Source of the DNA: Pontixanthobacter aestiaquae
GTDB taxonomy: Bacteria > Pseudomonadota > Alphaproteobacteria > Sphingomonadales > Sphingomonadaceae
Direction: 5' to 3'
Length of the DNA: 64,000 nucleotides
Assembly: GCF_009827455.1 (NCBI RefSeq)
Contig: NZ_WTYZ01000001.1
Span: 1,993,001-2,057,000 of the forward strand
Each line of letters starts with the position of its first letter. Within the stretch, counting starts at the first letter, position 1. The position numbers and the translations under genes were made by a program. Under the pieces are notes generated by a model. It was given only the letters and a program-made list of their open reading frames with translations. It was not told the origin of the DNA and did no database searches. This document shows, piece after piece, positions 1 to 64,000 of this stretch.

Positions 1-1135
1 CGCGCGCACCGGCAGTCAGCAGATCATCAATCTCGGTCACGAACTCATCGAGGCCCTCACCCGAGATTGCAGAGATAGGGATCACCAGTTCATCATTCGC
101 GGCGAGTTCGGCAAGTTCCGCGCGTTTGTCGGTGTCGAGCAAATCCCACTTGTTCCAGGCTTCGACAATCGGAATGTGTGATACGCCGTCCTCCCCATCA
201 ATGACGCCCAAATCAGTCAGCACGCCGAGCACCTGGCTCTTCTGGGCTGCAGCAGACGGGTTGGACATATCACGCACATGCACGATAACATCTGCGGCGG
301 TAACCTCTTCCAATGTAGCGCGAAACGCGGCAACCAGCTGTGTAGGCAAATCGGAAATGAAGCCGACGGTATCCGACAGAATAGCCTTTTCGACGCCTGG
401 TAACCGCACAGCCCGCATCGTTGGGTCCAGCGTGGCGAACAGCAAATCCTCCGCCATCACTTCTGCGCCGGTTAGCGTGTTAAACAGCGTCGACTTACCC
501 GCATTCGTGTAGCCGACGAGAGCAATTATTGGCCAAGGCGCCCTTCCCCGCCGTTCACGATGGAGTGCGCGGGTCTTGCGAACTTGCTCAAGTTCTTTGC
601 GCAGGCGGCCCATCCGTTGCCGGATCATCCGCCGATCGGCCTCGATCTGTGTCTCGCCCGGGCCGCCAAGAAAGCCGAAACCGCCGCGTTGCCGCTCAAG
701 GTGGGTCCAACTGCGGACAAGGCGGCTTTGCTGGTAGTCCAGATGGGCAAGCTCAACCTGAAGCCGCCCCTCAGCCGTAGCCGCACGCTCTCCAAAAATT
801 TCGAGAATGAGCCCCGTCCGGTCGATGACTTTTCGCTTCAGTCGATCTTCCAGATTGCGCTGCTGTATCGGCGACAATGCGCCATCGACAACCACCAGTT
901 CCGCTTCTTCCAGTTCGCAAGCTGCCTGAATGTTGTCGACTTGCCCCGATCCAAACAAAGTGTTCGGTTTAACGTCGCGAACTGGAAGGATTTGTGACGT
1001 CACGACTTCAATACCGATGGCTAGCGCCAGGCCGCACGCTTCCTCAAGCCGCGCCTCGGCATCGAGATCGTAGCGTTGCGACCGGATATCCGGACACACG
1101 ACGACAGCCCGCGCCCCGCGCGAGACTTCGCCCAT
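1..1135 (-). CDS. hflX: GTPase HflX (C-terminus beyond the window edge)
   Basis: Ribosome-associated GTPase that in other bacteria splits or rescues stalled ribosomes. Reading the minus strand from the ATG at 1135 gives the HflX N-terminal domain (VIDRTGLILEIF, then VELAHL), the arginine-rich RSWTHLERQRGGFGFLGGPGE segment shortened here as WTHLERQ...GGPGETQIEADRR, a helical linker, and the G domain P-loop GYTNAGKST with following TLFNTLTG. About 378 codons are visible; the G-domain end runs off base 1. The start was placed at the first in-frame ATG after an in-frame stop inside the end of hfq. It lies 17 bp downstream of hfq on the same strand, the hfq-hflX order seen in many proteobacteria, which suggests co-transcription. 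Confidence 0.93.
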   Translation of the reverse strand, partial: MGEVSRGARAVVVCPDIRSQRYDLDAEARLEEACGLALAIGIEVVTSQILPVRDVKPNTLFGSGQVDNIQAACELEEAELVVVDGALSPIQQRNLEDRLKRKVIDRTGLILEIFGERAATAEGRLQVELAHLDYQQSRLVRSWTHLERQRGGFGFLGGPGETQIEADRRMIRQRMGRLRKELEQVRKTRALHRERRGRAPWPIIALVGYTNAGKSTLFNTLTGAEVMAEDLLFATLDPTMRAVRLPGVEKAILSDTVGFISDLPTQLVAAFRATLEEVTAADVIVHVRDMSNPSAAAQKSQVLGVLTDLGVIDGEDGVSHIPIVEAWNKWDLLDTDKRAELAELAANDELVIPISAISGEGLDEFVTEIDDLLTAGAR

Positions 1136-1152
1136 CAGATCATCGTCGAAAC

Positions 1153-1707
1153 TCAGTCGTCTTCACCTTCCCAGTCACCCGAAAGGTCGACTGGTTTGTC
1201 GGGCTGGATTGTCGACACGGCGTGCTTGTAAGCGAGCTGAACAAAACCATCGCGCTCCAGCAGCATACAGAAAAGATCATATGCAGCGATCGATCCCTGC
1301 AACATGACACCATTGACCAAGAACATGGTCACCTGTGCATCTTCGTCGCGAACGCTACTCAAGAACACATCCTGAAGTAGGCGCTGTTTACGGTTGCTTT
1401 CAGTGCTCGAAAACTGACTCGCATCCATCGGCTGCCCGGGCATGATAGTAGAAATCGCATGCTTATATACAAGCTGCGTCTGTCCATCACGGCGTAGCAG
1501 GATCGAGAAATTATCGAACCAAGTGACAATGCCTTGAAGTTTAACACCTTTTACGAGAAACATCGTGACGGGAATCTTGTTCTTCCGCAGCAGATTCAGA
1601 AAGGCATCCTGCAAATTCGCCTGATTTGCAGCCTTCGATGACTTCGCAGATTCCGGTTCCGCCTTCTTCGCTGTCACACGCGCGGAAAGGGTGCGTCCTT
1701 CGGACAT
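1153..1707 (-). CDS. hfq: RNA chaperone Hfq with two tandem Sm domains
   Basis: RNA-binding chaperone that pairs small RNAs with mRNAs. The 184-residue product is about twice the usual length and holds two complete Hfq Sm folds: residues 31-90 ([10 protein letters not shown] to [10 protein letters not shown]) and 109-169 ([10 protein letters not shown] to [10 protein letters not shown]), after a Lys/Ala/Ser-rich N-terminus and with a Ser/Asn/Arg linker. Both keep the Sm2 YKHA(I/V)ST motif. They differ at RNA-contact sites: domain 1 has KGVKLQG and basic RKNK on the rim, domain 2 has NGVMLQG and acidic RDED. The start ATG at 1707 has GGAG seven bases upstream; a longer reading to 1791 lacks support. 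hflX follows 17 bp later. A trimer of two-domain chains would give the usual six-Sm ring (inference). Confidence 0.95.
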
Positions 1708-1858
1708 TATTTTCTCCATTATTGGCGCATGGATTATTCCATGAGCAATATCGCGCATGGAAAATTGGGGGCCACACGCGCCGACCTTCAATTACAAGCT
1801 ATGGTCTCACTAGCTGATTTACAATTGGAAAAACACGACCGCTAAATGACAAAAGATT

Positions 1859-3241
1859 TCAGCTTGCGTCATTATTCTTGCGATCACCCATCCCGAGCAG
1901 TTTAAGCTTACGGTGCAGCGCTGATCGCTCCATCCCGATAAAGCTCGCAGTTTTGGAGATATTGCCGGAGAAACGGCGGATCTGGATACTCAGATATTCG
2001 CGTTCAAATGTCTCACGTGCCTCACGCAGCGGTACGCCCATAAGCGCCGCAATACCGCCACCACCACCAAGCTTACCACCAGTCACTTCACTAGGAAGCA
2101 TAGAGGGTTCGACCGTTTGCAATTCCTCGCGCGGCGTCAGGATGATCGTCCGCTCGACTACATTGCGCAGCTGGCGCACATTACCGGGCCAATCATACGA
2201 TTGCAGCGCCGCAAGTGCTTCTTCTGAGATATTCGGAGCGGGTATGCCCTGTTCAGCGGCATGGCGAGTGAAGAAATGTTCCGCCAAGGCCGGAATATCA
2301 TCACGGCGTTCCGAGAGAGATGGAATAGTTACGGGAACCACGTTCAGGCGGTAAAAAAGGTCTTCGCGAAAACGCTTCTCCTCCATCTCAAGTTCGAGAT
2401 CCTTCGCGGTGGAAGACACCACACGAACATCCACGCCAACTTGCCGCGAGCCCCCTACCCTGACAAAGCTCTGTTCGGTCAGCACGCGCAGAATGCGAGC
2501 CTGCGTCGAGAGCGGCATATCTGCCACTTCATCGAGATACAGTGTCCCGCCGTCAGCCAACTCCAGCAGCCCCGGGCGGATCATTTTACCGTTGGATTCT
2601 TCACCAAACAGCTCCTGCTCGAACCGCTCAGGCGTAATTCGCGCGGAGTTGACTATTACAAACGCGTTCTCGGCGCGTGCGCTCCAGCTATGCAGCAGTC
2701 GTGCCGCGACCTCTTTACCTGCACCAGCAGGGCCCGTGATCAGCACCCGGCTACCAGTGCTGGCAACGCGCTTCAAAGTAGCGCGCACCTGATTGATCGC
2801 GGTCGAGTTGCCGGTAAATTCCTCGCCGCGAGCAAAACCTTTACGCAGGCGGTCATTCTCCCGCCGCAAGCGCTCGGTCTCGGTCGCACGACCAACCAGA
2901 AGCAGCAGTCGCTCGGCCTCGAACGGTTTTTCGATAAAGTCCATCGCGCCCCGACTGACTGCAGACACTGCCGTGTCGATGTTGCCATGGCCCGAGAATA
3001 TGATGACTGGCAGTTCAGGCTCGCGTTGCTTGATTGCATCAAGCACTTCCAAGCCATCCATCTGGCTGCCGTGCAACCAGACATCGAGCAGCACTAGGCT
3101 TGGCCGGCGCTCGTCGATGGCGGCCAAGGCCGATGTGCTATCGCCCGCGGTTCGGCAGTCATAGCCCTCATCACTGAGAACTCCCGATACGAGGTCGCGA
3201 ATATCGCGTTCATCATCGACTACGAGGATATCTAGCGCCAT
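1859..3241 (-). CDS. ntrX: NtrX-type response regulator (REC-AAA+-Fis HTH)
   Basis: Response regulator partner of NtrY in nitrogen/redox sensing. The 460-residue chain has a receiver domain (DD at 9-10, phospho-acceptor D53 in LLDVWL, Lys in EKPF), an AAA+ domain with Walker A GPAGAGKE and Walker B GGTLYLDEVADMP, and a C-terminal Fis-type HTH (ISKTASFIGMERSALHRKL). The sigma-54 contact loop GAFTGA is absent: the equivalent stretch reads EESNGKMIRPGLLE. That fits alphaproteobacterial NtrX rather than a classical sigma-54 activator. The start ATG at 3241 has AAGGAAG upstream; longer in-frame readings overlap ntrY. ntrY ends 40 bp upstream on the same strand. It could be called NtrC-family by homology, but position and the missing loop favour NtrX. 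Confidence 0.92.
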   Translation of the reverse strand: MALDILVVDDERDIRDLVSGVLSDEGYDCRTAGDSTSALAAIDERRPSLVLLDVWLHGSQMDGLEVLDAIKQREPELPVIIFSGHGNIDTAVSAVSRGAMDFIEKPFEAERLLLLVGRATETERLRRENDRLRKGFARGEEFTGNSTAINQVRATLKRVASTGSRVLITGPAGAGKEVAARLLHSWSARAENAFVIVNSARITPERFEQELFGEESNGKMIRPGLLELADGGTLYLDEVADMPLSTQARILRVLTEQSFVRVGGSRQVGVDVRVVSSTAKDLELEMEEKRFREDLFYRLNVVPVTIPSLSERRDDIPALAEHFFTRHAAEQGIPAPNISEEALAALQSYDWPGNVRQLRNVVERTIILTPREELQTVEPSMLPSEVTGGKLGGGGGIAALMGVPLREARETFEREYLSIQIRRFSGNISKTASFIGMERSALHRKLKLLGMGDRKNNDAS

Positions 3242-3281
3242 TGCGCTGCTTCCTTTCCCGCTAAATGCTGTTTGGTGTGAG

Positions 3282-5510
3282 TCATTCGGAATCCCCCGAC
3301 AGATCGTCCTGCCCATCGTCAACCAGGGGGTCGCGTGCGAACCGAACTGTGACTTTGGTCCCTCCACTTTCTGTCGAAGCGAAGTTTATCTCGCCGCCAT
3401 GTTCCTCGATGATCTTGTTGACGATCGCGAGGCCTAATCCCGTGCCTTTATCGCGGGTGGTCATATAGGGTTCGACGATACGGTCGCGGTCTTTCGGAAG
3501 ACCCACACCGTTGTCCTGCACTTCGACCGTGACGTTGTCTTCGTCAGCCGCCAGCTCGACAGTGATCTTGCCCCGGAAATCCGGTTCCGAAGCTGCCGCC
3601 TTCGCCTCCACCGCTTCGACCGCGTTCTTCAGAATGTTGGTCATCGCCTGGCCGATCTGGTGCCGGTCGCAGGCCATCGACACCGGAGATTGAGCAGTAC
3701 TTGTGATGTTGAAATCGACACCCGGATGGGCGACTTCTTGCAGGAACAGAGACTGCCTCACGAGGTCTAGCGCATCTTCTACCCGGAACACCGGTTTCGG
3801 CAAGCGCGCGAAGGATGAAAACTCATCCACCATCGTGCGAAGCTGTGCCACCTGCCGAACGATGGTGTTGGTCAAATCATCGAACAATTCCCCGTCGCTT
3901 TCGATCTGGCGCCGGTAGCGGCGCTTCAATCTTTCGGTTGCAAGCTGAATCGGCGTCAACGGGTTCTTGATTTCATGCGCGATACGGCGCGCGACGTCCG
4001 ACCATGCTGCACGCCGTTGATCGAGCAATTGCCGCGTGATGTCTTCAAAAGTGATCACCATCGCGCCAGCGGTTTCAGTCAATTTCACCGCCAGAGTTAG
4101 CAGCTCTCCATCACGATTGTAGCTGATAATCCCGCTCGAAAGCTTAGCCTCGACCAAGTCGGATATTTCCGGCGCCATATCGCGCAATTGCGATCCGGAG
4201 CGATCGCTGTGTCCATCGGTCAACAACACATCCTGCGCGGTGCTGTTCATCAGTAATATCCGACCGTCTTTGTCGGTCGAGATAATTCCGGCGGAGGTCG
4301 ACTCAAGCAGCGTCTCCATGAATCCGCGGCGCTGATCCAGCTGTTCATTTGCGCCAACCAAATCTGCCGTCTGTTTCTCGATCTGGGAAGTCATTCTGTT
4401 GAACGCCCGGTTGAGCATTCCGATCTCATCAGCACCTGTCCGCCCTTCAACACGCAAAGCGAAGTTACCCGCGCCAACTTTTCGGGCCGCCGCGACCAAA
4501 TCAGTCAGTGGTTCGACCTGTCGATCGGCGAAACGCAGCGCAAACCAAACAGCCAAACCAACGAGAGCAAGAGACACGAAGAACAAAGCAAGATTAAACC
4601 GCAGCTGCAATGCCCGCGCGCGCGAAGTCAGTGTGTCATAAGCTGTTGAGATGGATTTCGCGCGTTCCCACTGCTGAAAACGGCTGTCTTCGGAATTGCG
4701 CGCGTTGTAGAGATATATCCCGCTGTCTTCGTCGATGGCCGTCAGTGCTTCAATCCGCTCTGCGTCGGCCGAAACAACAACCGCCTCGCCTTGATCAAGA
4801 CGGCTGGAAACTGACCCTGCATAATCAGCGGGTAGATTGTCCTCATCCAGATTGATTACGATTGCGGTACGAAATGTGCCGTCGGGGACCCGTTGCAAGA
4901 TAGCGGTTTCATTCAACTCGCGGCCCTGCATCTGGAAATTGTACCAATCGACAAAATCGTCATCAGAAATGTTGGATGCACTGAGATAGGCGCGAAGGTC
5001 GTCGGCCATCGTCACGGTATGGTCACGCACCTGAACCTGGTTCTGCTCATAATACCCCTGCGCGAGCTCGTTCGCGTTTTGCATCAGCCCGCGCGAATTG
5101 TCCGAGAACCAGAAGTCGACGCCTGACTGGAACAATACTGCAGCGAATGCAGCAACCAGGAGTGTTGGAACCGCGGCCACCATGGAGAAGAAGAAAACTA
5201 GACGGGTATGGAGCCGTGCGGTGCTGCCCTCTGCACGCCGTATCGCCATTCGTCTGCCAAACAGCACCAGTAACCCCATCGCTGGCAAAAGTGTGCCGAT
5301 CAGCAAAGTCGCAACTTGCCCTGATGGAAGCAACCGACCATCCGGTGGGGCGTTGCTAAACGCAAAATAGGTCGCGATCGCCATTGTGACGAAGGCAAGT
5401 ACGGCAGCGATTTCCAAGACGAGGAAGAAATTTGCCCGCCGCGATGCAACGACGAAGCGCCGCCACAATCTTGGACTCTTTCGAGGTATGGTCAGGGCCG
5501 ATCCGTCCAT
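3282..5510 (-). CDS. ntrY: NtrY membrane sensor histidine kinase
   Basis: Membrane sensor kinase predicted to phosphorylate NtrX. About 742 residues: three hydrophobic segments near the N-terminus (FFLVLEIAAVLAFVTMAIA; VATLLIGTLLPAMGLLVLF; a third near MVAAVPTLLVAAFAAVLF), a long periplasmic sensor region, a fourth segment (LALFFVSLALVGLAVWFAL), a HAMP domain, a PAS-like domain (SAGIISTDKDGRILLMN), then the H-box IAHEIKNPLTPIQ and ATPase motifs NILKNAVEAV, VQDNGVGLP and GTGLGLAIV. The start is the ATG at 5510; a TTG ten codons earlier is possible. It sits between ntrC (92 bp upstream) and ntrX in a six-gene minus-strand run, the common alphaproteobacterial ntrBC-ntrYX layout. Confidence 0.95.
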   Translation of the reverse strand: MDGSALTIPRKSPRLWRRFVVASRRANFFLVLEIAAVLAFVTMAIATYFAFSNAPPDGRLLPSGQVATLLIGTLLPAMGLLVLFGRRMAIRRAEGSTARLHTRLVFFFSMVAAVPTLLVAAFAAVLFQSGVDFWFSDNSRGLMQNANELAQGYYEQNQVQVRDHTVTMADDLRAYLSASNISDDDFVDWYNFQMQGRELNETAILQRVPDGTFRTAIVINLDEDNLPADYAGSVSSRLDQGEAVVVSADAERIEALTAIDEDSGIYLYNARNSEDSRFQQWERAKSISTAYDTLTSRARALQLRFNLALFFVSLALVGLAVWFALRFADRQVEPLTDLVAAARKVGAGNFALRVEGRTGADEIGMLNRAFNRMTSQIEKQTADLVGANEQLDQRRGFMETLLESTSAGIISTDKDGRILLMNSTAQDVLLTDGHSDRSGSQLRDMAPEISDLVEAKLSSGIISYNRDGELLTLAVKLTETAGAMVITFEDITRQLLDQRRAAWSDVARRIAHEIKNPLTPIQLATERLKRRYRRQIESDGELFDDLTNTIVRQVAQLRTMVDEFSSFARLPKPVFRVEDALDLVRQSLFLQEVAHPGVDFNITSTAQSPVSMACDRHQIGQAMTNILKNAVEAVEAKAAASEPDFRGKITVELAADEDNVTVEVQDNGVGLPKDRDRIVEPYMTTRDKGTGLGLAIVNKIIEEHGGEINFASTESGGTKVTVRFARDPLVDDGQDDLSGDSE

Positions 5511-5602
5511 CGTTGTATTGTTACAACGGTACTGTTGCAAAAATGCAAGAACTAAATCGACGAAGCGAGGCGCCGGTGCGCCGTTGCAATGGCGAGATCA
5601 CA

Positions 5603-7009
5603 CTAGTTGCGAGCGTAAACAGTAGGATCTATCTCCAGATCGACGATCCGTTTGCGCAAAGTGTTTCGGTTTATACCGAGCAGCTTTGACGCCTTTAGCT
5701 GATTACCGTCGGTCTTTTGCAAAGCCCATTCAAACAGCGGCCTTTCAAACGCCGCCTGTGCAGCATGAAAGACGGTTCCTTCAGCTGGATTGGCAATCTC
5801 AAGCCATCCACGCAGGACCGTAGCGAAACCGCCACGTTCGCGGTCAACTAGTGGTGCAATCGCTTGGTCTAGAATTTCGGCCACGCTGGCCCGGTCAATC
5901 GTCTCGTCTCGCGCCAAAACGATGAGCCGGTACATCATATTGCGCAGTTCGCGCACATTCCCCGGCCAATCGTGCCGGGTGAGCAATTTTAGCGCGCCTG
6001 CATCAATCTGGCGGGCTGGCAGCCCTTCGGTAGTGGCCAGTTTTAGGAAGTGGTTTGCCAATGCCTCGATATCGTCGCGCCGCTCACGCAATGGCGGCAA
6101 TTCAATTGGAACCACATTCAGCCGATAGAACAAATCCTCTCGGAATGAACCGGCAGCAATCATAGGTTTAAGGTCACGGTTGGTAGCTGCAACGATCCGC
6201 ACATCAATGGCGATTTCCTGACGCCCGCCCACCCTGCGGATGCGCCCTGATTGCAGCGCCCGCAAAAGCCGGGTTTGCGCATCCAATGGCATATCGCCAA
6301 TCTCGTCGAGAAACAGCGTGCCGCCATTGGCTTGCTCAAACTTACCTATCGCCTGCGCCACTGCTCCGGTGAAAGCGCCTTTCTCGTGGCCGAACAGTTC
6401 GCTTTCGATAAGATCAGCCGGGATCGCTGCCGCGTTAACCGCCACGAATGGACCTGTCTTACGATGGCCGAGTTCATGGATAGCTTCAGCAACCAGCTCT
6501 TTGCCGGTTCCGGATTCACCAAGGATCAGGACGGTTAGATCGTTCCGCAGAACACGGGTAATCATCCGGTACACGCCCTGCATCGCCTGACTGCGGCCAA
6601 CCAGTGGAAGACCATCGCCAGTCTCACCCAGATCGACCGAACCATCTGAATCAGACGCAACCGCCTGAATGACCGCACGAACCAGTTCTTCCAGGTCGAA
6701 AGGCTTGGGAAAATACTCGAAAGCCCCTGTCTCGGTTGCTCTGACGGCGGTATCCAGCGTGTTTTGTGCTGACAGGATAATGATCGGCATATCGCCATGT
6801 GCCTGCTGGACGGAAGGCAGGCTTTCGATACCGTCGCCATCGGTTAGCATGATATCCGTCAGCATTGCAGCGTATGTTTGCGCCGTCAGCGCGGCATCGC
6901 GTTCGGCGATACTGGTGCAATGTGTGATTTCAAAGCCCTCTTCTTCAAGAGCAGCCCTGACAACGGTCGCAATTGCGCTGTCATCTTCGACCAACAAAAT
7001 TTGGCTCAT
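5603..7009 (-). CDS. ntrC: Nitrogen regulator NtrC (sigma-54 activator)
   Basis: Response regulator that activates sigma-54 promoters when nitrogen is limiting. The 468-residue product has a receiver domain (ED at 8-9, phospho-acceptor D52 in TDIMLTDGDG, KPF), an AAA+ domain with Walker A GESGTGKE, an intact GAFTGA loop in HEKGAFTGAVAQ and Walker B GGTLFLDEIGDMP, and a Fis-type C-terminal HTH (NQLKASKLLGINRNTLRKRI). The start ATG overlaps the ntrB stop as ATGA at 7006-7009, implying translational coupling. Having GAFTGA here and lacking it in the neighbouring NtrX distinguishes the two paralogues clearly. Confidence 0.96.
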   Translation of the reverse strand: MSQILLVEDDSAIATVVRAALEEEGFEITHCTSIAERDAALTAQTYAAMLTDIMLTDGDGIESLPSVQQAHGDMPIIILSAQNTLDTAVRATETGAFEYFPKPFDLEELVRAVIQAVASDSDGSVDLGETGDGLPLVGRSQAMQGVYRMITRVLRNDLTVLILGESGTGKELVAEAIHELGHRKTGPFVAVNAAAIPADLIESELFGHEKGAFTGAVAQAIGKFEQANGGTLFLDEIGDMPLDAQTRLLRALQSGRIRRVGGRQEIAIDVRIVAATNRDLKPMIAAGSFREDLFYRLNVVPIELPPLRERRDDIEALANHFLKLATTEGLPARQIDAGALKLLTRHDWPGNVRELRNMMYRLIVLARDETIDRASVAEILDQAIAPLVDRERGGFATVLRGWLEIANPAEGTVFHAAQAAFERPLFEWALQKTDGNQLKASKLLGINRNTLRKRIVDLEIDPTVYARN

Positions 7010-8097
7010 GACATATTCCTATTCTGCGCTCTTTCGGCCACGGCCAGATGCAGGCGAAAGATGGTTTCGCCGGCGGCATCGTCTCGCTTGCAGCTCACAC
7101 GGCCGCCCATATCCGTGACCAGCTTCTTGACCAAAGCAAGACCAAGTCCCTGCCCGTTAGGCTTGGACGTGACGAAAGGTTCGAAAATATGATCGCCTAA
7201 GCTCTCGTCCAAGCCGGAGCCGTTGTCGACAACCGACACTTCAATCGGCAATCGCACCGACCGGCTGAGACGAAAAACATTGGATGCAAGTCCGCTGACA
7301 AACCGTGTGCGGACCGTAACTCTCGGCGCTTCCTGACCAGCACAGGCATCGACCGCATTGCTCAACAGATTGATCAGAACTTGTTCAAGCGATGCTCCGC
7401 TTGCCGAAACTTCGGGCAGTGACGGGTCGAACTCTTCAATCAACTCCGCCCTATCCTTCGCCGCCGCCCGTACACTGGCCATAGCATTACGGACCGAATG
7501 GTGCAGATTGATCGCTTCCACGGGTTCAGAGCTCTTGCTGCCCAGCTCCTGCATCCGGTCAATGAGGCCTGCAATCCGGTCGACTTCATCCGAGATAATC
7601 GTAGTGAGCCCGCGGTCCTTCTCGTCCAGCTTGCGCGCGACAAGCTGGCTGGCACCACGAATTGCTGCGAGCGGGTTCTTGATTTCATGCGCCAATATGG
7701 CGGGTGCTTTCAGGGAAGCATCGGGTTCATCGGACGATTTCATGTCGTCTTGCCCGGCATCGGACAGCGTCAGTACACGCCAGCCTGGATGGCTTGGCAG
7801 AGGCGAGATAGTGATGTTGAGGACGCGCGATTGTTCGCCAATCAATGCGGGCACGCCGCGCGCAACCAGTTGCGCGTCCTGATCGTCGAGCCTGCCTGCA
7901 ACACCGCTCTCAGACAGGTCGATAAGATCGGCCAGTTTCGAGCCAACCAAGCGTTTGGCGCTTCGCCCGAGTATATCTTCAGCGGCGTGGTTGGCTTCGG
8001 CAACAACCAGATCATCGTCGAGCAACAGCATCGCAAAGATGAAACCAGATATCTGCGCCCGCGCGTTGGGTCGCGTATCGGACCGCTCGTCTGCCAT
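7006..8097 (-). CDS. ntrB: Nitrogen sensor histidine kinase NtrB
   Basis: Cytosolic kinase/phosphatase that controls NtrC, in characterised systems according to PII signalling. The 363-residue chain has no membrane segments. It has an N-terminal PAS domain (LLLDDDLVVAEANHAAEDIL), the H-box ILAHEIKNPLAAIRGA, an N-box LLSNAVDAC, and G-boxes VVDNGSGLD and GQGLGLALV. ATG at 8097 lies only 2 bp after the dusB stop, and its own stop overlaps ntrC by 4 bp, so dusB-ntrB-ntrC should be one transcript. The dusB-ntrBC linkage is widespread in proteobacteria. Confidence 0.96.
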   Translation of the reverse strand: MADERSDTRPNARAQISGFIFAMLLLDDDLVVAEANHAAEDILGRSAKRLVGSKLADLIDLSESGVAGRLDDQDAQLVARGVPALIGEQSRVLNITISPLPSHPGWRVLTLSDAGQDDMKSSDEPDASLKAPAILAHEIKNPLAAIRGASQLVARKLDEKDRGLTTIISDEVDRIAGLIDRMQELGSKSSEPVEAINLHHSVRNAMASVRAAAKDRAELIEEFDPSLPEVSASGASLEQVLINLLSNAVDACAGQEAPRVTVRTRFVSGLASNVFRLSRSVRLPIEVSVVDNGSGLDESLGDHIFEPFVTSKPNGQGLGLALVKKLVTDMGGRVSCKRDDAAGETIFRLHLAVAERAQNRNMS

Positions 8098-8099
8098 GA

Positions 8100-9116
8100 T
8101 CAGGCTGCGCGGCGGTTCATAAAGGGCGTATAAAACCGCTCCAACTCGCCCAGCACTTGTTCCGGATCATCGATAAAATTGACGTGGTTACGAAACTCGG
8201 CAGAGCCGTGCATACCCTTGGTGTACCAGCCCAAATGCTTTCGAGCGACTTTGGAGCCGACCTCGCGACCATAATGCGCCAGCATACCTCTATAATGCTC
8301 GACCAGCACTTCATACTGCTCGTCGAAGCTCGGACTATCCAGACGCTCGCCGGTCTGCAGCCAGTGCATTACCTGACCAAGCAGCCATGGCTTTCCGTAA
8401 GCCCCCCGCCCGATCATCACACCATCGGCACCGGATTGCTCCAGCGCCTCGGCCGTGTCCTCAATCCCGCAAATGTCGCCATTGACGATCACCGGGATGT
8501 TAACCGCGGCCTTCACCTTGCTGATAAAGCTCCAATCGGCTGAGCCTTTATACATTTGGTTTCGGGTCCGCCCGTGAACGGTGATCATCTTAACGCCAAG
8601 ATCCTCGGCAATATGCGCGAGCTCTGGAGCGTTGAGGCTGGCGTGGTCCCACCCCATCCGCATCTTCACCGTCACCGGAACAGAGACCGCCTTGACTGTT
8701 TCTTCCATCAGCTTGGTCGCAAGCGGGATTTCACGCATCAGAGCTGAACCCGCCATACCGTTGGTCACTTTGCGAACCGGGCAACCGAAATTAATATCGA
8801 TAATCGCCGCGCCGCGATCCTCGTTGAGACGCGCCGCCTCCCCCATCGACACCGGATCACAGCCGACAAGCTGCATCGAAACCGGCTCTTCAATCTGGTC
8901 CCAGGCAGCTTTTTGCACTGATTGACGTGTTTCACGAATGGCAGCTTGGCTAGCGATCATCTCGGTGACGTTGAGGCCAGAACCATAACGACGCACGAGC
9001 GTGCGGAACGGCAGATCGGTCACGCCAGTCATGGGCGCGAGCACGACCGGACAGTCGATACGGACGGGTCCGATCTTGATCGGTTTCAACGTCGGTGCAG
9101 TTGGAAGCGCGCTCAT
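8100..9116 (-). CDS. dusB: tRNA-dihydrouridine synthase DusB
   Basis: FMN enzyme that reduces specific uridines in the tRNA D-loop. The 338-residue TIM-barrel protein shows the Dus signatures: [12 protein letters not shown] at the FMN site, the [11 protein letters not shown] motif with the catalytic Cys, [25 protein letters not shown] and [13 protein letters not shown]. The DusB grouping rests on overall motif spelling and linkage to ntrB. It is the first gene of the minus-strand run; the 75 bp to the divergent ispDF start (9117-9191) should carry both promoters, but I could not pick clear -35/-10 boxes. Confidence 0.95.
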
Positions 9117-9191
9117 TTACTCACATGCCTAAAATTTAGGCAGCGCATAGTGCATTGCAGCATCGGGCGCAAGCAGCTAGCGCGAGGGCCT

Positions 9192-10343
9192 ATGGCGGAT
9201 ACTCCTTCCCTTCCCGCTTTCGCAGCGATTATCGTCGCTGCAGGCAAAGGCGTTCGCGCCGGACAACCTCTGCCTAAACAGTTCGCCAATTGGCGCGGGA
9301 AACCTGTTGTTCGGCACTCTGCGGAGGCATTTGCCGCCGCCGGAGCGGAGCCGATCATTGTTGCCATCCCCGAAGGCGCTGATGAGATTGCAAACGACGC
9401 TCTGGTCGGACTTAAGAATATCCAGCTCGTAACCGGCGGTGCGACCCGCCAGAAATCAGTGCGTCTCGCGCTTGAGGCACTGGACGCGGTCAATACCAAA
9501 CAGGTTCTGATCCATGACGCCGCTCGACCAGCTCTGAGCGATCCAGTAATTGCGCGGTTATTGGCGGCTCTTGGGTCGCATCAAGGTGCCGTTCCCGTTC
9601 TCCCTGTGGTCGATAGCCTTGCGGTAGATGCTGCTGGCATAATGGCAGGTTCCGCCGATCGGGAAACGCTTCGCCGCGTCCAGACGCCGCAAGCGTTTCA
9701 TTACGAGGCGATCATTGGTGCGCACAACGAGTGGCATAGCGAAGCCAATGCCGGTGATGATGCTCAGATATTACTCGCAGCGGGTGGCAAAGTTGCCCAT
9801 GTCCATGGTGACGAAGCGCTCAAAAAACTCACTTTCGCAGAGGACTTTATGACTGATATTCCGCCCGTCCGAACCGGTATGGGATACGATGTGCACCGTC
9901 TCGTCGCTGGCGAAGAGCTATGGCTCGCCGGTCTCAAGATCGAGCATGACAAAGGTCTCTCCGGTCACAGCGACGCTGACGTAGCACTGCACGCGCTGGT
10001 GGATGCTCTCCTAGGCGCGGTTGGAGCGGGCGATATTGGCGATCATTTCCCACCAAGCGATGCACAGTGGAAGGGCGTTTCATCCGGCAAATTCGTCGAA
10101 CATGCGGCAAATCTGGTCACCGACGCCGGATACCGCGTTGGCAATGTCGATCTCACAATTATTTGCGAAGCTCCAAAAATTGGGCCGCACCGCAACACTA
10201 TGCGACAGATGATCGCCACCCTCCTTGGCGTTGACACATGGCAAGTCAGCGTCAAAGCAACCACCACAGAGCGCTTGGGTTTCACCGGCCGCGGTGAAGG
10301 CATCGCCGCGCAGGCAATCGCCACAGTTTTGAAGGACGCGTGA
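9192..10343 (+). CDS. ispDF: Bifunctional IspD/IspF of the MEP isoprenoid pathway
   Basis: Fusion of 2-C-methyl-D-erythritol 4-phosphate cytidylyltransferase and 2-C-methyl-D-erythritol 2,4-cyclodiphosphate synthase (MEP pathway). In the 383-residue product residues 1-225 carry the IspD nucleotide-binding motif VAAGKGVRAG...PKQF, LIHDAARP and RRVQTPQAF. From about residue 228 the IspF domain has the metal-binding GYDVHRL, HSDADV, GDIGDHFPP and the C-terminal TTTERLGFTGRGEG. The two-domain form is typical of alphaproteobacteria. The start ATG (MADTPSLPAF) precedes the IspD motif at the expected distance; a longer in-frame extension runs back into dusB and is rejected. The stop is separated from the CinA-type gene by a single base. 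Confidence 0.95.
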   Translation: MADTPSLPAFAAIIVAAGKGVRAGQPLPKQFANWRGKPVVRHSAEAFAAAGAEPIIVAIPEGADEIANDALVGLKNIQLVTGGATRQKSVRLALEALDAVNTKQVLIHDAARPALSDPVIARLLAALGSHQGAVPVLPVVDSLAVDAAGIMAGSADRETLRRVQTPQAFHYEAIIGAHNEWHSEANAGDDAQILLAAGGKVAHVHGDEALKKLTFAEDFMTDIPPVRTGMGYDVHRLVAGEELWLAGLKIEHDKGLSGHSDADVALHALVDALLGAVGAGDIGDHFPPSDAQWKGVSSGKFVEHAANLVTDAGYRVGNVDLTIICEAPKIGPHRNTMRQMIATLLGVDTWQVSVKATTTERLGFTGRGEGIAAQAIATVLKDA

Positions 10344-10344
10344 T

Positions 10345-10848
10345 ATGACCGCTGATTCTCTCCTTCCTGAAGACATTGATGCGCTGGCAAAGCGCGTTGT
10401 CGATGAGAACGCTAAGGCTGGCCGCAAAATTGTCGTGGCTGAAAGCTGCACCGGTGGTCTGGTAGCGGCGGCTTTGACCGAAATTCCCGGGTCTTCCGCC
10501 GTGCTTGAGCGCGGCTTTGTGACCTATTCGAATGAAGCGAAGATGGAGGATCTCGACGTCGCCAGCGATATTATCGAGACCTTCGGCGCGGTGTCGATCG
10601 CCTGCGTGTGGGCAATGGCAGATGGAGCATTGAAGAACAGCAAGGCAGATGTGGCCGTGGCGATTAGCGGCGTCGCGGGCCCCGGCGGCGGGACCGATCT
10701 CAAGCCGGTCGGTACCGTCGTATTTGCACGAGCAATTCGCGGTGCAGACGGGGAACCGGAAGGAGAATTGAAAAGCTTTGGCGATATAGGGCGCGCGGAA
10801 GTTCGGCGTCAGGCTACGCTGTGCGCACTGGAGTTACTGCTTCCGTAA
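10345..10848 (+). CDS. pncC: CinA C-terminal-type nicotinamide-nucleotide amidohydrolase
   Basis: Small cytosolic enzyme of the CinA C-terminal (PncC) family, which deamidates nicotinamide mononucleotide to nicotinate mononucleotide in pyridine-nucleotide salvage. The 167-residue chain is the stand-alone domain: AESCTGGLVAAALTEIPGSS with the active-site Ser/Cys region, GFVTYSNEAK, and VAISGVAGPGGGT followed by KPVGTVVFA. The N-terminal MoCF domain of full CinA is missing, as in E. coli PncC. The start lies 1 bp after the ispDF stop, so co-translation is likely. Its last 40 bp overlap the convergent gene ending at 10809. Confidence 0.9.
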   Translation: MTADSLLPEDIDALAKRVVDENAKAGRKIVVAESCTGGLVAAALTEIPGSSAVLERGFVTYSNEAKMEDLDVASDIIETFGAVSIACVWAMADGALKNSKADVAVAISGVAGPGGGTDLKPVGTVVFARAIRGADGEPEGELKSFGDIGRAEVRRQATLCALELLLP

Positions 10849-11270
10849 AGCTCGTCAGCGCGCGCCTCGAAAGCCGACACCATCTTGCGGAAAGCACGGT
10901 CGAAATATTGGCCGGCAAGCGCTTCGAACACGCGGTTCTTGAATGTAAAATCTACGCAGAAATCGACCTCGCATCCGCCGTCGGGCAACGGCGTAAAACC
11001 CCAGCGATTGTCGAGATCGCGCAGCGGGCCGTCGACATAGTGGACCTGGATTGACTGGGCGCGCTCCTTCAACACACGGGAAGTGAACTTCTCCCGTAGC
11101 GATTTAAACCCGACCACCATGTCGGCGACCATTTCCGTGTTGCTGTTTGATCTAACGCGCGTTGCGACCACCCATGGCAGAAACTCTTTGTAGCGACCGA
11201 CATCGGCGACCAGATCGAACATCTGCTCGCAACTATAGGGAAGCACCCGTTGCTCGCGGATGCCCGGCAC
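10809..11270 (-). CDS. RatA/COQ10-like START-domain protein
   Basis: A 153-residue polyketide cyclase/START-fold protein of the family annotated as ribosome association toxin RatA or, in mitochondria, the ubiquinone-binding COQ10. Family motifs: RVLPYSCEQMFDLVADV at the N-terminus, YKEFLPW, WGFTPLPDGGCEVDF and a C-terminal amphipathic helix (FDRAFRKMVSAFEARA). A ubiquinone chaperone role is the better-supported function for alphaproteobacterial members; toxin activity should not be assumed. The start is a GTG at 11270 that overlaps the lipA stop by one base (TAGTG), so the gene is coupled to lipA. Its 3' end runs 40 bp into the convergent pncC coding sequence. Confidence 0.85.
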   Translation of the reverse strand: MPGIREQRVLPYSCEQMFDLVADVGRYKEFLPWVVATRVRSNSNTEMVADMVVGFKSLREKFTSRVLKERAQSIQVHYVDGPLRDLDNRWGFTPLPDGGCEVDFCVDFTFKNRVFEALAGQYFDRAFRKMVSAFEARADELYGSSNSSAHSVA

Positions 11271-12232
11271 TAGACGCCTTGCCGGGCCGCTTGCTTAGCC
11301 AGCTTAGCCTCGCGCGCAGCGCGCATTTCCGCAAAGTCATCGCCGGCGTGATAGCTGGAGCGTGTCAGCGGAGTTGAGGCCACTTGCAGGAAGCCCTTTG
11401 CCCGCGCAATCGCACCAAACGCATCGAATGCCTTCGGTGTTACGAAGTCTTCGACCTTAGCGTGCTTTGGCGTTGGCTGGAGATATTGGCCCATGGTCAT
11501 GAAATCGATATCGGCCGTGCGCATATCGTCCATCACCTGATGTACTTCCAAGCGCTGCTCACCCAGCCCGAGCATAATGCCCGACTTGGTGAAGATCATT
11601 GGATCGTGGGCCTTCACTTCTTCAAGCAAACGCAGCGACGCGTAATAGCGCGCACCCGGGCGAATGGTCGGATAAAGCCGCGGCACCGTTTCCAGATTGT
11701 GGTTATAAACGTCCGGCCCTGCTTCACAGATCGCCTCCACCGCAGGACGCATTTTGCCCCGGAAATCAGGCGTCAAGATTTCGATCGTCGTATTTGGTGT
11801 CTCGCGGCGAAGTGCCTTGATCACTTTGACGAATTGACCCGCACCGCCATCCGGAAGATCATCGCGATCAACCGAAGTAATCACGATGTGCTCGAGCCCC
11901 ATTTTAGCTGCTGCGACAGCCGTGTTCTCCGGCTCCATCGGATCGACGATGCGCGGCATGCCGGTTTTGACATTACAAAATGCACAAGCGCGGGTGCAGA
12001 CATCTCCAAGGATCATCACGGTCGCATGTTTCTTCGTCCAGCATTCGCCGATATTCGGGCACGCTGCTTCCTCGCATACGGTGTTGAGATTAAGCTCACG
12101 CATCAATTTGCGCGTCTCGTGATATCCTTTGCTGACAGGTGCTTTGACGCGAATCCAGTCAGGCTTGCGCTGGCGTGCGGGGCGTTCGCCTCCAGGCGAT
12201 GGTGTCGACGAAAGATCGTTCATGACGGTCAT
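11270..12232 (-). CDS. lipA: Lipoyl synthase LipA
   Basis: Radical-SAM enzyme that inserts two sulfurs into octanoyl groups on lipoyl domains, for example the PdhB lipoyl domain encoded at 30664-32049. The 320-residue chain carries the LipA-specific cysteine set [12 protein letters not shown] for the auxiliary cluster, the radical-SAM motif [10 protein letters not shown], and downstream [22 protein letters not shown] and SGIMLGLGE. The usual C-terminal [10 protein letters not shown] with its conserved serine is present. The start may be the ATG at 12232 or the one three codons later; neither has a strong ribosome-binding site. The RatA/COQ10-like gene follows with a one-base overlap. Confidence 0.97.
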
Positions 12233-12365
12233 TTAGGGCCGTTGCGCACTGTCCGCAATGCCAGCTTCATTTATGAGAACCTATTTGTGTCGCAAGATGA
12301 GGCATGGCCGTGGATGAATTGCGGCACGCATTGCCCCTGCGGTAGAGACAGACTAGAAAATCATC

Positions 12366-13349
12366 ATGGATGTTTCTGCATTACAGACCTTCACCTCGCC
12401 GGTGGTGCTGTTCTTTATCCTCGGCCTGTTGGCGGCCTTTGTTCGATCCGATCTCGCCATCCCCGAAGCCATCGCCAAGGGTATGTCTCTGTATCTGATG
12501 GCGGCAATTGGCCTGAAAGGCGGCGTTGCCGTTGCAGAATCTGGATTAAGCCCGCTTGTTGCAGTTGCATTGCTTGCCGGTATTGCCGCCAGTTTCTTCC
12601 TGCCGCTAATCGCTTACGTGGTACTCAAAGGCTTTGGGAAGCTGGATAAACTAAACGCCGCTGCCGTGGCCGCGCATTATGGTTCTGTCAGCGTGGTTAC
12701 CTATGTAACCGCCGTAGAGATACTTGAGCTGTCCGCACTACCGGCTGCGGGTTTTATGGTAGCCGTCCTCGCCGCCATGGAAACGCCGGCTATTTTGAGC
12801 GGATTGATGCTAGCCAAGAGTGGGAGTGATGGTGAGAAAGGCAATCGCGGCGAAATGCTGCGCGAAGTGTTCCTGAACGCATCGGTCGTGCTGTTGCTCG
12901 GCTCATTTGCGATTGGAATGATTGCTGGGCCAAGCGGTTTTGTTGAAGTATCGCCTTTCTTCCAAGCAGGGTTCAAAGGCGTGCTCTGTCTGTTCCTCCT
13001 CGACATGGGATTGATCGCAGCTCGCCGGATTATGGCCTCGCGTTCGATCACGTGGCGCCTGACTGTGATCGCCGTTGTGCTTCCGATCTTTAATGGTTCA
13101 CTGGGCGTGCTGGTCGGCACTGGCATCGGGCTCGATGTGGGGTCCGCTGCAGCATTCGGCGTCCTTTGTGCGAGTGCCAGCTATATTGCGGTCCCGGCGG
13201 CAATGCGTCTTGCCCTGCCTGAAGCGGACCCGGGCGTGTATCTGACGATGTCTCTCAGTATCACCTTCCCGTTCAATATCTTGATCAATATCGGGTTGCT
13301 GACAGCCTTTGCGCAGGCGATCGGTGGTCCTGTTGGAGCATTACCATGA
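12366..13349 (+). CDS. SbtA-like sodium-dependent bicarbonate permease
   Basis: Inner-membrane transporter of the SbtA/DUF897 family; cyanobacterial members take up bicarbonate with sodium. The 327-residue protein has about ten hydrophobic helices in two inverted halves, starting TSPVVLFFILGLLAAFVRSDL, the family hallmark (FxxGxxAxxxxSDLxxP). Other conserved pieces are GLKGGVAVAESG, AAHYGSVSVVTY, AAMETPAI and GASYIAVPAAMRLALPEA read here as SASYIAVPAAMR. ATG at 12366; the stop overlaps the PII-like gene as ATGA. The carbonic anhydrase two genes down supports inorganic-carbon handling. Bicarbonate as substrate is inferred from family and context. Confidence 0.85.
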   Translation: MDVSALQTFTSPVVLFFILGLLAAFVRSDLAIPEAIAKGMSLYLMAAIGLKGGVAVAESGLSPLVAVALLAGIAASFFLPLIAYVVLKGFGKLDKLNAAAVAAHYGSVSVVTYVTAVEILELSALPAAGFMVAVLAAMETPAILSGLMLAKSGSDGEKGNRGEMLREVFLNASVVLLLGSFAIGMIAGPSGFVEVSPFFQAGFKGVLCLFLLDMGLIAARRIMASRSITWRLTVIAVVLPIFNGSLGVLVGTGIGLDVGSAAAFGVLCASASYIAVPAAMRLALPEADPGVYLTMSLSITFPFNILINIGLLTAFAQAIGGPVGALP

Positions 13350-13654
13350 TCGAAACAGTCATCCGCAAACGGATTGAAATATTGGCTGATACGCCTCTGG
13401 TCAGGGTCGTCACCAAAGCAATCGACCAGGCTGGCATTACGGGTTGGACAGTATTGCCGGTACAATCAGGCAGCGGGCGCGATGGAGCATGGCGTGAAGA
13501 GCGTGTGACGGGCTCAGACAAATCGCTCGTGCTTACGGTCGCGTCTCAGGAACGGGCGGAGAAATTGTCTGAAGCCCTGGTGCCGATTCTCACAACGCAT
13601 GGACTGCTGCTGACGATGTGGGATGTCGAGGTGATCCGCGGAGAGCGATTTTAA
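13346..13654 (+). CDS. PII-like regulatory protein (SbtB-type)
   Basis: A 102-residue ferredoxin-fold protein of the PII/SbtB superfamily. The C-terminal WDVEVIRGERF resembles the PII strand DVEVVRPERF, and the middle segment GWTVLPVQSGSGRDGAW sits where the T-loop begins. The T-loop tyrosine used for uridylylation in GlnB is not evident. SbtB proteins bind adenine nucleotides and gate the SbtA permease; tight coupling on both sides (ATGA with the permease, TAATG with the carbonic anhydrase) strongly suggests the same role. Not a canonical nitrogen PII, so glnB/glnK naming would mislead. Confidence 0.82.
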   Translation: MIETVIRKRIEILADTPLVRVVTKAIDQAGITGWTVLPVQSGSGRDGAWREERVTGSDKSLVLTVASQERAEKLSEALVPILTTHGLLLTMWDVEVIRGERF

Positions 13655-14295
13655 TGCCCGAGTTTGCCCAGCTTCTCGAGGGCTATCGTCGCTTCCGCCA
13701 AAATGGTTACGCGACGCAGCGCGACCGGTTCGAGCGTCTTGCAGAGCATGGCCAATCGCCCAAGCTGATGGTCATTGCCTGCTCTGATAGCCGCGTTGAC
13801 CCCGCGCAGATCTTCGATGTCGATCCGGGCGAGATATTCGTAGTTCGCAATGTTGCTGCACTGGTTCCCCCTTTCGAAACTACGCCTGGACTTCATGGAG
13901 TTTCGGCAGCTCTGGAATACGCCGTCAACGTTCTGAAGGTCCGGCAGATCGTGGTTATGGGACACGGAAAATGCGGCGGTTGCAAAGCAGCACTAACGCG
14001 CGAACTGCACGGCGCTCCGATGGGGCGCGGCGGTTTTGTTGCCGATTGGATCAGTCAGCTCGATGAAGTCCGCGAACCTGTTGTGGAAGAGCATGGTACG
14101 CAGGGACGCGAAGCAGAACGAGCCATGGAACTGGCTGCCGTCCGCGTAAGCTTGGAGAACCTACACTCATTCCCTTGCGTTCAAGAGCGTGAAGCGTCGG
14201 GAGATCTCGTGTTACGCGGCACATTCTTCGCGATATTCGATGGCGTATTACACGTACTTGATCGTGACAGCGGTGAGTTCATACCGGAAGATTAA
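13654..14295 (+). CDS. Beta-class carbonic anhydrase
   Basis: Zinc enzyme interconverting CO2 and bicarbonate. The 213-residue chain has the beta-class ligands C43-x-D45-x-R47 in ACSDSRVDP and H104-x2-C107 in GHGKCGGC, plus RNVAALVPP and the LHGVSAALEYAV helix. The start ATG overlaps the stop of the PII-like gene (TAATG at 13652-13656), the third member of a coupled permease/regulator/enzyme set. No signal peptide is seen, so it should act in the cytoplasm on bicarbonate imported by the permease (inference). The next gene begins about 45 bp later on the same strand. Confidence 0.95.
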   Translation: MPEFAQLLEGYRRFRQNGYATQRDRFERLAEHGQSPKLMVIACSDSRVDPAQIFDVDPGEIFVVRNVAALVPPFETTPGLHGVSAALEYAVNVLKVRQIVVMGHGKCGGCKAALTRELHGAPMGRGGFVADWISQLDEVREPVVEEHGTQGREAERAMELAAVRVSLENLHSFPCVQEREASGDLVLRGTFFAIFDGVLHVLDRDSGEFIPED

Positions 14296-14340
14296 GTGCC
14301 TGAGGTTGCGCGGGTTGCAAGGAGTCCTATCAATAAGGCT

Positions 14341-15069
14341 ATGTCTCAAGAAACACTCAGAAATATCGCTCTGTTAATTGATGCAGACAACACTACTCCG
14401 CAGGGCATTGATCCGGTTCTCACGGTCATGGCAGAATTAGGCCAAGTGAATATCCGCCGCGCCTACGGCAATTTTGCCAAAGGCAATCTGGCAAAGTGGG
14501 ATAAAATCACCAATCGTTTCGGTATCAGGCCGCAGCAGCAATTCGATGTGTCCAAAGGCAAAAACGCCACCGACATGGCCATGACTATTGATGCGATTGA
14601 TCTGCTTAATCAGGGCAAGGTCGACGGGTTCGGACTTATGACGTCCGACAGCGATTTCACGCCGCTCGTCACGCGACTACGGCAGGATGGTATCGTCGTT
14701 TACGGATTCGGGAGCTCGAAGACCCCCGAATCCTTTCGATCAGTTTGTACGCGTTTCATCGACATCGAAAAGCTGATCGCGGCCAATAAGCAGCAAAACC
14801 AAACCAACACTACCAATAGCAAACAAGCCGATGCGCCAGCAATAGATGAGCAGTTGGAAGAGCTCATTATTGCCGCCTACAATGAGGCCAAACGCGATCA
14901 GCAAGGCTATGCCAAGCTGCAGCAAGTTGGCCAGATCGCCGGGAACCGTTCCAGCTTCGATGTCCGCAATTACGGCTTCAAAAGTCTGTCAGACTTGTTC
15001 GACTCACTGCCGAATTTTCAGATCGACCGGCGCGATGATGGGCAAGTTTATGTGAAGCGGCTGCGCTAG
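14341..15069 (+). CDS. NYN-domain protein with C-terminal OST-HTH/LOTUS-like domain
   Basis: A 242-residue protein with an N-terminal PIN-like NYN nuclease domain: NIALLIDADN, then KGKNATDMAMTIDAIDLL and GLMTSDSDFTPLVTRLR, giving the acidic residues expected for metal-dependent RNA cleavage. A Gln/Asn-rich linker (KQQNQTNTTNSKQ) follows, and residues from about 175 (LEELIIAAYNEAKRDQQGYA through FKSLSDLFDSLPNFQID) look like an OST-HTH/LOTUS RNA-binding domain ending VYVKRLR. ATG at 14341 is preceded by AAGG; a GTG at 14296 abutting the carbonic anhydrase stop is the alternative. RNA substrate and role are unknown. A hairpin with a T-run, oriented for the opposing gene, follows. Confidence 0.85.
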   Translation: MSQETLRNIALLIDADNTTPQGIDPVLTVMAELGQVNIRRAYGNFAKGNLAKWDKITNRFGIRPQQQFDVSKGKNATDMAMTIDAIDLLNQGKVDGFGLMTSDSDFTPLVTRLRQDGIVVYGFGSSKTPESFRSVCTRFIDIEKLIAANKQQNQTNTTNSKQADAPAIDEQLEELIIAAYNEAKRDQQGYAKLQQVGQIAGNRSSFDVRNYGFKSLSDLFDSLPNFQIDRRDDGQVYVKRLR

Positions 15070-15082
15070 AAGATACACAAAT

Positions 15083-15112
15083 AAAAAAGGCGCGAGCCGT
15101 AGCCCGCGCCTT
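15083..15112 (-). terminator. Rho-independent terminator, convergent gene pair
   Basis: AAGGCGCG (15087-15094) pairs with CGCGCCTT (15105-15112) around a 10-base loop; on the minus strand the stem is followed by a run of T (complement of the A-run 15083-15088). It lies just past the stop of the minus-strand TPR-like gene and can also act, more weakly, for the plus-strand NYN gene. Confidence 0.85.
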
Positions 15113-15135
15113 CCTAAGTGGTTATCGATTAGACG

Positions 15136-16443
15136 CTACATTGCAGCTTCAGTGACCGCGATTGCTGCCGGAGCATCTGCCATCGTGTCAGCGTAAACCG
15201 ACCACAGATCCGCCACATGCTTATAATCGCCAGTGACCTTGGCGAAGCTGGCTTTAGCCGCTTCTGCCTTGCCCAGATCAAGCTGTGCAATACCCATCCG
15301 CATATTTGTTACGTTCTGGTCAACTTCTGGCTTGCCAGCGGCGATAGCGTACATTTCTTCTGCCTTTGCCGGCTGCTGCAGCGTCAGATAAATATCGCCG
15401 GCAGCCTTGGCATCGACGCCATCGGCACCCGGTGCGCGCGCATCAGCTTCCAGATCAGGCATGTCCTGACGAAGGCCTGCAACGCGCGCCACAATTCCGT
15501 TCTGCGCTTCTTGCACAATAATTCGATCATTCGTCAGCACTCCGGCAGCCAGTCCTTGGGCGACAATGCGCTGGGTTTCGGCTGGATAGCGCACGTTTGT
15601 CACTCGGATATAGCTGATATAATCATTATCGCGTGCCAATCCGGCAGTACGGTCCAGCAATCTCAAGAGATCCAAAACGATCCCATTGTCTTCATCAAAA
15701 TACTCGCGGCGTAACGCGATGACGTTGGTCCAATTTGCATCAGTTGGATAAAATTGCACTTGCATCGCAGTCCATGCGAGCGCCTGATCTTGCAAGCCTT
15801 CATTGTAGGCCGCCGAAAATGCGCGCTTGATTAACGCTTCAGACGGCGTTTCGCCACGTGCAATCGCAGCTTCTGCCACCGCTTTTAAATAGGACAAGCC
15901 TTCAGCATGGCGACCCTCGAGAAAATAGATTCCGGAGATTGTATTTTCAAGATCCGGTACAGGATAGCCGACTTCACTGGCAGCCATGATACGCGTGCGC
16001 GCCAGCTCATATTCGCCTTCGGTATATGCTAATTGCCCTGAATTAAACAGCAAGCGAGCATTGTCTTCAGGCGAAGCCCGCCCGCTTTCCAACATCATCT
16101 CATAGCCGCGGCGCTGCAGTGCAACATCTTTTGCCGATATGGCAATGGTCACCATCATCTGGCCCGCAGCCATTTTATCATCGGCAGTTGAAATAGCAGC
16201 GATCATTGCAGGGAAAGCTGCCTTGGCGGAATCGGTATCGACCACCAAGCCCTTGGTATGAGCTTCAACTGCGGAATACGCTTCAACAAAAGCTTTGGAA
16301 TAGTCCGGCTTCTGCTCCTTTTGCGCATACGCTGGTGTTTCGAGAACCCCAGCGGTTAGCGCGGTTCCGCACATCAGAGCGACGGCGAAAGCGATATTCG
16401 AACCAATGCGCTTGTCTGCCTTGGTGCGGTTGCAAGTAAACAT
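15136..16443 (-). CDS. Exported TPR-like repeat protein, function unknown
   Basis: A 435-residue protein with a signal peptide (basic MFTCNRTKADKR, hydrophobic IAFAVALMCGTALTAGVL, cleavage expected after PAYA in TPAYAQK). The mature part is helical with tetratricopeptide-like stretches, e.g. LLFNSGQLAYTEGEYELARTR shortened as FNSGQLAYTEGEYELAR, and near the C-terminus AGDIYLTLQQPAKAEEMYAIA and GIAQLDLGKAEAAKASF. The start ATG has GGGAG seven bases upstream. Likely periplasmic; partner unknown. It is monocistronic, divergent from gyrA, and ends in the terminator at 15083-15112. Confidence 0.85.
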   Translation of the reverse strand: MFTCNRTKADKRIGSNIAFAVALMCGTALTAGVLETPAYAQKEQKPDYSKAFVEAYSAVEAHTKGLVVDTDSAKAAFPAMIAAISTADDKMAAGQMMVTIAISAKDVALQRRGYEMMLESGRASPEDNARLLFNSGQLAYTEGEYELARTRIMAASEVGYPVPDLENTISGIYFLEGRHAEGLSYLKAVAEAAIARGETPSEALIKRAFSAAYNEGLQDQALAWTAMQVQFYPTDANWTNVIALRREYFDEDNGIVLDLLRLLDRTAGLARDNDYISYIRVTNVRYPAETQRIVAQGLAAGVLTNDRIIVQEAQNGIVARVAGLRQDMPDLEADARAPGADGVDAKAAGDIYLTLQQPAKAEEMYAIAAGKPEVDQNVTNMRMGIAQLDLGKAEAAKASFAKVTGDYKHVADLWSVYADTMADAPAAIAVTEAAM

Positions 16444-16744
16444 TCTGGGTCTCTCCCATAGGTAAATTAAAACGAGCCTGTTTGGCTGAAACTACGTCTC
16501 ACCAACGCGCTAGTGCCGTTATGTGTCCCGTATTGCAATTAGTCTTAGTCAAAACGCCCTGAACAGGCATTGAACGCCCGTAATTCTGCGGTTTTCGCCG
16601 CGATTGCTGCCCGAGCCGAGCAAGGTGTGGAAAACCCCGCCATTTGGGCGCATCCGTACCCCCTTAGAGTGGCGGAAATCAGGGCAATAGCGTAGGTCTT
16701 AAAATCAACCGACCCTGCGTCGAAAGTAATAGAAAAGAGCCCTC
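16444..16744. other. Divergent intergenic region before gyrA
   Basis: The 301 bases between the start of the exported TPR-like gene and gyrA should hold both promoters and the gyrA leader. I see no ORF, strong hairpin, or convincing -35/-10 pair by eye. A purine stretch AGAAAAGAG (from about 16731) immediately before the gyrA TTG is the probable ribosome-binding site. Confidence 0.6.
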
Positions 16745-19579
16745 TTGAGCGACGATAACGAAACTCCAGAACCGTCTACTCCGTCAGAGAATTTCGGGCG
16801 CATCGACATTGTTGATGAAATGAAGACGAGTTACCTCGATTACGCGATGAGCGTGATCGTGAGCCGCGCGCTTCCCGACGTACGTGACGGGTTGAAACCG
16901 GTCCACCGCAGGATCCTCTTCGCCAGTCAGGAAGGCGGCTTTGTCGCGGGCCGCCCCTATCGCAAATCCGCGAAAATCGTCGGTGACGTGATGGGTAACT
17001 ATCACCCGCACGGCGATAGTGCGATTTACGATGCCCTCGCCCGGATGACGCAGGACTGGTCGCTACGCGTTCCGCTGATTGATGGTCAGGGTAACTTCGG
17101 TTCGATGGACCCCGATCCGCCAGCGTCGATGCGTTATACCGAAGCGCGCTTGGCCAAGGTCGCCAATGCCTTGCTGGATGACCTCGACAAGGATACTGTT
17201 GATTTCACAGAAAACTACGACGGCTCCCGTCAGGAACCGAAAGTACTCCCAGCTCGTTTTCCGAACCTGCTGGTCAATGGTGCCGGGGGCATCGCGGTTG
17301 GTATGGCTACCAATATACCGCCGCACAATCTGGGCGAAGTGATCGACGGTTGCCTGGCATTTATCGATAATCCCGGGATCTCATCGGAAGAACTGGTCGA
17401 GATTATCCCTGGGCCGGATTTCCCGACTGCACCGCTTATTTTAGGCCAATCTGGCGCGCGGTCAGCCTACACCACTGGACGCGGATCAATCCTTCAGCGT
17501 TGTCGCCATGAGATTGAAACCAGGCGCGGCGATCGCGAATCTATTGTTCTGACCTCAATCCCGTATCAGGTCGGCAAAAGCGGCCTGGTCGAGAAACTGG
17601 CCGAGGCGGCGAAAGAGAAACGGATCGAAGGCATTTCGGACATCCGCGACGAATCGAGCCGGATGGGCGTTCGCGTCGTGATCGATCTTAAGCGCGACGC
17701 TACGGCAGAAGTCGTTCTCAATCAGATTTGGCGTCACACACCGGCGCAATCGGGATTCCCGGCGAACATGCTCGCTATTCGTGGTGGCCGTCCAGAAGTG
17801 CTGATGCTGCGCGAGTTCATTCAGGCGTTCATCCAGTTCCGCGAAGAAGTGATCACGCGGCGGACAAAGTTTGAGCTGAACAAGGCCCGCGATCGCGCAC
17901 ACATCTTGCTCGGCCTCGTCGTGGCGGTGTCCAATCTGGATGAAGTCGTTGCAATGATCCGCAGCGCGCCCAATCCTGCGGAAGCGCGGGCTAAGTTGCT
18001 CGCCAAGGAATGGCCAATTGGCGACATCGCGCAGTATATCAAGCTGGTTGAGGCTATCGAACCTGACGCTGGTCAAGAAGGCGGCACATACCGCCTTTCG
18101 GAACGTCAGGTTAAAGCCATTCTCGAGCTGCGTCTGCACCGTCTGACTGCATTGGGCCGCGACGAGATCGGCGATGAGCTGAAAGAGCTGTCGATCGCGA
18201 TCGAAGAATATCTCTCAATCCTCTCTGATCGCGTGAAACTTTACGACATTATGCGCGACGAGTTGACCGAAATCCGTGAAAATTACGCCACGCCGCGTGT
18301 TTCGGAGATCGCGCCTGCTTGGGATGGTCTGGACGACGAAGACCTGATCGAACGCGAAGAAATGGTCGTTACGGTTACGCATGGCGGTTATATCAAGCGG
18401 ACCCCGCTTGCGACTTTCCGCGCGCAGAACCGGGGCGGTAAGGGCCGTGCCGGCATGGCAACGAAGGACGAAGACGCGATTGTCGAACTGTTCGTCACCA
18501 GCACGCATACGCCAGTGCTGTTCTTCACTAACACTGGCCGTGTCTATCGTCTGAAAGTCTGGAAACTGCCCGAAGGCGGCCCACAGACCAAGGGCCGCCC
18601 GATGGTCAATCTGCTGCCTTTGGGTGAAGACGAACTGGTCACCAATGTGCTGCCGCTGCCAGAGGATGAGAGCGAGTGGGATGCGCTCAACATCATCTTC
18701 GCGACCGAACGCGGTATGGTGCGCCGAAACTCAATGGACGCCTTCACCAATGTACCGTCGAACGGCAAATATGCGATGGGCTTCGTTGAGAGATCAAATG
18801 ACCGCTTGATCGGTGTGCATCTACTGACCGAAGATCAGGAGGTATTCCTCGCGAGTGATACGGCCAAAGCAATCCGTTTTGCCGCCACCGATGCCCGCGA
18901 AACCAAGAGCCGAACGGGAATCGGCGTGCAAGGAATGGGACCAAAGGGGGACATCAAAGTCGTCTCGCTTGCCGTGCTCAATACCACCGGCACAACTGCG
19001 GAAGAGCGTGAAGCATACCTCCGCGCCGCGCCATGGAAAACCAGCGACAACACAGCCGAACTTTCCGAAGAACGCATGGCCGAAATGGCCGAGCGCGAAG
19101 AGTTCGTCCTTACAATCTGCGCCAATGGTTACGGCAAAATCTCGTCAGCCTACGAATACCGCACCATCGGTCGCGGCGGTAAGGGGGTGGTCAATATCGG
19201 TTCGCCAGAAAGCGACCCGGACCGTAATGGCCCAGTCGTCGCCAGCTTCCCGGTCACGCATGGTGACCAGATCATGCTGGTCACCGATCAGGCCAAACTC
19301 ATCCGCCTTTCGATTGAATTCCGACACCTGCTCGAGAACGGCTACGAGGATAATCTTGGCCTGCCGATTATCGGACGCAGTTCTTCTGGCGTGCGTTTGT
19401 TCAGCGTTGCCGACAAAGAGCAAGTTGTCGGCGTAGCGCTGATTGATGAGGATGAAACGCCTGAGAACGAAGCCGAAGAAGCGGTAGCGGAAGAGATCGC
19501 CGAAAGTAAATCCGCTGAAGGGGGCGGCGACGCGCCTTTTGCGGCTAGCGGTGATGCTAGCGAAGGCACTAAAGAATAG
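16745..19579 (+). CDS. gyrA: DNA gyrase subunit A
   Basis: Breakage-reunion subunit of gyrase, introducing negative supercoils with GyrB. The 944-residue chain has the topoisomerase core (SYLDYAMSVIVSRALPDVRD), catalytic Tyr131 in SMRYTEARL, and an unmutated quinolone-resistance region (GDSAIYD, Ser92 and Asp96 matching E. coli S83 and D87). The C-terminal wrapping domain has a GyrA-box-like QNRGGKGRAG. Length exceeds E. coli GyrA (875) mainly through an acidic tail after IDEDETPENEAEEA. The start is TTG at 16745, with a purine-rich site upstream and no in-frame ATG closer. The stop overlaps the next start (TAGTG). Confidence 0.98.
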   Translation: MSDDNETPEPSTPSENFGRIDIVDEMKTSYLDYAMSVIVSRALPDVRDGLKPVHRRILFASQEGGFVAGRPYRKSAKIVGDVMGNYHPHGDSAIYDALARMTQDWSLRVPLIDGQGNFGSMDPDPPASMRYTEARLAKVANALLDDLDKDTVDFTENYDGSRQEPKVLPARFPNLLVNGAGGIAVGMATNIPPHNLGEVIDGCLAFIDNPGISSEELVEIIPGPDFPTAPLILGQSGARSAYTTGRGSILQRCRHEIETRRGDRESIVLTSIPYQVGKSGLVEKLAEAAKEKRIEGISDIRDESSRMGVRVVIDLKRDATAEVVLNQIWRHTPAQSGFPANMLAIRGGRPEVLMLREFIQAFIQFREEVITRRTKFELNKARDRAHILLGLVVAVSNLDEVVAMIRSAPNPAEARAKLLAKEWPIGDIAQYIKLVEAIEPDAGQEGGTYRLSERQVKAILELRLHRLTALGRDEIGDELKELSIAIEEYLSILSDRVKLYDIMRDELTEIRENYATPRVSEIAPAWDGLDDEDLIEREEMVVTVTHGGYIKRTPLATFRAQNRGGKGRAGMATKDEDAIVELFVTSTHTPVLFFTNTGRVYRLKVWKLPEGGPQTKGRPMVNLLPLGEDELVTNVLPLPEDESEWDALNIIFATERGMVRRNSMDAFTNVPSNGKYAMGFVERSNDRLIGVHLLTEDQEVFLASDTAKAIRFAATDARETKSRTGIGVQGMGPKGDIKVVSLAVLNTTGTTAEEREAYLRAAPWKTSDNTAELSEERMAEMAEREEFVLTICANGYGKISSAYEYRTIGRGGKGVVNIGSPESDPDRNGPVVASFPVTHGDQIMLVTDQAKLIRLSIEFRHLLENGYEDNLGLPIIGRSSSGVRLFSVADKEQVVGVALIDEDETPENEAEEAVAEEIAESKSAEGGGDAPFAASGDASEGTKE

Positions 19580-20412
19580 TGATAAATATCAAGCGTCTTG
19601 GTCGGACATGCGGTGCACGCGTCACAGGTATTGATCTGACCGATGAACTCGACAAGTCCACGATCGCCGATATCAGGGATGCGTGGCTTGAACATCGTGT
19701 GCTCGCTTTCGCCGACCAGCGGATGGATGATGATGCGCTCGAGCGCTTTACGCTGGCCATGGGCGGATTTGGCGATGACCCGTTCTTCGACCCTATCGAG
19801 GGGCGCCGTCACATCGCTGCGATCTTGCGCGAGGCTGATGAGAAATCGCCGCTATTTGCCGAAAGCTGGCACAGCGATTGGAGCTTCTTGGCAAAACCAC
19901 CTGCGGGCACTTGCCTGCTAGCCATAGAAATCCCGCCAGTCGGTGGCGACACGCTATTCGCCGACCAAGCCGCCGCCTTTGCCGCCTTGTCCGATGATCG
20001 CAAAGACCATCTGCGCAGCTTAACCGCGATCCACTCTGCGCAGCGAGGTTACGCGCCCGATGGATTATACGGTGACAGCGATAAAGACCGGTCCATGGCC
20101 ATTCGTCCCGGAAAAGATGCGCTCGCAACACAGAGACATCCGCTGATCAAACCTCATCCCGAAACCGGAGAGGAAGTCATTTTTTCCAGCCTTAGCTATG
20201 TCGTCGGAATCGAAGGCATGGAAGAGACGGAAGCACTCGCCATGCTGTCGGAATTGCTCGAATGGCAAACGCGAGACGAGTTTATTTACAGGCATAAATG
20301 GGAGCCCAACATGCTGGTTATGTGGGATAATCGCAGCATACTGCACAGGGCTACGGGCGGCTATGACGGATACCGCCGCGAACTACATCGGACTACTATC
20401 GCTGCCGCTTAG
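19579..20412 (+). CDS. TauD/TfdA-family Fe(II)/2-oxoglutarate dioxygenase
   Basis: Non-haem iron oxygenase of the TauD/TfdA family, 277 residues. Metal ligands are visible as H-x-D in ESWHSDWSF and the distal His in ILHRATGGYDGYRRELHRT, whose following arginines would bind 2-oxoglutarate; PVGGDTLFAD is the family strand. The family covers taurine, 2,4-D and other substrates, and nothing here identifies one. The GTG start overlaps the gyrA stop by one base, an unusual coupling partner with no obvious functional link. The 3' end overlaps the convergent YhhN gene by 4 bp. Confidence 0.88.
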   Translation: MINIKRLGRTCGARVTGIDLTDELDKSTIADIRDAWLEHRVLAFADQRMDDDALERFTLAMGGFGDDPFFDPIEGRRHIAAILREADEKSPLFAESWHSDWSFLAKPPAGTCLLAIEIPPVGGDTLFADQAAAFAALSDDRKDHLRSLTAIHSAQRGYAPDGLYGDSDKDRSMAIRPGKDALATQRHPLIKPHPETGEEVIFSSLSYVVGIEGMEETEALAMLSELLEWQTRDEFIYRHKWEPNMLVMWDNRSILHRATGGYDGYRRELHRTTIAAA

Positions 20413-21062
20413 GCTACATCCCGCAACTCGTGCCGCAGCGTCTGGATAACGCCGGTCGCGATCAGGAACTGCGCCGCATAATAGATCGGCCAGACCAGCA
20501 TCGATGCAGTCTCGGCATAGGGCCTCTCGCCAATGCCGTAGAAGATCAACCAGTCGGATATCACGAACAGGACCGCACCAAGTCCTACACGGTAACGGGT
20601 AAACCGGCTCATCCATGCGGTGGCAGCCATTCCCCCAAGCGCCAATCCATAGGAGGCAATGCTGATATCCCTGGTCAGCAACCAGCAGATGAGCGGCGTC
20701 AGGAACAAAAGCGCGACCGCTAGGCCTTTCTGGCTCGGTGTCGAACTGGCGCGCGGATTGGCGAGGTAAAGAGAGATTGCGGCAACATGTGAAAAGAAGA
20801 AAGCCGCCCCGCCCCATTGCAGGCTCAGCTCGATCAGCATGTCACCCATTGCTGAAAGTGCCAGAACCAGTGCCAACAGTTTTGCAGTCGAGCTAGGATG
20901 CCGTAACAGCGCATATACCGCCAGAAATGCAACGCCCGCGCCCTTTAGCAGGATCAGCCATATCTCTCCATATGGGCTGTCCATCACAAAGAAATACGCA
21001 ATCGCCGCGGCAAAGCTTGCGAGTAGCCATGGTCGTCGTTCTGTCAGTGCGCGGTGCGGCAA
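20409..21062 (-). CDS. YhhN-family membrane protein (lysoplasmalogenase-like)
   Basis: A 217-residue integral membrane protein with about eight hydrophobic segments. YhhN/TMEM86 family features include ALVLALSAMGDMLI with the conserved GD, AAFFFSHVAAISLYL, and VLFVISDWLIFYG with the second conserved Asp. Characterised animal and Legionella members hydrolyse the vinyl-ether bond of lysoplasmalogens; bacterial function is otherwise open. The start appears to be TTG at 21062 (no suitable ATG). Convergent with the dioxygenase gene, 4-bp overlap. Confidence 0.8.
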   Translation of the reverse strand: MPHRALTERRPWLLASFAAAIAYFFVMDSPYGEIWLILLKGAGVAFLAVYALLRHPSSTAKLLALVLALSAMGDMLIELSLQWGGAAFFFSHVAAISLYLANPRASSTPSQKGLAVALLFLTPLICWLLTRDISIASYGLALGGMAATAWMSRFTRYRVGLGAVLFVISDWLIFYGIGERPYAETASMLVWPIYYAAQFLIATGVIQTLRHELRDVA

Positions 21063-21172
21063 AGCGGTGTCCCCTGAATTGATGGGCTCTCTATGGCCAA
21101 TTTCGCCCGATCTTCCAACTGTCGTGATGGATAGAGTTTGCGACCGCCTGCGTTAGGCACTACCTGCGCCGC

Positions 21173-22540
21173 ATGACTCATGATGTGCAGATTATTGGTG
21201 GCGGATTGGCGGGCAGCGAAGCAGCTTGGCAATTGGCGCAGCGCGGTTTCAAAGTCCGCCTTTCCGAAATGCGCGGGAGCGGCGAGATGACCGCGGCGCA
21301 CCAGACCGACGGATTGGCAGAGCTGGTTTGCTCGAACAGTTTTCGCTCTGACGATGATGAGCGTAATGCGGTTGGCTTGCTCCACCACGAAATGCGCCGC
21401 CTCGATTCTATTATCATGCGGGCCGGCGAAGTCGCCCGCGTACCAGCAGGATCAGCGATGGCGGTCGACCGCGATCTGTTCTCTGCCGAAGTGGAGAAAG
21501 CGCTCCAAGACCATCCCAATGTAACCATTGTGCGCGAACGGGTTGATGCGCTTCCGGAAACCGGGCTGACCATCGTCGCAACGGGTCCGCTCACCGCCGC
21601 TAATCTCGCTGAAAGTATCGTGAGCGCGACCGGTCAGGACAGACTTGCGTTCTTCGATGCGATTGCGCCGATTGTTCACCGAGACAGCATCGATATGGAC
21701 ATTTGCTGGATCCAGTCGCGCTGGGACAAGAAGACCGAGGCCTCGAACGCAGATGGCGATTACATAAATTGCCCAATGACAAAAGAACAGTATCTCGCCT
21801 TTCACCAAGGTCTGCTCGACAGTGAAAAAACGGAATTCAAGGATTGGGAGAAAGACACTCCTTATTTCGACGGGTGTATGCCGATCGAGGTGATGGCATC
21901 GCGCGGCATCGATACGCTGCGCTATGGCCCAATGAAGCCGGTTGGCCTCGATAACCCGCGCGACACAACGCCCGAATTTCCGCAGGGCCGCTGGCCCTAT
22001 GCGGTTGTTCAATTGCGGCAGGATAACAAGCTCGGCACGCTGTGGAATATGGTCGGCTTCCAGACCAAGATGAAATACGGCGCTCAGACCGAATTATTCC
22101 GCACGATCCCGGGCCTGGAGAATGCAGAATTCGCGCGGCTTGGCGGGCTGCATCGCAACACCTTTATCAATTCGCCGCTCGTTCTTGACCGGCAATTGCG
22201 CTTAAAGGAAGCAGGTCACATTCGCTTCGCCGGCCAGATTACCGGCTGCGAAGGATATGTTGAGAGTTCTGCCATTGGCCTGATGACTGGCATGATGGCT
22301 GCTGCCGAACTGGGCGGTCAGGATTGGACATCACCGCCGCCAACCACCGCTATGGGCGCGCTACTCGCACATATTACTGAGGGTGCAGAGGCTGACACCT
22401 ATCAGCCGATGAACGTCAATTTCGGACTGTTTCCGCCACTTCACACTGTCAAAAAGAAAGCGCGGAAGGAAGCCTATACGTCCCGCGGCAAAACCCAGTT
22501 CGGTGAGTGGCTAATGAATATGGAAGGCATTCCCGCCTGA
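21173..22540 (+). CDS. trmFO: TrmFO, folate/FAD-dependent tRNA (uracil-54) methyltransferase
   Basis: Uses methylenetetrahydrofolate and FADH2 to make m5U54 in the tRNA T-loop. The 455-residue protein begins with the dinucleotide-binding motif [18 protein letters not shown], followed by the TrmFO signatures [61 protein letters not shown] and [15 protein letters not shown] (with the conserved Cys pair). Length matches the family. ATG at 21173. It stands alone, ending 1 bp before the convergent EF-hand gene. Confidence 0.97.
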
Positions 22541-22541
22541 G

Positions 22542-23006
22542 CTAGCACCTGCACGCAGGCTTATTCCGGCGCTTAGGCCGGGTCGTGGCGAATTCTTCGG
22601 GGCTAAGCTCTTCATCGCGATTGCTATCGGCCTTCTCAAAGCGGTCTGATGTCGCAACAGCCCACTCTTCAAACGTCAGCAGATTGTTGCCGTCCTTGTC
22701 GAGCTTGCGGAATGCGTCGGTTCGCGTGGACAGCATTTCGTTGCGCGTTATCGATTGATCGCGGTTGCGGTCGTATCGATAAAAGCGCCGCTGCTCGCGT
22801 GTAAGTTCGGTTGCTTCTGGAGGCGTTGGCCCCTGCATATCACCAGCATCGGACACTGGAATCTCGGGTTCAGTCAAATCCGCAGGCAATGGCGCGGGTT
22901 CAGGCGGAGGTGCGGCCTCTTCGACTTGCGCCCTGCCCTGCCACCAGAACAATCCCAGTCCGGCCATAAGTAAGGATAACAACCCGCCAAGTAATATCCG
23001 GTTCAT
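22542..23006 (-). CDS. Membrane-anchored EF-hand protein
   Basis: A 154-residue protein with a single N-terminal hydrophobic segment (ILLGGLLSLLMAGLGLFWW), a Pro/Glu-rich linker and three EF-hand-type calcium loops: DRNRDQSITRNE, DKDGNNLLTFEE and DSNRDEELSPEE. It ends in a basic RPKRRNKPACRC tail with two cysteines. Probably an anchored or exported periplasmic calcium-binding protein; partner unknown. ATG at 23006 is preceded by AGAGG. It is followed 29 bp earlier in coordinate order by the phytoene-synthase-like gene on the same strand. Confidence 0.82.
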   Translation of the reverse strand: MNRILLGGLLSLLMAGLGLFWWQGRAQVEEAAPPPEPAPLPADLTEPEIPVSDAGDMQGPTPPEATELTREQRRFYRYDRNRDQSITRNEMLSTRTDAFRKLDKDGNNLLTFEEWAVATSDRFEKADSNRDEELSPEEFATTRPKRRNKPACRC

Positions 23007-23035
23007 TTCGCGCCTCTTTCAAGCCGCATACTATA

Positions 23036-23689
23036 TCACCAGCCAAATAAGCCAACCCGGCTGATCAATAGGAGGTCTGTGCGACCGGTAATCAGCGGTC
23101 TTCCGCCGTCATCGAGCGCCCTACGACCTAATTTACCGAGAATAGTCAGTGCGCGGAGTTGGCGCGGCAAAGACACGAGATTGGATATTCGTTTGTGAGC
23201 CGCTTCAACCACAAACTCCCGTTCTTCCGCAGAACTCATTCGGGCAGCAAGGTCGGCGAGAGCCCATGTTTCTCCCGCAGACTGCGCCGCGTCGCCAGCA
23301 GCGCTATGGCCGCTCAGACGTGCGATAGCGGCAAAACACTGTCCGCGCCCCTCGGCAAACTCCATAGCAGCACTTTCGGGTAATGGCGGTTCAGCGAGTA
23401 GCCCTTCCCAACCATCGACCAATGCGGTGAGAGAAGCCTCCTCCCCAAGCCAATACTGGGTCAAACTATCGAGAACGGGATCGCCTGTCGGGCGGTCAGC
23501 AGCTGCCTTGCCGAATTGATCGCGCCACCACGCAATGCGCATCTGGGTGAGCATCGATTCTTTAGTCTGGCTAACGAACTGCGCGAGACGTTGATCCAGC
23601 GCTATAAACGTTCTCAGCAGAGGGCGCACAGCAGTTCCTGCATGCGCAAGTGCCAGGCGTTGTTCAATCGGATAATTGATGTCGGTCAC
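23036..23689 (-). CDS. Squalene/phytoene-synthase-like protein, probably non-catalytic
   Basis: A 217-residue protein resembling the trans-isoprenyl synthase fold (FIALDQRLAQFV, then MRIAWWRDQF, a signature of the branch that includes the complex I assembly factor NDUFAF6). The Asp-rich DxxxD substrate motifs of active squalene or phytoene synthases are not seen, and the chain is shorter than the roughly 280-300 residues of the enzymes. A scaffold or assembly role is more likely than carotenoid synthesis (inference). The start is GTG at 23689. Confidence 0.65.
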   Translation of the reverse strand: MTDINYPIEQRLALAHAGTAVRPLLRTFIALDQRLAQFVSQTKESMLTQMRIAWWRDQFGKAAADRPTGDPVLDSLTQYWLGEEASLTALVDGWEGLLAEPPLPESAAMEFAEGRGQCFAAIARLSGHSAAGDAAQSAGETWALADLAARMSSAEEREFVVEAAHKRISNLVSLPRQLRALTILGKLGRRALDDGGRPLITGRTDLLLISRVGLFGW

Positions 23690-23728
23690 CGCCGACGAGT
23701 GACCGAACTTTCAGCCTTTCACAAGCCC

Positions 23729-24406
23729 TTAACTGGAACAGCTAGAGCCGCTACTGCCGCCGGTAAGGCCCGGTTCGAGATTGCGGTCGTCGCGGATGAG
23801 AAACGCAGCTTCTTTTCTAAGGATCTTGTCGCCCGAACCGAATGGATTTTCGAACAGAGCTTGGTATGCATATTCGATCTCGACGAACATCACCGCTTGG
23901 CCGGTCTGCGCTGTGATTTGTGTCGTGCCAGCGCCCATACCGGCAATCGGCGAGCCATTCAGGCCATTGTCCGTAGTGTCATTTCCATATGCCGAGTCAA
24001 ACTCCCGATTACCACGGCATCGCTGCCACGCAATAAATTGACTATCGGTGAAATCGTCATATTCCAGACTGCTTAAAATGATGCGGCCATTTGCCTCAAG
24101 GCCTATACTCTGCCCGTCGCGCAACGCCCCCGCCAACACAGCGTCCACATTGCCTTCGGTGATTGTTGGCGCCACGGCTGCATTATCGGTTTGGCCAAGA
24201 CGAGATGCATTATCGGCCACTGATAATGCGATTTGGCTGACCGTCATGTTGATCGTAGCCATCCGCGCGATTTCTGTCCCGTAAAGGCCAAGCGTAAGCA
24301 GCACCGGCAGCACAAGCGCAAACTCAACGATAGAAATACCCGACCGATTTGTACGCAGCGACTGCCACAACCTAGGCAGCTGACAGAGGCGTTCCATGAC
24401 CTGCAT
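23729..24406 (-). CDS. TadE/G-like pilus assembly protein, cassette A third gene
   Basis: A 225-residue TadE-like protein: basic N-terminus (LRTNRSGISIVEFALVLP), one TM helix with the conserved Glu in VEFALVLPVLLTLGLYG, then a secreted domain with QIALSVADNASRLGQ and FIAWQRCRG, and a Ser/Gly-rich tail with a Cys (GGSSGSSCSS). ATG at 24406 overlaps the preceding stop (TGATG). The paralogue at 29641-30651 in the mirrored cassette shares the DNASR and IAWQRC motifs. TadE-like proteins are minor pilin-like components of Flp/Tad machines; the core tad genes (ATPase, TadB/C, CpaB) are not in this window. Confidence 0.82.
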   Translation of the reverse strand: MQVMERLCQLPRLWQSLRTNRSGISIVEFALVLPVLLTLGLYGTEIARMATINMTVSQIALSVADNASRLGQTDNAAVAPTITEGNVDAVLAGALRDGQSIGLEANGRIILSSLEYDDFTDSQFIAWQRCRGNREFDSAYGNDTTDNGLNGSPIAGMGAGTTQITAQTGQAVMFVEIEYAYQALFENPFGSGDKILRKEAAFLIRDDRNLEPGLTGGSSGSSCSS

Positions 24407-25029
24407 CAGTCGCAAGTCCCAGCTTCCGAACCATAATTTGCCTGATCGGCAAACGGCTGGTTCTTTTTTACTGCCGATGCAGACACTTGGCGCGCCGTTG
24501 TCCCACCCGGCATAAACGGATTGGGGAACAAGGGTGAGTAAGTGACCGTCACCGTGTAGATGACAACATCACCTGCCCCTCCATTGCCCGACACACCGAT
24601 ATCCTGATCCCACCTGCCGTTGGCATTTTCGTCAGAATAGGCTTCGCCGTCATCGCACAAGCCGCTATTGTCGGCATCGTCCCATGCTTCAGGTCGCTCG
24701 ATATCTTCAAAATCGAAATAGCTCACGCGGCTGGATGTTACTGTTGCATCCGGTGCAACCGTGCGCACGATGTCGGTCACGGCGGCGTCCGCAGCAGCAG
24801 TGTCTGCGGTTTCCAATGATGCGGAACGAGCGGCATCCTGCGCCGCCCCGCGAAGGATTGCATTGGTGTAGGCCAATTGTCCCAAATCGAAGAGGCCAAG
24901 CAGCAACGTCATGAACACGGTCACCATAAGACCGAATTCCATCACTGTAGTCCCGCGCTCATCGCGCAATATCATGCGCAGAAAGCTGATCATTGGACTT
25001 CGCGGAGTGCGTAAATTGGCAATCATCAT
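24406..25029 (-). CDS. TadE-like pseudopilin, cassette A second gene
   Basis: A 207-residue TadE-family protein: DERGTTVMEFGLMVTVFMTL is the charged N-terminus plus TM helix with the conserved Glu, followed by QLAYTNAILRGAAQDAAR. The periplasmic part has an Asp/Asn/Gly stretch, DDADNSGLCDDGEAYSDENA then NGRWDQD, resembling calcium-binding loops and also found in the paralogue at 29057-29644. The ATG overlaps the VWA gene stop as ATGA, and its own stop overlaps the next gene, so the three-gene cassette is translationally coupled. Confidence 0.85.
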   Translation of the reverse strand: MMIANLRTPRSPMISFLRMILRDERGTTVMEFGLMVTVFMTLLLGLFDLGQLAYTNAILRGAAQDAARSASLETADTAAADAAVTDIVRTVAPDATVTSSRVSYFDFEDIERPEAWDDADNSGLCDDGEAYSDENANGRWDQDIGVSGNGGAGDVVIYTVTVTYSPLFPNPFMPGGTTARQVSASAVKKNQPFADQANYGSEAGTCD

Positions 25030-26996
25030 TGCGTAACCCGCAATTCACCCACGTCTTTAGCGATTTCTTGGAATGCCGTGTTCAACTGAGCCGCATTGGC
25101 TGCCGGGAACGCGCTGTCAGTCGAGGCACAGCTCTCCAGATTGTCGGTAAGGGCGGATGCGAAAGCAATAACCCAAACGCGAATACCCTTTGCTTTCGCT
25201 GCCTGACACACAGCCAAGAACCGTGCGCTATGACGATCTCTTTGATTGGAATAGCCATTATCGGTAACCCGACGATCGTGCCATTCAACACCATAGGCAG
25301 TCTGGCCGCCGGTGGTTGGTGACATCTGGCCATCGGTCATGAAAATGATGTGCCGCGCAACTGCACCGCCGTTCGAGGGCGACGTATTCACGTTCGCTTG
25401 AAATATCCCAGATGGCGATGACAGGCGCGCTCCCCATATCATACCGATGTCGTGATATGTCGATCCTTGGGTCCTTAGCGAGTCGGCATATGCATCGAAC
25501 TCGTCTTCAGTCATTGTGGTCAACAGCTGGCTCGCTATCGGGCAAGAACCGCCAGTCGCTCTGCCATAATCGCTGGTCGACGCACTCGAGTAATATCTGT
25601 TCGTTGAGTCCGTGGTCCTGTAATAAGAAATTTCCGGCCACATGGGTCGCCATTTGGATTGGTTAGTGCCGACCGGAGCGGTGTCGATATCAAGGTCACG
25701 AGCATTCGCAGGGCTAATGCCGTCGGTCGACGAATAGCTGAAGGTGTCCTCCGCTACCGTGTCGCGCTCCTGAATGCAGCCCGCCCAGGTTGAAGACTGG
25801 TTCGCACCATCAGTGCCTGTAGGCGTATTGACGGCCGAAAACGTCTTAAACACGGAAGTATCGTAGTCGACGGCTTTATATTCCCATTTGTCAAACACCG
25901 TGGTGGTGACAGTTTCGTATGTGGGATCTTCGGTAGCGATCTGCACACTGTCCTGCGAACGCTCTTGTGTGCGAACAATGATGTAGAACTGCCTGTTGGC
26001 GTATTTGTAACAATCATAGTCACGGCGCCGCTGCAATTGCGACGTCGTGGTGGTAGTCACCCGCTGGCCCTGACTATTGATTTCCTGCGTGGTATTCGTC
26101 GTTGTACCACCGTAGTTGCTCCATGACGTGTCCGATGGACGCGCGTTATTGCAATCCCTCTTCTTTCTGTACCTCACACCATTGTGATAGTACCACGGAC
26201 CCGAAGTGACATCGGAAACGCTGTTGTCAGAGGTGTAGACAGGATCTTCCCAACCGGTCTGATTGCCTGTTGGATTCTCTTCAACTTCGTAAACCGCCTC
26301 ACGCGATTGATAAGTCCACTGATCGACTAGATAATTGGGGTCTAGATCGTACAGTAAACGGCCTACATTCACCGACGAGCTGTAAGGAACGAAACCGTAG
26401 CGGACACGAGAATTGCCGCCCGACTGTGCGGTCGATACCGTGTCGTAAAAGTCCTTCATCGCGACGCGCAGAGCCTGGATGCGTGTTTGAGTGCCATCCA
26501 GATCCCAGCCCATCGATCCGGTCGTGTCGAGCACCATTACAACATCGCTGTTTCCCAGCGACATCGATGCCGAGCAATCCACGGACAGGTTGAAGCGTTC
26601 GAAACCGAAAAGGCGCATCACAACCGTATTCAGCCGGGTTGACGCAACGCCATCGATTGTACTGCCGTCATCTTGAGTGGTTGTGCTAAAAGATGTCTGT
26701 GTGGTGCCTTCGCCGGCCTCGTCAAAATTGGTATCGAAGAAATTATCTGCTTGGGCTTTCGCTGCTGTGGTATAGCCGCTTTCAGTTACCGCACGGCGGC
26801 CCGCAAGCACACCCGCATCGCAAGCGTTCTGGAGCCGGTTTTGAACCATATATGCGCGCGAGACATCAACGCCGCCACCGACCATGCCGGCCATAGCGAC
26901 CATTCCGATCGCTGCCATTGGCATGATGTTGCCACGGATGTCATGAAGGAAACGCATCACGCCGCGCAATGAATTCGCTGATTTCATTTTCGACAT
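25026..26996 (-). CDS. VWA-domain TadG-like protein, cassette A first gene
   Basis: About 656 residues. N-terminal DIRGNIMPMAAIGMVAMAG is the TadG-like (putative Flp pilus-assembly) segment with one TM helix, followed by VDVSRAYMVQNRLQNACDA. A von Willebrand A domain begins with the MIDAS motif DTTGSMGW (Asp157); the second part has HIIFMTDGQMSP and IRVWVIAFAS. A Thr/Tyr/Arg-rich insert with several cysteines lies between the MIDAS strand and later VWA elements. ATG choices are 26996, 27017 or a TTG at 27023. Likely anchored with its VWA domain outside, for adhesion or pilus display (inference). The gene is paralogous to the divergent one at 27141. Confidence 0.83.
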   Translation of the reverse strand: MSKMKSANSLRGVMRFLHDIRGNIMPMAAIGMVAMAGMVGGGVDVSRAYMVQNRLQNACDAGVLAGRRAVTESGYTTAAKAQADNFFDTNFDEAGEGTTQTSFSTTTQDDGSTIDGVASTRLNTVVMRLFGFERFNLSVDCSASMSLGNSDVVMVLDTTGSMGWDLDGTQTRIQALRVAMKDFYDTVSTAQSGGNSRVRYGFVPYSSSVNVGRLLYDLDPNYLVDQWTYQSREAVYEVEENPTGNQTGWEDPVYTSDNSVSDVTSGPWYYHNGVRYRKKRDCNNARPSDTSWSNYGGTTTNTTQEINSQGQRVTTTTTSQLQRRRDYDCYKYANRQFYIIVRTQERSQDSVQIATEDPTYETVTTTVFDKWEYKAVDYDTSVFKTFSAVNTPTGTDGANQSSTWAGCIQERDTVAEDTFSYSSTDGISPANARDLDIDTAPVGTNQSKWRPMWPEISYYRTTDSTNRYYSSASTSDYGRATGGSCPIASQLLTTMTEDEFDAYADSLRTQGSTYHDIGMIWGARLSSPSGIFQANVNTSPSNGGAVARHIIFMTDGQMSPTTGGQTAYGVEWHDRRVTDNGYSNQRDRHSARFLAVCQAAKAKGIRVWVIAFASALTDNLESCASTDSAFPAANAAQLNTAFQEIAKDVGELRVTQ

Positions 26997-27023
26997 AGAG
27001 ATTTGGCCCCATTGCATAGACAA

Positions 27024-27140
27024 AGCGGATTAGAGCCGAGGAATTAACAAATTCTAAAATGGCGACCGCGTTCACATCATGCGAAATTGTTGATCCAGCA
27101 TTAACCATCGGCGTTTACCGCAACGCTACGCCTGGACGCT
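27024..27140. promoter_or_regulatory. Divergent promoter region between the two VWA/TadE cassettes
   Basis: This 117-bp gap must contain the promoters of both three-gene cassettes. It holds TTAACCAT at 27101-27108, identical to the CtrA half site described in Caulobacter, and TTAA-N7-TAAA at 27044-27058, one mismatch from the full TTAA-N7-TTAA site. An inverted repeat GAATT-AACA-AATTC spans 27041-27054. CtrA control of pilus genes would fit alphaproteobacterial practice, but the assignment is by motif only. Confidence 0.45.
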
Positions 27141-29060
27141 ATGCGCTGTTCGATGTTCGAAGCAGATGCCAACACTGACAGAGCAGTAGGATTGCTACGC
27201 CGTCTCGCCAAAGACCGGTCAGGCAACACGCTCGCCTTGATAGCAGCGGCCATTGTGCCGCTGCTCGGCATGGTTGGTAGCGGGGTCGATATGGGCCGCG
27301 CCTATTTGGCATCCAGCCGGTTACAGGCTGCGTGTGACGCTGGAGTTTTAGCTGCGCGGAAAAAGCTCGGAACCGAAGCTCCAGTAACCGGCGCAATTTC
27401 GCCAGAGGTTGCAGAGGTCGGCCAGAGATTCTTTAACCTCAATTTCAGCTCAGGGGCGTACGGGTCGGAAAACCGGCAGTTCGTAATGACGCTGGAAAAT
27501 GACTACGCCATAAGTGGCGACGCCGGAGTCAGCGTCCCTACCAGCGTGATGACGATTTTCGGATTCACCGAAATACCAATCAAGGTCGATTGTGAGGCGC
27601 TTCTGAGCGTTCGCAATCTGGATGTGATGATGGTGCTTGATGTTACTGGCTCCATGAGACACACAAATTCCGGTGACTCCATGTCGCGAATGGAGAGTTT
27701 GAAATCGGTCATTCGCAGCTTCCATGCGCAGCTGGAGAACGCCAAAGCGCCCGATAGCGATATCCGCTACGGGTTTGTGCCTTACGCCACCAACGTCAAT
27801 GTGGGCCATCTGCTCGAAAATGGCTGGGTGACCAGCGACTGGACATACCAGTCGCGTGTTGTCGACGGTAGCGAAAACTATTGGGGCCCGAAGACAACCA
27901 ACGAGAACTGGCGAGATGTGAGCGGTGACGTTTCGGCTGCTCAGGAAGAATCACGGTATGCGGCGACATACACAGCGAGCGTTGACAATTCCGGTACTTG
28001 GAGTTGTCCGCAAAGCACTCCTGCAAGCACATACAGCTCCTACACGGAAATCATTTCAACGGAAACGACGACCGATTCCAACGGCAACGAAGTTGTTACT
28101 GAAAATCGCCGATTAACCCAGAACGGCAAAACATATTGGCAGTCGCTCGAAGGACAAGAATGCGTTGTCAGATCTCAAGAGTACACGAATTACGTGCGCA
28201 CCTATGACCGCGTGACGCGGCAAGCGGAACAGCAACGATCAGTGTATGAGTATCGCCCTGTCGATCTTAAAGTCGCCGCATGGCGCTCCAAGCTCGATGG
28301 CTGCATCGAGGAACGCGCAACAACCGAAATCGCCGACTATAACAATGTCGATCTCGCTCAGAATTTGGACTTGGACATCGATACGGTCCCAACCCGCGGC
28401 GACCCTTCTACGCAGTGGCGGCCGTCCAATCCTGGCGTCATTTATGCCCGGTCATTCAACTCGGGTGGAGCAGGCTCGTTCACGCCAGAGACGGTCAGGT
28501 CTTCGCAGAATTTTGCGAACACTGGCACGTGGTGGTTTTCCGATTGCCCGGCGAAAGCGCAAAAACTTTCCGTGATGGATGAGGACGAACTAAACACATA
28601 TCTTGCGACACTCGCCCCCTACGGCGCAACCTACCATGATATCGGGATGATTTGGGGCGCGCGGCTGATTTCCCCAACAGGGCTTTTCGCAGCAGAAAAT
28701 GCGGATACGAATGGTGCTGAACGCGGGCGGCACCTGATCTTTCTGACAGACGGCCAGACGGAGCCATATGACATGGCATACGGAGCCTATGGCGTCGAAG
28801 GATTGGACCGGAGGCGCTGGAGTCCTTCTTCACCGATTTCACTGGCCGAGACGGTCGAAGCACGTTTCGGTGTGGCCTGCTCCGAAGTCAAAAAACGCAA
28901 CGTCACGGTTTGGGTGATCGCATTCGGCACAAATCTGAACCAGGCGATGTTAGATTGCGCAGGCAACGGCCAATATTTCGAGGCCGGCAACGCCGAAGAC
29001 CTCAATGCTGCGTTCTCTGCGATTGCCAAATCTATTGGTGATCTGAGGATCTCCGAATGA
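27141..29060 (+). CDS. VWA-domain TadG-like protein, cassette B first gene
   Basis: A 639-residue paralogue of the divergent gene ending at 25026. It has DRSGNTLALIAAAIVPLLG as the TadG-like TM segment, VDMGRAYLASSRLQAACDAG, and a VWA domain with MIDAS DVTGSMRH (Asp167), RYGFVPYATNVNVG, HLIFLTDGQTEP and VTVWVIAFGT. Shared phrases such as TYHDIGMIWGARL show recent common origin with cassette A. The middle insert differs most. ATG at 27141, with another four codons later. The stop overlaps the next gene as ATGA. Expected location: inner membrane anchor with external VWA domain. Confidence 0.84.
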   Translation: MRCSMFEADANTDRAVGLLRRLAKDRSGNTLALIAAAIVPLLGMVGSGVDMGRAYLASSRLQAACDAGVLAARKKLGTEAPVTGAISPEVAEVGQRFFNLNFSSGAYGSENRQFVMTLENDYAISGDAGVSVPTSVMTIFGFTEIPIKVDCEALLSVRNLDVMMVLDVTGSMRHTNSGDSMSRMESLKSVIRSFHAQLENAKAPDSDIRYGFVPYATNVNVGHLLENGWVTSDWTYQSRVVDGSENYWGPKTTNENWRDVSGDVSAAQEESRYAATYTASVDNSGTWSCPQSTPASTYSSYTEIISTETTTDSNGNEVVTENRRLTQNGKTYWQSLEGQECVVRSQEYTNYVRTYDRVTRQAEQQRSVYEYRPVDLKVAAWRSKLDGCIEERATTEIADYNNVDLAQNLDLDIDTVPTRGDPSTQWRPSNPGVIYARSFNSGGAGSFTPETVRSSQNFANTGTWWFSDCPAKAQKLSVMDEDELNTYLATLAPYGATYHDIGMIWGARLISPTGLFAAENADTNGAERGRHLIFLTDGQTEPYDMAYGAYGVEGLDRRRWSPSSPISLAETVEARFGVACSEVKKRNVTVWVIAFGTNLNQAMLDCAGNGQYFEAGNAEDLNAAFSAIAKSIGDLRISE

Positions 29061-29644
29061 TCACCATGGTCGTCGATAAATTGCGCCGCAATCAAGAGGG
29101 CGTTTCGGTTGTCGAGTTTGCGATGATCGCACCCGTCTTGTGCATGATGATGCTCGGTATGTTCGACATGGCGTATAACATGTACGCCAACCAGATGTTG
29201 CACGGGGCTGTGCAAGAGGCCGCCCGCGATTCCACATTGGAGGGCGCAACCGAGGCGAGTCTAGATGCTTCTGTGACGAACGCTGTGAATGATGTTGTCG
29301 GTGGGGCAACGATGACGTTCAACCGCAAAGCCTATGCCAGCTTCTCCGCAGTCGCGCAGGAAGAAGATTACACCGACATCAACAATGACGGTACATGCAA
29401 TGATGGTGAACCGTTTGAAGACGCCAACCGAAATGGCATCTGGGATTCCGATCAGGGAGAAGCCGGGAATGGCGGCGCACGCGACGCGATACTTTACGAA
29501 GTGAGCATCAGATATGCCCGCGCATTTCCTATCGCTCCCTTCATCGGCATTTCTCCCTTTCACGAGACCACCGCTACGACCGTGCTGCGCAACCAGCCGT
29601 TTGACGGCGCGATAGACCGAACCACCACAGGAAATTGCGTATGA
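29057..29644 (+). CDS. TadE-like pseudopilin, cassette B second gene
   Basis: A 195-residue TadE-family protein. NQEGVSVVEFAMIAPVLCMM is the charged N-terminus and TM helix with the conserved Glu, then NQMLHGAVQEAARDS. As in the cassette A homologue there is an Asp/Asn/Gly stretch (DINNDGTCNDGEPFEDANRN, then GIWDSDQG) and a GNGGARDAILYEV strand. It ends in TTTGNCV with a Cys near the C-terminus (the cassette A copy ends AGTCD). ATGA overlaps on both sides couple it to its neighbours. Confidence 0.86.
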   Translation: MITMVVDKLRRNQEGVSVVEFAMIAPVLCMMMLGMFDMAYNMYANQMLHGAVQEAARDSTLEGATEASLDASVTNAVNDVVGGATMTFNRKAYASFSAVAQEEDYTDINNDGTCNDGEPFEDANRNGIWDSDQGEAGNGGARDAILYEVSIRYARAFPIAPFIGISPFHETTATTVLRNQPFDGAIDRTTTGNCV

Positions 29645-30651
29645 GACTGCTACGCACATTCATATCGAGGCTGCGTCGCAATGAAAACGCAGTTGCTATG
29701 ACAGAGTTCGCATTGGCGACGCCCCTTGTCCTCACCGTGGGTTTATGGGGTCTTGAAACAGCAAATTTTGCGCTGATGAATATGCGCGTCAATCAGGTCG
29801 CGATGCAGATCGCGGATAACGCCTCGCGCATTGGCGACACATCAACCCTGTCTAACCAGAAGATCTATGAAAACGACATCAACGACCTGCTGCGGGGCGC
29901 GGATATTCAAGCAGGCGAGGCAATCGATCTGTACGAATATGGCCGGGTTTTCATCAGCAGCCTGCAAGTTGTTCCCGGCAGCGCCGATGACCAGCAATAT
30001 ATCGCTTGGCAAAGATGCAAGGGGAAGAAAGACACGATTTCGAGCTACGGCGATCAAGGTACGGGAACAAGTGACCCAACCTTCGTCGGGATGGGGCCGA
30101 CGGGTGAAGAAGTGGCGGCGCAAGCAGGTGACTCTGTCATGTTCATCGAAATCCAGTACGATTATGGACCTATCGTAACCGACGCTTTTCTTGCCCAACG
30201 TACGATTAGGAGCCGCGCCTCTTTCCAGGTGCGCGGTAGCCGTGACCTGTCCGAAATCTATCAACGCGATCCCGCCGACCCTGATGAAATCGCGCGCTGC
30301 GACATCTATGATTCCTACAAGGAAACGGCGCCTCCGCCGAGACCGGATACCGGCGGGTGGGATTGGGCCTTCAGCGACAGCCCGAACGTGGGTAGTGGAA
30401 GCTCATCAAGCTCGGGCGGCACCGGTGGCGGCGGAGAAGAGGGCGAAATTGCCGAAAGTAACAGCTGGTTCTGCCGGACGTTCCCTAGGTTGTGCGGCAG
30501 CAATAACAACTCAAGCGGCGGAAGCAACGGTTCCAGCGGAACCAACGGTTCCAGCGGAAACAACGGCAACGGTTCGAGCGGCGGCTTCAATGACAACGGC
30601 GAACCAGGCATATGCCACACAACCGCCAAGGACGGCTATCACTGCCACTAG
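29641..30651 (+). CDS. TadE-like protein with Ser/Gly/Asn-rich tail, cassette B third gene
   Basis: A 336-residue protein, the counterpart of the gene at 23729-24406. AMTEFALATPLVLTVGLWGL is the TM helix with the TadE Glu; NQVAMQIADNASRIGDTS and YIAWQRCKGKKD match the cassette A copy. After about residue 230 it continues about 100 residues longer: a Pro-rich turn, Ser/Gly runs, a cysteine pair in SWFCRTFPRLCGSN, repeats of NGSSG, and a His/Cys end GICHTTAKDGYHCH. The tail is low-complexity and probably extracellular. ATG at 29641 overlaps the preceding stop (ATGA). It ends 12 bp before the convergent pdhB stop. Confidence 0.8.
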   Translation: MRLLRTFISRLRRNENAVAMTEFALATPLVLTVGLWGLETANFALMNMRVNQVAMQIADNASRIGDTSTLSNQKIYENDINDLLRGADIQAGEAIDLYEYGRVFISSLQVVPGSADDQQYIAWQRCKGKKDTISSYGDQGTGTSDPTFVGMGPTGEEVAAQAGDSVMFIEIQYDYGPIVTDAFLAQRTIRSRASFQVRGSRDLSEIYQRDPADPDEIARCDIYDSYKETAPPPRPDTGGWDWAFSDSPNVGSGSSSSSGGTGGGGEEGEIAESNSWFCRTFPRLCGSNNNSSGGSNGSSGTNGSSGNNGNGSSGGFNDNGEPGICHTTAKDGYHCH

Positions 30652-30663
30652 TAACCTTTCGCA

Positions 30664-32049
30664 CTAGTCCACGTAACAGACCTTCTTCACCGCTGCGATT
30701 ATTCGCGGCGTATCGATCAGCGCGAGCTTCTCCAGGTTTGCGGCATAGGGGAGAGGCACATCCTCGTTACACACCCGCGTGACCGGGGCGTCGAGATGAT
30801 CGAACCCTTCTTCCATGCAGATCGTGGTGATCTCGGATGCGATAGAGCACACCGGCCAGCCCTCTTCCGCGATGACCAGGCGATTGGTCTTAGCCAAGCT
30901 GTCGAGAACGGCATGCTTATCCAGCGGACGCAATGTCCGCAGATCGATGACTTCAGCGTCGATGCCTTCGCCCGCCAGTTCTTCAGCAGCCTCCAGCGCC
31001 AGACCGACACCGATCGAGTAGCTAACGATGGTCACGTCAGAACCTTCACGCATGATCCGCGCCTTGCCGATCGGCAGAACGTGATCGTCAAGCTCGGGCA
31101 GCTCAAAACTGCGTCCGTACACCAGCTCGTTTTCAAGGAACACGACCGGGTCTTCGCAGCGGATCGCAGCTTTCATCAGCCCCTTGGCATCTGATGAGTC
31201 ATAGGGAGCGATAACCACAAGGCCGGGAACGCTTGCGTACCACGGGCCAAAATTCTGGCTGTGCTGTGCACCAACGCGGCTTGCGGCACCGTTGGGACCG
31301 CGGAACACCACCGGACAACGCATCTGCCCGCCCGACATGTAGTTGGTCTTCGCGGCGGAATTGATAATGTGGTCAATCGCCTGCATCGCAAAGTTGAAAG
31401 TCATAAATTCAACCACCGGACGCAAACCGCCCATCGCCGCCCCTGCCCCGATACCGGCAAAACCATATTCGGTGATCGGCGTGTCGATGACACGCTTCGG
31501 ACCGAACTCGTCGAGCAGACCCTGTGTGACTTTGTAGGCGCCTTGATATTCGGCGACTTCCTCGCCCATCACGAATACGCGTTCGTCGCGGCGCATTTCT
31601 TCCGCCATGCCATCACGCAACGCCTCGCGGACAGTCACAGTCGCCATATTGGTCCCATGTGGAATTTCAGGATCCTGCTTTGGTTCCGCTTTCACCGGCT
31701 TGGTGATTTCGGCTTTGCTTGGCTCCTGACCGACATCCTTACCCTCACCGTCCTCACCGTCCTCACCCGTTTCAGGTGCTTGCGCTGGCGCAGGGCTCTC
31801 GTCGTCACCTTCGCCATCGAGCATCGCAATCACAGTGCCAACTGCGACATTTTCGGTGCCTTCAGCCACGAGAATTTTCCCGATAGTACCTTCGTCGATG
31901 GATTCAAATTCCATCGTTGCCTTGTCGGTCTCGATCTCGGCGAGAATGTCGCCTGAGGAAACTTCGTCCCCCTCTTTGACGAGCCATTTGGCAAGCGTGC
32001 CTTCTTCCATTGTGGGCGAAAGCGCGGGCATTTTGAGTTCAATTGCCAT
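30664..32049 (-). CDS. pdhB: Pyruvate dehydrogenase E1 beta with N-terminal lipoyl domain
   Basis: Beta subunit of pyruvate dehydrogenase E1. Unlike most E1 beta chains it carries a lipoyl domain at residues 1-80 ([20 protein letters not shown]; lipoylated Lys43 in [11 protein letters not shown]), then an acidic linker rich in Asp/Gly/Glu, and the transketolase-type domain from about residue 137 ([52 protein letters not shown]). The 461-residue length fits the alphaproteobacterial form. LipA at 11270-12232 would supply the lipoyl group. It begins 3 bp after the pdhA stop, so the E1 genes are coupled. E2 (pdhC) is not in the window. Confidence 0.97.
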
Positions 32050-32052
32050 CGC

Positions 32053-33177
32053 TCAATACTCCTCCACCAAGACATCGGTGTAGAGTTCGGACGGTTCCGG
32101 CTCGGGTGAATTTTCGGCAAAGTCAGCCGATTCCGCAACCCGTGCGCGGATCGCCTTGTCGATTGCTTTCAAGTCTTCCTCGGTTTTGCCGCGTTCGAGC
32201 AATATCTTTTTGATACCTTCGATCGGATCATGGTGATCGCGCTTTTCCTGAACTTCTTCGCGGGTCCGGTATTTCGCCGGATCGGACATGGAATGCCCGC
32301 GATAGCGATAGGTGTTGAGCTCCATCAGGACTGGACCGTTGCCGCCGCGAACATGCTCGAACGCCAGTTCAGCGGCGTTGCGAACTTCCAGAACATCCAT
32401 GCCGTTCACATCCATGCCCGGAATGCGAAAAGCTGTACCGCGGCGATAGAACTCGGTCTCTGCCGAGCTGCGCTTGACCGCAGTGCCCATTGCGTAACCG
32501 TTATTCTCGATCACAAACACAATCGGCAGCTTCCACAAAGCGGCCATGTTGAAGGTTTCATAGACCTGTCCTTGGTTGGCCGCGCCGTCGCCAAAATAAG
32601 CGAGGCAGATGCCGCCATCATCATTATATTGGTGTGCGAGCGCGAGTCCGCCACCAAGCGCAACCTGCGCCCCGACAATACCGTGTCCGCCATAAAACTT
32701 ATGCTCGGTCGAAAACATATGCATCGACCCGCCTTTGCCTTTCGAAATACCGGCTTGCCGCCCGGTCAGCTCGGCCATGATAACATTGGGATCGATACCG
32801 TAAGCCAGCATATGGCCGTGATCGCGGTAGCCGGTAATGACGCTGTCTATGTCGTTGTCGAGCGCGCTTTGCAGACCAATCGCGACCGCTTCCTGACCGA
32901 TATACAGGTGGCAGAAACCGCCAATCAAACCAAGCCCATAAAGCTGGCCGGCCTTCTCCTCAAACCGCCGGATCAGCAGCATCTGTTCGTAAAACTTCAG
33001 CAGCTCTTCGTCGCTTGCATCATAGCGCGGGGATTTCTCATGCGCATCCTGCAAACTATGCAGAACGAAATCCTCATCCGTAGCCGCAGGCTTGCTTGCC
33101 GAAGCCTTCTTGTTTGCAGCTGTCTTTGCAGGAGCTTTTTTTGCAGGCGTTTTGCGGGTCCGGGCGGGTTTTGCCAA
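32053..33177 (-). CDS. pdhA: Pyruvate dehydrogenase E1 alpha
   Basis: Thiamine-diphosphate subunit that decarboxylates pyruvate. The 374-residue chain opens with a basic Ala/Lys tail (TRKTPAKKAPAKTAANKK), then LIRRFEEKAGQLYG, GFCHLYIGQEA, YRDHGHMLA, the HGIVGAQ region, and the TPP motif GDGAANQGQVYET with NNGYAMGT. The phosphorylation-loop region RYRGHSMSDPAKYR is intact. The start is TTG at 33177 with GAGGA eight bases upstream and no alternative ATG nearby. ftsB lies 150 bp upstream on the same strand, and pdhB follows after 3 bp. Confidence 0.97.
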   Translation of the reverse strand: MAKPARTRKTPAKKAPAKTAANKKASASKPAATDEDFVLHSLQDAHEKSPRYDASDEELLKFYEQMLLIRRFEEKAGQLYGLGLIGGFCHLYIGQEAVAIGLQSALDNDIDSVITGYRDHGHMLAYGIDPNVIMAELTGRQAGISKGKGGSMHMFSTEHKFYGGHGIVGAQVALGGGLALAHQYNDDGGICLAYFGDGAANQGQVYETFNMAALWKLPIVFVIENNGYAMGTAVKRSSAETEFYRRGTAFRIPGMDVNGMDVLEVRNAAELAFEHVRGGNGPVLMELNTYRYRGHSMSDPAKYRTREEVQEKRDHHDPIEGIKKILLERGKTEEDLKAIDKAIRARVAESADFAENSPEPEPSELYTDVLVEEY

Positions 33178-33327
33178 AGCGGATAATCCTCGATTGTTTT
33201 GTAACCTAAAGGGCAGGCTGCGCGAAGTGCGCGTTGGCCATCCCTATAGGCGCAACTGCCCATCGCGTGCAACGCCTGCTGCGCACCTGCATACGAAATC
33301 CTTTACGGTATTGCGGGCTTTGCCGGC

Positions 33328-33651
33328 TTAGTCGTCAGACTTTGGCAAAGTCATGACGACTTCATCCGGATGCACCACGTTCAGATTGCGGCGCAGTTCT
33401 TCGCCGACCAGATCGGGATCAGCATGGTCCGGGTGTAGCAGGTCAACACGGTTCTTCAGTGCGTCACGCTGTTCGGAGAGAGCCGCGATTTGCGCGTGGC
33501 GTTGTTCGAGCAGTTGCGAATTTTCACCCCATGCCAGAAGTCCGCTCGGACCAGCGATCGCGAGGCCCATAAGCAGCAACAGCAAGGCAAGCGCCAGCCC
33601 CTGCGTCACCTGCTCTTTCGGCAGTGCAATCTTATGTCCCTCAACCGTCAT
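33328..33651 (-). CDS. ftsB: FtsB/DivIC-like septum formation initiator
   Basis: A 107-residue bitopic protein: short cytoplasmic N-terminus, one TM helix (LALALLLLLMGLAIAGPSG), then a periplasmic coiled coil LLEQRHAQIAALSEQRDALK and the family motif RVDLLHPDHADPDLVGEE. FtsB links FtsQ and FtsL in the divisome. The length is typical. It is upstream of pdhA on the same strand, an arrangement common in alphaproteobacteria. Confidence 0.85.
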   Translation of the reverse strand: MTVEGHKIALPKEQVTQGLALALLLLLMGLAIAGPSGLLAWGENSQLLEQRHAQIAALSEQRDALKNRVDLLHPDHADPDLVGEELRRNLNVVHPDEVVMTLPKSDD

Positions 33652-33768
33652 AATTCCCTTAGAATCATAGTTGATTCAGCGATTCAAGCTTTATCTTCAT
33701 TTATTTGCGTAGGCCGTGCTTTGCGCGGGGTCGAGTGCGCTTGCCCGAAATAGCCAAACCATCTCATC

Positions 33769-33797
33769 TTGACCGGCCCGGCAAAAGTGGTTACATA
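33769..33797 (+). promoter_or_regulatory. Candidate sigma-70-type promoter of hppD
   Basis: TTGACC at 33769-33774 and TACATA at 33792-33797 are separated by 17 bases, close to the housekeeping consensus, and lie 26 bp upstream of the chosen hppD start. No competing pair of similar quality was seen in the 172-bp gap between ftsB and hppD. Confidence 0.6.
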
Positions 33798-33823
33798 TGA
33801 AACTATATCAGATGGAGCGACAT

Positions 33824-34960
33824 ATGACAGACCTGTTCGAAAATCCCGCCGGCCTAGACGGCTTTGAATTTGTTGAATTCTGTGCACCAGAGCGCGGTCA
33901 GCTAGAACCTGTGTTCACCACTATGGGCTTCACCCGTGTTGCCAAACACCGCAGCAAGGACGTTGATCTGTGGCGCCAGGGCGGCATCAATCTGATTGCG
34001 AATTACGAGCCCCGCTCAGCCGCTTGGTTCTTCGCGCGAGAGCACGGCCCCAGCGCATGCGGCATGGCATTCCGTGTCAAGGATGCTGTCAAGGCGTATG
34101 ACCATCTGATTAGCCAAGGCGCAGAACCCGTTGCGAACGAACCCGGCCCAATGGAACTGCGCATCCCCGCAATCCGCGGTATCGGCGGCGCAATCCTTTA
34201 TTTGGTAGACCGCTATGAAGGCAAAACCGGCGACAACGATCTATCGATCTACGACATCGATTTCGAATATCTACCCGGCGTTGAAACGCACCCTGTCGGC
34301 GCGGGTTTCAACATCATCGATCACCTGACGCACAATGTGTACAACGGCCGGATGGCCTATTGGGCGGACTATTACGAAAGCCTGTTCAATTTCCGCGAAA
34401 TCCGCTTCTTCGACATCAAAGGCGAATATACCGGCCTGACGTCCAAGGCGCTCACCGCGCCTGACGGGAAGATCAAAATCCCTCTCAATGAAGAGGGCGA
34501 AGGCGGCAAAGGCCAGATCGAAGAATTCCTGCGCGAGTTTAACGGCGAAGGAATTCAGCACATAGCATTGATCTGTGACGATCTGGTAGCATGTTGGGAC
34601 CGTCTCAAAGAGTTTGGCGTACCATTTATGACTGCCCCGCCCGCGACCTATTACGAAATGCTCGACGAGCGCCTTCCCGGCCACGGCGAAGATGTGAATG
34701 CCCTGCAAATGCGCGGCATTCTGATGGATGGCACGACCGAAGGCGGTGAGCCTCGCCTGCTGCTGCAAATCTTCGCAGAAGCGCAAGTTGGCCCCGTGTT
34801 CTTCGAATTCATCCAGCGCAAAGGCGATGATGGCTTCGGCGAAGGCAACTTCAAAGCGCTGTTCGAAAGCATGGAACGCGACCAGATCAATCGCGGCGCG
34901 CTAAAAGTCGATGAGAAAGTCGAAGAAGTGGCCGAAGTCGCGCCGGTACCGGTAGACTAA
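33824..34960 (+). CDS. hppD: 4-Hydroxyphenylpyruvate dioxygenase
   Basis: Fe(II) enzyme of tyrosine catabolism converting 4-hydroxyphenylpyruvate to homogentisate. The 378-residue protein has two VOC-type halves. The C-terminal half holds the iron ligands: His in [12 protein letters not shown], His in [11 protein letters not shown] and Glu in [20 protein letters not shown], the last being the strongest family signature. ATG at 33824 has GGAG with a six-base gap; an in-frame ATG nine codons earlier lacks this. hmgA and fahA for later steps are not in the window. A VOC protein gene follows after 2 bp. Confidence 0.96.
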
Positions 34961-34962
34961 TC

Positions 34963-35526
34963 ATGAGCAAGCACCCTATCAAACTGGGCGGTGTCCATCA
35001 CGCCGCGTACCGCTGTAAAGACGCGAAAGAAACGGTCGAATGGTACGAGCGAGTAATGGGGATGGAATATACATCCGCGTTCTCGGAAGATCATGTGCCT
35101 TCGACCGGCGCTTACGATCCCTACATGCATGTGTTCCTTGACGCAGGTAACAACAATATCCTCGCTTTTTTCGAGCTGCCCAACCAGCCCGAAATGGGCC
35201 GCGATGAAAACACGCCTGCATGGGTGCAGCATCTCGCCTTCCGCGTCGGCTCGGAAGAGGAATTGCTCGCGGCAAAAGCGCATGTCGAAAGCCTCGGCAT
35301 CGATGTGCTCGGGCCGACCCATCACGGTATCTTTAAATCGATCTACTTCTTCGATCCGAACGGCCACCGCGTTGAGCTGGCCGCCGATATCGGGACTGAT
35401 GAGCAATATGCCGAGCTCAAGAAAGTCGCGATGCCGATGCTGAATGAGTGGACCGAGACCAAGAAAGCCCCGCGCCACGCCGATTGGCTGCACGAAATTG
35501 CACGGGCCGAGCACGGTAACAGCTAA
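34963..35526 (+). CDS. VOC-family protein next to hppD
   Basis: A 187-residue glyoxalase/vicinal-oxygen-chelate protein. GGVHHAAYRCKDAKETVEWY and VQHLAFRVGSEEEL give the two metal-binding His positions, and FFDPNGHRVELAAD the Glu. It starts 2 bp after hppD and so is very likely co-transcribed. A role in aromatic or tyrosine breakdown is suggested by position, but VOC sequences do not reveal the substrate. It may be a ring-cleavage-like, isomerase or glyoxalase-like enzyme. Confidence 0.85.
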   Translation: MSKHPIKLGGVHHAAYRCKDAKETVEWYERVMGMEYTSAFSEDHVPSTGAYDPYMHVFLDAGNNNILAFFELPNQPEMGRDENTPAWVQHLAFRVGSEEELLAAKAHVESLGIDVLGPTHHGIFKSIYFFDPNGHRVELAADIGTDEQYAELKKVAMPMLNEWTETKKAPRHADWLHEIARAEHGNS

Positions 35527-35634
35527 ACAAAATTGCCGCGATGTCGGCCGGCAATCACCTGATAATCCGCTGAGGTTCATGCCTTCGGAACGATGCTGCA
35601 ATTCGCTCGTTGGGAAGGCTAAACAGGGGATACC

Positions 35635-36546
35635 ATGCAAGCCGAACAGACCGCTCCCGCGACAGAGAGCTTTGACAAGACCGTAAATACGTTCGCCACA
35701 TTGCAAGACCAGCTCGTCAATATGGGCGAAGGACTGATCCGCGCGCTGCCCAATGTGGCGATTGCCCTGTTCATTCTGTTCATTACATGGATAATTGCGA
35801 AATTCGCGGTCAAGATTGCGGATCGGCTGATCGGTAAGACCGAGATGCGGCCGAGCCTTAAAAATCTCATTGATACGATCGTTAAGCTCGCGATCTGGAT
35901 CCTCGGCTTGATGATTGCGCTTACGGTGGTCATGCCGGGATTGACACCCGCCAGCCTCATCGCTGGTCTGGGCATCGGTGCGGTCGCCATCGGCTTCGCG
36001 TTTCAAGATATTTTCGAGAACTTCCTTGCAGGTGTGCTGATCATGCTACGCGAGAAAATGCGCATCGGTGATGTGATCGAATGCGACGGTATCACCGGTA
36101 AGGTAGAGCATATTACCTTGCGTGAGACCTATGTCCGCAAATTGTCGGGCGAAGTCACGCTTGTTCCCAACTCAATGCTTTTCAAAAATCCGGTCGAGAT
36201 TCTGACCGACGAAGTGGAGCGCCGTCATGAAGTATTGGCCGGGGTCTCGTATGACACAGACCTTGACCATGCCGCTGACGTTATCCGGAAAGCGGTCGAG
36301 AGCGTCGAGGACGTCCTGACCGATAAGGGCATCGACGTGTTCGCTTGCGAGTTCAACTCGAGCTCGGTCGATTTCAGAGTCCGCTGGTGGGCGGGTTCAA
36401 AACCGCGGGACGCGCATGAAAGCCGTGACAAAATTATCCGTGCAATCAAACGCGCACTTGATGATGCGGGAATCGAAATTCCATTCCCCTATGTCACGCA
36501 CACCTTTAAGGAAGCGGTCCCGCTGGGCAGCAATAGCGACAGCTGA
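35635..36546 (+). CDS. MscS-family mechanosensitive channel
   Basis: A 303-residue small-conductance mechanosensitive channel. It has three N-terminal TM helices; the pore-lining TM3 is glycine/alanine-rich (ASLIAGLGIGAVAIGFAFQD), followed by the MscS beta domain (MRIGDVIECDGITGKVEHIT, VPNSMLFKNPVEIL) and an alpha/beta C-terminus. The length is close to E. coli MscS (286). It protects against osmotic downshock. ATG at 35635 after a 108-bp gap; the MFS gene follows 49 bp later. Confidence 0.93.
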   Translation: MQAEQTAPATESFDKTVNTFATLQDQLVNMGEGLIRALPNVAIALFILFITWIIAKFAVKIADRLIGKTEMRPSLKNLIDTIVKLAIWILGLMIALTVVMPGLTPASLIAGLGIGAVAIGFAFQDIFENFLAGVLIMLREKMRIGDVIECDGITGKVEHITLRETYVRKLSGEVTLVPNSMLFKNPVEILTDEVERRHEVLAGVSYDTDLDHAADVIRKAVESVEDVLTDKGIDVFACEFNSSSVDFRVRWWAGSKPRDAHESRDKIIRAIKRALDDAGIEIPFPYVTHTFKEAVPLGSNSDS

Positions 36547-36595
36547 TCTGCCCCGCACCAACACCGCGCCCGAAAGGCTGCAAAGCCATACGCCA

Positions 36596-37795
36596 ATGCC
36601 AGACGCTAACGACAAAGGCCCCTATTTAACGCGGGCCAAGGAATTTGCGCTGGCAGCAGCCGGCGGCGTAATGGTTGCGAACGCCTATTACATCCACCCG
36701 ATTATCGCTGAAGTTGCTGGCGATTTCGGAGTGAGCGCCGCGACCATTGGATTGGTCCCCGCACTGAACCAGATTGCATTGGCGCTTGGAATATTCCTGC
36801 TGCTCCCGCTCGGCGACCGGTTCAGTAATCGTCAGCTTTCGATCATTTTCGCGTGCGGCCAAACCGTGTCACTGGCGCTGATGGTGTTCTCGCCGTCGTT
36901 CGCCGGTTTTCTGATCGGCTCGACCATCCTTGGCTTTTTCACAATCGCGCCATATTTGCTCCCCGCCTATGCATCCAAGCGCGTCCGGCCACAGCGTTTG
37001 GGATCGGTAACAGCCACCCTCACCATCGGCACGATAGTAGGGATATTGATTGCCCGCGTCGGCGCTGGTCTGATCACGCAATATTACGACTGGCACTTGG
37101 TCTATGCGATTGCTGCCGCACTGATGGTGCTGACCACTCTCGCGCTACCATTGGTGATGGAAGGCCGGCGGCAAACAAGCGCTACCGAGGTGAGACAGAG
37201 TTATGGCGCTCTGGTTATCTCTCTTTTCCCACTCATGCGCGCGCATCCGCAAGTCATCGTCTCGGGCGTGATTCAGGCGCTGAATTTCGGCATCTTCTTG
37301 TCGGTCTGGCTTGGCCTCGCATTGCATCTGACCAGCCCTGCAATGGGATATGGTGTCGACGTCGTCGGCTATCTGTCCGCGTTTGCAGTAGTCGCAATAG
37401 TGGTAACGCCGAAACTCGGCGCATTGGCGGACCGGATCGGGCCCGAAAAAGCGCGGTTTCGCCTCTCGCTCGTCCAGATGGTCGGGGTCGCGCTACTTCT
37501 TCCGTTTGGTCATGATCTTTGGCTGCTGATCATTCCGATTGTCATTATGAACACGGTCGGCCCCGGCATCGACATCGCCGGCAGGATGACTTCACTTTCG
37601 CTTGCGCCTGATATTCGGACCCGGTTGATGACAGGGTACATTATGCTGATGTTCCTGGGCGCTGGCCTTGCAAGCTGGGTTGGAACTGCATCTTTTGATA
37701 TCGCCGGTTGGACCGGAAATGCCGGGCTTGCTTTGGCGATGTCAGTGGCGATTGTCGGGTTGAGCTATACGCAAATGAAGAAAGCTAGGGGCTGA
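36596..37795 (+). CDS. MFS transporter
   Basis: A 399-residue major facilitator with about 12 TM helices. The loop 2-3 motif appears as LPLGDRFSNRQLSI, with a related copy in the second half (GALADRIGPEKARF). It resembles sugar/arabinose-efflux or drug-efflux type MFS members (ANAYYIHPIIAEVAGDFGVS at TM1), but the substrate cannot be told. The ATG at 36596 was chosen because the reading upstream runs into mscS in another frame. A strong terminator lies 101 bp after the stop. Confidence 0.85.
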   Translation: MPDANDKGPYLTRAKEFALAAAGGVMVANAYYIHPIIAEVAGDFGVSAATIGLVPALNQIALALGIFLLLPLGDRFSNRQLSIIFACGQTVSLALMVFSPSFAGFLIGSTILGFFTIAPYLLPAYASKRVRPQRLGSVTATLTIGTIVGILIARVGAGLITQYYDWHLVYAIAAALMVLTTLALPLVMEGRRQTSATEVRQSYGALVISLFPLMRAHPQVIVSGVIQALNFGIFLSVWLGLALHLTSPAMGYGVDVVGYLSAFAVVAIVVTPKLGALADRIGPEKARFRLSLVQMVGVALLLPFGHDLWLLIIPIVIMNTVGPGIDIAGRMTSLSLAPDIRTRLMTGYIMLMFLGAGLASWVGTASFDIAGWTGNAGLALAMSVAIVGLSYTQMKKARG

Positions 37796-37896
37796 ATTGG
37801 CCCGCAGGATTGGGCAAATGTGCTTCTTGCGAAGATCGTTCACCCGACTTCGCTGCGCTTCGGCTCCGAAATTCTAATCTTGTCTGGACCCAGCGC

Positions 37897-37928
37897 AAAA
37901 AGAGCCACTCTGTAGAGCGGCTCTTTTT
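37897..37928. terminator. Bidirectional terminator after tRNA-Arg and the MFS gene
   Basis: AAAAAGAGCC (37897-37906) and GGCTCTTTTT (37919-37928) form a ten-base perfect stem with T-runs on both strands. It directly abuts the tRNA 3' end (37930) on the minus strand and also faces the plus-strand MFS gene. Confidence 0.9.
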
Positions 37929-37929
37929 A

Positions 37930-38006
37930 TGGTGCGCCCGACAGGATTCGAACCTGTGGCCCCCAGATTAGGAATCTGATGCTCTATCCGACTGAGCTAC
38001 GGGCGC
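37930..38006 (-). tRNA. tRNA-Arg (anticodon CCT)
   Basis: The minus strand reads GCGCCCG (acceptor 5' half, from 38006), D-arm AGCTCAGTCGGATAGAGC, anticodon loop TTCCTAA giving anticodon CCT, T-arm with GGTTCGAATCC, and 3' acceptor CGGGCGC. Discriminator A plus encoded CCA brings the 3' end to 37930. It decodes AGG. All four arms pair, and it is followed at once by a terminator. Confidence 0.97.
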
Positions 38007-38046
38007 GACCGGCATTGCCTCTAATCGGCGGCGGCGCACGATGCAA

Positions 38047-38532
38047 TCAGTTCAGATCTTCTGGAGGGCTTACGGGAAATGGCAGCGGAGAGACTGCAAT
38101 CCCTTCATCGAGCAGATCCTTGGCTTCTTCCAGCGTCGTCTCGCCATGGATCGTCTCTTTGTCATCTTCGCCGTAATGGATTGCGCGGGATTTCTCGGCG
38201 AAGTCTTTCCCGACCCATTTGCTGTCTTTGAGCGCTTTGGCTTGCACTTCAGCCAGCTTCTTCATCGCCTTGGATATTTCGGGCGGAAGCGGGCCGTTGG
38301 TGATAGGTGCTTTGGGAACGGGCTTGTCCAGTTCCGGTTGGACAAACTCGGGCGCTTGTCTGTTCGCCTTGGCCGATACAGCAGGAGCCATCGGAGCCTT
38401 GATAATCTCTCCCGATCCGCAATGCGGGCAGGAAACCAGGCCGCGCTCCTGTTGCGAGTTGAAATCATCAGAAGAACCGAACCAGCCCTCGAACCGGTGG
38501 GCGTTATGGCACGAGAGATCGAAAACAATCAT
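38047..38532 (-). CDS. DUF1178 family protein
   Basis: A 161-residue protein with an N-terminal zinc-ribbon-like start (MIVFDLSCHNAHRFEGWFGS, then SCPHCGSGEIIKAPMAP). The signature KWVGKDFAEKSRAIHYGEDD lies in the C-terminal half, both typical of DUF1178. The function of the family is not established. It overlaps the upstream nitrilase-family gene by 4 bp, so these two and the glutaredoxin gene appear to form one minus-strand operon. Confidence 0.88.
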   Translation of the reverse strand: MIVFDLSCHNAHRFEGWFGSSDDFNSQQERGLVSCPHCGSGEIIKAPMAPAVSAKANRQAPEFVQPELDKPVPKAPITNGPLPPEISKAMKKLAEVQAKALKDSKWVGKDFAEKSRAIHYGEDDKETIHGETTLEEAKDLLDEGIAVSPLPFPVSPPEDLN

Positions 38533-39353
38533 GATTGCGGTGATTTAGGGATATCGCGCCGATTGGCAAGGCTGGGCAGTTGCGCCCGCACCTCGGCGAT
38601 GCGTGCAGGATCGATATCGGCAAAACCAAGCCCGGTGTCATCGCCCATATCCAGAATCACTTTGCCCCACGGATCAACAACCAGGCTGTGGCCGTAGGTT
38701 GTACGCCCATCCTCATGCTCGCCAACCTGCGCAGCCGCAACGACATAGGCGCTCGCTTCGATCGCCCGCGCTCGCTGTAATACGCGCCAATGATCTTTGC
38801 CTGTTGGAACGGTGAACGCTGCCGGGATCGCAATCGCATCGCAATATTGTTTACCAAGCTCCTGATACAATGCCGGAAAGCGGATGTCATAGCAGATGGT
38901 CAGGCCAAGCCTGCCGATCGGTGTTTCCACTGCGACGACTGCATCGCCTGCCTGATAGGCGTTCGATTCGCGCCAGCTTTCGCCAGTATCCAGATCCACA
39001 TCGAACATGTGCATCTTGTCGTAACGAGCGCGGATTACCCCCTCATTGTCGATCACAATCGAGCGGTTCGCTGATTTTCCGGAATCTCGGCTAACAGGAA
39101 TCGATCCAAGCACTGCCCATATATCGTTTTGCTGACATGCCATCTGGATCGCGCTTAGGGTCTCATTCTCAACCTCATCAACAATGTGCGGTGCCGCCCT
39201 GGCCCGGTCACGATCCAGCAAGCTGCACATTTCAGGGGTAAACAGCATCGCCGCCCTACCCTGCGCAGCCTTACTTAATGCGTCCGTAATTGCCGCACAA
39301 TTCGCCTCCGGATCTATACCCGAAGTCATTTGCAAGACAGCTATACGGGTCAA
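38529..39353 (-). CDS. Carbon-nitrogen hydrolase (Nit1-like amidase)
   Basis: A 274-residue nitrilase-superfamily hydrolase with the complete catalytic triad: Glu41 in FTPEMCSLL, Lys113 in YDKMHMFDVD and Cys154 in LTICYDIRFPALY. The motifs match the Nit1 branch, whose eukaryotic and E. coli members hydrolyse deaminated glutathione. That activity would fit its place next to a glutaredoxin gene (9 bp away), but the substrate is inferred. The 3' end overlaps the DUF1178 gene by 4 bp. Confidence 0.9.
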   Translation of the reverse strand: MTRIAVLQMTSGIDPEANCAAITDALSKAAQGRAAMLFTPEMCSLLDRDRARAAPHIVDEVENETLSAIQMACQQNDIWAVLGSIPVSRDSGKSANRSIVIDNEGVIRARYDKMHMFDVDLDTGESWRESNAYQAGDAVVAVETPIGRLGLTICYDIRFPALYQELGKQYCDAIAIPAAFTVPTGKDHWRVLQRARAIEASAYVVAAAQVGEHEDGRTTYGHSLVVDPWGKVILDMGDDTGLGFADIDPARIAEVRAQLPSLANRRDIPKSPQS

Positions 39354-39362
39354 AAGCCGCTC

Positions 39363-39626
39363 TTATCCTGCAAGCATCGCGTCGAGCTTTCCATCGCGCT
39401 CGAGCGCAGCCAGATCGTCAGATCCTCCGACGTGGATATCGCCAATGAAGATTTGCGGCACGGTACGTGCATTGGGAGCGCGTTCGAGCATCTTGGCCTT
39501 GTCGGCCCCGCCCATCGAAATATCGAATTCGTTGAACTCCACACCTTTGCTCGACAAAAGCTGCTTTGCACGGTGGCAATATCCGCAGGTGAATTTGGTA
39601 TAGATATCAACGGCTGGCTTTGACAT
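39363..39626 (-). CDS. grxC: Glutaredoxin 3-type (GrxC)
   Basis: An 87-residue dithiol glutaredoxin. The active site is C14-G-Y-C17 in TKFTCGYCHRAKQLL, the cis-Pro is in TVPQIFIGDIHVGGSDD, and the GSDDL glutathione-binding motif follows. It reduces protein and glutathione disulfides. First gene of the grxC/nitrilase/DUF1178 run on the minus strand; the 171-bp gap to the divergent hsp20 contains promoters for both. Confidence 0.95.
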   Translation of the reverse strand: MSKPAVDIYTKFTCGYCHRAKQLLSSKGVEFNEFDISMGGADKAKMLERAPNARTVPQIFIGDIHVGGSDDLAALERDGKLDAMLAG

Positions 39627-39669
39627 TGGTGTTCCTCAAACTGGTGTGCCGATCCGCGTTTTGCGAACC

Positions 39670-39697
39670 CTTGAAAGCATTCATCTGCATACTAGAT
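39670..39697 (+). promoter_or_regulatory. Candidate RpoH-type (sigma-32) promoter of hsp20
   Basis: CTTGAA at 39670-39675 and CTAGAT at 39692-39697, 16 bases apart, resemble the alphaproteobacterial RpoH consensus (CTTGAA, CYTATNT-like -10). It would start transcription around 39704, giving a leader of about 95 nt that contains the thermometer-like hairpins. Confidence 0.45.
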
Positions 39698-39705
39698 AGA
39701 TATTG

Positions 39706-39800
39706 TCCCGAGCGCCACAATGGGCCGGGATTTCAACCGGTGAGACGCTGCGAATGCAGGTTTCGCCATTTCAAATTGCTCAAAGAGGATTTGTACTATG
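39706..39800 (+). promoter_or_regulatory. ROSE-like RNA thermometer in the hsp20 leader
   Basis: Three hairpins are visible. (1) TCCCG (39706-39710) with CGGGA (39726-39730), extended inside by GCC/GGC. (2) CTGC (39748-39751) with GCAG (39756-39759). (3) CAAATTGCT (39772-39780) with AGGATTTG (39786-39793), which sequesters the AGGA ribosome-binding site eight bases before the ATG. In the third helix the G of the TTGCT element is bulged, the hallmark of ROSE elements, where this U(U/C)GCU-SD pairing with an unpaired G melts on heating. Seen directly: sequence and pairing. Inferred: temperature response. Confidence 0.7.
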
Positions 39801-40268
39801 TCACGTTTAGATTTTACCCCGTATCGCCGTAGCACTGTCGGTTTCGACCACCTTTTCGACCTGCTCGAAAATCAGGCGCGCAATAGCGGGAGCGAAAATT
39901 ATCCTCCCTTCAATATCGAGCGCCGTGGTGAGGATAGTTACCGCATCACGCTGGCTGTGGCCGGTTTCAAACCTGCCGATCTCGATATCACTGCGCAGCA
40001 AAACCTGCTGACAGTTCAGGGCAAGAAGCGCGAAGATTCCGGCGACGGTGATATGCTGCATATCGGCATTGCCAATCGCGGATTTGAACGCCGCTTCGAG
40101 CTCGCCGATTATGTGCGGGTCGAGAAAGCCGATCTGGAAGATGGTCTGCTGGTTGTCGATCTGGTGCGCGAAGTGCCGGATGCAATGAAGCCGAAGAAGA
40201 TCGCCGTAAACGGCCAAACCACGTTGGAAGTCGTCAAGAATGACGATGATGACGCAAACGCCGCCTAA
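39798..40268 (+). CDS. Small heat-shock protein (Hsp20/IbpA type)
   Basis: ATP-independent holdase chaperone, 156 residues. The alpha-crystallin domain spans about residues 35-130: PPFNIERRGEDSYRITLAVA, GFKPADLDI, the IANRGFERRFELADYVRVEK motif of class A bacterial Hsp20 and ADLEDGLLVVDLVREVPDAMKP with the final I-A-V shown as KKIAVNG. The N-terminus LDFTPYRRSTVGFDHLFDLL is also IbpA-like. Expression is probably heat-controlled twice, by the RpoH-like promoter and the ROSE-like leader just upstream. Confidence 0.95.
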   Translation: MSRLDFTPYRRSTVGFDHLFDLLENQARNSGSENYPPFNIERRGEDSYRITLAVAGFKPADLDITAQQNLLTVQGKKREDSGDGDMLHIGIANRGFERRFELADYVRVEKADLEDGLLVVDLVREVPDAMKPKKIAVNGQTTLEVVKNDDDDANAA

Positions 40269-40299
40269 ATACCCGTAGCTGCGGCGGCAGCATGAAAAT

Positions 40300-40331
40300 C
40301 CGGCCCGGATTGCTCAGGCAGTTCGGGCCGG
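40300..40331. terminator. GC-rich terminator hairpin after hsp20
   Basis: CCGGCCCG (40300-40307) pairs with CGGGCCGG (40324-40331), loop 16 bases, followed by TTT on the plus strand and by TTTT on the minus strand. The T-tracts are short, so strength is uncertain. Confidence 0.6.
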
Positions 40332-40361
40332 TTTGCATCTGCACAAGATTGCAAGGCTCAG

Positions 40362-40393
40362 AAAAAAGGGGGCAGACCCGAAGATCTACCCCC
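40362..40393 (-). terminator. Terminator of the candidate small RNA
   Basis: On the minus strand GGGGG (40393-40389), then AGA, pair with TCT and CCCCC (40372-40368) around a TTCG-containing loop, followed by six T (complement of 40362-40367). Confidence 0.85.
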
Positions 40394-40561
40394 GCGGCGC
40401 GAGGCGCCGCCTTATCCGGATTTGAACATCCGGGTCGCAGAAGACGATCAAATCCGGGACAAGCTCGTAAAAGCATGGCCCACAAACTTTTATAATCCTC
40501 ATCGCAAGGCGCCACGACCCACCATTCGTCGCCAAGCCCGACCTCTTTGCTTGAAAACATT
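40362..40561 (-). ncRNA. Candidate small RNA, possibly 6S RNA
   Basis: About 200 nt between hsp20 and pyrG, bounded on the minus strand by a good promoter (40568-40596) and a strong terminator (40362-40393). Reading from about 40561 it contains GTGGCGCCTTGCG and further on GGGCCATGC, echoing the E. coli 6S stretches GTGGCGCTCCGCG and GAGCATGC. A perfect GCGGCGC-GAG-GCGCCGC hairpin (40394-40410) precedes the terminator. A 128-codon frame across it has no recognisable protein features. The 6S assignment is by resemblance only; it could be an unrelated sRNA. Confidence 0.5.
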
Positions 40562-40567
40562 AAAAAA

Positions 40568-40596
40568 ATAAAGGGCAGCACCCCTATGTGTTTCAA
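40568..40596 (-). promoter_or_regulatory. Candidate promoter of the small RNA
   Basis: On the minus strand TTGAAA (40596-40591) and CTTTAT (40573-40568) are spaced 17 bases apart. Start of transcription is expected near 40561. Confidence 0.55.
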
Positions 40597-40695
40597 AAAA
40601 AGACTGATGCAGCTTGGCAAAAGTTGCGCAAACTTATGCGATTGCGAAAAATTTGAACTCCAAGCCTCTGTTTTCTTGGGATTACGCGGCTAACC

Positions 40696-42330
40696 TTAGA
40701 CCAGTCGCGACTGGGTCAACGCGGCAGAAATAAATCCGTCAAACAGCGGGTGCGGCTCGAATGGGCGCGATTTCAGTTCGGGATGGAACTGGACACCAAC
40801 AAACCACGGATGATCCGGGCGCTCGACGATTTCCGGCAACAAGCCATCGGGTGACATCCCGGAGAATATCAAACCCGTCTCCTCCAGCGCATCTTTGTAC
40901 GCTCCGTTCACCTCGTAGCGGTGCCGGTGACGCTCGGAAATCTCCGTTGCGCCGCCATATATCGTGCTGACATGGCTATTGGCCGAGAGCTTCGCATCAT
41001 AAGCGCCGAGACGCATTGTCCCGCCCAGATCACCGCCTGCCTCGCGCTCTTGTAGACCTTCTTCAGTCATCCATTCTGTAATGATGCCAACGACCGGCTC
41101 GTCGGTTTCGCCAAACTCCGTTGAAGAGGCGGAAGTGTGGCCAGCAAGGCGCGCGCTTTCGACGCAGGCCATTTGCATGCCGAGACAGATGCCGAAGAAG
41201 GGTACGCCGCGTTCGCGCGCAAAGCGGACGCTGGCGATTTTGCCTTCAGAGCCGCGCTCGCCAAATCCGCCGGGCACCAAGATGCCGTGCAGCGGTTCCA
41301 GCTGCGCGGTAATGTCGGCATCTTCCTGCTCGAACACCTCGGCATCAATCCACTGGATGTTGACCTTCACCCGGTTCGCGAGGCCGCCATGTACGAGCGC
41401 TTCATTGAGTGACTTATAGGCATCCTGCAGGCCGACATATTTGCCGACCACGCCAATCGTGACTTCGCCTTCTGGATTGAAATAGCGATCGGTCACATCG
41501 TCCCAGCGGGAAAGATCGGGCTCGGGCGCGTCGGTTATGCCGAAACCTCTCAGGACTTCGCTATCAAGGCCCTCCTGATGGTATTGCAGCGGCACCGAGT
41601 AAATCGAAGGCGCATCAAGCGCGGGAATGACCGATTCTATCCGCACGTTGCAGAAATTGGCGATTTTCCTTCGCTCACCTAAGGGGATTTCATGCTCGCT
41701 GCGACACAACAGGACATCGGGTTTGATCCCGAGAGACGCCAATTCGCGCACCGAATGCTGCGTTGGTTTGGTCTTTAGCTCACCTGCCGCAGCGATATAG
41801 GGCACCAATGTCACATGAACGCTGAGCGTCTGGAACGGCTCCAGCTCGTTCCGAAGCTGGCGGATAGCCTCCATAAAGGGCAGCGATTCGATATCACCCA
41901 CGGTCCCGCCAATTTCGCAGAGCACGAAGTCGAGGTCGTCAGTATCAGCCAGCGCAAAAGCTTTGATCTCATCTGTCACATGCGGGATCACCTGCACCGT
42001 CGCGCCAAGATAGTCCCCTCGCCGCTCGCGCGTGATGATATCCTGATAGACCCGGCCACTGGTGACGTTGTCGCTTTGCCGCGCCGATACGCCGGTAAAT
42101 CGCTCGTAATGCCCAAGGTCGAGATCGGTCTCGGCCCCGTCATCGGTCACATAGACTTCACCATGCTGATAGGGGCTCATCGTCCCCGGATCGACATTCA
42201 GATAGGGATCGAATTTGCGAATCCGGACCTTGTAGCCGCGCGCCTGCAGCAATGCTGCAAGGCTAGCTGCCATGAGACCTTTGCCGAGCGAGGAGACCAC
42301 GCCGCCGGTGATAAATATGTACCGCGCCAT
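40696..42330 (-). CDS. pyrG: CTP synthase
   Basis: Makes CTP from UTP with glutamine or ammonia. The 544-residue chain has the synthetase domain ([56 protein letters not shown]) and the class I glutamine amidotransferase domain with [12 protein letters not shown], the nucleophile Cys in [11 protein letters not shown], and the His-Glu end [12 protein letters not shown]. The length is that of the family. Minus strand, downstream of secG by 106 bp; the candidate small RNA lies after its 3' end. Confidence 0.99.
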
Positions 42331-42436
42331 GGGAGTTGGGCCTTAAGGCTGAAACCGGAGTCGGGGCAAGCAGAATGGTGCGGCGATTGGCCGCAATCCA
42401 CAACTCTGCCGATTTTGGTGCGTAAAGCTGGCTTAC

Positions 42437-42814
42437 TTAGCCGATCAGATCGGCAAGCGGATCATCGGCCGGTGTTTCAGCAGGCGCACCATCTGTGGCA
42501 GGAGCCGCCTCATCACCGGCAGGTGCTGCGGGTGCCGCAGGTTCTGTCGTGACGTCACGGTCCACTGTCGAGGTGATCGCGTTTGAACCGGTTTCCTGCA
42601 CCGCCAATGCCGCTAATGTGATCGACAGGACGACGAACGCAACTGCCAGCCATTTGGTGGAACGCGACAGGAAATCTGCCGCACCGCGCGCGCTCATCAT
42701 GCCATTGGGGCTGCCGCCGATGCCAAGGCCACCGCCTTCGGAACGCTGCATCAGAATGGTTACAATCATAGCGGCTGCAACCAGCAATTGGACGATGGTG
42801 AAAAACAGAAACAT
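42437..42814 (-). CDS. secG: Preprotein translocase subunit SecG
   Basis: Small subunit of SecYEG. The 125-residue protein has two TM helices (FLFFTIVQLLVAAAMIVTIL; WLAVAFVVLSITLAALAV) around the conserved cytoplasmic loop QRSEGGGLGIGGSPNGMMSARGAADFLSRST, given here as GGGLGIGG...RGAADFLSR. A long Ala/Pro/Asp-rich C-terminal tail is common in alphaproteobacteria. tpiA is upstream (71 bp) and pyrG downstream on the same strand, the order often seen in this class. Confidence 0.95.
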   Translation of the reverse strand: MFLFFTIVQLLVAAAMIVTILMQRSEGGGLGIGGSPNGMMSARGAADFLSRSTKWLAVAFVVLSITLAALAVQETGSNAITSTVDRDVTTEPAAPAAPAGDEAAPATDGAPAETPADDPLADLIG

Positions 42815-42885
42815 ATAAATTCTCTAAATTGTGTCCGGCGCATGTAGGCGCGCCCTCGCCTCAGGGCAAGGTTTGGCGCCGCGGC

Positions 42886-43650
42886 TTATTGTTCTTGAAC
42901 CTCGGCAGCAGCGAGAACGATGCCGAGGAAGCTTTCCGCGGTAAGACTGGCTCCACCAACAAGCGCTCCACCAACTTCGTCAGCTGCGAGCAATTCCTTG
43001 GCATTGTCCGGATTGACCGAACCTCCGTAAAGAATGCGGACCTGCGCCGCCATTTCCTCACCATAGAGCTCTACCAGCAGCGCCCGGATCGAGCGGTGCA
43101 TCGCGCCGATGTCATCGACGGTAGGTGTACGGCCAGTGCCAATTGCCCAGATCGGTTCATAGGCAATGGTCAGAACTTCGTCGGCATTATCCAGCGATTC
43201 GGGCAGCGAGCCCTTCAGCTGACGCGATACAAAGCTCTCGGCCTTGCCCTCGTCCCGTGTTTCTTCGCTTTCCCCGCAGCACAGAATGACCCGGATGCCC
43301 GCTTCCAAAGCCGATTCGACCTTCGAGCGAATCAGCGCATTCGTTTCGCCATGATCCTGACGCCGCTCGCTGTGACCGAGAATCACAAATTTCGCGCCTG
43401 CATCAGCCACCATCGCCGCCGAGATATCACCAGTGTTGGCGCCTTCGGTGCCTGCATGGCAATCCTGCGCGCCGACGCCGATCTGCTCGACTTCGCGGTG
43501 AACTGCGTGAATCAATGTGAATGGCGGTGCAAGCGCAACTTCCACTTTCATCAATCGCTGGGACGAACGATCAATCGCACGCGCTTCGGAGAGCATCGCG
43601 CGAGTGCCGTTCATTTTCCAATTGCCTACAATATAGGGCCGTTCGGCCAT
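42886..43650 (-). CDS. tpiA: Triose-phosphate isomerase
   Basis: Glycolytic isomerase of dihydroxyacetone phosphate and glyceraldehyde 3-phosphate. The 254-residue TIM barrel has Lys12 in GNWKMNG, His93 in LGHSERRQ, catalytic Glu165 in AYEPIWAIGTG, and the phosphate-gripping ILYGGSVNPDNA and GALVGGASL. It is divergent from the PpiD-like gene. No odd feature. Confidence 0.99.
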   Translation of the reverse strand: MAERPYIVGNWKMNGTRAMLSEARAIDRSSQRLMKVEVALAPPFTLIHAVHREVEQIGVGAQDCHAGTEGANTGDISAAMVADAGAKFVILGHSERRQDHGETNALIRSKVESALEAGIRVILCCGESEETRDEGKAESFVSRQLKGSLPESLDNADEVLTIAYEPIWAIGTGRTPTVDDIGAMHRSIRALLVELYGEEMAAQVRILYGGSVNPDNAKELLAADEVGGALVGGASLTAESFLGIVLAAAEVQEQ

Positions 43651-43859
43651 GTCATTGTTCCTGAAAATAAAAATAGGATGTTCGTGAATCTGTTACCCAT
43701 TATGGGGGCGAAGAGTCCGGTCCGCTAGACGCAGTTTGGGATAAGGTCAAAAGACTTTCCAACCTGTTGCGGGGAGGTCGCAGGCCCGATAAGGGGTTCA
43801 ATCAGATATTACTTCGTCGGGAATCCAATTCCGGCCAATTCTCGGATGCACAGCACACC

Positions 43860-45794
43860 ATGATCACGTTTTTCCGCAGGTTCTTCCAATCGAAGATCGG
43901 TATCGCCGTCACTCTGGCCTTTCTGGGCCTGATTGCTTTCGCTTTCGCAAGCGCGGATGTTTCCAGTACGGGCACCTTCGGCGGCGTATCCGGCGGTGAC
44001 CGGGTCGCGGTTGTTGGTGACGAGAAAATCAGCACATCCGATCTGAGCCGAGCAGCCAGCAACGCTGTGGACAGTATGCGTCAACAGAACCCGACCATTT
44101 CGATGGAAGAGTTCATCGGTCAGGGCGGCTTGCAGCGGGTACTCGATCAAGTGCTTGAACAGACCGCCATTAGCGAATTTGCTGAAACATACGGCCTGCG
44201 TGCCGGTACAAATCTGGTGAATAGCGAGATTATGTCGATTCCCGTATTCCGCGGCGCAGACGGCAATTTCGACGAGGATGCGTATCGGCAGGCACTCGCG
44301 CAGCGCGGATTAACCGACGCGTCGGTTCGCGATGAATTGCGCAACGGTCTGCTCGCCAAGCAAATCTTGCTGCCCGCATCCTTCGGGGCCACAGCGCCGG
44401 ACAAACTCGCGGTTCAATATGCATCGCTGCTGCGCGAAACTCGCAAAGGCGCGATTGCTGTGCTTCCATCGACCGCATTTGCCCCGGACAACGATCCCAC
44501 CGCGCCCCAGCTTCAGGGATATTACGAGGAAAACCAGGCCGATTTTATTCGACCCGAGCGCCGGATCATCCGGTATCTAAGCTTCGATGACAGTGCCGTT
44601 GGCGATCTTGCCACGCCAACAGCAGCGGAAGTCGCGGCGCGTTATGAAGAGAATAAAGAAGCCTTTGCCGCCAGCGAACAACGCACCATTACCCAGATGA
44701 TTGTCGCCACGCAGGCAGCCGCCAACGCCATCCGTGATCGCGTGAATTCCGGCGGTTCACTGGCTGTGGCGGCTCGCGAGGCAGGTTTGCAGACCGCTCA
44801 GCTCGGGCCGATTTCCAAAGATGATTACGCAGCGCAGACTTCCTCTGCAGTTGCAGATGCCGTTTTCGCCGCGGCCGAGGGCAAGGTGGCCCAGCCCGCG
44901 CGTAGCGGACTTGGCTTTCACGTCGTGCTGGTCAACGATATCACGCGGACCGCCGGAAAAACGCTTGAGCAGGCCCGTGCCGAAATCAGAACCGCGCTAA
45001 CGGAAGAAAAGCGGCAGGCCGCCATTGCGGACCTGTCGGCGGATATCGAAGAGAAAGTCGACAACGGGATTGCGCTATCCGACATCGCACAAGAGCTCGG
45101 CGTCGAAGTATCGACCACCCGGCCCGTAACCGGCGATGGTGCAATTTATGGAAGTTCGGGTAAGAGAGTCCCGCAAATTCTCGGCCCCGCTCTGCAAACC
45201 GCTTTCCAGATGGAAGAGAGCAAGCCGCAGCTGGCGGCAATTGTTCCGGGACAGCTTTTCCTGGTGTTCGAGGTGAGCGAGATCACACGCTCGGCAGCGG
45301 CGCCTTTGGCCGATATTCGTGAACGCGTTATAGCCAGCTGGAAACTGTCAGAAGGGTTAGCTCGAGCGCGAGTCGCCGCGGACAGGATCATGGAGCGGAT
45401 TGAAGGTGGTGCTACGATTAGCGCCGCAATGGCTGCCGAAGAAGTGACCTTGCCGTCTTTCGATACGATCAACATGAACCGCGAACAGTTGGCTCAGACT
45501 GGCCAACAGGTTCCCGCCCCGCTCGCTTTGCTGTTCAGCATGGCTGAGGGCACTACGAAGAAACTCGAAGCGCCTAGCAATGCCGGTTGGTTTGTAGTGC
45601 GATTGGACAATATTGAAGAGGGAACCGTGGCTGAAGACGATCCGATCTTCGCGCAGACCAAACAACAAATCTCCAGCGCGCTTGAACAAGAGTATGGCGA
45701 GCAGTTGCGGACGGCGATCAAAGCTGAAATTGGTTCCGAGACCAACGAAACGGCTGTTGAAGCTGTGCGCAAGCAACTAACCGGCGAAAGATAA
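43860..45794 (+). CDS. PpiD-like periplasmic peptidyl-prolyl isomerase
   Basis: A 644-residue inner-membrane-anchored foldase. N-terminal ITFFRRFFQSKIGIAVTLAF is the signal anchor, then a SurA/PpiD N-terminal chaperone region (GLQRVLDQVLEQTAISEFAE), a parvulin (PpiC) domain around residues 250-350 (RTITQMIVATQAAANAIRDR, GLGFHVVLVND), and a second degenerate region to the C-terminus. It helps fold exported proteins at the Sec translocon. The ATG at 43860 was chosen because it begins directly at the anchor. It is 34 bp upstream of trpE, co-directional. Confidence 0.9.
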   Translation: MITFFRRFFQSKIGIAVTLAFLGLIAFAFASADVSSTGTFGGVSGGDRVAVVGDEKISTSDLSRAASNAVDSMRQQNPTISMEEFIGQGGLQRVLDQVLEQTAISEFAETYGLRAGTNLVNSEIMSIPVFRGADGNFDEDAYRQALAQRGLTDASVRDELRNGLLAKQILLPASFGATAPDKLAVQYASLLRETRKGAIAVLPSTAFAPDNDPTAPQLQGYYEENQADFIRPERRIIRYLSFDDSAVGDLATPTAAEVAARYEENKEAFAASEQRTITQMIVATQAAANAIRDRVNSGGSLAVAAREAGLQTAQLGPISKDDYAAQTSSAVADAVFAAAEGKVAQPARSGLGFHVVLVNDITRTAGKTLEQARAEIRTALTEEKRQAAIADLSADIEEKVDNGIALSDIAQELGVEVSTTRPVTGDGAIYGSSGKRVPQILGPALQTAFQMEESKPQLAAIVPGQLFLVFEVSEITRSAAAPLADIRERVIASWKLSEGLARARVAADRIMERIEGGATISAAMAAEEVTLPSFDTINMNREQLAQTGQQVPAPLALLFSMAEGTTKKLEAPSNAGWFVVRLDNIEEGTVAEDDPIFAQTKQQISSALEQEYGEQLRTAIKAEIGSETNETAVEAVRKQLTGER

Positions 45795-45828
45795 GGGGCG
45801 ATCCGATCGCTCCTGTGTTCCATAGCGG

Positions 45829-47352
45829 ATGACCCAAAGTTCTGGCACAATTCTTTCCAATGCAGAGGCCGCGCGGAAACAGTTAAACGCGGGGGACCCT
45901 GCGCTTGTCTGGCGGAAGAGTATTGCCGACACCGAAACGCCGGTTGGCGCGGCGACCAAGCTGATCGAACCGGGACGCGGGGATTTCCTGCTGGAATCCG
46001 TCGAAGGCGGCGAAGTTCGGGGCCGCTTCAGCTTACTTGGTCTTGATCCCGATCTGGTATTTCGTGCCTCTGCCACTAGCGCTGCAATCAACTCAACCTG
46101 GAAACATGACCGCGAGGCATTCGAAGATTGCACCGAGGAAAGCCTGCCAGCGCTGCGCCGCTTGGTACAGGATTGCCGGATCGACGTACCCGAAGAGCTT
46201 CCGCCTGCACTCGCATGTCTGGTCGGCTATTTCGGCTATGAGACCATCGGATTGGTGGAAAAGCTGCCACGCGCGCCAGCGAACCCGCTCGAACTGCCTG
46301 ACATGTTGTTTGTTCGTCCGACACTCATTCTGGTGTTCGACGGACTGACCGAAGAGCTGTTCGCCATCGCCCCGCTATGGGCGGGTCAGGGCGATACGGA
46401 CCGCGAGATAGAACAAGCCGGTGAGCGCATCGATGATGTCCTGCGCAGGCTGGCCCAGCCCAGTCCGGGTTCTGCACGCGCAACTGCTCTGCCAGAGATG
46501 GCGCTCAACCCGACGATGGCCGGCGAAGACTACGCTGCGATGGTCGGAAAGGCGAAGTCTTACATCGAGGCTGGCGACATCTTCCAAGTCGTGCTGGCGC
46601 AGCGCTTTACGTGTCCCTTCCCGCTGCCGCCACTCGCTCTGTATCGGGCTCTGCGCCGCGTAAACCCCTCACCATTTCTGTATTTTCTCGACCTGCCCGG
46701 CTTTGCTGTGGTCGGCTCCAGCCCCGAGATCCTCGTTCGCGTGCGCAATGGTGAAGTGACGATCCGCCCGATTGCAGGAACGCGGCCACGCGGCGAAACG
46801 CCCGCCGCAGACCGCGAGGCGGAGGCCAGCCTGCTCGCCGATGCCAAGGAACGCGCGGAGCATTTGATGTTGCTTGATCTTGGCCGCAATGATGTCGGCC
46901 GCGTCGCCTCAAAAGGCACGGTGGAAGTGACCGACAGCTTCTCGGTCGAGCGCTACAGCCATGTGATGCATATCGTCAGCAATGTTGTCGGCCAACTCGC
47001 TCCGGAACATGACGCGCTCGATGCCATGTTCGCCGGTTTTCCCGCCGGTACGGTCAGCGGCGCACCAAAGATTCGCGCCTGCGAAATCATTGCCGAACTG
47101 GAACCGGAAACGCGCGGTGCCTATGCTGGCGGCGTCGGCTATTTCGCGCCCGATGGCTCTGTCGATAGCTGCATCGTTTTGCGCACCGGCGTTGTGAAAG
47201 ACGGAACGCTGCACGTCCAAGCTGGCGCGGGCATCGTCGCCGATAGCGATGCCGCTTACGAACAGCGCGAATGCGAAGCCAAAGCCAGCGCCCTGATCGC
47301 CGCCGCCAACGAAGCAGCGCGCGTCGCGAGCGAACCGGGATTTGGACAATGA
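45829..47352 (+). CDS. trpE: Anthranilate synthase component I
   Basis: Converts chorismate to anthranilate with ammonia from TrpG. The 507-residue chain has the N-terminal half (GRFSLLGLDPDLVFRA, GYFGYETIGLVEKLP) and the chorismate-binding half: FQVVLAQRFTCPFPLPPLAL, PSPFLYFLDLPGFAVVGSSP, IRPIAGTRPRG, DLGRNDVGRVA and FPAGTVSGAPKIRACEII. The stop overlaps the next gene as ATGA. Three unrelated genes then separate it from trpG, which is 3 kb downstream on the same strand. Confidence 0.98.
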   Translation: MTQSSGTILSNAEAARKQLNAGDPALVWRKSIADTETPVGAATKLIEPGRGDFLLESVEGGEVRGRFSLLGLDPDLVFRASATSAAINSTWKHDREAFEDCTEESLPALRRLVQDCRIDVPEELPPALACLVGYFGYETIGLVEKLPRAPANPLELPDMLFVRPTLILVFDGLTEELFAIAPLWAGQGDTDREIEQAGERIDDVLRRLAQPSPGSARATALPEMALNPTMAGEDYAAMVGKAKSYIEAGDIFQVVLAQRFTCPFPLPPLALYRALRRVNPSPFLYFLDLPGFAVVGSSPEILVRVRNGEVTIRPIAGTRPRGETPAADREAEASLLADAKERAEHLMLLDLGRNDVGRVASKGTVEVTDSFSVERYSHVMHIVSNVVGQLAPEHDALDAMFAGFPAGTVSGAPKIRACEIIAELEPETRGAYAGGVGYFAPDGSVDSCIVLRTGVVKDGTLHVQAGAGIVADSDAAYEQRECEAKASALIAAANEAARVASEPGFGQ

Positions 47353-48161
47353 GAATTCTCGCTTCGTCAGTGATTATTCTGGCGCTTTCAGCCTGCAATC
47401 CCGAACCCGAAGGCGAGCCCGTTTTGCGGACCGAAATCGGCAGCGGCGTGGCGCAGGATACCTCCAAGGCTCCAAAACGCGCTTCTGCCTGTCGCTCGAT
47501 CACGTTCGAGACCATTCCGCTGACCCATTGTATTGCCGATCCGGCAAAACACCGGATCACCACAGCGCTCGGGCCGGATGGCGACGCGCCCTATCGCAGC
47601 CTCGCCAATCTGGCCGCTGGGCGTGCGCCCGATGCGCCGCTGGTCGCGTTTGCGGTGAATGGCGGAATGTTCGGCGAGGAAGGCAAGCCCATCGGTTATT
47701 ACGTCGAGGGGAAAGATCGGCAGAAAGAACTGAACCGCGCTGACGGTATTGGCAATTTCCACCTTAAGCCCAACGGCGTTTTTTACGGCACCGGCAGCGC
47801 ATGGAGTGTCCGCGCAACCGATGATTTCTATTCCAACGTTGGCGACCGCCCGGAGTTCGGAACCCAGTCAGGCCCGATGTTGGTGATCGGCGGAAAGCTG
47901 CATCCGGAAATCGCTGAGGACGGTCCTTCCAAGGCAATCCGCAATGGTGTCGGTGTCGATAACGAAGGTCTCGCGCATTTTGTCATTTCGGACAAGCCGC
48001 TCTCATTCGGCGTGCTGGCGCGCTTTTTCCGCGACGAGCTCAAAACGCCAAATGCGCTGTTTCTGGACGGCAATGTCTCGGCGCTTTGGGACCCCGCAAA
48101 TGACCGGCTGGATCTGGGCGCGGCACTTGGTCCGCTGATCGTCGTCGAGGCAAAGGAATGA
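47349..48161 (+). CDS. Phosphodiester glycosidase-family lipoprotein (NAGPA/DUF2233-like)
   Basis: A 270-residue lipoprotein: signal MRILASSVIILALSAC with lipobox LSAC (Cys16). The mature part has the phosphodiester-glycosidase (NAGPA) signatures: APLVAFAVNGGMFGEEGKP, GNFHLKPNGVFYG, FGTQSGPMLVIGGKLHPE, IRNGVGVDNEGLAHFVIS and ALFLDGNVSALW. Family enzymes cleave sugar-phosphodiester links; the bacterial substrate is often cell-envelope polymer. ATG overlaps the trpE stop (ATGA), so it is coupled to trpE despite having no known link with tryptophan. Confidence 0.86.
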   Translation: MRILASSVIILALSACNPEPEGEPVLRTEIGSGVAQDTSKAPKRASACRSITFETIPLTHCIADPAKHRITTALGPDGDAPYRSLANLAAGRAPDAPLVAFAVNGGMFGEEGKPIGYYVEGKDRQKELNRADGIGNFHLKPNGVFYGTGSAWSVRATDDFYSNVGDRPEFGTQSGPMLVIGGKLHPEIAEDGPSKAIRNGVGVDNEGLAHFVISDKPLSFGVLARFFRDELKTPNALFLDGNVSALWDPANDRLDLGAALGPLIVVEAKE

Positions 48162-48162
48162 T

Positions 48163-49125
48163 ATGATTAGTTACGAACGCACGCTCTATCCGCCCATCGA
48201 ACCCTATGAAACGGGTATGCTCGATGTGGGCGAAGGCCACTCGATCTATTATGAGCGCGTCGGAACACAAGGAGCGAAACCGGCAGTGTTCCTGCATGGC
48301 GGACCAGGCGGCGGCATGGCCCCTCCCCATCGCCAGCAATGGGACCCTAAGCTGTATGACGTGCTGCTGTTCGACCAGCGCGGCTGCGGGCAATCGACAC
48401 CTTTTGCCGAGATCGAGAATAACGACACATGGCGCATCGTCGCCGATATCGAGCGCCTGCGCGAAATGTGCGGACACGATGCATGGCAAGTATTCGGCGG
48501 CAGTTGGGGGTCTACTCTCGCACTCGCCTACTCGCAAAAGCACCCCGAGCGCACCACCGAGATCATCCTGCGCGGTGTGTTTCTTGCTCGCCAACAGGAA
48601 AAGGGCTGGCTGTACCGCTTCGGCGCAAGCCAGATCATGGCCGAGCAATGGGATCAATTCACCGGTCTCATTCCCGAGGATGAGCGCGGCGATCTGGTAA
48701 AAGCCTATCACGACCGCCTGACCAGCGATGATGAGGCAACGCGCCTCGCCGCAGCACGCGAATGGTCGCTATGGGAAGGAACGGTCGCAACCTTGCTGCC
48801 CAACGAAGGCCTGCTGGAAGAGTTCGCCGATCCTTCAAAGGCTCTGCCATTCGCAAGGATTTGCGCCCGCTACTTCCTCGAGGACTTCTATCTGGAAGAG
48901 GCGCAGTTGGTACGCGATCTGCACAAAATCAAAGATATTCCTGGCATTATCGTCCAAGGCCGGCATGACATCTGCACCCCGCCAACTTCTGCATGGGAGC
49001 TTAAGAAGTCATGGCCCGAAGTCGATCTGCGGATCGTGCACGACGCCGGCCACAGTGCGGGCGAACCCGGCATTATTGACGGCTTGGTCCGCGCGACCGA
49101 CGAATTCGCTGGCAAGAAGGCCTGA
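48163..49125 (+). CDS. pip: Proline iminopeptidase
   Basis: An alpha/beta-hydrolase peptidase (S33) removing N-terminal proline. The 320-residue chain has the oxyanion-region motif FLHGGPGGGMAPPHRQ, the nucleophile Ser114 in FGGSWGSTLALAYSQKHPE, DQRGCGQSTP, and the C-terminal Asp and His (GRHDICTPP, HDAGHSAGEPG). The length matches the family. It starts 1 bp after the preceding stop and is separated from the nuclease-like gene by 54 bp, the longest gap in the trp run before the trpD-trpC spacer. Confidence 0.96.
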   Translation: MISYERTLYPPIEPYETGMLDVGEGHSIYYERVGTQGAKPAVFLHGGPGGGMAPPHRQQWDPKLYDVLLFDQRGCGQSTPFAEIENNDTWRIVADIERLREMCGHDAWQVFGGSWGSTLALAYSQKHPERTTEIILRGVFLARQQEKGWLYRFGASQIMAEQWDQFTGLIPEDERGDLVKAYHDRLTSDDEATRLAAAREWSLWEGTVATLLPNEGLLEEFADPSKALPFARICARYFLEDFYLEEAQLVRDLHKIKDIPGIIVQGRHDICTPPTSAWELKKSWPEVDLRIVHDAGHSAGEPGIIDGLVRATDEFAGKKA

Positions 49126-49179
49126 CACACACGCGAGCTTTCCTTGCTTGTGATGAACTAAACCGAGTAACAAAACAGA

Positions 49180-50373
49180 ATGTCCCTGATAGAATTGTCA
49201 AAAGCTAACCCAGATAGTTTCAATGGCTATCGCGCACGGCAAATTGTAGCATTTGCTGGCGACGGCAAGCTCCGTGATAATTCGGATTGCTCATCCCAAT
49301 TGCGGGCATTTCTTACAACCGTTACATCGGAGCAATTATCCGCATATGCTGCCGAGTGCTTAGAAAAGTCCTTTGAGGATAGCGGGCTCGTTCTCCAAGA
49401 CGTCGTAAACGAAATTGGGCGGCGGTTAGAGTTTGAGGTCGATGACGGTCGATATCGAGGAACTCAAAATCAAATTGGATACGACGGACTCTGGCACGTT
49501 CCCGGCAATCCCTCGATCTTGGTGGAGGTAAAAACCACCGATACCTATAACGTGACACTCGACACGATCGCGGCCTACAAACAGAAAGCAATTGAAGCGG
49601 GAATTATTCCACGCAACTCGTCCATTTTGTTCGTCGTTGGTCGAAAAGATACCGGCGCACTCGAAGCGCAAATACGCGGCTCTCGCTATGCATGGGAAAT
49701 GCGCGTCGTGGGTGTTGAGAGCCTTCTAAAACTGATGAAGGTGAAAGAGAAATCAAGCGAAGACCAAACGGTCGCGCAGATTCGAGATCTCTTGCAACCG
49801 TTTGAATACACGCGGGTAGATCGCATTCTCGAGGTTGTCTTTAGCGCAGCCACTGATGCAATTGATTCCGACAGCGCGGAGGCAATTGAAACGGATTCGG
49901 GAACAAGTTCAGAAAAGGCATCACACGAACGGACACCGCGAGAAAAACTCGATGCAATCAGGCAAACTGCAATAGGTGCATTGAATGACAAAAGCGGTTT
50001 AAACCTTGTAAAAAAACGGCAGGCACTGTTCCGTGATCCCATCTCGGACACGAACGCCTGCATTTCAATCTCAAAGCGATACGACGATAACCTACAACCT
50101 TATTGGTATGCTTATCATCCGAGATGGAACGAATTTTTGACGAGCGCTACTGCTGGCTTGATGGTTTTTGCGTGCGTCGACCGGGATGAAGCTTACGCTG
50201 TGCCCGTTGAGCAGATGCAGAAGTTCCTTCCCAGCCTCAACCAGACTGAAAGAGCCGACGGCACTGCGTATTGGCATATCAAATTGACCACAGCCGACGA
50301 CAGATTGGAATTATTTGCTTCCAAGACCGGAGAGAGGTTTGATCTGTCGGAATTTCGAGTGCCATTCCCATGA
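49180..50373 (+). CDS. Two-domain PD-(D/E)XK nuclease-like protein inside the trp run
   Basis: A 397-residue protein I cannot match to a named family. Residues 70-120 look like a PD-(D/E)XK nuclease core: a helix with Glu79 (VVNEIGRRL), Asp102 in [11 protein letters not shown], then Glu116-x-Lys118 in [12 protein letters not shown], followed by a helix ([12 protein letters not shown]) and strand ([12 protein letters not shown]). A Ser/Asp/Glu-rich linker (about 225-250) leads to a second domain, 265-397, rich in aromatic residues ([19 protein letters not shown]). Hand counts of three 60-base lines give 47-50% G+C against 60% for a line in trpD, so it looks acquired. Its stop overlaps the trpG start (ATGA). 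Role unknown; restriction or defence is possible. Confidence 0.75.
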
Positions 50374-50969
50374 TCCTCGTCATCGACAATTACGACAGTT
50401 TCACTTTCAACCTGGTCCATTATCTGATGGAACTGGGCGCCGAGGTGCAGGTCGAGCGCAACGATGCTATCTCTGCTGCCGGTGCGATTGCGACCGGTGC
50501 AGAGGGTTTTCTGATCTCTCCTGGACCGTGCACACCCAATGAAGCGGGCGTTAGTCTGGATCTGGTTGCCGCCTGTGCGGATGCCGAAAAGCCGTTGCTC
50601 GGCGTATGTTTGGGGCATCAGTCGATTGGACAGCATTTTGGCGGCACGGTCGTTCGTGGCGGGTTGATGCATGGTAAAACGTCGCCGGTTACGCATGACG
50701 GAACGGGTGTGTTTGCCGGCCTGCCCTCGCCTTACACCGCAACCCGCTATCACTCGCTGATTGTCGAGAATATTCCTAACGCTCTGGCGGTAAATGCGAG
50801 CAGCGATACGCCGGGCATTGAAGGCGATTGCGTGATGGGCTTCCGTCATCAGACGCTGCCAATTCACGGCGTACAATTTCATCCGGAAAGCATCGCGACC
50901 GAGCATGGCCACGCGTTGCTTGCGAATTTCCTGCGCATTTGCGGGATCGAACCGAAAGATATTTCATGA
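50370..50969 (+). CDS. trpG: Anthranilate/aminodeoxychorismate synthase component II (TrpG)
   Basis: Glutamine amidotransferase subunit, 199 residues. [15 protein letters not shown] at the N-terminus, [12 protein letters not shown], nucleophile Cys80 in [24 protein letters not shown], and the His-Glu pair in [11 protein letters not shown]. It supplies ammonia to TrpE and may serve PabB as well, as in many single-copy cases. ATG overlaps the nuclease-like gene (ATGA) and its stop overlaps trpD (ATGA). Confidence 0.97.
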
Positions 50970-51958
50970 AGACGCTCCCGCTCGAAGTCCCGCATATGAA
51001 TGCGCAGGAGGCCGAGGAGGTCTTCGGCTGGATACTCGATGGGGAAGCAAGCGAAGAGGAAATCGCGCGCTTCCTGCTCGCAATGACCGAACGCAGCGAG
51101 ACCGCGGACGAAATCGCTGGTGCAGCGCGCGCTTTGCGGGCACGGCTCATTCCGATCAAAGCCCCCGAAAATGCCATCGATGTATGCGGAACCGGCGGCG
51201 ACGGTCATCACACATTGAACGTGTCGACCGCCGTTTCGCTGGTTGTTGCCGCAACCGGCGTTCCGGTGGCCAAGCATGGTAATCGTGCCGCCTCCTCCAA
51301 GTCCGGTGCAGCCGATACGCTCGAAGCGCTTGGGTTGGATATGGATGTCGCGGGTGAAACTGCCGAGAAGACTCTGGCCGAACTTGGCATTTGCTTCCTG
51401 TTCGCGAAGAACCATCACCCCGCGATGGGCCGCATTCAACCGATCCGGTTGAAACTTGGCCGGCGAACGATTTTCAATCTGATGGGCCCGCTATCCAATC
51501 CGGCTGGCGTTAAGAGCCAACTCATTGGTATCGCGCGCCCTGCCTATGTGCCGATCTATGCTGCGGCCAAGGCTGCTCTGGGTACCGAACGGACGATGAT
51601 TGTTTCCGGCGATGAAGGCTTGGACGAATTGAGCCTGGCCGGCGGTAACGAGGTCGCCGATGTGCGCGGCAATGCGTTTGAGATGAAGCGCGTCGAGGCG
51701 TCGATGATTGGCGTTCCCAATGCGCCGGTGGAAGCCATTCGCGGCGATGACGCAAAACATAACGCGGCGGCGCTCAAAGCTCTGCTGGACGGTAATCCCG
51801 GACCCTATCGCGACGCGGTGATCTTCAATTCTGCAGCGTCGCTACTCGTTGCAGGTACAGCGAAGGACTGGAACGACGGAGCGGACCAAGCACGCGAGGC
51901 GCTCGATTCGGGTGGAGCGCGTGATCTGCTAAAGCGGTGGATTGCGATGACGAAATGA
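50966..51958 (+). CDS. trpD: Anthranilate phosphoribosyltransferase
   Basis: Transfers phosphoribose to anthranilate. The 330-residue protein has the PRPP motif [17 protein letters not shown], the [21 protein letters not shown] segment (shown as [15 protein letters not shown]), [14 protein letters not shown] and [14 protein letters not shown] at 50966 overlaps the trpG stop (ATGA); longer in-frame readings into trpG were rejected. A 133-bp gap with a palindromic repeat separates it from trpC. Confidence 0.98.
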
Positions 51959-51982
51959 GAAACGCATCACCTTCCGATTGTC

Positions 51983-52055
51983 ATCCCCGCGAAAGCGGGG
52001 ACCCAGGGCTGCTCGGGTTGTCCTTTGCGATTCTGGATTCTCGCTTTCGCGGGGA
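51983..52055. repeat. REP-like palindromic repeat between trpD and trpC
   Basis: Left arm CCCCGCGAAAGCGGGG (51985-52000) is itself a hairpin with a GAAA loop. The extended left arm (51983-52006, ending ACCCAG) is inverted as CTGGATTCTCGCTTTCGCGG and onward (52033-52055). This resembles the CCCGCGAAAGCGGG elements scattered in many alpha- and betaproteobacterial genomes (recalled, not checked). It sits in the only sizeable gap in the trpG-moeA run. Confidence 0.75.
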
Positions 52056-52091
52056 AGCGCAGCTGTCCAAAGGACAATACGGGGATCGTTG

Positions 52092-52877
52092 ATGAACAAA
52101 TTGGACGAAATCTGCGCAACCAAGCGTACGGAAGTCGCCGTGCGCAAAGCTGCGACAACAGTCGCTGAGCTAGAGTCCAGAGCTCGCAAACAAAGCACAC
52201 CACGCGGCTTTCGTGCGGCTTTGGAAGCTAAAACAACTTTAGGCTACGGCCTCATCGCTGAAATCAAAAAGGCTTCCCCGTCCAAAGGTCTAATCCGCGA
52301 GGACTTTCGCCCCGCTGACCATGCGAAAGCCTACGAAGAAGGCGGCGCAGCATGCCTTTCGGTGCTGACCGATGCACCATACTTCCAAGGGCATGAGGAC
52401 TATCTGGTTGAAGCCCGTGCAGCGTGTGATCTGCCCGCGTTGCGCAAGGATTTTATGGTCGACCCATGGCAAGTTGCCGAGGCGCGTGCAATCGGTGCCG
52501 ATGCGATCCTGATTATCGTCGCCGCGCTGGAAGACAGCGCGATGGAAGAGATCGAAGCCGCCTCCATCCATTACGGTATGGATGTGCTGGTCGAAGTCCA
52601 CAATGAGGCAGAGATGGAGCGCGCAGCCAAATTAAAGTCGCGCCTAATCGGGGTAAACAATCGCGATCTGAAGCGGTTTGTGACCGATCTGGGTGTGACC
52701 GAACGGCTGTCTAAGCTGGCTCCAGAGGGGACTCTGCTGGTGGGCGAAAGCGGCATCAGCACGCACGAAGACTGCGAGCGGCTCGAAAAGTCGGGTGTCC
52801 GCGCATTTCTTGTCGGTGAGAGCCTGATGCGGCAAGCGGATGTTGCGGCAGCAACGCGAAAGTTGCTGCAGGGATGA
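52092..52877 (+). CDS. trpC: Indole-3-glycerol phosphate synthase
   Basis: Ring-closing step of tryptophan synthesis, 261 residues. [78 protein letters not shown], and the phosphate-binding LLVGESGIS with [13 protein letters not shown]. TrpF is not fused, as is usual in alphaproteobacteria. ATG at 52092; upstream in-frame readings run through the repeat element and are rejected. The stop overlaps moaC (ATGA). Confidence 0.98.
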
Positions 52878-53347
52878 GCAAACTCACTCACCTTGATAGC
52901 GATGGTAATGCGCGCATGGTCGATGTGGGGGCTAAAGCGGGAACCGCCCGCACGGCTACGGCGACCGGACGGATCACTATGAACGATAATGCGCTGGCCG
53001 CTATTCGTGACGGAAATGTGCCCAAAGGCGATGTGCTCGCCGCCGCGCGGATCGCCGGGATCATGGCGGCCAAAAAGACCGCCGAACTGATCCCGCTGTG
53101 CCACCCGCTTGGGCTGGACTCGGTGACGGTTGATTTTGCGATAGAGGACGGGGCAGTTCGCGCGACTGCCACCGCCTCTTTGGTCGGCAAAACCGGCATA
53201 GAAATGGAAGCGCTTACGGCCACTTCCGTCGCGCTCCTGACAATCTATGACATGGCCAAAGCGCTCGACAAAGGCATGGTGATTGAAGGCGTGAGATTGC
53301 TCACCAAAACCGGAGGCAAATCCGGCGATTGGCACGCAGCGGCATGA
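52874..53347 (+). CDS. moaC: Cyclic pyranopterin monophosphate synthase MoaC
   Basis: Second step of molybdenum cofactor synthesis. The 157-residue chain contains [40 protein letters not shown], the active-site [33 protein letters not shown] and AKALDKGM with conserved Asp and Lys. ATG overlaps trpC (ATGA) and the stop overlaps moeA (ATGA), so the two cofactor genes ride on the trp transcript. MoaA is not in the window. Confidence 0.98.
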
Positions 53348-54534
53348 AGCCGCCCATTCCCTTGCACGAAGCGCAGGCGCGGCTGCTGGATCTGGTTCAA
53401 CCAACTGCGACCGAAACCGTTAGCTGCGAAGATGCTCTTGGCCGGTATCTGGCCGCGCCGCTGATCGCCAAACGCACACAGCCCGCAGCTGATCTCTCAG
53501 CGATGGACGGGTTTGCTGTCTCTGGCGAAGGTTCTTGGCGCGTGATCGGCGAAAGCCGCTGCGGTGTGCCGTTCGGCGGCTCAGTTTCCGCAGGAGAGGC
53601 AACGCGCATATCGACCGGTGCGCATGTGCCAAAGGGTGCCGAGGCGATTGTGCTGGTTGAAGACGCGAAACTGGCCTCAGGCAACCAATTGACCGCGACC
53701 GAAGAGCCAATATCCGGCCGTCATATCAGACGCGCAGGATCTGACTTCGAAACGGGTGCGCATTTGCTTGAAACCGGCACCCGGATCACCGCCGCGCGGC
53801 TGGCCCTGACGCGGATGGCGGGGCATAGCTCGCTCACCGTTCACACCGCACCCGAGGTGGCGATACTCGAATGCGGCGATGAACTTTCAACCATGCCCCA
53901 TATGTGCAACATTGATCAAATTCCCGCCACCAACGGTGCAATGTTAAGTGCAATGACTTTAACCGAAAAAGTGGTAGTGCAGACTTCGCCGCCAATTCCC
54001 GATAATCTGGATGCATTGGCTGCCACTATAGAAACTTATTCCGGAACTAATTTGTTAATCATCAGCGGTGGTGCTTCTGTCGGTGATCATGACCTGGTTC
54101 GCCCGGCATTGCACAGACTGGGCGCAAAAATAGACTTCTGGCGAGTCGCAATGAAGCCTGGAAAACCTCTGATGGTGGCGACACGCGGGAAGCAGATAAT
54201 TCTTGGACTGCCAGGTAATCCCGTTTCGAGCTACGTGACCGGGTTCCTGTTTATGCTCCCGGCGCTTCGCAGGTTACTGGGCGCCAAGGAGTGCATTCCA
54301 AACCCGATAAGCTTGCCCTGCTATGAGGATTTACCCGCCGGCGGCCCTCGCCGAACCTTTATGCGCGCTACGTTTGGCGAAGGGCAAGTAACGCCTATAG
54401 CCCAGCAGGGTAGCGGTGCACTCGGTGCTTTGGCACAGGCAGATGTCCTGATCGAACGCCCTGAGCACTGCGGTGTGACCAAATCCGGAGCGCATGTACC
54501 AGTCTATATTCTACCGACGAGCGGCGTGGCTTGA
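53344..54534 (+). CDS. moeA: Molybdopterin molybdenumtransferase MoeA
   Basis: Inserts molybdate into adenylylated molybdopterin. The 396-residue protein has [11 protein letters not shown] at the start, the MoeA domain II region [50 protein letters not shown], the [11 protein letters not shown] loop and [20 protein letters not shown] with [12 protein letters not shown] at 53344 overlaps the moaC stop. It is the last gene before the lexA promoter. The C-terminal domain IV is present. Confidence 0.96.
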
Positions 54535-54538
54535 CCTT

Positions 54539-54573
54539 TTGACATAAGTTGCCTACTTGTTCCTCATTCGTTC
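54539..54573 (+). promoter_or_regulatory. lexA promoter with overlapping SOS box
   Basis: TTGACA at 54539-54544 is a consensus -35. The alphaproteobacterial LexA operator GTTC-N7-GTTC lies at 54559-54573 (GTTC 54559-54562, spacer CTCATTC, GTTC 54570-54573), covering the expected -10 region, 47 bp before the lexA start. LexA should therefore repress its own gene. Confidence 0.85.
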
Positions 54574-54620
54574 ACCATTCGGTAGCGATGCGACTGATGC
54601 GATCTAAGGAGCATTTTGCA

Positions 54621-55307
54621 ATGCTGACGGCAAAGCAGCACGAACTTATCCGCTTCATCCAGCAGCGTCTGGAAGAGACCGGCATTTCCCCGTCGTTCGA
54701 GGAAATGAAAGCCGCACTCGATTTAAAAAGTAAGTCAGGTGTACACCGCCTGATTTCTGCGCTGGAAGAGCGTGGTTTTATCCGCCGCTTGCCCAACCGC
54801 GCGCGTGCGCTGGAAGTTCTCAAAAATCCAGAGGATGTGCTACCAGGCACGACTGCGAAGCCAGCCAATGATGTGGTAGCTCGGACAACGACACCACCGG
54901 TGGCTCAGCTCGAGCCGGCAAACGATGTGATTGAGCTTCCTTTGCACGGTCGCATCGCTGCAGGTGCACCTATTGAAGCGCTTGAAGGGCAAAGCAGTCT
55001 GCCCGTTCCGGCTGCCCTTCTCGGCCCCGGCGATCACTATGCGCTAGAAGTATCAGGCGATTCGATGATCGAAGCCGGAATCTTCGATGGCGACTTTGCG
55101 TTGATCAAGCGAACGACGACTGCCCGCGATGGCGAGATTGTTGTTGCGCTGGTCGACAATGAAGAAGCCACGCTAAAATATCTGCACCGCGATGGTTCGA
55201 TGGTTCGCCTCGATCCTGCAAATGCGAGTTATTCTGCACAGGTCTATCAGCCTGATCAGGTGGAAGTTCAGGGTAAACTTGCTGGTCTTCTGCGGCGATA
55301 CAACTAA
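54621..55307 (+). CDS. lexA: SOS repressor LexA
   Basis: Represses DNA-damage genes and self-cleaves with RecA. The 228-residue protein has the N-terminal winged HTH ([40 protein letters not shown]) and the C-terminal peptidase: cleavage site Ala114-Gly115 in [11 protein letters not shown], Ser148 in [11 protein letters not shown] and Lys186 in [13 protein letters not shown] at 54621 fits the family N-terminus; upstream starts would overlap the operator. Length is slightly over E. coli LexA (202), as in other alphaproteobacteria. Confidence 0.98.
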
Positions 55308-55326
55308 ATTTCGATGCGCGGGGCGT

Positions 55327-57528
55327 TTAGCGATGCTCCGCGCGCCACCATCCATGCTCTCCTTGAGAGTCAGCAACGGCGTTAAAGCTTTCATCGGATA
55401 GATTGATTGTTAGACCCCCGGTTTTGTCCAGCAAGTTGCGATCGGCTTTGAGCCATCTCGGTTGGCAGGACCGCGGTAAATAGCGGTCGGCAACTACGAT
55501 ATCCGCACGGTCACACGCTGCGGCCAAGGCACGCATTTCTACGCGGTTGCTACTTCGTGCCATCAGTACCTGCCAATCCCGACCATCGCGCCGGAGCGGA
55601 ATGGTGCAAAAATCCGCACTACATGACGCATCAGGCCATTGCTCCAACGGAATAGGCGTGCCGTCCATTCCGGCTAGTTCCAGTAGATTGTCGCGCGCGT
55701 AGTCGCTCCGGCTTTCCCGAAGAACAAGAAGTTCCTTGCTCTCGACCGCAATACCAACATGCCGCCCGTCACCCGAAATCAAGATATCGGGTGCTGGTTT
55801 AATGAGAAACAATATTGTTGCGACTGCTGCCGGAACAAAACCGAGCAGTCGGATCCGTCCGCGCCATAATCCGATCCACAGTCCGCCCACCACAAACAAC
55901 GCAAAGATCGCTCCGCCCATTTCGGGCATTAACTTCACGGCCCCGGGCTGATCAGCGGTGAAATGCGCGATGCCAATCAACAGATCGAGAGACTTTCCTG
56001 TCAGCCACCAAAGCGGCGCGCCAAGCCCGACAAGGTCGGCAAGCAGCGACAGAGCGATAAGCGGCATCGAAGCAAAGGTGGTGAGCGGAATACCAATCAC
56101 ATTCGCGAAAGCACCGTAAACGCCTGCCCTATGAAAATGGAACAGCACAATCGGCATCAAGGCGATTTCGATAACAAAACCAGTGATGAGCAACATCAAT
56201 GTCCGCCGTCCTAGCCGCGACGCCCAGCTTTCCTCTCGAGGCGCCAAGAATCGCCGCACTGGCTCCGCATTGTGGAGAGCTACGATTGCGAGCACGGCAG
56301 CGAAGCTCATTTGAAAACTTGGCCCTACAAGCGACTCTGGCCACAGGAACAATACGAACATCGCCGCCACGGCCACCATTCGCAGCGATAACGCCTCACG
56401 GCCCAAAGCCAAAGCTATCAGAACCAATATCGCTCCGACGCAGCTGCGAACCGTCGGCACTTCTGCGCCAGTTAGAAGAGTATATCCGACGCCTGCCAGT
56501 GCCGCGACGCCAGCAGCAACCAAGGGTAGTCGAACTCTCAGTGCCAGCCATTGCCACAATGCGAGTAGCTTTATCGCGAGCAGATAAGCCGCCGCGATCA
56601 CCGCACTGACGTGCAAACCGCTGATGGATAGCAAATGTGTCAGACCAGCATCCCGCATTGCTTCTTCATCGGCGTCGCTGATGCCGCCGCGATCACCACT
56701 GGCCAATGCGGCAGCAATGGAACCCGCTGACCCGCCAAGCTGACTGCGAACGTGACCCGCTAACGCGCGCTGCGTCGACGCCAGCGCCTCTTCCGTTACC
56801 GCGGGCTCGACGATCTCAACCTCGCCCAAAACCGATCCAGTGGCCGCAAATCCTTGAAACCAGGCGGAGCGCGCAAAATTGTATGCTCCCGGCAACATCG
56901 GTGACGCTGGCGGCATCAGGCGTGCACGCAAGCGGACAATCGCGCCCTCGGACAATCCAGTTACGTCCTTATCGTCGGGTACATTAACGCGAACCTTTCG
57001 AGCGACACCAACCTCCGCATCGCGATAAGCAAGGATCAGCCGGATTCGGTCTCTGGCTGGCTGTTCTTCCCGCGCCAAGATACGTGCTTGCAGAACTCTT
57101 ACCTGAGGATGTTCAATCGCCTCTGCGCCAACAATTTCCGACCGGGTCCAGATAACTGTTACCCCCATTGCGACCATAACGCTCACCGCAATGATGGCCC
57201 TGCCAAACTCGATCCGTCCACCATTGCGCCCAAACATCGCAAAGCTCGCCAACACCGCCAGCGAGCATGCGCCGATCATAGCGGCCCATTGCCAAGGACT
57301 ATCCAGCGCAAACCAAGCCGTAATGCCTCCTGCAAATGACACAGCAAGCCACGGCCCTTTGTCGAAACCAGATGCGCCTAGGAAGCGATTGATTCCGTCG
57401 GCAATACTGGACAATTGCGGTGTGACACGCCAAGTGCGCTGCACCGCAGCATAATCCTCGTCCGAGGCGCTATTTGACGTATTATCCTGCCCATCAGAAA
57501 GGGGCACAATTGCGTCACTATTGGCCAT
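55327..57528 (-). CDS. comEC: ComEC/Rec2-type membrane protein
   Basis: DNA-uptake channel protein, 733 residues. An N-terminal DUF4131-type region with TM helices and an OB-like domain (ARKVRVNVPDDKDVTGLSEG) is followed by the competence domain: ALASGDRGGISDADEEAMRD, GLTHLLSISGLHVSAVIAAA, LLTGAEVPTVRSC, and many TM segments. The C-terminal part has the remnant DILISGDGRHVGIAVE but no HxHxDH metal motif, so the beta-lactamase-like domain is truncated or degenerate. Divergent from gltX with 29 bp between start codons, and convergent with lexA. Confidence 0.92.
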   Translation of the reverse strand: MANSDAIVPLSDGQDNTSNSASDEDYAAVQRTWRVTPQLSSIADGINRFLGASGFDKGPWLAVSFAGGITAWFALDSPWQWAAMIGACSLAVLASFAMFGRNGGRIEFGRAIIAVSVMVAMGVTVIWTRSEIVGAEAIEHPQVRVLQARILAREEQPARDRIRLILAYRDAEVGVARKVRVNVPDDKDVTGLSEGAIVRLRARLMPPASPMLPGAYNFARSAWFQGFAATGSVLGEVEIVEPAVTEEALASTQRALAGHVRSQLGGSAGSIAAALASGDRGGISDADEEAMRDAGLTHLLSISGLHVSAVIAAAYLLAIKLLALWQWLALRVRLPLVAAGVAALAGVGYTLLTGAEVPTVRSCVGAILVLIALALGREALSLRMVAVAAMFVLFLWPESLVGPSFQMSFAAVLAIVALHNAEPVRRFLAPREESWASRLGRRTLMLLITGFVIEIALMPIVLFHFHRAGVYGAFANVIGIPLTTFASMPLIALSLLADLVGLGAPLWWLTGKSLDLLIGIAHFTADQPGAVKLMPEMGGAIFALFVVGGLWIGLWRGRIRLLGFVPAAVATILFLIKPAPDILISGDGRHVGIAVESKELLVLRESRSDYARDNLLELAGMDGTPIPLEQWPDASCSADFCTIPLRRDGRDWQVLMARSSNRVEMRALAAACDRADIVVADRYLPRSCQPRWLKADRNLLDKTGGLTINLSDESFNAVADSQGEHGWWRAEHR

Positions 57529-57557
57529 GAGGACTATTGGATAGGAAACGAATACTT

Positions 57558-58997
57558 ATGGCAAGCAATAGAGCCGCAACCGATCAAAAAGTTGTCACAC
57601 GCTTTGCCCCGTCGCCGACCGGGTTTCTCCATATTGGCGGCGCACGGACGGCACTTTTTAATTGGCTTTTCTCTCGCCATCATGGCGGAAAGGCGTTGTT
57701 GCGTATTGAAGATACAGATCGAAAGCGTTCAACCCAAGAAGCGATTGATGCAATTCTTGACGGTTTGGACTGGCTTGGTTTGGACTATGACGAGGATCCC
57801 ACGTTCCAATCACGACAAGCCAACCGCCATGCCGAGGTAGCCCAAATCCTGCTCGATAATGGGCACGCCTATCGCTGCTATGCTACACCGGAGGAACTAG
57901 AAGCAATGCGCGCGGAGCAACGCGCGAACAAACAACCCATGCGTTATGATGGGCGGTGGCGTGACCGGGACCCATCAGAGGCATCCGAGGGCGCATCTTT
58001 CGCAGTCCGGCTAAAGACACCAACCGATGGCGAAACTGCGATTGAGGACCTTGTCCAAGGCCCCGTGACCGTCCGCAACGAGGAAATTGACGACTACATC
58101 ATCCTTCGCGCCGATGGCACGCCGACTTACATGCTAGCTGCTGTAGTCGACGATCATGATATGGGTTGCACACACATCATTCGCGGCGATGACCATCTAA
58201 ACAACGCCTTTCGCCAACTGCCGATTTACCGAGCAATGGATGCGATTGAAGGCGGCTGGAGCGACCCGACTTACGCGCACATCCCGCTAATCCATGGTAG
58301 CGACGGCACGAAGTTGTCCAAACGGCACGGCGCGTTGGGGGTCGAAGCCTATCGCGATGACATGGGCATATTGCCCGAAGCGTTGTTCAATTATTTGCTT
58401 CGGCTCGGCTGGGGTCACGGCGATAGAGAGGAAATCACGCGGGATGAAGCCATTGAGCTGTTCAGTCTTGATGGCGTCGGGAAAAGCCCTTCCCGCTTCG
58501 ACATTAAGAAACTCGAGAACCTGAACGGTCACTATATTCGCGAAGCTGATGATGCCCGCTTGGCCAAGATGGTGGCAGGCAAGTTGGGCGACGACGCTGA
58601 CATTGCATTGCTCGAGCAGGCTATGCCGGTCATGAAAACACGTGCTAAGAACATTGATGAACTGGTTGATGGCGCAGGCTTCCTATTTGCGAAAATACCA
58701 CTCACAATGACTGACAAAGCAGCAAAATTACTGACTGATGACGGGAAAGCGCTACTTTCGGCAATCTCCAACCGATTGAAGGCAGAAAATAGCTGGACAA
58801 TTGAGGCTCTCGAAGCCACTACGAAGGCACTTGCAGAGGAGCTCGAACTGGGCTTCGGCAAACTGGCGCAGCCAATGCGAGCCGCGCTAACCGGAACGAC
58901 AACGTCACCCGGGATTTTCGATGTGCTGGTCCTTTTGGGACGAGACGAGGCTCTTGCGCGAATTGACGCGCAGGCAGTTTCGCCAAGTCAGGACTGA
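57558..58997 (+). CDS. gltX: Glutamyl-tRNA synthetase
   Basis: Class I synthetase charging tRNA-Glu, 479 residues. The HIGH motif is in [25 protein letters not shown] appears as [11 protein letters not shown], and the inserts [21 protein letters not shown] and [15 protein letters not shown] are family-typical. ATG at 57558; a TTG at 57537 is the alternative, with AGGA lying between them and about 11 bases before the ATG. gltA follows 36 bp later. Confidence 0.97.
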
Positions 58998-59033
58998 CGG
59001 GCGCACGATTAAACCTGGCAAAGGAGAATGAAC

Positions 59034-60320
59034 TTGGCGGATGAACAGGCAAAGCTGACGCTGAACGGAAACGATCACGATTATCCCGTACTGCAAGGTA
59101 GCGTTGGCCCCGATGTAATTGATATCCGTAAGCTATATGGTCAAACGGGCGCTTTCACATTCGACCCTGGCTATAAATCGACAGCGAGCTGCGAAAGCGC
59201 TCTAACCTATATCGATGGCAATGAGGGCGTGCTGCTGCACCGCGGCTATCCTATCGGGCAATTGGCCGAGCATTCCAGCTTTATGGAAGTCGCCTATCTG
59301 CTGCTGAATGGCGAACTGCCTAGCGGCGATGAACTCGCCGATTTTGACAACACAATCACCCGCCACACGATGCTGCATGACCAGCTGCGCCAATTCTATC
59401 AGGGCTTCCGCCGTGACGCCCATCCGATGGCGATTATGTGCGGTGTCGTAGGCGCCCTATCTGCGTTTTACCACGACAGCACCGATATTTCGGACCCAGA
59501 GCACCGGACTATATCCAGTCATCGCTTGATTGCCAAGATGCCCACAATTGCGGCAATGGCGTACAAGTACTCTATCGGCCAGCCTATGATGCAGCCAGAC
59601 AACTCGCTGAGCTACACCGGTAATTTCCTGCGCATGACCTTTGGCGTGCCGGCTGAGCCTTACGAAGTGCACCCTGCGATCGAGAAGGCGATGGACCGGA
59701 TTTTCATCCTCCATGCCGATCACGAGCAAAATGCCTCGACATCAACCGTACGTCTTGCGGGCTCTTCGGGCGCGAACCCGTTTGCCTGTACCGCTGCCGG
59801 CATCGCTTGCCTTTGGGGACCAGCGCATGGCGGCGCCAATGAAGCGGCTCTCAACATGTTGCAGGAAATCGGCTCTCCGGACCGCATTCCGCACTATATC
59901 GAGCGCGCCAAGGACAAAAACGATCCGTTCCGTCTGATGGGCTTCGGTCACCGCGTGTACAAAAACTACGATCCGCGCGCGACCGTGATGCAGAAGACCT
60001 TGCGCGAAGTGTTCGATGCGCTGAACGTGAATGATCCGGTTTTCGAGACGGCGTTGCGCTTGGAAGAGCTGGCGCTGAACGATGACTACTTCAAAGAGAA
60101 GAAGCTGTTCCCGAATGTGGACTTCTATTCCGGCATCATCCTGTCATCTATCGGCTTCCCAACTACGATGTTCACCGCACTTTTCGCCCTCGCCCGCACG
60201 GTTGGCTGGGTCGCGCAGTGGAATGAAATGATTTCCGATCCTGGTCAGGTTATCGGGCGTCCGCGTCAGCTCTACACTGGCCCGACGCAGCGCGATTACG
60301 TGCCTGTCGACAAACGATAA
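59034..60320 (+). CDS. gltA: Citrate synthase
   Basis: Condenses oxaloacetate and acetyl-CoA, 428 residues. AAGGAG at 59021-59026 sits one base before an ATG (59028) but seven before a TTG (59034), so the TTG, giving [12 protein letters not shown], is preferred. Motifs: [37 protein letters not shown], His-containing [50 protein letters not shown] with catalytic His, and [16 protein letters not shown] with the catalytic Asp. Hexameric type II form by length. It ends 3 bp before the convergent kinase-like gene. Confidence 0.98.
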
Positions 60321-60323
60321 TAT

Positions 60324-61706
60324 CTATTCGCTTGCTTCGGCAGGTGGTAGATCGAGTATAAAGCGCGCTCCCTGATCGGGCGCGCTTTTTACTGTTAGGT
60401 CCCCCCCCATTGCACGGGCAATCCGGCGCGAAATATAGAGGCCAAGCCCGGACCCGCCGTCACCGGTACGGCCAAGCCGTTCGAATTTCTCGAACACCAC
60501 TTCTTGCTGGTCCTCAGTAAGACCGTTGCCCTGGTCGGTAACCGTTATTCGCGCTCCTGCGGCTGACTGGTTTACGGCAATCTCGACGCTAGAACCGTTG
60601 GGCGAGTAACGGATTGCATTGGTCAACAAGTTGAGCAGGATTTGTAGCACGCGGCGGAATTCGGCAGTCGCAGGCACTGTTTCATCCACACTAGGCGCAA
60701 TCAACTCGATCTGATTTTCTTGAGCACGGACGTTCAATATCCCTACGGCACGCCGCGCGACATCCGCAGCGTCGATCTGATCGGGCGCTGTTGTAAAACT
60801 CGCGGCCTCGACAACTTCCAGATCGGAGAGATCTTCGATGAGAGCCATCAAATGCTGCCCTGCATCGGCAATATCGGAAGCGTAGTTACTATATGCCTCG
60901 GCAAGCGGACCGGCCATCTTAGAACGGATCGTTTCTGCGTTGGCGATAATCCGCGCAATTGGCTGGCGCAGCACAGGCGACAGATCTCGCCCGATGGAGT
61001 GCATCGTCTCCGGCTTCGGTGCCGTACTTGCTTTGCGCCGATCAACCAAGGGGCGGTTCGGCACAAGATAGAGATCGAACCCACTACTACCCGGTTCCGG
61101 CTGGCCTAACGGGATCAGGCTTGCAGTCCAAACACGTTCGGACCCTTCGACATGACACTCCGCACCATCAAGCAGACGCCAGTGCAGCGGTTGTTCGTGG
61201 CTATTCCCCGGAAAGGTGACAAATTCGGTCCACGGATGGCCGCGTGCCTGTCGCATCCGCGCCGTCAAATCGGCAAGATCGCGCGCCTCGCTCTCAACTG
61301 TCAATACGCCTTGCTTGGCGTCTAGCCGCGCAGTCAATTCAGCGACCGATTGATCAACATCACGCTTGCGTGCGATCTCTGCCGCTTCGGAAGAGTCAGG
61401 TATTGGTGCTGTCTGCCAGCTTGCCACACCTATAAAGCAGCCGCCTTCCTCGCGGCCAGTCGGCGTTGCTTCGACCCATGCGGTAATCATTTCCTCACCG
61501 TCAAAAGCGCTTATTGTCCGCGCCAGTCGCAATCCTGATTCCTGAACCTTTAGGATCAGGTCGCGTAGTTCCGGAATGGCAATTTCCCCGGGAATGACCC
61601 CACCGCAACGCTGCTGTAGCGTCGCCAATGGCTCTTGTGACTCGACAAGTACGTTTGCTGCGTCAGTGCGTGCGCGTGCCAAAAAAGATCCAGAAAGGGA
61701 TGCCAT
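60324..61706 (-). CDS. Histidine-kinase-like protein lacking the phospho-accepting His
   Basis: A 460-residue soluble protein. The N-terminal 220 residues resemble PAS-type folds (AFDGEEMITAWVEATPTG; WTEFVTFPGNS). The helix that should be the H-box reads SIGRDLSPVLRQPIARIIAN; aligned to the usual SHELRTPL, Pro244 replaces the histidine. The ATP-binding domain looks intact: LLNLLTNAIRYSPNG (N-box), VTDQGNGL (G1), FEKFERLG (F-box) and GGSGLGLYISRR (G2). It may be an ATP-binding pseudokinase or regulator. It begins 4 bp after the stop of the unrecognised gene at 61711-62673 and appears to be in one operon with it. Confidence 0.8.
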   Translation of the reverse strand: MASLSGSFLARARTDAANVLVESQEPLATLQQRCGGVIPGEIAIPELRDLILKVQESGLRLARTISAFDGEEMITAWVEATPTGREEGGCFIGVASWQTAPIPDSSEAAEIARKRDVDQSVAELTARLDAKQGVLTVESEARDLADLTARMRQARGHPWTEFVTFPGNSHEQPLHWRLLDGAECHVEGSERVWTASLIPLGQPEPGSSGFDLYLVPNRPLVDRRKASTAPKPETMHSIGRDLSPVLRQPIARIIANAETIRSKMAGPLAEAYSNYASDIADAGQHLMALIEDLSDLEVVEAASFTTAPDQIDAADVARRAVGILNVRAQENQIELIAPSVDETVPATAEFRRVLQILLNLLTNAIRYSPNGSSVEIAVNQSAAGARITVTDQGNGLTEDQQEVVFEKFERLGRTGDGGSGLGLYISRRIARAMGGDLTVKSAPDQGARFILDLPPAEASE

Positions 61707-61710
61707 CGTA

Positions 61711-62673
61711 TCAACTCGCCGCCAAACCGCTAGAGGTGGCCAATATCTCTGCTGCACGATCACGGCGGAGTAAGTCGAAGCCTTCCGGCAACGCGACATT
61801 CGGATGAATGACCACAAACTGCTCTTCAATCTCTTTCGGCTTTAGCCCGCCAGCGCGTAATCCCAATGCGAGCCGCCCAAGCTGCCGGTCATTGGTCGAC
61901 TGCACAACAAGGTCACGCTCCTGCTGCGAACAGGCTCCCAAAGCGGTTAGGAAGATGGCAACGCCAGCATGCGAGATCGACAATGCGGCCAACACACCGT
62001 TGCCCAAACCGGCAACCAAGCGTGACATCAAACCAAGTCGCCCAGCCCCCTCATCGTATTCGGCGCGCAGACGCATCTCGGCAGCGGCAGTAATCTCATC
62101 AAGGCCCTCACCCGCATGAGTGCGCCATGTCAGAACTGCAGCGTGGAAAAGATCGCCGGGCAATTCCTTAAGTGGCAACTCCATCCGACCTTGCTGCTGG
62201 ATAAACCGCGCCTGCGCTGTCAGCACGGCCATCGCGTTGCTAGATACATCCGGATCATCGGACGCGATCAGTGCCTGCAGTAATGGCGAGAGAACCACGT
62301 CAATTGCACTGCGATCATGGAGACGCTGTGCCAGCTGACGCTCAATCGACAGAGCATGGCAATGGGACAGGAAGCCGGCATTGGTAAGCAGATGACCGAT
62401 TAGCTCTTCGCAATGCTCTTCAACAAACGCAGGCAAATCATTGACACCGGCTTCGCGACCCTGTGCGCTGAGCATCTGACCGGCCACGCTGGAGGCCATT
62501 CCCCGCACCTGCGCTACAATCTCGTCACTGAACAAAGTGTTGTCTGGACTAACGACCAAATGACCCAAGATCGGCGCAACAGTACCAAGCGCAGTATCGC
62601 CATGCGCGAGCTCTTCACGCAGGATCGTCTCCACCGGTATTTGAGCTGTCTGGTTCATCGCCGTCTCGTCCAT
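61711..62673 (-). CDS. Unrecognised helical protein, operon with the kinase-like gene
   Basis: A 320-residue cytosolic protein that I do not recognise. It appears all-helical with HEAT-like rhythm (LGTVAPILGHLVVSPDNTLF; DDPDVSSNAMAVLTAQARFI) and no TM segment or signal peptide. Phrases such as QERDLVVQSTNDRQLGRLAL and EFVVIHPNVALPEGFDLLRRD (as EEQFVVIHPNVALPEGF) are recall-like for alphaproteobacterial DUF2336-type proteins, but I would not assign that. ATG at 62673 has a GGCGGGGG stretch just before it; five codons later there is another ATG. TTAACCAT lies 20 bp upstream of the start. It is 4 bp from the next gene. Confidence 0.7.
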   Translation of the reverse strand: MDETAMNQTAQIPVETILREELAHGDTALGTVAPILGHLVVSPDNTLFSDEIVAQVRGMASSVAGQMLSAQGREAGVNDLPAFVEEHCEELIGHLLTNAGFLSHCHALSIERQLAQRLHDRSAIDVVLSPLLQALIASDDPDVSSNAMAVLTAQARFIQQQGRMELPLKELPGDLFHAAVLTWRTHAGEGLDEITAAAEMRLRAEYDEGAGRLGLMSRLVAGLGNGVLAALSISHAGVAIFLTALGACSQQERDLVVQSTNDRQLGRLALGLRAGGLKPKEIEEQFVVIHPNVALPEGFDLLRRDRAAEILATSSGLAAS

Positions 62674-62692
62674 CCCCCGCCTTTACCGCAGC

Positions 62693-62700
62693 ATGGTTAA
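62693..62700 (-). promoter_or_regulatory. CtrA-like half site TTAACCAT
   Basis: The minus strand reads TTAACCAT here, 20 bp upstream of the ATG at 62673 and overlapping the 3' end of the next gene upstream. It is identical to the motif in the divergent VWA/TadE promoter region. Confidence 0.35.
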
Positions 62701-63908
62701 GCCCGCGTTATCCTCGACGAGTAAGTTTGAAACAAGAGCACCAACATCACAAGTGCGGCAAACACCTGAATAACAGGCACTAACTGCCCCACCAGCACAC
62801 CAATGGCCAATATTATGCCAATAACGCCGCGATCTTCAAACATATCGCGCATTTCTGGAAAGCCATGTGTGCGCTGCCATTCCGCCGCAAGTCGCAGCAA
62901 CGCCAGAAGAATCACGATTGCAAACAGGGCTGGCACCCGCTCACTGGCCTCGACTGAATACCAGGCCAACGCAATGAGTGCGGCTTCAAGCAACAGCCCA
63001 GGCAACACCTTCAACACCCGACGAGCACCTGTCCGGGCGACACGCCCATTCAAAATGCTGAAAATCGCGCTACCAAAGCGAAACGCAAACGCCGCAATGG
63101 CTGCAAGCACAAAGCCGACTGCAGCATAACCGAAATAGCCAGACAGAAGCGCAATTGCGGCCAACGCATATCCTAAACCGCCTGCCGCCCGGGCAGCTTT
63201 GATAGGATGGGAGTGCCTTTTCAGCACTGCCAAACCTGCATAATCCGCAAGAGCGCTAACAGGTGCTATCGGTCTTGCAGGACTGAAAGCGCCGTTCAGC
63301 CAGTTGACTTCAAACGCTTGTAATACATTGCGATTTCGTAAGACAGTCCAGCGATGATCGGACACGGCGCTATCCGGAACGGCACCAGTTTTGGTGCCTG
63401 ACTGGAGCGCGAGACGAAGTAAACTGGATTGCGGATCGACATCGGAAGGCATTTCCGCCAACCTTTCGACAAGCGAGCCATTTGCCAGCATGATGCCAGC
63501 CCACGCAAATTCACGATCAATTCGTTCGAAACCCTCAGGTATGGCTTTCTCAGCAGTTAAGGTGAGAACGGTTTTCCCACCATCCAGATGTTCGGCAGCT
63601 AAATCCTCATCAAATGCGAGCCCGTCGGCAATGACGAGCAACTCGTCGGCAGCCTTCACTAAGCCGGACAGTGGCCGCGCGTCGCGAATGACTTGGAACT
63701 GAGCTCCGGATTTTTCAACCGCCTGTTGCAGCTCGACAAGTTCTCGATGAAGACCGTCGGACAGACACGCAATTTGCTCGCAACCGACCGCAATCGCGAA
63801 ATCGACTTGCCGCCGCAAAGCGGGTTGCCCACCGATACGGGCAAAAGCGCGCAGCTTTCCCTCCGATCCGGACAAACTTTCGACTGATGATAAGAGTGCG
63901 ACCCGCAC
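62697..63908 (-). CDS. Membrane protein, degenerate nucleotidyltransferase/CDP-alcohol phosphotransferase-like fusion
   Basis: A 403-residue protein in two parts. The soluble N-terminal 230 residues resemble a nucleotidyltransferase fold (GKLRAFARIGGQPALRRQVD, DELLVIADGLAFDEDL) but lack the GxGxRxxP-PK signature. The C-terminal part has about six TM helices and an N-G-R-V-A-R segment that looks like the CDP-alcohol phosphatidyltransferase motif DGxxAR(x8)Gx3Dx3D with its aspartates changed (NGRVARTGARR, then PGLLLEAAL). The layout recalls inositol-phosphate cytidylyltransferase/DIPP synthase fusions. AAGGAG precedes the GTG at 63908 by seven bases and an ATG two codons earlier by one, so GTG is preferred. 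Confidence 0.6.
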   Translation of the reverse strand: MRVALLSSVESLSGSEGKLRAFARIGGQPALRRQVDFAIAVGCEQIACLSDGLHRELVELQQAVEKSGAQFQVIRDARPLSGLVKAADELLVIADGLAFDEDLAAEHLDGGKTVLTLTAEKAIPEGFERIDREFAWAGIMLANGSLVERLAEMPSDVDPQSSLLRLALQSGTKTGAVPDSAVSDHRWTVLRNRNVLQAFEVNWLNGAFSPARPIAPVSALADYAGLAVLKRHSHPIKAARAAGGLGYALAAIALLSGYFGYAAVGFVLAAIAAFAFRFGSAIFSILNGRVARTGARRVLKVLPGLLLEAALIALAWYSVEASERVPALFAIVILLALLRLAAEWQRTHGFPEMRDMFEDRGVIGIILAIGVLVGQLVPVIQVFAALVMLVLLFQTYSSRITRA

Positions 63909-63937
63909 CAGCATGCTCCTTCAAACGGAGCAACTGT

Positions 63938-64000
63938 CTAAGCCGTGACTGGAGAGGTGCCAAGCGCCGATATCAGGCCCTTCACCCGGCGATGTATAAT
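63938..64000 (-). CDS. Possible 3' end of a gene entering from the right
   Basis: One minus-strand frame stays open from the window edge to a TAG at 63938-63940 and would end RVKGLISALGTSPVTA. It ends 29 bp upstream of the next start on the same strand. Only 20 codons are visible, too few to identify a family. Confidence 0.3.
   Translation of the reverse strand: MIHRRVKGLISALGTSPVTA

Follow-up and report, generated by a model that had tools for sequence, protein, structure and literature searches.

Why a predicted nuclease gene should lie among the tryptophan biosynthesis genes of Pontixanthobacter aestiaquae, and what its product does there, is the question raised by the 64,000-nucleotide stretch of DNA analysed here (the window). 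Pfam bears out the gene order given in a preliminary description of the sequence:

45829..47352, + strand: trpE (PF04715/PF00425)
47349..48161, + strand: phosphodiester glycosidase (NAGPA) gene (PF09992); start uncertain, reading frame open from 47271
48163..49125, + strand: alpha/beta hydrolase gene, called pip in the preliminary description (PF00561)
49180..50373, + strand: two-domain predicted nuclease gene, an open reading frame from ATG to TGA encoding 397 amino acids, with 2721 homologues
50370..50969, + strand: trpG (PF00117, GATase)
50969..51958, + strand: trpD (PF00591)
52092..52877, + strand: trpC (PF00218)

As had been proposed, the nuclease gene runs into trpG, its stop codon and the trpG start codon sharing the 4 nt ATGA (50370-50373). 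Such ATGA stop/start overlaps generally go with translational coupling, and this one suggests that translation of trpG is coupled to that of the nuclease gene, which should be expressed together with the trp operon. The GC content of the gene is 49.1%, against 56.1% for the whole window; 400-nt windows around it, from 44 to 54.4 kb, mostly have 54-63%, with 52% at 53800. The A+T-richness originally noted is therefore real, although the 60% GC assigned to the neighbours was slightly too high. GC lies below that of the flanks in 19 of 21 nuclease loci measured (the exceptions are L030 and L033), and reaches 46% against 68% at L015.

The 2721 homologues, found at E<=1e-3, establish a real protein family. 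Among 120 of them listed, every one whose source name is readable is annotated as a hypothetical protein, and scans of the window protein against Pfam, NCBIfam and PADLOC 2.0.0 returned no family at E<=10. Pfam searches with 28 homologues gave 18 families, all weak matches. The commonest, the vitamin K carboxylase domain (17 of 28, best 0.0013), was treated as chance, while RecU (0.011) and REase-ARP (0.25), in one homologue each, suit a nuclease fold and were too weak for use; a single match from PDB sequence searches (E 1.3 and 0.63) was likewise not used. The window protein found no relatives in phage and plasmid records, nor did it or its alignment in viral contigs; the divergent relative L030, as plasmid query, recovered one short archaeal fragment. 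The titles and abstract openings listed in literature searches on DUF262/DUF1524, type IV restriction, GmrSD fusions, trp operons and defence hotspots contain no description of the gene or of a trp-borne nuclease; defence hotspots in general appear there (PMC10250203).

The structure model and residue conservation divide the protein as follows:

49180..49803, + strand: N-terminal PD-(D/E)XK nuclease domain, residues 1-208
49411..49413, + strand: E78, first-helix glutamate, identical in 120/120 aligned sequences
49483..49485, + strand: D102, aspartate of the PD motif, identical in 120/120
49525..49533, + strand: E116-x-K118, the ExK motif, on strand 113-118 of the model; E116 and K118 identical in 120/120
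49810..49923, + strand: low-confidence linker, residues 211-248 (pLDDT below 50)
49921..50370, + strand: C-terminal domain, residues 248-397, with a nuclease-like fold and no invariant acidic residue; likely DNA reader

The nuclease motif had been proposed as E79...D102...E116-x-K118. Its last three residues stand, while the helix glutamate is E78, residue 79 being Ile. As all four residues are identical in the 120 aligned sequences, the window's own included, the motif is no chance match; the same alignment has 36 further invariant positions, counting columns filled in at least 100 rows. Model and fold matches contain the PD-(D/E)XK core that had been predicted, and together with the conserved residues they give the core fold of the superfamily with its catalytic E...D...ExK; the presence of a nuclease fold is nearly certain. 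The best N-terminal fold matches are the type II enzymes HindIII, N.BspD6I and FokI (cleavage domain). Fold is alike, but identity is just 7-15% and PDB sequence searches did not recover them; the window protein also differs from these enzymes in its extra C-terminal nuclease-like domain and in the lack of a methyltransferase in the six flanking genes scanned with Pfam (trpE, NAGPA, hydrolase, trpG, trpD and trpC). Shedu, whose nuclease domain is DUF4263, and Upx are PD-(D/E)XK defence proteins with a different second domain; the window protein has no Pfam or PADLOC match to either, DUF4263 included, and 28 homologues have none by Pfam.

The C-terminal domain, left unassigned in the preliminary description, also resembles a nuclease. 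Its fold matches are I-Ssp6803I, Hjc resolvases and the BisI family of modification-dependent nucleases (NhoI, Eco15I), which are tied, with 12% identity to the BisI family; the matches listed include no CARF or other ligand-sensing fold. YTH m6A readers, which appeared in Foldseek lists with E of 0.2-1.2 and a probability of at most 0.16, were set aside. The BisI-family counterpart cuts DNA (PMC11347163); in contrast, the domain described here has no invariant acid. It is probably without catalysis, although the nearly invariant D334 counts against that reading.

What the domain does may be judged from the company it keeps. A Microvirga DUF262 protein at L044 shares 34% identity with the window C-terminal domain across 140 residues (E 4e-23). 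Its C-terminal part, used as a query, retrieved 16 proteins, the Microvirga protein among them, each containing both DUF262 and DUF1524, and a second search from one of the 16 added four, for 20 DUF262-DUF1524 proteins in total. As both searches admitted only proteins of similar total length, other architectures carrying the domain may exist. Alignment of eight of the 20 with members of the nuclease family reveals a common C-terminal signature. DUF262-DUF1524 is the architecture of the GmrSD family of type IV restriction enzymes (GmrSD, BrxU, SspE), in which the effector is a ParB-like NTPase plus HNH, whereas here it is PD-(D/E)XK; neither the window protein nor any of 28 homologues has a Pfam match to DUF262 or DUF1524, which sets them apart from that family. 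To our knowledge, the shared C-terminal domain is not known from characterised GmrSD enzymes. That one module is attached to two nuclease effectors unrelated to each other argues for a role in recognition. The Microvirga protein (L044, 6093-8516) has NsnA-like and Vsr-like genes nearby, and the window genome has one DUF262 (GmrSD_N) match elsewhere (G000:C1:496779-497255).

The most likely product of the gene is an anti-phage enzyme that cuts DNA as a single protein and belongs to a family without a name. We somewhat favor a stand-alone restriction-type nuclease, carried as accessory cargo between trpE and trpG, in which a C-terminal reader triggers the cut. DNA cutting would fall to the N-terminal domain, in which D102, E116 and probably E78 would hold the metal and K118 would be the catalytic lysine; the C-terminal domain, nuclease-like in fold and probably no longer catalytic, would bind the DNA that triggers cutting. 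The trigger would most plausibly be a modification or short sequence feature on phage DNA that host DNA lacks, in which case no partner methyltransferase would be needed. A defence role in itself is probable, while dependence on modification falls a little short of an even chance.

The domain comparisons also bear on an unlikely alternative, a stand-alone nuclease that reads unmodified sequence or DNA structure, with self-protection through absence of the site or through regulation. The likeness of the N-terminal fold to HindIII, N.BspD6I and FokI favors this reading, as does that of the C-terminal fold to Hjc resolvases and I-Ssp6803I; the absence of a methyltransferase from the six flanking genes and the domain shared with GmrSD-like proteins speak against it, as GmrSD and BrxU act on modified cytosines (PMC10952713). 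An abortive-infection or stress nuclease, in which a protein, nucleotide or RNA signal of infection, sensed through the C-terminal domain, would set off cutting of host and phage nucleic acid, is improbable, as the C-terminal matches listed are DNA-cutting nucleases and not CARF or ligand-sensing folds.

The restriction-type reading can be set against the neighbourhoods of relatives, for which a scan of the genome collection supplied 33 loci. Outside the subclade borne in the trp operon, most neighbours differ between loci, as would suit a one-gene unit. A resolvase-like gene does recur in five loci (L028, L030, L033, L037 and L044), a four-gene set is common to L038 and L044, and a few other pairs are shared. 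At L038, L041, L042 and L043 the nuclease match is split, and these may be broken copies. Among 130 neighbour proteins from 26 loci (up to three per side), 189 PADLOC models matched at 1e-5, a figure inflated by related models. When 27 hand-picked neighbours (26 distinct, five of them outside the 130) were tested singly at E<1e-10, 13 of the 27 matched defence models, within ~6 kb of the relative. Defence matches thus lie near eight of the 30 loci L017-L046, which were tested in part:

L024: LmuB and LmuA
L028: C3a187/GajB-like and PDC-M28C
L030: type II methyltransferase
L031: ZorA
L032: PDC-M37B/DolB-like
L038: DNA methylase, Vsr and NsnA
L044: NsnA
L045: type I restriction and methyltransferase subunits beside a remnant

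Defence genes near some relatives support a defence role and do not prove it. Together with the GmrSD-like C-terminal domain, they strengthen the earlier suggestion of a lone restriction or modification-dependent nuclease, an activity that the protein would have by prediction. The genes shared by L038 and L044 adjoin two different reader-domain proteins, and the L038 set includes a cytosine methylase, Vsr and an NsnA-like protein. The L030 and L033 nucleases are nearly identical (tree distance ~0.04), with a resolvase-like gene after each; as paired, they come from Sphingomonas gellani and a gammaproteobacterial MAG, indicating either recent transfer or a binning error.

How the gene came to lie in the trp operon was approached through its distribution and insertion site. 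It is rare, being present, with the window's own genome counted, in 1 of 60 relatives, 2 of 396 genomes of the order and 5 of 397 of the family (overlapping sets). It is thus accessory, as the preliminary description held, rather than universally conserved. Within genera it was found in 1 of 13 genomes for L014, 2 of 195 for L015 and 1 of 80 for L016, each count including the genome around which the set was built. All 33 gene-less genomes checked keep trpG. The arrangement to be looked for in relatives, pip directly before trpG, is present in three of seven congeners (L003, L005 and L008), and in L063, from the same family, pip likewise stands before trpG; in the remaining four congeners the gene ahead of trpG is NAGPA, with pip missing from that position. 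The closest of the congeners is L003, whose trpG is 95% identical; here 60 bp separate pip from trpG, an empty site. Alignment places the junctions as follows:

49150..49179, no strand: left junction; the match to the empty site between pip and trpG in L003 ends at ~49150, followed by ~30 nt of the gene's own leader
50366..50373, + strand: right junction; congener similarity is back at ~50366, with the ATGA overlap at 50370-50373

The part of the empty-site spacer that is absent from the window is conserved between L003 and L005, suggesting a gain of the gene in the window lineage and not a loss in the congeners. Identity between window and L003 is 0.82-0.87 to the left of the gene and 0.77-0.93 to its right, and as there is no step at the junctions, we see no sign that flanking DNA was brought in recently along with it.

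The location recurs. Using tblastn of the window trp genes against all loci, plus L062 of G708, the nuclease was found between trpE and trpG in all five subclade members whose context is readable (window, L014, L015, L016 and L062); L015 and L062 were both recovered by searching a single genus, and the L016 contig carries only the end of trpE, read from sequence. The nuclease starts 8-9 nt past the trpE stop in L014, L015, L016 and L062, and overlaps trpG by 4 nt in the window, L015, L016 and L062, with other genes between nuclease and trpG in L014. Loci outside the subclade have no trp gene match within the available flanks, some of them short. Support for the trp subclade is high (SH-aLRT 99 with 22 rows; 99/96 with 46 rows). 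With few members of known context, the trees fit one old insertion or several and cannot separate them. Among four copies compared, the window's trpE and trpC have their best match in L015 (75.5% and 79.6%) and its nuclease in L014 (65.2%), which makes strict co-inheritance with the trp genes doubtful. Pairwise identity among the four is 61-65% in all pairs for the nuclease and 78-84% for trpG, values that mark these copies as anciently diverged rather than recently exchanged. A natural reading is that the gene spreads through trpE and trpG by homologous recombination; the L003 identity profile contains no visible recombination tract.

The same interval was surveyed in the 33 gene-less genomes (26 plus the seven congeners). 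In four (L075, L078, L080 and L086), trpE and trpG are 0-14 nt apart, 0 nt denoting a trpE stop that overlaps the trpG start, and the gap is short in L081 (317 nt) and L083 (260 nt). The remainder have, before trpG, NAGPA, NAGPA plus pip, another alpha/beta hydrolase, or a bestrophin-like or DUF3089 protein, or could not be traced back to trpE within 1.5 kb; cargo was named by Pfam for L072, L073 and L076 and by tblastn or reading for the others. The interval is therefore a variable-cargo site, with gaps from 0 nt to over 1.3 kb (L003-L009, L063-L088), and the nuclease is one of several cargoes. A non-defence nuclease of the trp-borne subclade, for repair, RNA processing or trp operon regulation, would account for the unusually stable operon link in five of five context-readable members, but is highly improbable given the loci outside the subclade without a trp match in their available flanks, the gene's absence from most genomes searched, the 33 checked genomes that keep trpG, and the defence genes near some relatives.

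Taken together, a fuller account of the restriction-type nuclease can be offered tentatively, with somewhat less than even confidence: an undescribed one-protein family may combine an active PD-(D/E)XK domain with a catalytically lost, exchangeable nuclease-fold reader, also used by GmrSD-like enzymes, and one subclade may have settled between trpE and trpG in Sphingomonadaceae, spreading by homologous recombination of the flanking core genes while lacking its own mobile element, and with expression tied to tryptophan biosynthesis. If true, a large single-gene restriction family of 2721 homologues, so far without a model, would join the defence catalogue, and a nuclease fold would have been reused as a DNA reader on both PD-(D/E)XK and GmrSD-type effectors. 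A defence-type gene would then be housed in a core biosynthetic operon, not in an island or mobile element, and such operon sites would have been overlooked by searches that rely on guilt by association with defence islands.
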